Positions 1 to 33,465 of a DNA stretch of 33,465 nucleotides are shown here, in pieces. The DNA is from Bryobacteraceae bacterium. Lineage in GTDB: Bacteria; Acidobacteriota; Terriglobia; Bryobacterales; Bryobacteraceae. The stretch spans positions 1 through 33,465 of the forward strand of contig JADGNR010000007.1 in assembly GCA_017883415.1 (NCBI GenBank), written 5' to 3'. The position numbers were made by a program, and so were the translations under genes. Positions within the stretch are counted from its first letter, which is position 1. Every line of letters begins with the position of its first letter. The notes beneath the pieces were generated by a model that saw only the letters and a list, made by a program, of their open reading frames with translations, did not search any database and was not told where the DNA came from.

Positions 1-104
1 ACAAATTGCTGGATTTTCTCAAGCGCCTCGACCGGAAGGTCACTATCCAGATCGGCCCGCACAGGCCGGGAGAGCCATATCAGCAAGTAGCCTTTGCGCC
101 ATAG
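1..104 (+). CDS. C-terminal end of probable HTH (XRE/HTH_37-like) regulator, partial
   Basis: An open frame enters from the left edge (codons in phase from base 3) and stops at a TAG at 102-104. It encodes about 33 residues beginning KLLDFLKRLDRKVTIQIGP. A 'LLxFLxxLxxxVxIxI' tail is typical of small XRE/HTH_37 antitoxin-type regulators, where a last helix is followed by a short strand. The DNA-binding part lies outside the window. The gene converges on the DUF1648 gene, with 22 bp between the stops. The assignment rests on a short tail only and could be wrong. Confidence 0.4.
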   Translation, partial: KLLDFLKRLDRKVTIQIGPHRPGEPYQQVAFAP

Positions 105-126
105 AAAGCTCTGTACCACCTGTGAA

Positions 127-1110
127 TCAGCGGGCTACGCGAACCAGCCCCAGCATTCCCGCCAGGAAACTGCCCAGCAGAAGCCAGGACATGCGGTTGC
201 CGAAATTGATGGTGTAGCCGAAACCGATGCGCTTCTGCACGAAGATGGCCGGGTCTTGCGGGTTGCAGTAAATACTGCCCAGATACCAGTATTGGTCGAG
301 CGTGGCCTCCACGGGCTGCGCGGGGTCGGTGACAATTTTGTAACCCCACGCGATCACGGCCGCGGCAAACAGGAACGTCGCCACGAGGAAGGCTGCGATG
401 GGCACTCTCACCACCGGCATGAGCCCGACCCCGGTGAAAATGAAGCCGAGAAAATAGACGCAGGCCACCAGGATTTTGAGGATGGCGGTGCGCTGGGGAG
501 CACGGCGCGAGCCATAAAAGATGGCCAACCCGAGCAGGAGCAGGAACAGCATCATGCCGGCGCCGGACAACAGCGGGCCATAGACCGCTGCGGGCGTCTT
601 GCCGGCCCAGCGGTTGGGCTCGCCCGCTGCGCCCCAATGGACCGGGAAGCGCTCCGGAATTTCACTCCAATGGGCGCGCAAGTAAGCGGCGGCGGCCAGG
701 GGAAGTGCCAGGGGGACCAGGGCCAGCGCGATCCAACGCGGCAGATGGTCGCCATCCGGGGCGAGATCCGCTTCGCGCACTCCGGGGGGCGGCGCGGCGT
801 AACCCTGGAGCTTGCTGCGTTCGCGCAGAAACGACGCCACCCCCGCAATCGCGGGCAGCATGGCCAGCACCACCGCGAGATCGGGCCAGCTTTGCGCCAT
901 GGTGGCGACGATCACAGCGGAAGCCGCGATGGCGCGCACCACCCACCAGTGATAGCGGCGGATGGCGGCCCGGCCGGGCTCGCTGGCGCGGAAGCCCGCG
1001 GGTACGGTGACGGCGAACAGATAACGCGGCGAAGAGAAATGCGGCACCAGGAGCATGAAAGCTCCCGTGAAGGCTACGACGAGCAACGAAAGGAACAAGG
1101 CGCTGTTCAT
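127..1110 (-). CDS. DUF1648/DUF5808 multi-pass membrane protein
   Basis: This 327-residue protein has about eight hydrophobic segments. The middle (around 165-200) has the DUF1648 signature, a membrane helix followed by IPERFPVHWGAAGEPNRWA. The C-terminus (around 272-315) matches DUF5808, with YWYLGSIYCNPQDPAIFV followed by RIGFGYTINFG and a final helix. Such proteins are integral cytoplasmic-membrane proteins, some related to SdpI-type immunity/signal proteins; the biochemical role is unknown. The start ATG overlaps the stop of the upstream GntR gene (ATGA at 1107-1110), so the two are almost certainly one translationally coupled unit controlled by that regulator. A transport, resistance or signalling role fits the GntR pairing but is inference. 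Confidence 0.85.
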   Translation of the reverse strand: MNSALFLSLLVVAFTGAFMLLVPHFSSPRYLFAVTVPAGFRASEPGRAAIRRYHWWVVRAIAASAVIVATMAQSWPDLAVVLAMLPAIAGVASFLRERSKLQGYAAPPPGVREADLAPDGDHLPRWIALALVPLALPLAAAAYLRAHWSEIPERFPVHWGAAGEPNRWAGKTPAAVYGPLLSGAGMMLFLLLLGLAIFYGSRRAPQRTAILKILVACVYFLGFIFTGVGLMPVVRVPIAAFLVATFLFAAAVIAWGYKIVTDPAQPVEATLDQYWYLGSIYCNPQDPAIFVQKRIGFGYTINFGNRMSWLLLGSFLAGMLGLVRVAR

Positions 1111-1499
1111 GGTTTGAGACTCTCGGTGAGGGAACGCAACTCGGCTGCAATGCGGGCCGGGGCTACGCCCTCCGAACGCATCTGCGCCACCAGGCTGCGC
1201 AGGCGGGTGCGAAATTCCTGCAACTGCTCGGGCCGGGCGGCAGGCGAGCCGCGGGCAATCACGGTGGCGCCGCGGCCATGGCGCAGGTCCAGCCAGCCCT
1301 CCGCGGCGAGCTCCCGGTAGGCTTCCCCCACGGTATTGAAGTGAACCCCCAAATCCATGGCGAGCCGCCGCACCGAAGGCAGCTCGCTGCCCGGCGGCAG
1401 GGCGCCTTCCACCAGCAGCACGCGCACGGCATCCACGATCTGGCGATAGGCCGGAACCGCCGAATTCAGGTCGATGCGGATTTTGGCGGGCGGCGGCAT
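1107..1499 (-). CDS. GntR-family transcriptional regulator, YtrA type
   Basis: This 130-residue protein has an N-terminal winged helix-turn-helix (about 12-80). It includes the GntR motif around ELPSVRRLAMDLGVHFNTV and the wing DLRHGRGATVIA. A short helical tail (85-130) replaces the large ligand-binding domain of FadR/HutC types, which is the YtrA-subfamily architecture; these usually dimerise and repress neighbouring membrane-protein or ABC-transporter genes. The ATG at 1499 lies only ~10 nt from an inverted repeat (1510-1534) that overlaps a strong promoter, which implies autoregulation. No good Shine-Dalgarno sequence is visible. The stop overlaps the start of the downstream membrane-protein gene by 4 bp. 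Confidence 0.92.
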   Translation of the reverse strand: MPPPAKIRIDLNSAVPAYRQIVDAVRVLLVEGALPPGSELPSVRRLAMDLGVHFNTVGEAYRELAAEGWLDLRHGRGATVIARGSPAARPEQLQEFRTRLRSLVAQMRSEGVAPARIAAELRSLTESLKP

Positions 1500-1509
1500 G
1501 GGAACTGTT

Positions 1510-1534
1510 TACTGTACAAGTACACTGTACAGTA
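1510..1534. promoter_or_regulatory. Operator-like inverted repeat for the GntR regulator
   Basis: A perfect inverted repeat has 9-bp arms TACTGTACA (1510-1518) and TGTACAGTA (1526-1534) separated by 7 bp. Arms of this type with a short AT-containing spacer are usual for YtrA-type GntR operators. The site covers the promoter -10 element and the expected start of transcription of the GntR gene, so bound protein would block its own promoter. The repeat is seen directly; GntR binding is inferred. Confidence 0.75.
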
Positions 1535-1552
1535 GGATTGATCGGATGTCAA
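1524..1552 (-). promoter_or_regulatory. Sigma70-type promoter of the GntR-DUF1648 unit
   Basis: On the minus strand a perfect -35 TTGACA (1552-1547) is followed by a 17-bp spacer and the -10 hexamer TACAGT (1529-1524). Transcription would begin near 1517, giving a leader of under 20 nt before the ATG at 1499. The -10 lies inside the inverted repeat 1510-1534. Confidence 0.7.
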
Positions 1553-1690
1553 GCGCGATTCTCCCTACACTCTCCCGCCCCCCGCCGCGTGATTCCTTGA
1601 GACACCATTGGGAAAATGTTGTTGCTGGCGCTGGCCACGGGCACGCCCTCGTCGTGTTGCGGCCGGTCACGGGACGGCCGCCGAGGAACT

Positions 1691-1920
1691 TATCGGCCCG
1701 CACCAATCTCTACGGTGCGTTCGAATTTCCACCGGTGGCGGTCCGGCAATCCGACTTCGCTTTCATCGACGACTGTACCCGCCACGGCGCCGTAGCGCGG
1801 CAGGCGAATCGTCAGGTACGTGGACGCCGAATCCAGCAGGACGGTGATCCGGTAGAGCCGCGTTTCTGGTGGGGCGGGGGGCGCCTGCGGCGCGGGGCAC
1901 GGGAGGCCTATCCCACTGGG
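1691..1920 (-). pseudogene. Coding-like remnant, no intact gene (covers most of the 1553-1920 gap)
   Basis: No intact gene fits 1553-1920. On the minus strand, one frame stays open from directly after the SDR stop (1920) down to a TAA near 1691. It reads through segments such as LYRITVLLDSASTYLTIRLP and YGAVAGTVVDESEVGLPD, then a polar tail. The composition resembles beta-rich carboxypeptidase-regulatory-like (Big/CarboxypepD) segments, but there is no usable start codon and the piece is only ~75 residues long. It may be the remnant of a longer gene. Nothing else was seen here except the GntR promoter. Confidence 0.25.
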
Positions 1921-2658
1921 CTACAGGCTGCGCAGGTGAAATCCGCCGTCCACGTGGATCACCTGGCCGGTAGAGTAATCGAGCAGCCCGTCGGCGATGG
2001 CGCGCACCGCTTTGGCGACGTCCGCGCCCTCGCCCATGCGCCGCTGCGGCAACAGGCCGTCGGCGATCTTTTGCTCGTAGGCCTTTTCCACGATGGCGGT
2101 CATGTCGGTGCGCACGATCCCCGGCTGGATCTCGAACACCTTGATGCCCGCGTCGGCCAGCCGTACCGCGTACAGCGCCGCCGACATGCTCAGCCCGGCC
2201 TTGGAAATGCAATACTCCGGGCGGCTCACCGATGCCGTGAAGGCGGAGATCGAGGTCACGAAAACGATGCGCCCCTGGCCGCGACCGGCCATCCACGCTC
2301 CCGCCAGCCGCGTGAGGAAATGCGGCCCCTTGAGGTTGACCGCCATCAGCTCATCGAAGCTCTCTTCGGTGGCTTCCAGAAGATCGCGGCGCTCGCGCGG
2401 GCCCATGCCGGCGTTGTTCACCAGCAGGTCGAGCTCGCCGAAGCGCTCGCGGGCGAAGGCGATCAACGCCTCGCGGTCCTCCGGGCGCGAGACGTCGCAC
2501 GGGAAGATCTCGCAGCCCGTTTCCTGGCGCAGCCGCTCGGCGGCATCGCGCCGGTCGCGGTAGGTTCCGATCACGTTGTGCGTGCGCGCCAGTTCGGTGG
2601 CGATGGCGCGCCCGATCCCCCGGCTGGCGCCAGTGACGATGCTATTTGGCCTGGGCAA
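1921..2658 (-). CDS. Short-chain dehydrogenase/reductase (FabG-like)
   Basis: This classical SDR of about 245 residues, counted from a TTG start at 2658, is a NAD(P)H-dependent oxidoreductase with a Rossmann fold. It shows the cofactor glycine motif TGASRGIG (9-16), NNAG (81-84), and the catalytic serine 136, Tyr149 and Lys153 (EYCISKAG). The usual beta-alpha ending is present (TGQVIHVDGGF). The start was placed at the TTG 2658 because SDRs normally begin 8-15 residues before the glycine motif; a second TTG at 2691 would add 11 residues. Neither has a strong ribosome site, and the gene overlaps the DsbA-like gene, so coupling is likely. Substrate unknown; a 3-ketoacyl or sugar/alcohol substrate is possible. 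Confidence 0.9.
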   Translation of the reverse strand: MPRPNSIVTGASRGIGRAIATELARTHNVIGTYRDRRDAAERLRQETGCEIFPCDVSRPEDREALIAFARERFGELDLLVNNAGMGPRERRDLLEATEESFDELMAVNLKGPHFLTRLAGAWMAGRGQGRIVFVTSISAFTASVSRPEYCISKAGLSMSAALYAVRLADAGIKVFEIQPGIVRTDMTAIVEKAYEQKIADGLLPQRRMGEGADVAKAVRAIADGLLDYSTGQVIHVDGGFHLRSL

Positions 2659-3217
2659 GGGCGGCGTCGAGTCCCTTCGAGATTTCTTCAAAGGTGAATG
2701 TTTCGATGAAGGGCGCGCCGTTCACGAAAACGGTGGGGGTGTGCACCACGCCGCGCGCCACACCGTCCTGGTAGTCCTTCTCCACCATCGCCTCGTACTT
2801 GGGATCGCCCAGGGCGGCCAGCGCATCGGCGGGTTTAATGCCGTGGCTGCGCGCGAACTCCCCCAGCCGGTCGTTGAAGTTATCCGCGTTGGTTTCGGCG
2901 ATGGTCGCGAGCGCGTGCCGGCGATACTCCAGCCCGAGCTTGGCGTCGCGCTCGGCGAAGAAGCGGGCCGCGATGGCCGCGCGCCGCGCGCAGGGATGCT
3001 TGGCCAGCGGGAAATCGCGGTGGACGAATTCCACCCGGTCCCCGTATTTCGGAAGGATCTGCCGGTCCATCATCACCCGGAAATTGGCGCAGTCGGAGCA
3101 TTGCAGGTCCTCGTAGATCACGGCGCGCACCGGGCTGCCCGCGCGGCCCTCGGTGAGGCCCTGCGCCACAAGCAGTTGCGCACTGGCGGACAGAAGAGCG
3201 ATGGCCGCGCCTCTCAT
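2642..3217 (-). CDS. DsbA/thioredoxin-like periplasmic thiol-disulfide oxidoreductase
   Basis: This 191-residue protein has a short signal-like hydrophobic N-terminus (1-19) followed by a thioredoxin fold of the Thioredoxin_4/DsbA_2 type. The active site is CSDC (Cys40-Cys43) after the first strand, and the cis-proline loop is HTPTVFVNG (Pro161). The inserted helical domain lies at about 75-150. It probably oxidises or isomerises disulfides in exported proteins. The ATG at 3217 overlaps the stop of the upstream glycine-zipper gene (ATGA), and its 3' end overlaps the SDR gene. The CxxC dipeptide Ser-Asp is not the classical Pro-His, so its redox direction cannot be judged from sequence. Confidence 0.88.
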   Translation of the reverse strand: MRGAAIALLSASAQLLVAQGLTEGRAGSPVRAVIYEDLQCSDCANFRVMMDRQILPKYGDRVEFVHRDFPLAKHPCARRAAIAARFFAERDAKLGLEYRRHALATIAETNADNFNDRLGEFARSHGIKPADALAALGDPKYEAMVEKDYQDGVARGVVHTPTVFVNGAPFIETFTFEEISKGLDAALAQAK

Positions 3218-4107
3218 ATCCGTGTGGCGGTCTCCAGCACAAAGGTCAAGCGCGTTTCCGAGGGAATCTTGACGCGCTGGCCCTTGGTGACCACCTCGGC
3301 GCCGGCGCCCGCCGCGCCGCCGGCGGCCGCGCCCACGGCCGCGCCCTTCCCGCCGCCGGCGATGGCCCCGATGATGGCGCCCACCGCGGCGGTCCCGCCC
3401 ACTACTTTGCCGGTTCGCTCTCCGCGCGAGGAACTCTCCCGCGAAACGCTTTGCGTATTGATGTCCACCATGCGGTCGCCCACCTTGACGGACACCAGGT
3501 CGAGGGTCAGCTCGGAACGGCCGGCGAATTTTCCGGACTCCTTGGAATCCACCAGCTTGACTACCACGTCCGCGCCGCGCGGGATCGCCGTTTCGCCGTT
3601 GACCATCACCGGCTCATCCATGCTCGCCGCGAACGTCTGGCCCACGCGATTGGTTTCCGAATCCACCCCCTCGATCATCCTTACCACCAGGTTGGTGCCC
3701 GAGGGCAATTCCACCGCGCCGCGAGATGCCGGCGGAGGAGCATCGTTCGGGTCGGGACGCATCACGTTGCCGCTGGTGCTGTCGTTGTCCTGCCGGCGAA
3801 GGACCGGGCGCGCATCGTCGTCCGAGTCGTTCCGGCGGAGTGGCGGACGCGCGTCGTCGTCCGAGTCGTTCCGGCGGAGCGCCGGGCGCGCGTCGTCGTC
3901 CGTTCGGGCGGATGCGCTGCCGAATTCGATGCGGACCACATCCGAGATGTCCAGAGTCCGGATCTGGTCGCCCACCTCGATTCTGATCTGCCGCGGCGAG
4001 CCCCCCAGATATGTGCCATTGATTACACGGCCGCTCTTCAACGTGACGGTATCCGCAAAACCGGCCGTGGCCAAAACGAAAACGATTCCCAGGTGCAGCA
4101 CGCGCAT
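3214..4107 (-). CDS. Exported glycine-zipper protein with acidic/basic tandem repeats
   Basis: This 297-residue exported protein starts at the ATG 4107, preceded by an AGGGGGA ribosome site. A signal peptide (1-18, ending TAGFA/D) is followed by a small beta domain (DTVTLKSGRVINGTYLGG..., 19-65). Next come three 13-residue repeats of DDARPxLRRNDSD and a proline-rich linker. A beta domain (about 135-225) follows, then an Ala/Gly-rich glycine zipper (VGAIIGAIAGGGKGAAVG..., about 235-270) that may insert in a membrane, and a last strand pair. This architecture recurs in Acidobacteriota hypothetical proteins; function unknown, probably envelope-associated. The frame remains open far upstream of 4107, but that part overlaps the DUF697 gene in another frame and lacks the signal peptide logic. 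Confidence 0.85.
   Translation of the reverse strand: MRVLHLGIVFVLATAGFADTVTLKSGRVINGTYLGGSPRQIRIEVGDQIRTLDISDVVRIEFGSASARTDDDARPALRRNDSDDDARPPLRRNDSDDDARPVLRRQDNDSTSGNVMRPDPNDAPPPASRGAVELPSGTNLVVRMIEGVDSETNRVGQTFAASMDEPVMVNGETAIPRGADVVVKLVDSKESGKFAGRSELTLDLVSVKVGDRMVDINTQSVSRESSSRGERTGKVVGGTAAVGAIIGAIAGGGKGAAVGAAAGGAAGAGAEVVTKGQRVKIPSETRLTFVLETATRI
3781..3897 (-). repeat. Three tandem 39-bp repeats within the glycine-zipper gene
   Basis: Three exact-length 39-bp units (3781-3819, 3820-3858, 3859-3897) each encode DDARPxLRRNDSD or a close variant. The two units at 3820-3897 are nearly identical at DNA level and the 3781 unit is more diverged. The unit is a multiple of three, so copy number could change by slippage without breaking the frame. 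Confidence 0.9.
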
Positions 4108-4159
4108 AAGTCCCCCTTGGAGTTTTCCTTCCCTATTGTACGACGCGCTGCCGCGCCAT

Positions 4160-5023
4160 TTAGTGTACCGGTTGTTCACCCGTGCGGAGAGATTGCACCA
4201 TCTCTTCTCCGCGCCGAAACGCCTGCTGATACACCTGCTCACGCTCCTCACTGGTGTACGCTGCGCCGGCGCGATGGTAGAGCTCGAGACTCTTGCCGAC
4301 CACGAACGTCCCGGCGTAGGCAATGGCGCCCTTGGGGACCAACCCGCCGCCGAACGGGATCTTGCCCGCCAGCTCGCGGGCGATGGCGCGCCATCCGAAG
4401 GCGCCGGCCGCAATGGTGACCAGTTCGCCCTTCTGCTGCGAGAACCCGATTTCCTTCCCGCAGGCCGCGGCAATCAGGAATGCCATGCGGACCTGGTTGG
4501 CGGTAAGGAACGCCGTGTCGGTAGCGAATTCTCCGAAGGCCCACGGCAGCTCGATGAGGCTCGGAATCACATCCGGCAGCGCGGTGGCCACCGCGAACAG
4601 CGCGTTCTCCCGCGCGATGGAATGGATGATGCGCTCCACCACAGGCCGCCGGAACGCCGGAAACTGGCGGGCCAGCGGCAGCGCGAAATCCTCATTCCCG
4701 CGCAGGATCTCCACGATGGTTCGCTCGGGCTCGTCGCGGTGAAACGTGTACGCGCCCTCCGGCGTGGCGAGGTCTTGCTGAAAGAGAACAATGTCCACCG
4801 AGGCCGGGACGCCCGGGTCGTCGGCGCGATACACGCGATCGACGAGCGCCCATTGCTTGTTGCGCGGCAAACCCCGGGGGACGAGGAAGTCTTCCATTTC
4901 GCCGTACCCCTTGCCGTCCGTCGCGACCAGCCCGATGCGCACGGGCCGCCCGGCGCGCTGGCGCACCTCATCGGGATTCAAAAGACCGATGGCGGCGCGG
5001 GCCTGCTTCAAGAGTTTCAGCAT
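4160..5023 (-). CDS. DUF697-like membrane-associated protein
   Basis: This 287-residue protein has an N-terminal soluble half (1-110) with a strand-rich core (RIGLVATDGKGYGEMEDFLV, VDIVLFQQD) and a C-terminal half (about 125-287). The C-terminal half has two conserved helical hairpins, one around FLTANQVRMAFLIAAACGKE and one around IPFGGGLVPKGAIAYAGTF, plus a helical tail. That half resembles DUF697, which is often found C-terminal to small GTPase-like modules such as YcjF; no Walker motif is present here. It is the first gene of a probable operon with the glycine-zipper, DsbA-like and SDR genes (52-bp gap to the next). Role unknown; membrane association is inferred. Confidence 0.7.
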   Translation of the reverse strand: MLKLLKQARAAIGLLNPDEVRQRAGRPVRIGLVATDGKGYGEMEDFLVPRGLPRNKQWALVDRVYRADDPGVPASVDIVLFQQDLATPEGAYTFHRDEPERTIVEILRGNEDFALPLARQFPAFRRPVVERIIHSIARENALFAVATALPDVIPSLIELPWAFGEFATDTAFLTANQVRMAFLIAAACGKEIGFSQQKGELVTIAAGAFGWRAIARELAGKIPFGGGLVPKGAIAYAGTFVVGKSLELYHRAGAAYTSEEREQVYQQAFRRGEEMVQSLRTGEQPVH

Positions 5024-5238
5024 AAAGGATCATTCTAACTCCAATCCAAACCCGCCCCTGGCTCAAAGGGCCGGCTCTCGCTACACCGCCTGCTGACGCG
5101 CGCGGCTCCGATCAGAGACGCGACCTTGAGAACGTATGAAAAAACCGCCCGTCAACGCGTGGCAGGCGGCACTGCCGGACAGCACCGCCTGCCCCACCTT
5201 TACGACGGGACCCCATCCGTGCTATTCAGATAACAACA

Positions 5239-5252
5239 TCCGATATATCGGA
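5239..5252. promoter_or_regulatory. 14-bp perfect palindrome at the ribosome site of the CoA-binding gene
   Basis: TCCGATATATCGGA is a perfect palindrome without a loop, so it is better suited to binding a dimeric protein than to forming an RNA hairpin. Its last bases are part of the GGAGG ribosome site of the gene starting at 5259. A regulator bound here would block transcription just before the start codon. Confidence 0.5.
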
Positions 5253-5258
5253 GGCACC

Positions 5259-5723
5259 ATGAACGCATACCAGGATATCGAAGATTTCCTCGGCAGGAAG
5301 CGCCTGGCGGTAGTCGGCGTCTCCCGCGACCCGAAGGACTTTACGCGCGCCATGTTTCGCGAGTTGCTGCGCTGCGGGTATGATGCCGTGCCCGTGACTC
5401 CCCACGTCGCCGAGGTGGAAGGCCGCAGGACATTCGCCCACGTTCAGGATGTGACTCCCCCCGCCGAAGGCGCGCTGTTGATGACCAAGCCCGCGGTCAC
5501 GGACCAGGTGGTTCGCGATTGCGCCCAAGCGGGCATCCGCTCGATTTGGATGTACCGCGCGGCGGGCGCGGGCGCGGTCAGTCCCGATGCTGTCGGCTTC
5601 TGCCGGAAGCATGACGCCCGGGTAATCGCCGGAGAGTGCCCCTTCATGTTCCTGAAGGACACGGCCTGGCCGCACCGCGTGCACGGGTTCTGCCGCAAGC
5701 TGCTGGGCAGATATCCCCGCTGA
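5259..5723 (+). CDS. CoA-binding domain protein (CoA_binding_2, YccU-like)
   Basis: This 154-residue single-domain protein has a Rossmann-like CoA_binding_2 fold. The first strand and nucleotide loop are RLAVVGVSRDPKDF (about 14-27), the second strand YDAVPVTPHVAEVEG, then LLMTKPAV and IRSIWMYRAAGAGA. The C-terminus carries a cysteine-containing CPFMFL segment. The family relates to the CoA-binding half of succinyl-CoA synthetase alpha and is small, cytosolic and of uncertain role. The ATG at 5259 is chosen for the GGAGG ribosome site at 5250-5254; the frame is open further upstream but without conserved sequence. It is a single-gene unit converging on the barrel gene, with 13 bp between stops. 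Confidence 0.87.
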   Translation: MNAYQDIEDFLGRKRLAVVGVSRDPKDFTRAMFRELLRCGYDAVPVTPHVAEVEGRRTFAHVQDVTPPAEGALLMTKPAVTDQVVRDCAQAGIRSIWMYRAAGAGAVSPDAVGFCRKHDARVIAGECPFMFLKDTAWPHRVHGFCRKLLGRYPR

Positions 5724-5736
5724 GCGGCGCCGTCAG

Positions 5737-6216
5737 CTACCGGAAGGCCAACCCGAAGCGCACTCCCCAGTAGTGGATCGCCGTCCCGCCAGTGTACACG
5801 TGGTCGCGGAATTCCACGCGGGCGCCCAGGTGGTGGAGGAACCAGTAATTGAACCCGGTGCCGAAGTTGAACAGGTTGATGTGTCCCGAACGGAAGAGCA
5901 AAGTGTATCCGCCAGTTATGAATGGGTCCGCCTTGGCCTCCTTGCGATGCACGAAGTGATAGTAGCCGTTGGGTGAGAATATGCCCACCGAGTCGATGAG
6001 GTCCTTCCGGGGGCCGACCGCGCCCACCTCGGCGCCGATGCCGACACCTTTTCCAATGACGCCTTCTCCGCCCACACCGACATGCAGCGTCATCGCGGTA
6101 TTCCCGCAGCAGGTAACACCGCCGGGAGCAAAGAACACGTAGCCGTTGGAAGATTGCGCCGGTCCGATCGCGGCGAAAACTCCCATCAGAAGCAGCAACG
6201 CGAGAAGGCGACGCAT
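5737..6216 (-). CDS. Small outer-membrane beta-barrel-like protein
   Basis: This 159-residue protein has a signal peptide (1-20, MRRLLALLLLMGVFAAIGPA). The mature part consists of alternating glycine/aromatic strands (MTLHVGVGGEGVIGKGVGIG, YYHFVHRK, FITGGYTLLFR, INLFNFGTGFNYWF, YWGVRFGLAFR) suited to an OmpW/OMP_b-brl-type barrel. It probably forms about eight strands and resides in the outer membrane. A clear AAGGAG ribosome site precedes the ATG. Ligand and role are unknown. Confidence 0.75.
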   Translation of the reverse strand: MRRLLALLLLMGVFAAIGPAQSSNGYVFFAPGGVTCCGNTAMTLHVGVGGEGVIGKGVGIGAEVGAVGPRKDLIDSVGIFSPNGYYHFVHRKEAKADPFITGGYTLLFRSGHINLFNFGTGFNYWFLHHLGARVEFRDHVYTGGTAIHYWGVRFGLAFR

Positions 6217-6234
6217 ATTCAGATCTCCTTATCT

Positions 6235-6380
6235 GGTAGTGTAGCCCTGGGCTGGGTTTCTCGCGCCGCTGGCTGGTACCCTATCTTTAGGACACTACCC
6301 GTCAGTGGGGTAGGCCTCCGGCCTGCCCAGCGCGCGAAGCGCCCTCGGCGCGGGCGTCTGGGAATGCCCCGTCAGTGGGG
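6235..6380. repeat. Composite intergenic repeat: inverted and direct repeats
   Basis: Two structures lie side by side. GGTAGTGT (6235-6242) and ACACTACC (6292-6299) form an inverted pair around 49 bp. The 12-bp direct repeat CCCGTCAGTGGGG-like (CCGTCAGTGGGG) occurs at 6299-6310 and 6369-6380, exactly 70 bp apart. The sequence between the direct copies is GC-rich with short internal inverted repeats (for example AGGCCTCCGGCCT). The second direct copy contains the stop codon of the gene ending at 6372. It could be a small non-autonomous element with a target duplication; no transposase is nearby. Confidence 0.5.
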
Positions 6381-7874
6381 CCGTTCCGCTCCCGTGAGGC
6401 GGAACATCACCCGCAGCTCTTGTCGCCAGTCTTCCGCCACACCGATTCGCTCCACATCGACCACGGGGGAAAAGTACCCCAGAATCGTCTCCGTGGTGGG
6501 ATGGAATTCGAGCGCCGGCGAAACCAGCAGCAGGCGCGGCGGCTCGGGCCGCAGGAGTATGCCCGGAAAGTACCCGCTGGCGGTGAACTCGCCGCGGTCC
6601 AGGTGCCATTTGACGCGGATCCAGTAATCCAGGGCTTGCAGCGGCAGGTGCAGGTCGGCGGACGCTTTGAGCTCCACCACGGTGAGACGGCCGCTGCGAT
6701 CCACCGCCAGCAGGTCCATCACGCCGCGCTCGCCCGCGGCGAAGGCGGGCACCTGGCCGTAGATGGGATCGGCCAGCAGCGAGGCGTCCAGGGTTTCGAT
6801 CTGGGCGCGCGCCTGGGACTCGAGCCAAGCCTCGGGGTATTGGCGATAGAGCGGATGGGCGCGGTCGGCCGCCCCGGGCGTGCGTGCGCGCCGCAGTTCT
6901 TCCGCGAGGCGCTCGATTTCCGCGCCATGATGCGGAGCAGCCGGGAGGCGCTGACCCAGGCCGAAGAGCAGGCCGCCTTCGGAGATCTCGGCGAATTCCA
7001 GACCGCGCACCCGCAGGCTGGCGCGGCCGTCGTGCTTCACGACGCGCTCCACGCCGGGGAGCGAAGCGATGCGCTGCCAGCCTTCCCCTTGATTGGGTCC
7101 GGGCCGGCGGCAGGGTTCGAGGCGGGTATCGAGGTTGCCGTGGTCCCGCGGGTCGATGCGCTCAACGACGTCCTGCTCGGAATAGGTGAACAACTCGAAA
7201 CGCACGGCCGAAGGATCGAGCGAGAGCAGGCGCAGCGCGGCGCCGCGCTCCCGCCCCGCCGGCGCGTAGAGGGCCAGCCCTTCGATCGCCACCCGGCGCT
7301 TGCTCGCGCGCAGGTAAGAGAGCCAGATCAGCCCGAAAGAGAGCGCGGCCGCCGCATCGCCTTCCGGAGGGCAGGCGAGGGCCGCCCAGCCGTGCTGGCC
7401 ATGATGCAGGAACGCCCGCGGAAACGCCGGCGAGAGGCTGAATTCCAGGTTCGCTTCGGTACTAAGCTCGGCCAGGTCCCATTCGGGAAACTGGCGGCGC
7501 AGAAACAACCGGAAGCGCTCGCGAAACACCAGGCGCCCGCTGCGCCGGCCCAGGTCGGCGCCGCCCGGGCGGGCCAGATCGAGCAGGAAGAGCCGCCCTT
7601 CGCGCCGCGCAAACCGTTCCACGGTAAGTTCCAGCCGCGCCGCCGCCGGCTCCTGGACCGCGGTGACGCGACGCGCCAGGTTGCGCGTCCGGTCCCAGGC
7701 CTCGAGCACCAGGCGCGAGCCGCGCATCGCCAGAGAGAAATTGTCGCCGGTAAGGGGCAGCAGTTCTTCGCCGGGCTCGAGCAGCGCCGGTTGGCGGCAA
7801 CTCCGGAGAAACGCCTCGATCGCGGCGCGGATCTGGTCGGCGCTCCGGCCGAGCGGCCGCTCAACGGATGGCAT
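6372..7874 (-). CDS. PD-(D/E)XK nuclease-like domain protein of unknown function
   Basis: This 500-residue cytosolic protein has no signal or membrane segment. Residues 1-370 form a large Arg/Glu-rich region without a recognised domain. The C-terminal part has a PD-(D/E)XK-like core: GVMDLLAVDRSGRLTVVELK gives Asp387, then Glu401-x-Lys403 after a strand turn, followed by a helix-rich LQALDYWIRVKWHL. This is the active-site layout of restriction-endonuclease-fold nucleases such as the DUF91/NucS type. An ATG at 7874 is used; the same frame is open further upstream but there overlaps the MFS gene out of frame. It follows the MFS gene by 23 bp and has its own possible promoter. DNA cleavage is inferred, not shown. 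Confidence 0.72.
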   Translation of the reverse strand: MPSVERPLGRSADQIRAAIEAFLRSCRQPALLEPGEELLPLTGDNFSLAMRGSRLVLEAWDRTRNLARRVTAVQEPAAARLELTVERFARREGRLFLLDLARPGGADLGRRSGRLVFRERFRLFLRRQFPEWDLAELSTEANLEFSLSPAFPRAFLHHGQHGWAALACPPEGDAAAALSFGLIWLSYLRASKRRVAIEGLALYAPAGRERGAALRLLSLDPSAVRFELFTYSEQDVVERIDPRDHGNLDTRLEPCRRPGPNQGEGWQRIASLPGVERVVKHDGRASLRVRGLEFAEISEGGLLFGLGQRLPAAPHHGAEIERLAEELRRARTPGAADRAHPLYRQYPEAWLESQARAQIETLDASLLADPIYGQVPAFAAGERGVMDLLAVDRSGRLTVVELKASADLHLPLQALDYWIRVKWHLDRGEFTASGYFPGILLRPEPPRLLLVSPALEFHPTTETILGYFSPVVDVERIGVAEDWRQELRVMFRLTGAERPH

Positions 7875-7883
7875 GGAAACCGG

Positions 7884-7889
7884 ATTATA
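7884..7889 (-). promoter_or_regulatory. Consensus -10 box, possible leaderless promoter of the PD-(D/E)XK gene
   Basis: A perfect TATAAT lies on the minus strand, ending 9 nt before the ATG at 7874. No Shine-Dalgarno sequence is present in between, and the -35 region is poor. A -10 box 7-10 nt upstream of an ATG is the usual picture for leaderless transcripts. Confidence 0.4.
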
Positions 7890-7897
7890 GCGCGCGG

Positions 7898-9115
7898 CTA
7901 CTCGCCGAACACCGCGCCCCGCCGCTCGCGGCCGAGGGCCGTGGCCGCCGCCGCCATGGCGAACACCACGGCCGCCGTGGCGGCCATGGCGATGGCATAG
8001 CTGGTATGGCGCGCGAATACCGCTTCGATCTGGTTTACCGGGCTGGCCAGAAGCACGCCGACCTGGTAACCGAACCCTGGCAGGAAACCGCGCACCGCAT
8101 CCGGAGACAGCTCCGAAAGGTGCGCCGGAATCACGCCCCACGCGCCCTGCACCAGGAACTGAATCAGAAATGCGCCGGCGAACAGCAGGGGGAGCGAGGG
8201 CGCGAAAGCCCACAAGGGAATCGCCAGAATCGCGCCCAGAAGAGCGGCAATCATGACGCGGCGCCTGCCCCACCAGTCGGAGAACAGGCCGCACAGCGTG
8301 CCGCCCAGAATGGCGCCGATCATGGAGAACCCGGTGAGCAGCGCGCGCCTGCCGACGCCAAAGCCCCACTGCCGCTCCAGGAATGTGGGATAGAGGTCCT
8401 GCGTCCCGTGCGACGCCAGGTTCATGGCCATCATCAATACGGCCAGGTACAGAAACAGTTTCCAGTTCGACAGAATCGCCCGGCCGAGATGACTCCAGTT
8501 CGCGGAGCGCGTTTTCTTCCAGACTTCCGACTCCTTCACGCGGAACCGCACGAAGAGCGCCAGGATGGCGGGCAGCCCGCCCACAAAGAACATCGGCCGC
8601 CAGCCGAAGCGCGGGAACAGGAAGAAATAACAGACCGCCGCCAGCAGATTCCCGGTGGCATACCCCTGTTGCAGGAAGCCGGAAAGCACGCCGCGCAGGC
8701 GGACCGGCACTTTCTCCATGGCGAGAGAAGCGCCCACGCCCCACTCGCCGCCCATGCCGACGCCAAACAACGCCCGCAGCACCAGGAACGTGGTGAAATT
8801 GGGAGCGAGGCCGGAGAGCACCTCGATCACCGAGTAGAACACCAGATCGAGCATCAGCGGCAGGCGGCGCCCATAGCGGTCGGCCAGCAACCCGAAGATG
8901 AAGGCGCCCAGCGGGCGGAACGCCAGAGTGAGTGTCAGGGTGGCGGCAACCTGGGCGTCGGACTTGTGGAATTCGCGCCCGATGGCGGTCAGGCAAAAGC
9001 TGACCAGGAAAAAATCGAAGGCGTCGAGCGTCCATCCCAGCCAGCCCGCCAGCAACGCGGCGCGGTGGTCGGCAGCTCCCTCGGGGAAGGCGGGCACGAC
9101 TATGGAATTCGACAC
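7898..9115 (-). CDS. MFS transporter, SHS/carboxylate (lactate, sialate) type
   Basis: This 405-residue major-facilitator protein has about 12 membrane segments. It resembles the sialate/lactate H+ symporter (SHS/Jen1) family: GWTLDAFDFFLVSF in TM1 and GLLADRYGRRLPLM after TM2 (motif A). RALFGVGMGGEWGVGASLAME in TM4 is the acid-transporter signature, and GLFSDWWGRRRVM repeats motif A in the second half. It probably imports small monocarboxylates or sugar acids with protons. A GTG start at 9115 is used (VSNSIVVPAF). It lies 27 bp after the TPR gene and 23 bp before the nuclease-like gene, suggesting co-transcription. Exact substrate cannot be read from sequence. Confidence 0.9.
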   Translation of the reverse strand: MSNSIVVPAFPEGAADHRAALLAGWLGWTLDAFDFFLVSFCLTAIGREFHKSDAQVAATLTLTLAFRPLGAFIFGLLADRYGRRLPLMLDLVFYSVIEVLSGLAPNFTTFLVLRALFGVGMGGEWGVGASLAMEKVPVRLRGVLSGFLQQGYATGNLLAAVCYFFLFPRFGWRPMFFVGGLPAILALFVRFRVKESEVWKKTRSANWSHLGRAILSNWKLFLYLAVLMMAMNLASHGTQDLYPTFLERQWGFGVGRRALLTGFSMIGAILGGTLCGLFSDWWGRRRVMIAALLGAILAIPLWAFAPSLPLLFAGAFLIQFLVQGAWGVIPAHLSELSPDAVRGFLPGFGYQVGVLLASPVNQIEAVFARHTSYAIAMAATAAVVFAMAAAATALGRERRGAVFGE

Positions 9116-9142
9116 GTGCCCGTCATCTTATCCCAGGTGCGG

Positions 9143-10129
9143 CTACGGTTGCCGGAAGGCCGCGATATCGACGGTCATGCCCGCGCCATTGCGGCGCGCG
9201 CTGTCCTGCAGGATCGCTTTAGACCTGGCCGCGAGCGCCTTGGCCTCCGTCTTGCGTCCGGTCAGGCGCAGGAAATCGGCGTAATTGTTCAGGACTGCGC
9301 CGTACACCGGGTGCTCGCTCCCCAGGCGTCTCTCGGTCATCGCGATGGCCCGCTGGAAAGTCACATCGGCCTCATGGGGACGGCCCGATTCCGCGTACAC
9401 GATCGCCAGATTGTTCATTGCGCGCAGGATCGTGGGGTGGTCCGCCCCGAGGTTGTCTCCGAGAATGCCGATCGCTCTTTCGATCAACTGCGTTGCCTCC
9501 CCCGCCTTCCGCTGGTACCGCCGCACCGCGCCGAGGTTATTCAGCGTCACGCCGAGGATCGCCGGCGGCGGCCCCGGCCATTTTTCGATGGCCGCCAGGT
9601 CGTCCCGGAGCAGGCGCTCGGCTTCCGTCAGGTCTTTCCTCTTCACCAGCAACTCCGCCAGACAGTTGCGCGCCGCCACCAGGTGAGGGTCGTCCGCCGG
9701 AACCGTGTGGAGGTATGTGGCTATGGATTCGCGGATCATCTCCTCGCCGGCGGCGGGCTCTCCGGTTTGCAGTTTCAGAGCCGCCAGGTTGTTGAGCAGC
9801 AGGGCGTAGTCCGGACAATCTTTCCCACCCCGGGCTTTCACCAGCGAAAGGGCGCGGCGATACTGGTGCTCCGCATCCGCATACCGCCCCAGCTCGTCGT
9901 AAGCCAGCGCCAGCGCGTTCACCGCCTTGATCAGCCGTCCGTCGGCGGCTCCGAATGTCTCCGCCACCCGGACCGCGTCGCGGAAAGAGATCGCCGCTTC
10001 GGCGTAACTGCCCGAACGCGCCTGGGAGTCCCCCTGGTCCATCATGTGTTGCCAGTCGTTACCTTGGGCTCCTGCCGTACCCAGCGCCAGGAACGCCGCC
10101 GCTATAAGACACGCCGCTTTGCATTTCAT
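9143..10129 (-). CDS. Exported TPR-repeat protein
   Basis: This 328-residue protein has a signal peptide (1-21, MKCKAACLIAAAFLALGTAGA). It carries about six TPR units of the kinesin-light-chain/TPR_12 type (for example ALAYDELGRYADAEHQYRRA, LNNLGAVRRYQRKAGEATQL, MNNLAIVYAESGRPHEADVT). It probably works as a periplasmic protein-interaction scaffold. The ATG 10129 is chosen for the signal peptide and the GGAGGG ribosome site. An intrinsic terminator lies only ~17 nt upstream, so expression depends on read-through or attenuation unless a promoter is hidden in the hairpin. It is followed by the MFS gene. Confidence 0.88.
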   Translation of the reverse strand: MKCKAACLIAAAFLALGTAGAQGNDWQHMMDQGDSQARSGSYAEAAISFRDAVRVAETFGAADGRLIKAVNALALAYDELGRYADAEHQYRRALSLVKARGGKDCPDYALLLNNLAALKLQTGEPAAGEEMIRESIATYLHTVPADDPHLVAARNCLAELLVKRKDLTEAERLLRDDLAAIEKWPGPPPAILGVTLNNLGAVRRYQRKAGEATQLIERAIGILGDNLGADHPTILRAMNNLAIVYAESGRPHEADVTFQRAIAMTERRLGSEHPVYGAVLNNYADFLRLTGRKTEAKALAARSKAILQDSARRNGAGMTVDIAAFRQP

Positions 10130-10145
10130 TGGTCCCTCCAAATAG

Positions 10146-10184
10146 AAAAAGGCCGCCGGCGAGGGTAGGGCCCCGCCGGCGGCC
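10146..10184 (-). terminator. Intrinsic terminator (minus strand) in front of the TPR gene
   Basis: The minus-strand transcript has a perfect 11-bp GC-rich stem, GGCCGCCGGCG (10184-10174) pairing with its complement at 10161-10151, and a 12-nt loop. A run of five U (10150-10146) follows directly. It lies 48 nt after the stop of the small gene at 10233 and ends 16 nt before the TPR start codon. Confidence 0.8.
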
Positions 10185-10232
10185 TCCAAGTGCATCGGTC
10201 AGCCGCCCGGAATCAGCAAGTTGTTTGCGACC

Positions 10233-10430
10233 TCAGTGGTCGCCGGTGAATTTGACCTTTCTCTTGATCGTCTCGGCCAGAACGGGCAGCCCGTCCTGGA
10301 TGCTCAATCGCTCGATCTCGCCGTGCCGCAGATCGCGGCAGAAGCGGATGAATTCGCGCCACGCGGCCGGCAGTTCCGCGCGGACGGACGCCACTGGCAG
10401 CGTAATTGGTTGCCGGCCCGCTTCGTTCAT
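10233..10430 (-). CDS. Small hypothetical protein, 65 residues
   Basis: This 65-residue reading frame starts at ATG 10430 (a GTG at 10436 adds two residues). The sequence MNEAGRQPITLPVASVRAEL, then WREFIRFCRDLRHGEIERLS and LPVLAETIKRKVKF, looks like a true compact helical protein with charged and hydrophobic residues in heptad spacing. A clear intrinsic terminator follows it. No signal peptide, no membrane segment, and no recognised family. The ribosome site is weak. In context it could be a small regulator or antitoxin-like protein, but nothing in the sequence proves that. Confidence 0.6.
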   Translation of the reverse strand: MNEAGRQPITLPVASVRAELPAAWREFIRFCRDLRHGEIERLSIQDGLPVLAETIKRKVKFTGDH

Positions 10431-10865
10431 GTGCACCCGTTCATGGATAAGACGCCAATCATGCGCATTTTGTGTATGTGCGCGGCTGAGATATTACACG
10501 GGCGGCCCGTCCTGTCCATTTGGCTACCCATTCCTTACGACACCTCTTAGACGAATGTTCCCGAAAACCGTTAAGCAGGAAGTTTTCGGAAATCGGCGCC
10601 GCTCATTGCCGAACTGTCATAGCACGTGCCGTGCCAGCGTCCCGGTGAGTCCCAGGAAGCCGGTTATTCGCCTGAGAGCTCCCGGATGGCGTCCCGTTCG
10701 TGGGACGGGCCGGACAGCGGTATGACCCGCCGCGCGCGGTCTGATTCAGACTTACTCATCCGATGCAACCGTGGGGCCGGAACCACCGCAACCAACGCGC
10801 AACTTACAACGCTCCGCCGCCTCTTCTGATAAAGTAATAAACCTTACATATGGAATTGCGGAACG
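10431..10865. other. Gene-free stretch
   Basis: No convincing gene was seen on either strand in these 435 bp. Local structures are an inverted repeat CCGAAAAC (10561-10568) / GTTTTCGG (10582-10589) and a short stem CGTCCC/GGGACG at 10690-10707. Neither has a U-run, so they are not terminators. The stretch presumably holds the promoter of the small gene ending at 10233 and sits where the missing 5' part of the desaturase gene would be. Confidence 0.5.
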
Positions 10866-11369
10866 CCTCGGTCCTACCGCGCCAGCTATTTCTGGGACAC
10901 ATTGTTGAGCCTGGCTTTCCTGGCCCTGCAGATCGCGGCCGTGCGCCGGATCGCCCCGCCGGGCGCGAGCTGGCATGAGGCGTTGTGGTTCGCCGTGCTC
11001 CTGCCGTTCGTCCTCTGGAATTACCTGATGGGCTTCGCGATCTACTGCCATCACACCCATCCCGAGGTCCGCTGGTACGACAGCCGGGCGGAGTGGAGCT
11101 TCTATGAAGCTCAGGTATGCTCCACCACCCATACCAGCTTTCCCGGCGGCATGGGCTGGCTGTTTCATAACATCTTCGAGCATACGGCCCATCATGTGGA
11201 CACGGGGATCCCCTTCTATGAGCTCCGCGCCGCCCAGAAAAAACTCGAAGAACTGTGCGGCCGGGACGTTGTGCGGGTCGAGCTGTTTTCGCCGCGCGCG
11301 TTCCTGGCGCAGATGCGGACCTGCCAGCTCTACGATTACAGGAAGCACTGCTGGGCACGGTTCTTTTAG
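10866..11369 (+). pseudogene. C-terminal remnant of a membrane fatty acid desaturase
   Basis: The frame from about 10866 to the TAG at 11369 encodes the last ~165 residues of an omega-6/Delta12-type fatty acid desaturase. It has a membrane hairpin (LSLAFLALQIAAV..., LWFAVLLPFVLWNYLMGFAI), CHHTHPEVRWYD, and the third histidine box HTAHHVDTGIPFYEL. The first two histidine boxes needed to bind the di-iron centre are absent; a TAA at 10830 closes the frame and no match is seen further upstream. The only start is a TTG at 10902 inside the domain. A 5' deletion is the simplest explanation, making the enzyme inactive. Confidence 0.75.
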
Positions 11370-11390
11370 ACGCCCGCGCCAGGCGCGCGC

Positions 11391-13823
11391 CTACTCCCAG
11401 CGCAGCGATTCCAGGGGGTCCACGCGCGTGGCGCGGCGTGCCGGAAGGTAACTGGCGAGAAGCGCCACCAGCAGAAACAGCAGGGCGCCGGCCGCGAAGG
11501 TCGGCAGGTCGGTCACACTCACGCGATACAAAAGGGTGGCGAGCAGCCGGGTCAGCGCGAGCGAAGCGCCGATGCCGATCGCGATTCCCGCCAGCGCCAG
11601 CAGCAGGCCCTGGCGCAGCACCAGGCGCAGGATGTCCGCCCTCTCCGCGCCCAGCGCCATGCGGATGCCCATCTCCTGCGTCCGCTCGGCCACCGAGTAG
11701 GAAATCACTCCGTAGATCCCCACCACGGCCAGCAGCAGGGCGATGGCGGAAAGCGCGCCCAGCAAGGACGCCGTGAACCGCGGCTGCGCGCGGGCGGACT
11801 CGAGCACTTCCTCCATGCTGCGGACCGCGGTGACCGGCTGGTCGCGGTCGAGCGCCAACACGCGCGCGCGCACCGCGGTAATCAGCCGGTGGGGGTCGCC
11901 TTCGGCACGTACCACCAGGTTCATGGCGGGCCACGGAAGCTGCGCGAAGGGAATAAAGATCTCGGGCGCCACGTCCGCGGCCAGGTTCCTGTTGCGCACA
12001 TCGCCCAGCACCCCGGCCACCTCGCTCGGCCGCGCCATTCGGCCGATGAGGATGTGCTTGCCCACCGCGTTCTCTTTCGGCCAGTAGCGCCGCGCCAGCG
12101 TATCGTTCACCAGGATCACCGGGGGAGCGGACGCATCGTCGCGCGCCGTGAACTCGCGGCCGCGCTGGAGCGGGATGCGCAGCGTCTCCGCATACCCCGG
12201 GCCGATGGCCTGAATATTGAACAGCGGCCGCTCCATGAGCGGCACCTGCGGCTGCCCCTCCGGAAGCGCTGGGGAGAAGCGAACCGGGTTTGCCGGAAGG
12301 GCCGAGGACGCCGCCGCGGAGCGCACGCCCGGCAGGGTCCGCACCTGCCGGACCAGTTCGTCGTAGAACGCGATCTGCGCGGCGCGCGCGTAGCGGGCGG
12401 GTGGCAGCGCGATGTTCATGGTGAGCAGGTGCTGCGCATCGAATCCCTCGCTGGCCCCGCGCAATTGCATGAAATTGCGTAACAGCAGCCCGGAGGCGAT
12501 CAGCAGCACCAGCGACAGCGCCGCCTGGGAGACCACCAGCACGTTGCGCAGCGCGTTGCGGCGCCGGCCGGAACTGGCGCCGCGGCCCTCCGCGCGCAGA
12601 ACCGAATTCAGATCCGGCCGCGAAACCTGCCACGCCGGCACCAGCCCGAACAGGATGCCGGCCAGCAACGACACGGCGGCCGTGAACGCCAGCACGTAGC
12701 CGTCGGTGTGAATCTCCATGGCGCGCGGCAGATTTTCCTGGGCCATGGAGGCCAACAGGCGCGTGCCCCACGAGCTGAGGAGCGCTCCCAACGCTCCTCC
12801 GGCGAGCGCGAGCATCAGGCTTTCCGTGAGAAGCTGCCGGACCAGGCCGCCGCGCGTGGCCCCCATGGCCGTGCGCACGGCGATCTCGCGCCTCCGCCCC
12901 AGCGCGCGGGACAACAGCAGGCTGGAGACGTTGGCGCAGGCGATCAGCAGCACCAGCGCAACCGCGCCCGAGAGAATCAGCAGGGCGGGGCGGATACCGG
13001 CAACCATCTCGTCACGCAGGCCGCCGGCGCGTACCGCGATGCCGGGATCGGCGTCGGGCAGCTTGGGATACTCGCTGCGGTAGGGCGTGCCGAGAGCGTC
13101 CATCTCCGCCTGCGCCTGTCCTATGGCGAGCCCGGGTTTCAGGCGGGCGACGGCGTTCAGGAACATCACGCCGCTCTGGATCTGCGCGCGGGTCACCAGG
13201 TTGAACTCGAAGACGCGCGGCGCGAAGATATCCACCGCGGGCCCGAGCAGGCCAAAACGAAAGCCGGCCGGGAGGATGCCGATCACGGTGTAGTCGTTGC
13301 CATCGAGGGTCAATTGCCCGCCGATGGCCGCGGGGTCCGCGGCGAAGCGGCGGCGCCAGAGCGCATCGCCGATCAGCACCACCGGGTCGCCTCCGGCCTT
13401 GTCCTCCGCGGGACGGAACGAGCGGCCGAGCGCCGGCGGCACGCCGAGAATATCGAAGAAATCCCACGAAACGCGCGCCGCCGGAATCTGTTCCGGATCG
13501 CCGCGCCCGGTCAGATTGAAGACTTCGCCGGTGAAGGCGGCCATGCCCGCGAAGGAGGAGGCGTGGTCGTGCACAAACGAGATGCGGGGCCACGAGAGCG
13601 GGCCGCCGCGGCCCCCGTTGGCCTTCTGCTCCGCCGCGATCAGCACCAACCGGTCCGGCTGCCGGTACGGCAATGGCCGCAGCAGCAGGGCATTGGCCAC
13701 GCTGAAAATGGCCGTGTTGGCGCCGATCCCCACGGCCAGCGTGAACACCGCGACCACCGCGAACGCCGGGCTCTTCGCCCACAGGCGAACGGCGTACCGG
13801 GCGTCCTGGGTGAACGTGCTCAT
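11391..13823 (-). CDS. ADOP-type ABC permease (MacB/FtsX-like, duplicated)
   Basis: This 810-residue inner-membrane protein is typical of the acidobacterial duplicated orphan permeases. A first membrane helix (AFAVVAVFTLAVGIGANTAI) leads into a large MacB periplasmic core (about 50-245), followed by an FtsX membrane domain (about 280-400). A second MacB core (about 435-650) and a second FtsX domain (about 685-800) end in RATRVDPLESLRWE. No ATP-binding gene is adjacent, as is usual for this family; it may act with an unlinked MacB-type ATPase in export or envelope mechanotransmission. The ATG overlaps the stop of the upstream nucleotidyltransferase-like gene by 4 bp, so translation is coupled. 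Confidence 0.95.
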   Translation of the reverse strand: MSTFTQDARYAVRLWAKSPAFAVVAVFTLAVGIGANTAIFSVANALLLRPLPYRQPDRLVLIAAEQKANGGRGGPLSWPRISFVHDHASSFAGMAAFTGEVFNLTGRGDPEQIPAARVSWDFFDILGVPPALGRSFRPAEDKAGGDPVVLIGDALWRRRFAADPAAIGGQLTLDGNDYTVIGILPAGFRFGLLGPAVDIFAPRVFEFNLVTRAQIQSGVMFLNAVARLKPGLAIGQAQAEMDALGTPYRSEYPKLPDADPGIAVRAGGLRDEMVAGIRPALLILSGAVALVLLIACANVSSLLLSRALGRRREIAVRTAMGATRGGLVRQLLTESLMLALAGGALGALLSSWGTRLLASMAQENLPRAMEIHTDGYVLAFTAAVSLLAGILFGLVPAWQVSRPDLNSVLRAEGRGASSGRRRNALRNVLVVSQAALSLVLLIASGLLLRNFMQLRGASEGFDAQHLLTMNIALPPARYARAAQIAFYDELVRQVRTLPGVRSAAASSALPANPVRFSPALPEGQPQVPLMERPLFNIQAIGPGYAETLRIPLQRGREFTARDDASAPPVILVNDTLARRYWPKENAVGKHILIGRMARPSEVAGVLGDVRNRNLAADVAPEIFIPFAQLPWPAMNLVVRAEGDPHRLITAVRARVLALDRDQPVTAVRSMEEVLESARAQPRFTASLLGALSAIALLLAVVGIYGVISYSVAERTQEMGIRMALGAERADILRLVLRQGLLLALAGIAIGIGASLALTRLLATLLYRVSVTDLPTFAAGALLFLLVALLASYLPARRATRVDPLESLRWE

Positions 13824-14443
13824 TCCGTCTCTCGAATATGCTGAAGCCGGGATTGGAGGTCGATCGGCAGGGCCTTTTCCACTTCGGGAGTGATTAAGCC
13901 GGCGGCGTCCATGCTGCGAATGTGAACCCGGTCCTTATCGCGGTACGCACTCAGCTTCATCCTCGCCAGATCCACCACCGGAATCACGAATGCTTCCCGG
14001 CCGTGGATGGTTCTCCGTTCGGGATGGATCGGCGGATTGGGTGTTGCCTGATTTGGTCTGACCTTCTCCCCGCTGAAAATCAGGTGCACGGCGTTCTTTG
14101 TGCTATCGGTTTCGCCGTAGAGCAGCATATCGAGCCCGGCCGAGTGACGGAACCGGAATCCATGTTGCGAGGCAATCTCTTTCACTCGCTCCAGATCGGA
14201 CCGCAGAATCATCAGATCCACAGCGCGAGTCAGTGTGGAGTGAGTCGGATCGGCGGCTTCCACGTGGATCAGGACCGCCAGACCGCCGATCAACTCATGC
14301 GGCACATTTTCCGTCATGAGAGGATCGGCGATCTTGTGCAAGACCCCTACCAGGTCGAACAGACGCTCCTCGAACATGAGATTGATCGCCTCCCCTTTCC
14401 GTGCGGTGTCCCGAAGAAACTGCTCGAATGTCAGTATTGGCAT
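13820..14443 (-). CDS. Nucleotidyltransferase-fold protein (AbiEii-like)
   Basis: This 207-residue soluble protein starts at ATG 14443 (a GTG directly before it is possible). Its layout suits the minimal nucleotidyltransferase superfamily (AbiEii/DUF6036 relatives). A helical N-terminus is followed by the GG motif HELIGGLAVLIHV, an ARG-rich TRAVDLMILRSDLERV strand where the catalytic acidic pair normally sits, and a strand-helix end (PVVDLARMKLSAYRDKDR) with the DLxxxKLxAxRxxD pattern common in these proteins. A second metal-binding Asp is not obvious, so activity is uncertain. It lies 12 bp after the CPBP gene and overlaps the ADOP start. Confidence 0.65.
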   Translation of the reverse strand: MPILTFEQFLRDTARKGEAINLMFEERLFDLVGVLHKIADPLMTENVPHELIGGLAVLIHVEAADPTHSTLTRAVDLMILRSDLERVKEIASQHGFRFRHSAGLDMLLYGETDSTKNAVHLIFSGEKVRPNQATPNPPIHPERRTIHGREAFVIPVVDLARMKLSAYRDKDRVHIRSMDAAGLITPEVEKALPIDLQSRLQHIRETE

Positions 14444-14455
14444 CACCGGCGCTCT

Positions 14456-17400
14456 CTATATTATTGACGCCGCTGCGGCCCTGCGCCTAAACGCGGGCCC
14501 CACCGCCCACGCCAGGCTGGCCGCCAACACGGCCGCCACGATCCATCCTTGCGTGTGGAGCGACGGATTGGGATTGCCGAACAGCTCCGCCAGGGCCGGC
14601 TGGAGCGCCAGCATCCACAGGGCCAGCAGGTACGCAAGATAATTTTCGCGGGCGAAGCACACGCAAAACAAAACCGCGGCGACCACCGGGATGAGCGCCA
14701 CGCCGTAGTGCAGCGCGAATTCGCCGGGCGTGTGGATGGCGGACGGCAGAATCACGAACGGCGCCGCCAGCACCGCGGCCGCGCGCATCCAGCGCTTCGG
14801 CAGATGGCGCCAGACCAGCGCCAGCGCGCCCGCGATGGCCGCGCGCAACAGCGTGGAGCGCACCGCGCCCGCGATGGCTGCCGCCGCCGGGCCGGCGCTG
14901 GCGATCAGGTCCGGGCTCGAGATCGAAAACAGGGCACAAGCGTGGAACCGGTCCATCAGCCAGGCTGCCAGGCGGCTCGAGAGCAGCGCCAGACCGGCGG
15001 CCGCCAGCACCGCCGCCGCCGCATCCCCGCCATAGACCCGCCGATAGCGCGCGCGGAGCGCGGCAGCGCCCTCGGGATAGAACGACGTGAGGAACGCAGC
15101 CGCTCCGGAGAGCAGCAGAAACGCGAGGATCGCCGACATGCCCAGAACGGTGTAGGTCACTACCCGATAGGTCTCCAGGGGAATCGCGGTAGGGTAGCTT
15201 TCGAGCGTCAACTGGATCGCCAGCAGCGGGCCCACAACGCCCGCCAGCGCCGGAACCACGGCCATGCGAATCGCTTTCGGCCACGGCACCAGCCCCTGGC
15301 GCGTGTTCCCAATGAGCAGCCACAGGGCCCACACCACCGCCCCCGCCAGCAGCCCGATGCGCAGAAGCAGCACCGCGATGGAGAGAAGATTCTGCTGCGA
15401 GCGGACGCGCACAAAAGCTTCCGGCAGTTTCCAATGCGACCGCAGCGAAGAGACCCGGTCTCCGGCCACGCCGATTTCCACGCGGTAGCGGGCTTCGTCC
15501 AGGTTGCGCTCGTCGCCCGGGCGCGCCTCCCAGACCAGGGTGTAATCGAGCCGCGCCTTCTTTTTCTGCGAGCGGCTCTCTTTCAATTCCATGGCGGGCA
15601 GGGCGAAATTCTGTGCGCCGGAAAACGCCATGGCGATGCGGCGTGCCTCCGCCGGCGAAACCTCGGCGCCTGGGCGGTCCTCCGGAATGGTGTGGCTGAA
15701 GCCCATCGTGCGGCCGGTCTCGGGATCGACCGTGACCAGAAGCTCTTCCTGATCGAGCGGCCGGAAATAGCGCGTGGCCCAATGCTCGACGGGGCGGAAG
15801 CGCTGGAAGAGGCTGGAGGCGAAGCTCACCGGCCGGCGTTCGAGGAAGTATTTGCCCGCCAGCGCGTCGTCGCCCTCCCAGTGCAACGCCGGATAAGCCA
15901 CGTGGCGAAACGCATTGGGGTCGACGCCCTGGCCGCGCAGAAAAGCGTCGGAGGAGGCGCGCGCCTGGTGGTCGTCGAGCGTAAATCCGGGCGATTCGCC
16001 GAAGCGGTGCACGGGAATCAACAGACTGAGCAGGCCCAGAATGCACACGCCGACGGCCGCCACCCGCCCGCGCGCCGCCAGCGGCCGGTAGGGCACGCCA
16101 GGCTCGGTCACCACCGGCGCGGCATCCACCGGCGCCGCGGGCGCGGCCTCATCGCCATTGAGCAGGCCGGTCTCCGGCTCGAATCCGCCGCGTCTCCAGT
16201 AAGCTGCCAGAGCCACCACCACGGGCAGCACGAGCAGCCCCGCGCTGGCGGCTCCGGAAAGCCGGAAGTACAGGCTGTGCGAGCGCAGCAGCAGCATGGC
16301 GCTGTACATGGCATCCACCGAGTAGTGCCACACCAGAGTGGGCAGAATGCCCCAGCGCAGCATGATCAGCCCCAGGGCCACGCCGCCGAGTCCCACTTCC
16401 AGGCCGCGTATGAAGAACGGCTGCTGCGGATATCCGGCGTGGCCAAATCCCCAGATGAAGCCCGCCAGCACTACGGCCGCCGGGAGCCAGCGCACCAGTT
16501 TGCGCAGAAACGGAATGGCGAACATGCGAAACAGGAACTCTTCGGAGACCGCGGGCAGGTACCCGCCGAACAGCACAAAGAGCCACGGAAAGCGGGTATT
16601 CAGCAGGTCGCTGTAGGGCACATCGGCGGGCGACCAAGCGCCGAAGCGGTACGCCACGATGTAAAAGATGGTCTGGTAGGCGATAAAAATTCCGGTCAGC
16701 GTGATTCCCAGAATGGTTCCCAGGAAGAACCGCCTGGTGCGCAAACCGCGCGGGCGAAAGAGACCGGCGAGCGAAATCTGGCCAGGCAAAGCTTCGCGGT
16801 AAAGCGTCTCGGCGCCGGCGGCGAGCACGAACAGCAGACCGCCTGCGCCCAGCGCGCCGAGGAGGGCCTCGAGCGCATAGCGGAGGACGAAACTGCCGTA
16901 GGTGTCGGTGGTCGGATACGCGAATTCACTGAGCGGAAACTCATTGAGACGGGCGCCGAGCGCGAGGGCCATTCCCACCGTGCCGACCAGGGCCGCCCGG
17001 CGCCAGCGAATATCCTGGCGCCGCACGCGCATCACGATCGTCGCCAGCAGGCCGGCCACCAACCCCAGCATCACGGCCGAATCGATAAGCTGCGCCACCT
17101 CGTTCTTCGAGCGCAGGCGTTCGTATTCGCGCGTCCAGCGCTCGGGGATCTTGAGGTATTCGCGATAGCCGCCGGCTTCGTCGCCGAGGAGGGTGACCTC
17201 CAGGCGATGGTCCGCATCGCGCAGCAGGAAATCCCGCTCTTTCCAGGTAAATACGCGGTCGACGCGGCGCGGCCGCGCGATGGTCGAGACCTCCATGAAG
17301 TCGAGCGAAGCCGGGTCGCGCCCGAGCGAGCCGCGCAGGAAATCCTCGGCCAGCGCCCGCGCCCGCTCCGCCGTGGTCTCCGCGCGCGCGGCGTCTTCGG

Positions 17401-17806
17401 GAATCTCGTGGGCGAAACCGGAGAATTCGCCCGAGGGCGTGATATCCGCGCGAAATTCTTCTTTCTGCTGCGGCCGGAACCAGCGATAGGACCAGCGCCA
17501 CAGGCGGATGCGGCCGCCCATGATGCGATTGGCCCGCTCCAGGCCGGCTTCGCGTTCCAGAAAGGTCTTGGCGTCGTCGTCGAAGCTGAAGCTCGAGGCC
17601 TCGCGGTAGCCCGCGGTGCGATAGCCCCGAGCGGCGAGGAAGCGCCCGGCGAGTAACCGCGCATCCTCGCGGCTCACCCGAAAATCGATGGAGGCTTCGG
17701 GAAATGCGCGGTAAAAATTTCGCACCGAAAACCATGTGCTTCCCGCCAGCAGCGCGAGACACACGGCGATGAAGCGGTAATCGGAAGGGCGCAGCCGTTC
17801 TTTCAT
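14456..17806 (-). CDS. Giant CPBP (CAAX-type) intramembrane protease with duplicated extracytoplasmic domains
   Basis: This protein has 1116 residues from ATG 17806 (a GTG at 17830 would add eight). The order is membrane anchor (about 10-28), extracytoplasmic domain 1 (35-235), membrane helices, and a CPBP glutamic-protease core. The core has Glu422-Glu423-xx-Arg426 (SEEFLFRMF), His456 (FGFGHAGYP context) and His494 (LVWHYSVDA). Extracytoplasmic domain 2 (about 605-790) repeats domain 1, and a C-terminal bundle of about eight helices follows. The repeat is clear from YRWFRPQQKEEFRADITPSG with FAHEIPED versus TRYFRPLDQEELLVTVDPET with FSHTIPED. CPBP enzymes cleave prenylated or small membrane peptides. 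The gene is 55 bp after ubiE and 12 bp before the nucleotidyltransferase gene. Confidence 0.88.
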   Translation of the reverse strand: MKERLRPSDYRFIAVCLALLAGSTWFSVRNFYRAFPEASIDFRVSREDARLLAGRFLAARGYRTAGYREASSFSFDDDAKTFLEREAGLERANRIMGGRIRLWRWSYRWFRPQQKEEFRADITPSGEFSGFAHEIPEDAARAETTAERARALAEDFLRGSLGRDPASLDFMEVSTIARPRRVDRVFTWKERDFLLRDADHRLEVTLLGDEAGGYREYLKIPERWTREYERLRSKNEVAQLIDSAVMLGLVAGLLATIVMRVRRQDIRWRRAALVGTVGMALALGARLNEFPLSEFAYPTTDTYGSFVLRYALEALLGALGAGGLLFVLAAGAETLYREALPGQISLAGLFRPRGLRTRRFFLGTILGITLTGIFIAYQTIFYIVAYRFGAWSPADVPYSDLLNTRFPWLFVLFGGYLPAVSEEFLFRMFAIPFLRKLVRWLPAAVVLAGFIWGFGHAGYPQQPFFIRGLEVGLGGVALGLIMLRWGILPTLVWHYSVDAMYSAMLLLRSHSLYFRLSGAASAGLLVLPVVVALAAYWRRGGFEPETGLLNGDEAAPAAPVDAAPVVTEPGVPYRPLAARGRVAAVGVCILGLLSLLIPVHRFGESPGFTLDDHQARASSDAFLRGQGVDPNAFRHVAYPALHWEGDDALAGKYFLERRPVSFASSLFQRFRPVEHWATRYFRPLDQEELLVTVDPETGRTMGFSHTIPEDRPGAEVSPAEARRIAMAFSGAQNFALPAMELKESRSQKKKARLDYTLVWEARPGDERNLDEARYRVEIGVAGDRVSSLRSHWKLPEAFVRVRSQQNLLSIAVLLLRIGLLAGAVVWALWLLIGNTRQGLVPWPKAIRMAVVPALAGVVGPLLAIQLTLESYPTAIPLETYRVVTYTVLGMSAILAFLLLSGAAAFLTSFYPEGAAALRARYRRVYGGDAAAAVLAAAGLALLSSRLAAWLMDRFHACALFSISSPDLIASAGPAAAAIAGAVRSTLLRAAIAGALALVWRHLPKRWMRAAAVLAAPFVILPSAIHTPGEFALHYGVALIPVVAAVLFCVCFARENYLAYLLALWMLALQPALAELFGNPNPSLHTQGWIVAAVLAASLAWAVGPAFRRRAAAASII

Positions 17807-17861
17807 GCGGGCGGTGGTTTTCGGCCGCACCGCTGGCGATTAGCCGCGGCGCGCCCCGGCG

Positions 17862-18557
17862 TCATTGCTTCGCCGCCCAATGCAAGGCGATGCCGCCGAG
17901 CAGGTAGCGCCGGGTGCCCACCTGCCGGTACCCCGCGCGGCGCAGGAGGGATGAAAAATCGTCAATGGAAACGAAGCTGCGGATGGAATCGGCAATGTAC
18001 GTGTACACCCGCGGCCGGCCGTGCAGCAGCAGGCCGAACAGCGCGCCCTGCGCGTACAGGACGCCCAGATACAGCCGCCGCAAGAAGGGGTTCGCGGGGA
18101 GAAAGAAATCCAGGCTTACCATCATCCCGCCGCGGCGCGTCACCCGCTCGATCTCGCCCACGGCCAACGCCAGACTCGGAAAATTGCGCAGACCGTAGCC
18201 GACGAACACGCAATCGAAGGAGCCGTCGCGGAAGGGCAGCAGGCCGGCATCCGCGCAGACGGCCCTCTCTAAGCCGCGCGCCCGGGCCAGTTGCAGCATG
18301 CGCTCGGTCACATCGACGGCGATGGTGCGACAGCCGGGATACCGCCGGCTTACCAGAAAGGAGAAGTCGCCCGTGCCCGACGCCAGGTCCAGTACCACCG
18401 GGTACTGGGACAGTTGCGCTTGCTCGACGCCCGCCTGCTTCCACCGCCCATCCATCCCATAAGAAAAGACGCGGGTGAAGAAGTCGTAGCGCGGCGCAAT
18501 GGTGGAAAACATTGCACGCATGAGGTGCAGATTCTGCTTTTCGACTGGCGGTTTCAC
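17862..18557 (-). CDS. ubiE: Demethylmenaquinone/ubiquinone C-methyltransferase
   Basis: This 231-residue SAM-dependent methyltransferase belongs to the UbiE/MenG/COQ5 family. It carries MFSTIAPRYDFFTRVFS near the N-terminus, the SAM motif VLDLASGTGDF (55-65), AVDVTERML (80-88), and the UbiE hallmark VGYGLRNFPS (119-128). It methylates demethylmenaquinol to menaquinol, the last step of quinone synthesis, at the cytoplasmic face of the membrane. A GTG start at 18557 gives the family's usual N-terminal length; an ATG at residue 13 is also possible. It is the first gene of a run with the CPBP protease, and it supplies the quinone used by the cytochrome bd oxidase in this window. Confidence 0.93.
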   Translation of the reverse strand: MKPPVEKQNLHLMRAMFSTIAPRYDFFTRVFSYGMDGRWKQAGVEQAQLSQYPVVLDLASGTGDFSFLVSRRYPGCRTIAVDVTERMLQLARARGLERAVCADAGLLPFRDGSFDCVFVGYGLRNFPSLALAVGEIERVTRRGGMMVSLDFFLPANPFLRRLYLGVLYAQGALFGLLLHGRPRVYTYIADSIRSFVSIDDFSSLLRRAGYRQVGTRRYLLGGIALHWAAKQ

Positions 18558-18642
18558 TGGCAGCCGAATTGTACCAAAGCGTGGCGGCGTTTAGCGTGTG
18601 TGTGCCCGCGCTGTGTGCCCGCGCTGTGGCGCAGCCGGGACC

Positions 18643-19821
18643 CTAGCGGCGCGAGGATTTGGCGTTGGCTGCGCCCGGCATCTCCACCGCTGCGCTCGCC
18701 GATACAGCGCCCCACCGCGGAGCCGCCGAGCGATCCAGCATCTGCACCATCGCGTACGCCGGCACGTCCTCCGCTTCTTTGACGAACGTGAGCCGCTGCA
18801 ACGCGCTGTCGTAGCCCACCCGCAGCAGGTCGCCGGCTCGCACTTGCGCGGTCGCGATCAGGTTGGAGAGCGAATGAACCAGATTCCGGTCAATGGCCCG
18901 CTTCAAATGCCGCGCGCCATATTTCAGGTCCGTGCCCTCGCGCAGCAGAAAGTCCTGCGCCCCGTCGGTGAGCGAAAAAACAAAGGGCGCTCCGTGGGCC
19001 GAGTTGAAGATCCGCTGCTGCACGATGTCCAACTCCAGCGCCAGGATCTTGCGCAATTCCCCCTCGCCCAGCGGCCGGAACACCACCGTCTTGTCGATGC
19101 GGTTCATGAATTCCGGCGTGAACTTCCGCCGCGCCGCTTCCACGCCCGCGCGCGAGACCTTTTCGGACAACGTATCGTCCACCATGCCGGCCGCCTGCCG
19201 GCGCTCCACCTCCCCCGCCGCGAATCCCAGGTTGGGCCGCAGAAGGGAGTTCATCTCCGAAGCGCCGAGGTTGCTGGTCATGAAGATCATGGCCCGCGAA
19301 AAATCCACCCGCCGGTTATCGCCCAGTGTGAGCGTAGCCTTGTCCAGGATGCCGAGCAGCAGGTTCCAGAGCGCATCGCTGGCCTTTTCGATCTCGTCGA
19401 ACAGCACCAGGCTCAGCTTGATTTTCTCGGTGTGATACTGGTTCAGCACTTCCTGGCTGAGCAGCGCGTGGGTTTCGCGGTGGCCCAGATATCCGGGAGG
19501 CGAGCCAATCAGTTTGGAGATCTCGTGACTGTGCTGGAATTCCGCGCAGTCGATCTTGACGACCGCGCGCGCATCGCCCACCAGGCTTTCCGCCGCGGCT
19601 TCCACCATGCGCGTTTTGCCGGAGCCCGTGGGTCCGAGAAACAATAAATTGCCGACCGGCCTTCCAGGGCTGGACATGCCCGCCAGATACGTCTGGTAGG
19701 TGTTAACGATCTGCTCGATCGCCTCCTCCTGGCCCACGATCCGCTTCCGCAAATCCGAATCGAGCTGTTCGCTCTCCACGCCAGTGAGTGTCGGATCCAA
19801 CTGCTTATTCAGGCACCCCAT
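18643..19821 (-). CDS. Stand-alone AAA+ ATPase of ClpB/ClpA second-domain (D2) type
   Basis: This 392-residue protein consists of a single class-III AAA+ module. It has Walker A GPTGSGKT (63-70), Walker B LVLFDEIEKA (Asp142-Glu143), sensor 1 MTSNLG (Asn184), arginine finger EFMNRID (Arg241), and sensor 2 YGARHLKRAI (Arg304), followed by the ClpB_D2-small domain. The Clp N-domain, D1 ATPase and middle coiled coil are missing, and no obvious ClpP-docking IGF/IGL loop was seen. It probably forms a hexameric unfoldase or disaggregase; partner unknown. ATG 19821 is the favoured start, with a G-rich ribosome site upstream; the frame is open upstream but that part overlaps the SDR gene region and is not conserved-looking. 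Confidence 0.88.
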   Translation of the reverse strand: MGCLNKQLDPTLTGVESEQLDSDLRKRIVGQEEAIEQIVNTYQTYLAGMSSPGRPVGNLLFLGPTGSGKTRMVEAAAESLVGDARAVVKIDCAEFQHSHEISKLIGSPPGYLGHRETHALLSQEVLNQYHTEKIKLSLVLFDEIEKASDALWNLLLGILDKATLTLGDNRRVDFSRAMIFMTSNLGASEMNSLLRPNLGFAAGEVERRQAAGMVDDTLSEKVSRAGVEAARRKFTPEFMNRIDKTVVFRPLGEGELRKILALELDIVQQRIFNSAHGAPFVFSLTDGAQDFLLREGTDLKYGARHLKRAIDRNLVHSLSNLIATAQVRAGDLLRVGYDSALQRLTFVKEAEDVPAYAMVQMLDRSAAPRWGAVSASAAVEMPGAANAKSSRR

Positions 19822-19934
19822 AACCCTGTTGCCCCCTCTCGCTTTCTTAGATGGAGCAAGTGTGTTGCCAGGGTGCAGGAGGAACGTAATTTTCCTGTAA
19901 ATGCGGTCAAACCCAAGCCGCCCGGTATCGGACA

Positions 19935-20654
19935 TTACTTCGCGGGACGGGAAGGGCGCATTTCCATACGGCTGATCATGGTTCGCGCGGGCATGCGCAA
20001 CACCAGAACCACCGCTTCGGCCACATCTTCGGGAGCGATCATCCAACTTGTGTCGCCGGCGCGCTTGGGCGCGCCTGGGGTAAAGTCCGTGTCCACGCTT
20101 CCCGGCATAATAGAGGTTACGCGGACATTGTCATAGCGGTGATCGAGCATCATCGCTTCGGTGAAGCCATTGAGTCCGAATTTCGACGCGTTGTAAGCCG
20201 CCCCTCCGCTGAACGCGTTCTTACCCGCCAGGCTGGAGATATTGACGATAAACCCTCCGCCGCGCTGGGAGAACCGCGCCAGGGCCTCGCGCGAGCAGTA
20301 GAAGGGGCCATTCAAATTGAGGTCGATGTTGCGATGCCATTCTTCCGGCGTCATCTCCGCGACTTTCCGAAATACGGCTTCGCCGGCATTATTCACCAGG
20401 ATGTCGGCGCCGCCGAATTTCTCGTCCACGGCCTGGAAGAAGCGGCGCACCTGCTCCACTTTGGCGACGTCCGCCGGAACCCCGAAGATCCTCCCCAACG
20501 GGGTCATCTCCTCCACGGCGCGGTCCACGGACTCCTGGCTGCGCCCGCAGATAGCCACAAAGGCGCCCTCCCGCAGCAGGCGGGCGGCGATGGCCCGGCC
20601 GATGCCCCGGGTGCCTCCGGTCACGATCGCGATCTTACCTGAAAGTGGTTCCAT
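19935..20654 (-). CDS. Short-chain dehydrogenase/reductase (FabG-like)
   Basis: This 239-residue classical SDR has TGGTRGIG (12-19), NNAG (88-91), catalytic Ser141, Tyr154 and Lys158 (AAYNASKFG), and the PGSVDTDF segment. The Ser-Tyr-Lys spacing is normal. Gly/Arg at the end of strand 2 (CGRSQ) suggests NADP(H) preference. Substrate unknown; annotation as 3-oxoacyl-ACP reductase would be by family only. It is divergent from the coiled-coil/GAF gene, with 52 bp between start codons. It is unrelated in sequence detail to the SDR at 1921, so the two are not a recent duplication. Confidence 0.9.
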   Translation of the reverse strand: MEPLSGKIAIVTGGTRGIGRAIAARLLREGAFVAICGRSQESVDRAVEEMTPLGRIFGVPADVAKVEQVRRFFQAVDEKFGGADILVNNAGEAVFRKVAEMTPEEWHRNIDLNLNGPFYCSREALARFSQRGGGFIVNISSLAGKNAFSGGAAYNASKFGLNGFTEAMMLDHRYDNVRVTSIMPGSVDTDFTPGAPKRAGDTSWMIAPEDVAEAVVLVLRMPARTMISRMEMRPSRPAK

Positions 20655-20706
20655 AATCGGATTCTACCCGTTTCCGCGCAGGCGCCTTGTTAGAATAGTT
20701 ACAGGA

Positions 20707-21660
20707 ATGGCTTCCAGCGGGCCGACAGCTTCCTTGCACCAGTATCTGGAAAACCAGCTTGCGCAACTCTCGACGGCAATCGAGCGCCGTTTCGAAGAGG
20801 CCCGCCTGGCGGCGCGCGGCGAATTTGCCGGCCAGTTGAACCAGGCGGTGCGCCGCATGCGGCTGAACGACGGCATGGAGGAGCTCACGGCCACGCTGCT
20901 CGATGCCGCGGCGGCGTTTTCCGGGAACGCGGCGCTGTTCCGCATGGATGGCGAGAGCGTTCGAGGCGAGGGAATTCGCGGCGTGCCGGAGGAAGCGGTG
21001 GAAGCCTTCCGCCGGCTCGCGCTCCCGCTCTCATCGGCGGCTGCGCTGGCCCATTCGGTGGAGAGCCGCGACCCGGTGGTGGCCCTCACCACCCCGGCGC
21101 AGGTCTCCGCGGAGATGATGCACCTGGCCGGTCATCCGCCGGAGGGCCGCGTGTCCATTTTTCCGGTGGTGGCGGCGGATCGGGTGGCGGCGCTGGTCTA
21201 CGCCTGGGGCGACGTGCAGGCATCCACCCTCGAGCTGCTGACGCAGGTGGCGGGAGCGGTGTGGCCCGCCGAGAAGACCGCGGCCGGGCCGCTGGTGACC
21301 ATTGCACCCGCTATCGCACCCACTAGCGCACCCGCGGCGGAACCCGCCCCTCCCGCGTCCGGCTGGGACCGCCTTCCGCCGGATGAGCAGCGGGTGCATC
21401 TGCGCGCGCAGCGCTTCGCGCGGGTAAAGGTCGCCGAGATGCGCCTTTCCGAGGGCGGCGCGGTGAACTCGGGCCGCGTGCGGCGCAATCTTTACGAAGC
21501 ACTGGGCAGGCGGATCGACGCTGCGCGCGAGACGTTTCGGGAGTCGTTCTTCGCGACGTGCCCGAGCATGGTCGATTATCTTCATTTGGAGCTGGTGCGA
21601 ACGTTGGCCCATGACGATCCGGAACTGCTTGGCAAAGATTATCCCGGCCCTCTGGCTTAG
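20707..21660 (+). CDS. Coiled-coil and GAF-like domain protein
   Basis: This 317-residue cytosolic protein has an N-terminal helix (10-60, QLSTAIERRFEEARLAARGE) likely to form a coiled coil. A GAF-like alpha/beta domain follows (about 60-185; GNAALFRMDGESVRGEGI, GRVSIFPVVAADRVAALVYAWG). Then come an Ala/Pro linker (195-222) and a C-terminal helical domain (225-317). No catalytic motif, signal peptide or membrane segment is present. It may sense a small ligand or act as a scaffold. The ATG 20707 gives a sensible N-terminus, although its AGGA ribosome site is closer than usual. The gene overlaps the following transglycosylase gene by 50 bp. Confidence 0.75.
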   Translation: MASSGPTASLHQYLENQLAQLSTAIERRFEEARLAARGEFAGQLNQAVRRMRLNDGMEELTATLLDAAAAFSGNAALFRMDGESVRGEGIRGVPEEAVEAFRRLALPLSSAAALAHSVESRDPVVALTTPAQVSAEMMHLAGHPPEGRVSIFPVVAADRVAALVYAWGDVQASTLELLTQVAGAVWPAEKTAAGPLVTIAPAIAPTSAPAAEPAPPASGWDRLPPDEQRVHLRAQRFARVKVAEMRLSEGGAVNSGRVRRNLYEALGRRIDAARETFRESFFATCPSMVDYLHLELVRTLAHDDPELLGKDYPGPLA

Positions 21661-23818
21661 CGGCATCAGCCTGCTGGTTTCGTGCGGCGTCTCGAGCGCC
21701 GCGCCCGCCAGAAGGAAGCCCGCCGCCCGAAAGCCCGCTGCGCCCGAAGCGGGCTCGCTCGCCGCCCTGGTCCGCGCCTGGCGCGAGGCTCCCACTCCCG
21801 CGCGCCGCGCCGCCGTGGACTCCTACGCCGCCGCGCATCCCAAAGACGCTGCGCTGGCGCGTCTGGCGATCGGCATCGTCGCCTCCGAACAGAAGGACTA
21901 CGCGACGGCCATCGCCTTCTTGAGGAAGATCCAGACAAAACTGCCGCAGATGGCCGATTACACCGCTTACTATCTGGCGCTCTCCCGCGTCGAATCCAGG
22001 GACTTCAATGGAATTGCCAAGGATCTGCTTGGGGCGCACTCCGGCGCCGCTCCTTCTCCGCTCTCGGGCAGGGCCTGGCTGGTGGAGGCCCGCGCCCTGA
22101 AGGAGTCGGCCGGAGCGGATGCGGTCCGCATGCTGCGCGACCATTACACCGAACTGCCGCAGCCGGAAGGGGACTTGGCTCTCGCCGAATGCTACCAGGC
22201 GGCCCAAGACCTGCCCCACGCCGCGGACTTCTACCAGCGCGTCTTCTATCAATACCCCACCACGGAAGCCGCTACCCGCGCCGCCGCGGCCATGAGCACG
22301 CTCAAAGATGGGATGGGCGCAGCCTATCCCGCGCCGCTTCCGCAGCAGAGGTTGCGCCGCGCCGATCGCCTGATGGAGACGCGCGCCTACGCCCTGGCGC
22401 GCCTGGAGTATCAGGCGCTCCTCGACCAGGTGCCCGGCCTGGAGCGCGACCAGGCGCGCGTACGCATGGGCGCCGCCGATTACCTCTACGGCAGCACCGC
22501 CGCGGCGTATCCTTATCTGCGCTCGCTTGAGCTCGCCCCCTCCGAAGCCGATGCCGAGCGCCTCTATTACTTGTTGGAGTGCGCGCGGCGCCTTACCGAC
22601 GATGACGAGATGACGGCCGCCCTGAACCGGCTGGCCCGCCAGTATCCCAAATCGCCCTGGCGCTTGAAGGCCCTGGTCTCGGCAGGCAGCCGTTTTCTGC
22701 TGGTGAACCGGCCGGATGCGTACCTGCCCCTCTACCAAGCGGCGTACCAGGATTTTCCCCAGGAGCCGGTAGCCGGTCTCTGCCATTGGAAGGTGACTTT
22801 CCAGGCCTACCTGCGCGGCGGGAGCGATGCCGGCGATCTGCTGCGCGAGCATCTGCGCAATTACTCCGGGCACGCGACCGCGGGCGCTGCGCTTTACTTT
22901 CTGGGCCGCCAAGCCGAGCAGGCCAACGATTGGGGCGCGGCGCGCGCGTGCTACCAGCGGCTCTCCAGCGTCTTCGAGAACCACTACTACGCCATGCTGG
23001 CGCGGGCGCGATTGCAGCAATCCCCGATCGCCACGGCCCCGCCTTCCGTGGAAACCGGGCAGTTCCTGGCCGGTCTGGCGTTGCCCGCGCCCAAGCCCGT
23101 CCCGCAACGGAGCATCCCCGCAACCGAGGTCCGCATCGACCGCTCGCGGCTGCTGCGTGCGGCCGGTCTGAGCGACCTGGCCGATGCGGAACTGCGCTTC
23201 GGCTCGCGCACCGGCGGGCAGGCGCAGTTACTCGCCATGGAAAGCGCGGGCGCCGCCGATGCCCCCCACCAGGCCATGCGCATCATGAAATCCATGGCGC
23301 CGGAGTATCTCAATCTGCCGCTAAACGAAGCGCCGCGCAGGTTCTGGGAACTGCTCTTTCCCCTGCCCTACCGCAGCGAGGTGGTCCGCACCGCGCGCGA
23401 TCGCGATCTGGACCCCTACCTGGTGGCCGGTCTGATCCGCCAGGAATCGGAGTTCAATCCGCAGGCGCTCTCCCATGCGAACGCATACGGTCTAACCCAG
23501 GTGCGCCCCGGCACGGGCCGCCAGTTTGCGCGCCAGGCCGGCGTCGGGCGGTTCACCAACCGCCTGCTGTTCCAACCCGTGCCCAATCTGAAAATCGGCA
23601 CCTCCGTGCTGCGCTCCATGCTCGACCAGAACGGCGGCCGCCTGGAGGAGACGCTGGCGGCCTACAACGCCGGCCCCAACCGCGTAGCCGAGTGGCTTAC
23701 CTGGAACCGCTACCGCGAGCCCGCCGAATTCGTGGAGTCGATTCCCTTCAGCGAAACGAGAGATTACGTGCAGGCCGTGCTGCGCAATTCCGATATCTAC
23801 CGGCGCTTGTACAGATAA
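21611..23818 (+). CDS. Slt70-type soluble lytic murein transglycosylase (lipoprotein)
   Basis: This 735-residue protein has an N-terminal signal with lipobox (SLLVSC, Cys25), so it is probably anchored to the outer membrane. A long helical superhelix of TPR-like repeats (about 50-560) comes next, and the C-terminal SLT domain (about 590-730) has catalytic Glu612 in GLIRQESEFNP, then SHANAYGLTQVRP and the AAYNAGPNRV motif. It cleaves the MurNAc-GlcNAc bond of peptidoglycan with 1,6-anhydro formation. ATG 21611 overlaps the previous gene by 50 bp; a TTG at 21629 would still leave a good lipoprotein signal. The overlap suggests coupling with the GAF-like protein. Confidence 0.93.
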   Translation: MTIRNCLAKIIPALWLSGISLLVSCGVSSAAPARRKPAARKPAAPEAGSLAALVRAWREAPTPARRAAVDSYAAAHPKDAALARLAIGIVASEQKDYATAIAFLRKIQTKLPQMADYTAYYLALSRVESRDFNGIAKDLLGAHSGAAPSPLSGRAWLVEARALKESAGADAVRMLRDHYTELPQPEGDLALAECYQAAQDLPHAADFYQRVFYQYPTTEAATRAAAAMSTLKDGMGAAYPAPLPQQRLRRADRLMETRAYALARLEYQALLDQVPGLERDQARVRMGAADYLYGSTAAAYPYLRSLELAPSEADAERLYYLLECARRLTDDDEMTAALNRLARQYPKSPWRLKALVSAGSRFLLVNRPDAYLPLYQAAYQDFPQEPVAGLCHWKVTFQAYLRGGSDAGDLLREHLRNYSGHATAGAALYFLGRQAEQANDWGAARACYQRLSSVFENHYYAMLARARLQQSPIATAPPSVETGQFLAGLALPAPKPVPQRSIPATEVRIDRSRLLRAAGLSDLADAELRFGSRTGGQAQLLAMESAGAADAPHQAMRIMKSMAPEYLNLPLNEAPRRFWELLFPLPYRSEVVRTARDRDLDPYLVAGLIRQESEFNPQALSHANAYGLTQVRPGTGRQFARQAGVGRFTNRLLFQPVPNLKIGTSVLRSMLDQNGGRLEETLAAYNAGPNRVAEWLTWNRYREPAEFVESIPFSETRDYVQAVLRNSDIYRRLYR

Positions 23819-23847
23819 ATAGCCGGGGCCGGCGTAGGAGTGCGAGT

Positions 23848-23908
23848 CAGAGCCGCGACCGTGAGGGAGCGGTAGGCATCGGCGGCATCCGCTCCCCGTC
23901 GCGGCTCC
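23848..23908. repeat. Dispersed GC-rich palindromic repeat (REP-like)
   Basis: The stretch has nested inverted arms: GAGCCGCGAC (23850-23859) with GTCGCGGCTC (23898-23907), and inside it GGAGCGG (23866-23872) with CCGCTCC (23889-23895). A degenerate relative appears near 5103-5125. This looks like one of the hairpin-forming intergenic repeats common in large acidobacterial genomes. It may also act as a transcription end for the transglycosylase gene, though no U-run follows. Confidence 0.55.
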
Positions 23909-23925
23909 GATTTCGCTCGTGGCGG

Positions 23926-23955
23926 TTGGCACTGCAGACTCGTAGGTCTTAATAT
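23926..23955 (+). promoter_or_regulatory. Putative promoter of cydAB-rhodanese operon
   Basis: A -35 TTGGCA (23926-23931) and a -10 TAATAT (23950-23955) are separated by 18 bp. The start of transcription would be near 23962, about 20 nt before the cydA ATG. GGGAGG lies in the leader. No FNR- or ArcA-like site was recognised. Confidence 0.5.
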
Positions 23956-23983
23956 ATAGATTTGCGGGAGGCTGCCGGGGTTT

Positions 23984-25327
23984 ATGGACGCGCTAACGGT
24001 TCACCGCTTGCATTTTGCGTTTACGGTTACGTTTCACTACATCTTTCCGCAGTTGACCATGGGCCTGGCGCTGTTGATCCTGATCCTCAAGACCATGGCG
24101 CTCGGCACGGGCGACGAACACTACCACCGGGCGGCCCGCTTCTGGGCGAAGATCCTGGCGATCAACTTCGCCATGGGGGTAGTCACCGGCATTCCCATGG
24201 AATTTCAGTTCGGCACCAACTGGTCCCGCTTTTCCAGGGCCGCCGGAGGAGTGATCGGCCAGACGCTGGCCATGGAGGGAGTGTTCTCCTTCTTCCTCGA
24301 ATCCAGCTTTCTCGGCGTGTTTCTATTCGGCGAAAAACGGCTCGGGCCGAAAGCCCACTGGGTAGCGGCGTTCCTGGTCTTCGCCGGCGCGTGGCTGTCG
24401 GGTTTCTTCATTGTCGCCACCGACGCCTGGATGCAGCATCCCACCGGCTACCGTCTGGGTCCCGCGGGCGAGATCCTGCTGAGCAGTTTGTGGGGGTTGC
24501 TGTTGAACCCCTGGCTATTGTGGCAGTATCTGCACAACATGATCGCTTCGGTGGTCACGGCGAGTTTCGTGATGGCGGCGGTGGGCGCCTTCTACCTGCT
24601 CACCCGGCGGCAGGAGGCACACGGCCGCACGTTTCTCCGGCTGGGAGTGATCGCCGGCGCGGTCTCCAGCTTCCTGCTGGCTTTCCCCACCGGCGACAAC
24701 CAGGGAAGGAACATCGCGCTCTATCAACCCCCGACGCTGGCCGCGATGGAGGGACTGTTCCAGACCGAACAAGGAGCGCCGCTCGCCCTGCTGGGTCAGC
24801 CGGACCTGGAAAAACGTCGCCTCGACAACCCGCTGACCGTGCCCGACGCGCTCAGTTTTCTGACCTACCGGCGCTGGAGGGCAGAGGTCAAAGGGCTTGA
24901 TGCGTTTCCCGTCGAGCGCTGGCCGGACAATATCCCGCTGCTGTATTACAGCTATCACATCATGGTCGGGCTGGGGACCATTTTCATCGCCGTCATGGCG
25001 GCCGCCTCGCTGAGTCTCTGGCGCGGTGCGCTCTACCGCTCACGGTCCCTGCTCTGGGTGATCATGCTGTTGTTGCCCTTCCCTTATATCGCCAACACGG
25101 CGGGCTGGATCACCGCCGAAGTGGGACGCCAGCCGTGGCTGATTTACGGCCTGATGCGCACGTCCCACGGCTCGTCGCCGCACGTATCGGCGGGCAATGC
25201 CCTGTTCACGCTGATCGGCTTTATGGGCATCTACACCATCCTCGCGATACTTTTTCTGTTCCTGGTCCGTCTCGAAATCGAGGAGGGTCCGGAGCACGGC
25301 AGCGAGCCGAGCCCGGCCGTGGTCTGA
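23984..25327 (+). CDS. cydA: Cytochrome bd-type quinol oxidase subunit I
   Basis: This 447-residue integral membrane protein has about nine helices. Haem ligands are visible: His18 (FTVTFHYIFP) for b595, and His184 (YLHNMIASVV) with the later Met region for b558. The conserved AGWITAEVGRQPWLIYGLMR segment contains the haem-d glutamate and the GRQPW motif. The periplasmic Q-loop is of the short form, compared with ~522 residues in E. coli CydA, placing it in the CIO/short-Q-loop group. It oxidises menaquinol and reduces O2 to water with high oxygen affinity. cydB follows after 9 bp. Confidence 0.95.
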   Translation: MDALTVHRLHFAFTVTFHYIFPQLTMGLALLILILKTMALGTGDEHYHRAARFWAKILAINFAMGVVTGIPMEFQFGTNWSRFSRAAGGVIGQTLAMEGVFSFFLESSFLGVFLFGEKRLGPKAHWVAAFLVFAGAWLSGFFIVATDAWMQHPTGYRLGPAGEILLSSLWGLLLNPWLLWQYLHNMIASVVTASFVMAAVGAFYLLTRRQEAHGRTFLRLGVIAGAVSSFLLAFPTGDNQGRNIALYQPPTLAAMEGLFQTEQGAPLALLGQPDLEKRRLDNPLTVPDALSFLTYRRWRAEVKGLDAFPVERWPDNIPLLYYSYHIMVGLGTIFIAVMAAASLSLWRGALYRSRSLLWVIMLLLPFPYIANTAGWITAEVGRQPWLIYGLMRTSHGSSPHVSAGNALFTLIGFMGIYTILAILFLFLVRLEIEEGPEHGSEPSPAVV

Positions 25328-25336
25328 GGCTACACT

Positions 25337-26383
25337 ATGGAAACGATCTGGTTCTGTCTGGTCGCCGTCATGATCGCCGTGTATGTGGTTCTGGACGGCT
25401 TCGATCTCGGCGCCGGCATCATCCACCTCTTTGTGGCGCGCACCGACGCGGAGCGCCGCGCGGTCCTCGGCGCCATCGGCCCGGTTTGGGACGGCAACGA
25501 GGTCTGGCTGCTGGCCGGCGGTGGTACGCTGTACTTCGCCTTCCCCTTGCTCTACGCTTCCAGCTTCAGCGGCTTCTATCTGCCGCTGATGATGGTGCTC
25601 TGGCTTCTCATCCTGCGGGGCATCTCAATCGAGTTCCGCAACCACGTCGATAGCCTGGTGTGGCAGCCGCTGTGGGACGCGGTATTCGCGGGCGCGAGCG
25701 CGTTGCTGGCGATCTTTTTCGGAGCGGCGCTGGGCAACGTGGTGCGGGGTGTGCCGCTCGACCGTTCGGGCGAATTCTTCCTGCCGCTGTGGACGGATTT
25801 CGCGCCGGGCCCTAACGCCGGCATTCTGGACTGGTACACCGTCCTGATCGCCGTGGCCGCGCTCGTGACATTGACCGTACACGGGGCGCTCTGGATCGCG
25901 TTCCGGACCGAAGGCGAGCTCGCGGTGCGCTCGCGCCGGGTGGCCGGCCGCGCCTGGTGGGCGCTGCTGGCTTCGGTCATTGTGATTACGCTGGTGAGCT
26001 TTCGCATCCAGGCGCATCTGAAGGAGAGCTTTGCGGGGCGGCCCTGGGGCTACCTTTTCCCCATCCTGGCGCTGGCGGGCCTGGCCGGCATCAAGGCGCT
26101 GAACGGCGGAGTGAAAGCGCGATTGGCGTTCCTCTCCTCCTGTCTGTTCATCGTCGGCATGTTGACCAGCGCCGCCTTCGGAATGTATCCCAACGTGCTT
26201 CCTTCGAACCTCGATCCCGCGCTTTCCTTGACCGTGTACAACGCGGCGGCGCCCGTCTACGGCCTGCGCGTCGGGTTGGTCTGGTTTATTCCCGGCATGT
26301 TGCTCGCGACCGGGTATTTCGTTTACACTTACCGCAGTCTTTCAGGCAAGCCCTCGCAGCCTGCCGGAATGGGAGAGATATGA
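25337..26383 (+). CDS. cydB: Cytochrome bd-type quinol oxidase subunit II
   Basis: This 348-residue membrane protein has about nine helices. It has the CydB start ETIWFCLVAVMIAVYVVLDG with the FDLGAG motif, DGNEVWLLAGGGTLYFAFP, SIEFRNHVDS, and a final helix WFIPGMLLATGYFVYTYRS. It is the structural partner of CydA and stabilises the haem pocket. GAGG precedes its ATG. The stop overlaps the start of the rhodanese gene (ATGA at 26380-26383). No CydX-like small subunit or cydCD genes are visible in the window. Confidence 0.95.
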   Translation: METIWFCLVAVMIAVYVVLDGFDLGAGIIHLFVARTDAERRAVLGAIGPVWDGNEVWLLAGGGTLYFAFPLLYASSFSGFYLPLMMVLWLLILRGISIEFRNHVDSLVWQPLWDAVFAGASALLAIFFGAALGNVVRGVPLDRSGEFFLPLWTDFAPGPNAGILDWYTVLIAVAALVTLTVHGALWIAFRTEGELAVRSRRVAGRAWWALLASVIVITLVSFRIQAHLKESFAGRPWGYLFPILALAGLAGIKALNGGVKARLAFLSSCLFIVGMLTSAAFGMYPNVLPSNLDPALSLTVYNAAAPVYGLRVGLVWFIPGMLLATGYFVYTYRSLSGKPSQPAGMGEI

Positions 26384-26814
26384 GAGCTCTGGCGATTGGA
26401 ATGACATTGGCGCTGGTGGCGGTTGCGGCGGCGGAAATGGCGCTGGTCCAGCCGAAGGACCTGGCGGCGCAACTCGCCGGGAACGGGGCGCGCCCAGCGC
26501 TGTTTCACGTGGGACCCAACGTGCTGTATCGCAGCAAGCACATCCCCGGGTCGGTGTACGCGGGACCCGGCAACAAGGCCGAAGGGCTGGACGCCCTGCG
26601 CGCGGCGGCCGGCGCGCTCGACCGCGGCCGCGAAGTGGTGGTGTACTGCGGCTGCTGCCCGTGGGACCGGTGCCCCAATGTGAAGCCGGCGGTCGACCTC
26701 CTGAAGCAGATGGGCTTCACGCACGTGAAGGCGGTCTATATGGAGACCAACTTCGCCAAGGACTGGATTGATCGCGGGTATCCGGTGGAAGCGGGAACGC
26801 CGCGCGAGCGGTAG
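26380..26814 (+). CDS. Exported rhodanese-like protein with cysteine-rich active loop
   Basis: This 144-residue protein has a signal-like N-terminus (1-18). A single rhodanese domain follows, with LFHVGPNVLYRSKHIPGSVY (a modified DVR/HIPGA motif) and the active-site loop VVYCGCCPWDRCPN (Cys90, 92, 93 and 98). The catalytic cysteine would normally be the first of the CxxxxR loop, where here four cysteines cluster. It may carry persulfide or bind metal or haem. It is translationally coupled to cydB, so a role in oxidase maturation, redox sensing or sulfide handling is likely but not proven. Confidence 0.82.
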   Translation: MRALAIGMTLALVAVAAAEMALVQPKDLAAQLAGNGARPALFHVGPNVLYRSKHIPGSVYAGPGNKAEGLDALRAAAGALDRGREVVVYCGCCPWDRCPNVKPAVDLLKQMGFTHVKAVYMETNFAKDWIDRGYPVEAGTPRER

Positions 26815-28455
26815 TTACGGATACTGCGCTTTTCCGCCCTTCCAGGCGACCGGGTAACGCGCGCACGACGTGGTGATCGGCGTGTTGAACGCGGGATAAC
26901 AACTGCCGCCCGGAGCGTAGATGCCGTAGGGGTCGATGAAGTACCACTCGTTGTCGGCAGGATCGCGCCGCGCGTGGAAGATATGCAGGTGCGTATTCAC
27001 TCCGCCGCCCCAGGAGAAGTTGGGTTGGCTGTTGGTGCAGCCGCAGCCGCCGGGACCCGTGCACCCGGCATGGGCGACCACCTGGGAAGGGGTCACGTGC
27101 TGGCCGAGGAGGCTCATGTCGATCTTGTCGGCGTCGGTGCCCCAGAACTGGGGCTTGGGATTGTACGGCCCGCCTTTGGGGCAGCCTGTATTGGTGAGGT
27201 AGCTCTCGTATTGTGCCTGGAGAGGCGCGCCGAGCCCCGGGACGGTGACGTTCCAAGCCTGATCGGCATCGTGCGTCGGCCCGTTGCGGAGATGCATGTA
27301 GATGGTGCGGAAGGCGTCGGTAACGCCGCCCGAGTCGTGGCTGATGATCATGGTGTTGCCCGACCACGCATCCCACCCGATGAAGATCACTTTGCCGGGC
27401 GCCGCCGGGTGAACGGGGAATGAGGCCGTATCGTCGCGGCTGAAGTCGATCGCGTGGTGCCAGCTTCCCGGGCTGTAGAGCCAGGTTCCATGCTGTTTGA
27501 CGGCGGTGTCGGAGAAGGGCAGGGTGAACAGCCCGGCGTCGGAGTAAGTCAGCGCGGACATGCGTCCGTAACGCGCGCTGCCGTCGAAGGTGATGCACGG
27601 CCAGCGATAGTAGACCACGTCGCCGGGCGCGGGGTTTCCACAGGTGCCGGGCAGGCCCGGACAATGTTCCGGCGTCTTGGTGATGCCGTAATTGTAAGAG
27701 CCGGTAGGCATGACTACCTGGTTGAGGCATTGCGTATCGCAGCTTCCCGGGTAAGTGAAGACCTTCAGCAGCCGCAAGCCCTGGCTGAAATAGGTGTGGT
27801 CCCAGCCGGTGACCATTTCGTAGTCGTCACCGAAGTTCCACCATTGCGCGCCGGAGCCGGGACGCCACACGGCGGTGAACTTTCCGTTGTGCACTTCGAT
27901 ATCCGTCAGCCGCAGGCCTTCGTTGAAGTAGGTCTTGTCTTGATTCCGGAAGGTGTTGTAATCGTAACCGGTAACCCACCATTGGGCGCCCGCGCCCGGA
28001 TGCCAGACGCCGGTGAAGTTTCCATCGTCTTCCACGCGCAGGCAAACCAGGCGCAGGCCCTCGTTGAAATAGGTCAGGTCCTTGGCTTTGAAGTCGTTGT
28101 AATTGTAACCGGTCACCCACCATTGCGCGCCCGAGCCCGGCCGCCACACACCGGTGAACTTACCATTTCTTACTTGTATGTCCACCAGGCGCAGGCCTTG
28201 GTTGAAGTAAGTTTGGTCTTGCGCTTTGAAATCATTGAGACTGGAGCCGGTCACCCACCATTGCGCGCCGGCGCCGGGGTGCCAGACTCCGGTAAACGTG
28301 CCGTCATCCTGCACGCGCAGGCAGACCAGGCGCAGGCCTTGATTGAAGTAGGTCAGGTCCTTGGCTTTGAAATCGTTGTAATTCCATCCGGTGACCCACC
28401 ATTGCGCGCCTGTGCCCGGACGCCATGCGGCCAGGTAACTTGTGCCCGTGGACAT
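26815..28455 (-). CDS. M23-type metallopeptidase with five N-terminal tandem repeats (BTRD1-like)
   Basis: This 546-residue protein starts at ATG 28455 (GGAGG ribosome site with 5-nt spacing). Residues 5-235 carry five ~46-residue repeats with the core GVWxPGxGAQWWVTG...YFNxGLRLV, similar to the bacterial tandem repeat domain BTRD1. A Cys-rich linker follows (SCDTQC..., CPGLPGTCGNP). The C-terminal M23/LytM-like domain has HHAIDF (His334, Asp337) and the HLHIFH motif (His489, His491) as zinc ligands, with IYMHL between. It probably cleaves peptides in peptidoglycan or in other bacteria's proteins. No signal peptide is visible, which is odd for an M23 enzyme. A disulfide-rich C-terminus argues for export by another route. 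Confidence 0.85.
   Translation of the reverse strand: MSTGTSYLAAWRPGTGAQWWVTGWNYNDFKAKDLTYFNQGLRLVCLRVQDDGTFTGVWHPGAGAQWWVTGSSLNDFKAQDQTYFNQGLRLVDIQVRNGKFTGVWRPGSGAQWWVTGYNYNDFKAKDLTYFNEGLRLVCLRVEDDGNFTGVWHPGAGAQWWVTGYDYNTFRNQDKTYFNEGLRLTDIEVHNGKFTAVWRPGSGAQWWNFGDDYEMVTGWDHTYFSQGLRLLKVFTYPGSCDTQCLNQVVMPTGSYNYGITKTPEHCPGLPGTCGNPAPGDVVYYRWPCITFDGSARYGRMSALTYSDAGLFTLPFSDTAVKQHGTWLYSPGSWHHAIDFSRDDTASFPVHPAAPGKVIFIGWDAWSGNTMIISHDSGGVTDAFRTIYMHLRNGPTHDADQAWNVTVPGLGAPLQAQYESYLTNTGCPKGGPYNPKPQFWGTDADKIDMSLLGQHVTPSQVVAHAGCTGPGGCGCTNSQPNFSWGGGVNTHLHIFHARRDPADNEWYFIDPYGIYAPGGSCYPAFNTPITTSCARYPVAWKGGKAQYP
27750..28440 (-). repeat. Five-unit tandem repeat array of two alternating types
   Basis: Units of 47 and 46 codons alternate. 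Type A ends LVCLRVxDDG (units 1, 3) and type B ends xDIxVxNG (units 2, 4); unit 5 is diverged (LLKVFTYPG). The A+B pair is ~279 bp, and pair 1 and pair 2 are more alike than A and B, so the array seems to have grown by duplicating a dimer. Confidence 0.85.
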
Positions 28456-28468
28456 GAGAGCCTCCATT

Positions 28469-28498
28469 TCTCGCGGGGAACGCGAGACGGACAGTATA
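28469..28498 (-). promoter_or_regulatory. Promoter -10 and 5' leader hairpin of the M23 gene
   Basis: On the minus strand a TATACT -10 box (28498-28493) is followed by a perfect 7-bp hairpin, TCTCGCG (28487-28481) with CGCGAGA (28475-28469) and a 5-nt loop. The GGAGG ribosome site then lies at 28465-28461. Transcription would start near 28486, so the hairpin would be almost at the 5' end of the message. A matching -35 is not clear. Confidence 0.45.
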
Positions 28499-28569
28499 AC
28501 CTGAGCTCTCTCTGTTTGGTCCCAATAAGAGCACGGGTGCGATCTGCGTGTCTGGAGCGTTGTATCCAA

Positions 28570-29204
28570 ATGTACAGGCGCCGTCTCGCCGGGGACCCCG
28601 TTTGCGGCATCGTCCGATTCCAGCTTCTCACCGCCGCCCGCGCCGTCCTTCTCGCCGCGCAGCCGTCCGTCAAGTGGACCGTTGCCGGTCTCGCCTCCCA
28701 CTACGAATCCGAAGTCGACTGCGGCAACACGTCCATCCTTCCCGCGGAAGGCCACAAGCTCCTCGTTGTCCGCGGCCGCTTCACTGGCGCCGGCGCCGAG
28801 AAGCCCTCCATCAAGGCTCCCTCCATCCAGATCGGCGGACCCGCAGCTTCACCCACTCCCGCCGCCGTCGGCATTCTCACGTCCAAGAACACTTGTGGCG
28901 GCTACCACGACATCGCCGGACTCGTGAGCGGCGCTGTCACAACCACCGTCGGGAACGAGGGCTACACGCTCAGCCGCGAGAAGGAGGCCCCGCCGTCATC
29001 ACGCTCACCCAGAGCTCCAGCGGCCTCTGCTTCGCCTTCAGCGTGCGCGAAGCTTCGTCCGCCGCCATTGCCCGCATGCTCACTTTCGGCGGCGCCCGTG
29101 CCCCCGTCCCGGCGCCCAGGCAAAAAATCCGTGTTGTCCGAAACCGCGGTGACCTCGCCACCGTGGTCAGGCGGCACCGAAAAACCGGACAGGGCCACGT
29201 ATAG
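28570..29204 (+). pseudogene. Frameshifted hypothetical gene
   Basis: Coding potential runs from about 28570 to 28985 in one frame (KWTVAGLASHYESEVDCGNT, LLVVRGRFTGAGAEKPS, SKNTCGGYHDIAGL, TVGNEGYTLSREKE). It then continues in the frame one base earlier (GGPAVITLTQSSSGLCFAFSV, ARMLTFGG) to a TAG at 29204. Joined together they read as one beta-rich protein of ~170-200 residues with two cysteines. The break is near GAGAAGGAGGCCCC at about 28980-28992. Product unrecognised; divergent from the M23 gene. A sequencing error at this homopolymer-like site is also possible. Confidence 0.55.
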
Positions 29205-29255
29205 CCGCGCGTACACAGTGTCGAAGACGGAGGAAAAATCGCCAACCGCGCCCGG

Positions 29256-29284
29256 CGGAGGAAAATGCGTCTGTCCCCTTTTTA
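29256..29284. repeat. Short mobile-element-like motif at gene end
   Basis: The motif ATGCGTCTGTCCCCTTTTT (from 29267) occurs at the junction of the pseudogene and the next gene and supplies the stop codon of the FxLYD-like gene (TAA, 29284-29282). Similar 'TGTCCCCTTTTT' ends recur beside RAYT-type REP sequences in many soil bacteria, as far as I recall. No transposase is present here. Confidence 0.35.
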
Positions 29285-29764
29285 GAAGTCGATGGCCGCG
29301 ATCACCATTTGCGGCATCATCTGATTCCAGCTTTCGGGAACGTTGTCGAAGGGGAGGCGGAACGGCTTCAGCTCGCCCGGGGACAGGCTGCCCATCTTCC
29401 GGCTCACGATGGGCACCCGCTCCTTCAGCACCACCTGCCCGTACGGATCGTAGAAGATGCAGTTGATCTCCACCTTTTGCAGAACGCGGTCCCCGGCATT
29501 GCCGATCTTGCCGGTGATCTCCACCACCGACTGCTTGAAGTAGCTCTCGTGCGCCTTCATCTCGACGTCGCCCAACTTCAGGCTTCGGACATAGGCCCTG
29601 GCCGCGCCGGTCAACGGCGGTGGAGGCGGCGGGGGGCGTTTCGCCGCGCGATCGAGATACCATAACCCTGCCAGGCCCGCCAGCACCACCACTCCGGCGA
29701 CAATCGCCACCGGCGGGATGGTGACCCGCTTTTTTTCCGGGGTTGCCGTCCTATCTGCCGCCAA
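29282..29764 (-). CDS. Membrane-anchored FxLYD/DUF2393-like protein
   Basis: This 160-residue protein has one membrane helix (18-38, PVAIVAGVVVLAGLAGLWYL), a proline-rich linker (47-54) and a C-terminal immunoglobulin-like FxLYD/DUF2393-type domain (about 60-160; VVEITGKIGNAGDRVLQKVE, CIFYDPYGQVV). The domain probably faces outward, attached to the cytoplasmic membrane. A TTG start at 29764 is used because a GGAGA ribosome site precedes it; it overlaps the end of pmbA by 14 bp. Downstream of TldD/PmbA it may belong to the same unit. Function unknown. Confidence 0.72.
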   Translation of the reverse strand: MAADRTATPEKKRVTIPPVAIVAGVVVLAGLAGLWYLDRAAKRPPPPPPPLTGAARAYVRSLKLGDVEMKAHESYFKQSVVEITGKIGNAGDRVLQKVEINCIFYDPYGQVVLKERVPIVSRKMGSLSPGELKPFRLPFDNVPESWNQMMPQMVIAAIDF

Positions 29765-31103
29765 CGGTCATCTCTCCGATCTTGAGCGTGGGCGCCGCCA
29801 CCGAACCGCGAAACTCCAGGTCCGAACCGATGGCCTCCACGTTCATCAGCATCTCTTTCAGATTCCCCGCGATGGTGACTTCCGAGACCGCGAAGGCCAG
29901 CTCGCCCGCGCGAATCCACAGTCCCACCGCGCCGCGGGAATAATCGCCGGTCACGATGTTCACGCCGAAGCCCAGTAGCTCCGTGACGTAGAACCCGTTG
30001 GGAATGCCCGCAATAATCTGCTCCGGCGTTGGGACGCCCTTTTCCAGAAAAAAATTCCCATGGCCGATGCCGGCATTCCCGGTCAGGCCGCGGGAGGCGT
30101 TGCCGGTGGTCTTCATTCCCAACTTGCGCGCCGCGTAGCTATTCAGCAGGTAACTCTTCAGCACGCCCCGCTCGATCACCATCGTGCGGCGCGAAGGGAC
30201 GCCTTCGTCGTCGAACGGGGAAGTGCCGAACAGGCCCGGAATGGTGCCGTCGTCGATGACCGTCACGTTCTCGCCGGCGACTTTCTGGCCCAGCTTGCCC
30301 GCCAGAAACGATTCCTCGCGGTAGATGGAGGTGCCGTGCACCGCTTCGAAGATGTTGCCCAGCAGCGTCTGGGCGATGCGCGGATCGAACACCACGGGAA
30401 CCCGCTGCGTATCCACCTTCACCGGCCGAAGCCGCCGCAAGGCCCGCTCGGCGGCGCGGCGGCCCACTTCTTCGGGCGATTCCAACCCGGCGAACCCGCG
30501 GGCCATGGTGTACCAGTAGTCGCGCTCCATGGATTCGCCCTCGCGCGCCACCGGAACCGTCGACAGCGAGCAGTAGCTGGAGCGGTATTCGCCGGCGAAC
30601 CCGCGCGAATTGGCGAAGATGTGCCGGCCCACATGGGTATCGAAGGAAGCGCCTTCGGAGTTGGAAATGCGCGGGTCGGCGGCCAGGGCCGCGGCTTCGG
30701 CGCGTTTGGCCATGTCGATTTTGAGCCCCGGCTGCAACCCCGCGACATCCGGCGAATAGAGCCGCAGGTCGCCCTCGAGGGCGCCCAGCTCATCGGTGTC
30801 GGGCAGGCCGGCGTGCGGGTCCTCGCTGGTGATGGCGGCCAGCTCGATGGCCGATTCCACCAGCCGCGCGATTCCTTCCTCCGACAAATCGGAAGTGTAG
30901 GACGCGCCGGTCTTCTTCCCGATCAGGATGCGCAGCCCGGCGCCGCGCGAGCCAGCCTCCTTGAGATTCTCCAGCTCGCGCATGCGCACGTTGGCGGAAA
31001 ACTCATCCCCCTCCGCCATGGTGCACTCGGCGTCGCTCGCCCCGGCGGCCTGGGCGCGTTTCACCACGCCTTGGGCCAGCTCCAGCAGATGGTTCTCGCT
31101 CAC
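29751..31103 (-). CDS. pmbA: Metalloprotease-related PmbA/TldE subunit
   Basis: This 450-residue protein belongs to the TldD/PmbA family. It has an N-terminal helical/beta domain (ASDAECTMAEGDEFSANVR), the family region AVHGTSIYREESFLAGKLG and VTVIDDGTIPGLFGTSPFDD, and the C-terminal IVTGDYSRGAVGLWIRAGE typical of TldE. It lacks the HExxxH motif, as expected of the non-metal subunit. With TldD it forms the heterodimeric protease that degrades or trims small peptides (microcin B17 maturation and CcdA turnover in E. coli). A GTG start at 31103 has a GGGAGG ribosome site and overlaps the tldD stop (GTGA). Confidence 0.93.
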   Translation of the reverse strand: MSENHLLELAQGVVKRAQAAGASDAECTMAEGDEFSANVRMRELENLKEAGSRGAGLRILIGKKTGASYTSDLSEEGIARLVESAIELAAITSEDPHAGLPDTDELGALEGDLRLYSPDVAGLQPGLKIDMAKRAEAAALAADPRISNSEGASFDTHVGRHIFANSRGFAGEYRSSYCSLSTVPVAREGESMERDYWYTMARGFAGLESPEEVGRRAAERALRRLRPVKVDTQRVPVVFDPRIAQTLLGNIFEAVHGTSIYREESFLAGKLGQKVAGENVTVIDDGTIPGLFGTSPFDDEGVPSRRTMVIERGVLKSYLLNSYAARKLGMKTTGNASRGLTGNAGIGHGNFFLEKGVPTPEQIIAGIPNGFYVTELLGFGVNIVTGDYSRGAVGLWIRAGELAFAVSEVTIAGNLKEMLMNVEAIGSDLEFRGSVAAPTLKIGEMTVGGR

Positions 31104-32530
31104 GCCGTGCCTCCCACGGTCATGCGGTCGATCTTGATGGTGGGGATGCCCACGCCCACCGGCACGCTCTGGCCTTCCTTGCCGCACACCCCGATGCCTT
31201 CGTCCAGGCGCAGGTCGTTGCCCACCATGCTCACGTACTTCAGCGTCTCCGGACCGTTGCCGATGAGCGTGGCGTTGCGCACCGGCCGGGTGAGCCGGCC
31301 CTCCTCGATGAGGTAGCTCTCCGACGCCGAGAAGACGAAGTTGCCGCTGGTGATATCCACCTGCCCGCCGCCAAAATTCACGCAGTAGAGTCCCTTGGCG
31401 ACGGAGCGGATGATGTCTTCGGGCTGGCTTTCGCCGGCCAGCATGAAGGTGTTGGTCATACGCGGCATGGGAATATGGGCGTAGCTTTCGCGGCGCCCGC
31501 TGCCGGTGGAATCCGAGTGCAGCAGCCGGCTCGACAGCTTGTCCTGGAGATATCCGCGCAGCACGCCGTTTTCGATCAGGACATTGCGCGCCGTGGCGTG
31601 GCCTTCGTCGTCGACATTCAGCGAGCCGCGACGGCTGCTAATGGTGCCGTCGTCGATCACCGTGCACAGCTCGCTGGCCACCTTCTGGCCGATCCGGCCG
31701 CTGAACGCCGAGACTCCCTTGCGGTTGAAATCGGCCTCGAGGCCATGGCCCACGGCCTCGTGCAGCAGGATTCCCGGCCAGCCCGGTCCCAGCACCACGG
31801 TCATTTCGCCGGCCGGTGCGTCCACCGCGTCGAGCATGGCCACGGCCTCGCGCGCCGCCTCGGCGGCGAAATGCTCGGGGGTCTTCTCCTTCAGGAAAAA
31901 GTCCAGCTCCACGCGCCCGCCGCCGCCGGCATGGCCGCGCTGCGGCTGGCCGCCGTCGTGACGCGCCAGGGCGGAAACGCTCATGCGCGCCAGCGGTTGC
32001 CGGTCGAGCGTGAGCACCCCTTCACTGGTGGCCACCATCACGTAGCGCAGGCTGTCGGCGTAGGACGCCTGCACCTGGAAAATGCGCGTGTCGAAGCCGC
32101 GCGCCGCGCGGTCGGCGCGTTTGACCAGTTCGACGCGCTCGGAAAAGGCGGTTTCGGTGGGCGCCGTAAGCACCGGGTACAGGTTGTGCCGGGCGCCCTC
32201 GTTCAGGTCGAACTTGTCCAGCTTGCTGGGCCCGGCCGCGATGCAGGCCGCCACCCGCGCCGCCTTGCGGATCTTCTCGGGCGACAGGTCGTCGCTGTAC
32301 GCGTACCCCGTGCGCTCCCCGGCGATCACGCGCACCCCTACCCCCATGGAGACGCCCTGGGTGGCGCTTTTGACCATGGATTCGTCGATGCTGATGGCGC
32401 TGGCGAGCAGGTATTCGAAATAGAGATCCGCGTAATCGCCGCCTTGCGAAAGCGATTCCGCCAGATAGCTTTCCAGGTCCTGTTTGGTGATGTTGAAACG
32501 CGCCGCGAAAATCGACTCGGAAAACTTCAT
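31100..32530 (-). CDS. tldD: TldD metalloprotease subunit
   Basis: This 476-residue protein has the TldD zinc site HEAVGHG (His257-Glu258-xxx-His262) and the distal Cys449 in GVCGKEGQSVPVG, which serves as third ligand in the E. coli enzyme. Conserved MPRMTNTFM and ITSGNFVFSASESYLIEEG are also present. It is the catalytic half of the TldD/TldE peptidase in the cytoplasm; substrates are unfolded or modified small peptides. ATG 32530 overlaps the stop of the upstream gene (ATGA) and its stop overlaps pmbA (GTGA), so three genes are chained. No RiPP precursor is visible in the window. Confidence 0.95.
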   Translation of the reverse strand: MKFSESIFAARFNITKQDLESYLAESLSQGGDYADLYFEYLLASAISIDESMVKSATQGVSMGVGVRVIAGERTGYAYSDDLSPEKIRKAARVAACIAAGPSKLDKFDLNEGARHNLYPVLTAPTETAFSERVELVKRADRAARGFDTRIFQVQASYADSLRYVMVATSEGVLTLDRQPLARMSVSALARHDGGQPQRGHAGGGGRVELDFFLKEKTPEHFAAEAAREAVAMLDAVDAPAGEMTVVLGPGWPGILLHEAVGHGLEADFNRKGVSAFSGRIGQKVASELCTVIDDGTISSRRGSLNVDDEGHATARNVLIENGVLRGYLQDKLSSRLLHSDSTGSGRRESYAHIPMPRMTNTFMLAGESQPEDIIRSVAKGLYCVNFGGGQVDITSGNFVFSASESYLIEEGRLTRPVRNATLIGNGPETLKYVSMVGNDLRLDEGIGVCGKEGQSVPVGVGIPTIKIDRMTVGGTA

Positions 32531-33270
32531 GACTTCATTGTAGTGGGTCGGGCGGGCTTGCCGGCCGGGCGGCCACGAACCCGTTCTCGCCCCCCGTGCC
32601 GTTCGGCAGCTTGATCTCCCGCCACGGCGTCGTGCAACGAACCCCAGGAAAGCCGCAAAAGCTGCTCGATGCGCGCCCAGTCCGCCGCCGCCAGGCCCGG
32701 GTCCGCTTTGGCGTCGCGCAGACGCATGGCCTCGGCGCGATACCGCGCATGGGCGGCAAAGCGCTCGGCCGGCAGGCTGTAGATCGCGGACTGCAATCGG
32801 GCCAGGGCTAGGTCGAGATCCGCCGGGGGATGGTGGTCGCGCTCGCGATGCACGATCCACCATTCCAGCTCCCGGCGGGCGGCTTCGCCCACGTCGAATC
32901 CGGTCGAGCTGCTCCGCCGGATCAGCTTGTAATAGGAAACCAGGTCGGGCAAGGCCAGCTCATAATCGCCGCGGACGTGTCCGCGCTGGAATACGCGCGC
33001 GGCATGCGCGGCGCGATACGCGGCCACGCCCGATCGCCAGAACGGCATACCGTACTCGTGCCGCAGCAGCGTGGTGAGCTCGCGAAAGAGTGCGATGGCG
33101 CGGTGATCGTAGTACGAGCGCCACATGGCGGTCTCCAACGCCGCCACTCTGCCGGGCTCGAAGCGGCGCAGATCGTGATCGAGGGGCAGGTAGAGATCGA
33201 GCGCGATCCACAGCGCCAGGGCGAACACGAGTAGCGCAACAACGGCGCGTGTGCGAGCGGCGGCGTGCAT
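32527..33270 (-). CDS. Membrane-anchored hypothetical protein
   Basis: This 247-residue protein has an N-terminal membrane anchor (8-30, AVVALLVFALALWIALDLYL). A helix-rich extracytoplasmic domain follows (about 35-210; ALETAMWRSYYDHRAIALFR, LALPDLVSYYKLIRRSS, ARRELEWWIVHRERDHH), with a basic tail. The family is not recognised. A GGAGGG ribosome site precedes the ATG. It overlaps tldD by 4 bp, so it is coupled to the protease and could supply substrate access or anchoring; this is inference. Confidence 0.75.
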   Translation of the reverse strand: MHAAARTRAVVALLVFALALWIALDLYLPLDHDLRRFEPGRVAALETAMWRSYYDHRAIALFRELTTLLRHEYGMPFWRSGVAAYRAAHAARVFQRGHVRGDYELALPDLVSYYKLIRRSSSTGFDVGEAARRELEWWIVHRERDHHPPADLDLALARLQSAIYSLPAERFAAHARYRAEAMRLRDAKADPGLAAADWARIEQLLRLSWGSLHDAVAGDQAAERHGGRERVRGRPAGKPARPTTMKS

Positions 33271-33323
33271 GAGCCCTCCCCTGATTCTGTACGAACCTTA
33301 GCCCGGCTTCGGATGCGCCAGGA

Positions 33324-33465
33324 TCACTGTTTCGCGACGGTCTCGCTCAGGAACCGCTCGATGTAATGCAGCGCGAGCTGGCTGCCGATCCCCGAAAACA
33401 CCAGGTCGAAGGCATGCTCCGCCCATGGGATCTCCAGCAGGACGGCGCGGTTCCCGGAGGCGATC
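33324..33465 (-). CDS. Alpha/beta hydrolase, C-terminal end only
   Basis: The frame enters from the right edge and ends at the TGA at 33326-33324. The ~46 residues include VLLEIPWAEHAFDLVFSGIG and LALHYIERFL. 'PWAEHAFD' is the catalytic-histidine region of alpha/beta hydrolases of the BD-FAE/esterase type, where it lies close to the end. The rest of the gene, including the nucleophile, lies outside. It is 53 bp upstream of the membrane-anchored gene and probably heads the tldD operon. Confidence 0.7.
   Translation of the reverse strand, partial: IASGNRAVLLEIPWAEHAFDLVFSGIGSQLALHYIERFLSETVAKQ

Follow-up and report, generated by a model that had tools for sequence, protein, structure and literature searches.

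The window, the whole stretch of 33,465 nucleotides that was analysed, encodes a giant CPBP protein that is near certain to be composed of two copies of one module joined head to tail, each copy featuring a TM helix, a YpeB/PepSY-like domain and a membrane bundle (Table 1). Sequence comparison and structure prediction establish that the module was doubled, what fold its domains have, and that the active site is kept in one half of the protein and lost in the other. CPBP enzymes usually have about 200-350 aa and, to our knowledge, few of those in bacteria have a known function. The size of ~1116 residues given in a preliminary description of this DNA was borne out by the ATG start. PF02517, the sole Pfam family in the protein, matches above its cut-off (residues 414-508, 41.9 bits versus a cut-off of 22.4); the SpoIIE domain PF07228 was absent in the Pfam search. 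The span assigned to the protein, 14456-18557, is too wide and takes in ubiE as well. Residue numbers used here are those of the 1124-aa GTG form, from which 8 is subtracted to obtain the ATG form, and the previously highlighted E422 (ATG numbering) is indeed the first glutamate of EEFLFR, E430. The full-length relatives group at about 1,090-1,170 aa, so the giant size is conserved and is not an accident of annotation. The source of the window is an incomplete draft genome. An AlphaFold2 model of the whole protein has a pLDDT of 85.9 and a pTM of 0.82. The top Foldseek matches of this model were ABC transporters, with a low probability of about 0.03-0.15 and a TM under 0.1, which were rejected and read as length artefacts. 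A sequence search of the PDB and a search of viral contigs each returned no relative.

Table 1. Features of the tandem CPBP gene and its upstream neighbour (residues in GTG numbering unless stated).
Feature	Residues	Coordinates	Strand	Basis or remark
Tandem CPBP gene		14456..17806	(-)	1116 aa from ATG at 17806
Possible GTG start of tandem CPBP gene		17830	(-)	open frame 14456-17830, 1124 aa
Module 1, first TM helix	~15-42	17705..17788	(-)	predicted model, hydropathy
Module 1, YpeB/PepSY-like domain A	~44-227	17150..17701	(-)	homology to domain B
Module 1, membrane bundle, predicted active CPBP/Rce1 core	~230-547	16190..17143	(-)	PF02517; Rce1 4cad Z 6.5
Predicted catalytic motif 1, EEFLFR	E430, E431, R435	16526..16543	(-)	85/85 relatives
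Predicted catalytic His (WGFGH)	H464	16439..16441	(-)	85/85 relatives
Predicted catalytic motif HxxxD	H502, D506	16313..16327	(-)	both residues 85/85
Ala/Pro-rich low-confidence linker between modules		16076..16189	(-)	pLDDT under 50 at 562-569 (ATG form)
Module 2, first TM helix		16019..16075	(-)	predicted models, hydropathy
Module 2, YpeB/PepSY-like domain B	~615-803	15422..15988	(-)	5boi Z 14.1; residue set as in A
Module 2, predicted pseudoprotease bundle	~815-1114	14489..15388	(-)	profile homology to module 1 bundle; catalytic residues absent
ubiE-type methyltransferase, upstream neighbour		17862..18557	(-)	in close relatives (Bryobacterales) only

The duplication is revealed by profile-profile comparison of the N half (1-575) with the C half (583-1124), which aligned 494 columns at E 3.2e-65 with 15 relatives included and 490 columns at E 1.6e-71 with 85 sequences. 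The similarity extends through the membrane parts. The first membrane helices behind domains A and B match between the modules at a profile E of 4e-21, and the later bundle segments, or cores, which in the N half carry the active site, match at E 1.5e-5, while column-reversed controls for the core comparison gave E 0.04-0.08. Chance was rejected as the source of the bundle homology, as column-reversed profiles across all core comparisons reached only E 0.04-0.35. In the AlphaFold2 model the helices that follow each domain correspond one to one, with equal order and spacing in both halves. The preliminary description had pictured a protease core bracketed by two sensor domains and followed by a further membrane bundle of ~330 residues; instead the whole module is doubled, and the supposed extra element is the protease bundle of the second module, predicted to be catalytically dead. 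The N terminus of the protein and the linker between the modules are probably cytoplasmic. Domains A and B are predicted to face the periplasm, based on the predicted order of the helices and on arginine-rich loops on the opposite side.

The suggestion that residues 35-235 and 605-790 are homologous was upheld, with a BLASTP E of 5e-19 from the single sequence and a profile-profile E of 3e-56, and the two domains have a W-R-EE-H-E-RxD-W constellation in common. The top fold match of domain B is 5boi, a structure of the YpeB C-terminal domain from Bacillus megaterium. The full model gave Z 11.0 for this match and the model of the C half gave Z 14.1 (151 residues, 4.0 A), where the runner-up had Z 7.8; the Foldseek probability of the 5boi match is 1.00. 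Other fold matches were YycH and vibriolysin, the latter with Z 5.1. No Pfam match above the gathering score was found for these domains in the window protein, so they are named only for the YpeB fold and not as YpeB. Among the relatives there were weak Pfam matches to PF16244 (YcdB/YcdC) in 19/71 and to PepSY and YPEB in one each. YpeB stabilises and inhibits the lytic enzyme SleB and is dimeric or multimeric (PMC6660665), which makes a partner-binding or inhibitory role for domains A and B a reasonable lead.

The N-terminal module is predicted to be an active CPBP glutamic protease. All of its putative catalytic residues, E430, E431, R435, H464, H502 and D506, are present in 85/85 relatives. 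The HxxxN motif of the family retains its His in each of these sequences, and the usual CPBP Asn is replaced by Asp in all 85, although the Pfam model still aligns through this position. In the fold search with the full model the first bundle matched Rce1 (4cad) with Z 6.5; this score is moderate for a bundle of helices, but the match agrees with the sequence family. Mean pairwise identity is 0.62 in the catalytic segment and 0.504 in the first bundle, compared with 0.245 in the C-half bundle, which is thus about half as conserved as its N-terminal counterpart.

The second bundle shares descent with the CPBP bundle, judging from the core and whole-half profile matches given above, and it has no catalytic Glu or His; the corresponding columns (around 989-1000) hold A, L or V, and PF02517 was found in 0/71 C halves of relatives. 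Modelled alone, the C half reached a pLDDT of 94.6 and a pTM of 0.90. A fold search with this half matched no solved structure to the second bundle, and Rce1 was not listed, which is neutral as evidence; the CPBP origin of the bundle therefore rests on the profiles and the helix order. The bundle has conserved residues of its own, R844, W850, D936, E1037, R1061 and N1063, which 70-81 of 85 sequences retain. Together with the constellation preserved in domain B they show that the second module has not merely decayed.

A pattern search of about 85,000 species genomes found 376 stretches that encode a relative. Among the best 80 of these, the record names include Acidobacteriota, Gemmatimonadota, Latescibacterota, Neomarinimicrobiota and Calditrichota, which along with others hold full-length relatives of ~1100 aa, as well as Cloacimonadota, Zixibacteria and KSB1/TA06; these phylum names are those of the MAG records, some of which are possibly misassigned. 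The closest copies among named records are from Acidobacteriota MAGs, mostly Bryobacterales and Solibacteraceae. In an acidobacterial sample some match was present in 68/396 genomes, about 29 of them with a nearly full-length one. In a tree of 87 modules the N copies and the C copies fall into separate groups, 34/35 each; the odd one out, L050, sits on a long branch. This separation fits a single old duplication and points to a doubling that would have happened once, before the protein spread over many phyla.

The module also occurs outside the tandem protein. Several acidobacterial families have proteins of 560-640 aa that consist of a single module with its active site (L161-L163, L166, L168-L170), and fusion proteins of 800-990 aa (L171-L180) carry a module that lacks the active site ahead of a SpoIIE (PP2C) phosphatase domain. 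Against the membrane part of the fusions the profile E is 5e-37 for the C half and 8e-39 for the N half. For the cores alone the values are 1.4e-8 and 8.7e-10, respectively, against 0.18-0.35 for reversed controls. When the fusion profile was run on the draft genome of the window it recovered both tandem halves (profile positions 5-534 at E 5e-36 and 22-536 at E 3e-27) and no further module-bearing protein. The survey of fusions covered Acidobacteriota, where 247 genomes were sampled and at least 16 have a near-full-length example. Additionally, a separate SpoIIE phosphatase gene lies directly downstream of the tandem protease at L122, L130 and L131; these loci form one clade and count as one observation rather than three.

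There is about an even chance that the tandem protein is an intramembrane protease whose activity is regulated, with a pseudoprotease half built into the same chain and two YpeB-like domains for sensing in the periplasm. According to this model an ancestral module of ~560 residues [TM - YpeB/PepSY-like periplasmic domain - CPBP bundle] would have doubled once; the first copy would have remained an active CPBP glutamic protease and the second would have shed its catalytic residues to become a built-in partner. The periplasmic domains may bind an envelope ligand or a partner protein, and this binding could be relayed through the paired bundles to control whether the first bundle cleaves a membrane-protein substrate, with the dead bundle holding, blocking or shaping the live one. 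The module is read as a signal receiver mainly because a related copy precedes the cytoplasmic SpoIIE phosphatase. A wider reading, possible but on balance doubtful, sees in the module a membrane receptor of general use in bacteria that arose from an intramembrane protease and has exchangeable outputs, and in the tandem protein an obligate pair of active protease and pseudoprotease. Such a receptor would have a YpeB-like ligand domain outside and a live or dead CPBP bundle in the membrane, and its outputs would be proteolysis in the tandem proteins and PP2C dephosphorylation in the SpoIIE fusions.

Two other explanations use the same parts differently. The bundles may form a non-proteolytic membrane scaffold that acts by protein contact, perhaps on a SpoIIE phosphatase or a kinase. 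There is a precedent in Abx1, a bacterial CPBP protein whose catalytic residues are dispensable for its regulatory role on the CovS kinase (PMC3578759), so an active site may be conserved in a protein that does not work by proteolysis. Further support for the scaffold comes from the SpoIIE fusions and from the SpoIIE genes directly downstream of some tandem genes. However, a scaffold has no need of an active site that is invariant in 85/85 sequences of an otherwise diverging protein, and the neighbouring SpoIIE genes come from a single clade, which makes the explanation unlikely. It is similarly improbable that the first half works like a myxosortase, constitutively cleaving membrane tags, C-terminal or otherwise, on exported proteins that the YpeB-like domains bind. 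The CPBP protein MrtX can be a sorting enzyme in Myxococcota (PMC11980579), the constellation present in both domains could be a peptide-binding site, PepSY-like domains resemble protease propeptides, and vibriolysin is one of the fold matches; yet no myxosortase model in NCBIfam matches, and fusions that carry the module without a protease active site are better explained by sensing.

The preliminary description noted a four-gene run of ubiE, CPBP, nucleotidyltransferase and ADOP genes and proposed that the protein is tied to quinone status and to ADOP transport, which is very improbable. The ubiE part of the run holds locally: in the window, and in 17/21 relatives of 53% identity or more, the gene immediately precedes the tandem gene on the same strand (15 of the 17 found by a strict script, plus L096 and L100). 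However, ubiE is adjacent in 0/56 relatives at 30-45% identity, and even among the close relatives ADOP adjoins the gene in only three and the nucleotidyltransferase in one, on which grounds a quinone/ADOP operon was rejected as the general context. In many of the genomes where ubiE is upstream, it is adjoined by an SDR and by a lone gene for a ClpB-D2-like AAA+ protein. Elsewhere the neighbours include a GNAT acetyltransferase (17 loci), a metallophosphoesterase (7 loci) and, on the opposite strand, an asparaginase (10 loci). No neighbouring gene recurs in all phyla, and the gene context therefore points to no partner. Of the preliminary description, what stands is a very large CPBP protein that carries two homologous extracytoplasmic domains and is plausibly an undescribed envelope sensor-protease, while the quinone and ADOP link falls away.

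Neither the tandem architecture nor the SpoIIE-fusion architecture was found described in the open-access PMC papers that were searched. The protein resembles CPBP/Rce1 proteases (PF02517; MmRce1 4cad, MrtX, Abx1) in its core bundle, EExxxR motif, second His and the His of the HxxxD/N motif; it differs from them in its 1116 aa, in having Asp where HxxxN has Asn, in the YpeB-like domain that each module places in the periplasm, and in a dead second module in the same chain. Domains A and B have the fold of the YpeB C-terminal and PepSY domains (5boi; PF14620, PF03413; YcdB/YcdC PF16244), but they sit in a CPBP protein with no spore lytic system joined to it. The single-module YpeB-like/CPBP proteins have one module with an active site and, unlike the tandem protein, are unduplicated. 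An invariant active site, a retained dead sister copy and a recognisable sensor fold mean that pseudoprotease control of an intramembrane glutamic protease could be studied in one polypeptide. The SpoIIE/PP2C membrane phosphatases of Acidobacteriota have a membrane part of ~560 residues that is homologous end to end to each tandem half; they lack the protease active site and feature a cytoplasmic SpoIIE domain, which the window protein does not have, and their phosphatase activity offers a readable output for finding what the module senses.

The tandem gene, which joins an active CPBP module to a pseudoprotease module head to tail, is found in two separate pieces (L164 and L165) in the single-contig genome G216. 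The piece at 4.21 Mb (443 aa) features domain A and the first helices, and the piece at 3.56 Mb (687 aa) features the end of the first bundle and the entire second module; the catalytic segment is absent from both matches.

SpoIIE-fusion genes also occur as a neighbouring pair (842 and 808 aa) at L177:4902-9955 (-), and both encode the membrane module first, followed by the SpoIIE phosphatase domain. One contig of genome G089 (C47, L176) carries both a tandem protease and, ~16 kb away, a SpoIIE fusion that shares its module; on contig C8 of genome G345 the two are separated by ~34 kb.

Among the relatives, the nucleotidyltransferase adjoins the protease gene only in the closest one, L035. Pfam gives no match above the cut-off for this predicted protein, and the two long open frames have zero Pfam matches at E 1e-5.

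Coordinates of further features in the window
Feature	Position	Strand	Length (aa)	Domains
Long open frame	2576-5038	+	820	
Long open frame	6372-9035	-	887	
Predicted nucleotidyltransferase	13820-14446	-		
AAA+ protein, ClpB D2 half only	18643-20046	-	467	AAA_2 + ClpB_D2-small

Many Bryobacterales keep this lone AAA+ gene in a position flanked by the methyltransferase gene ubiE and an SDR gene.
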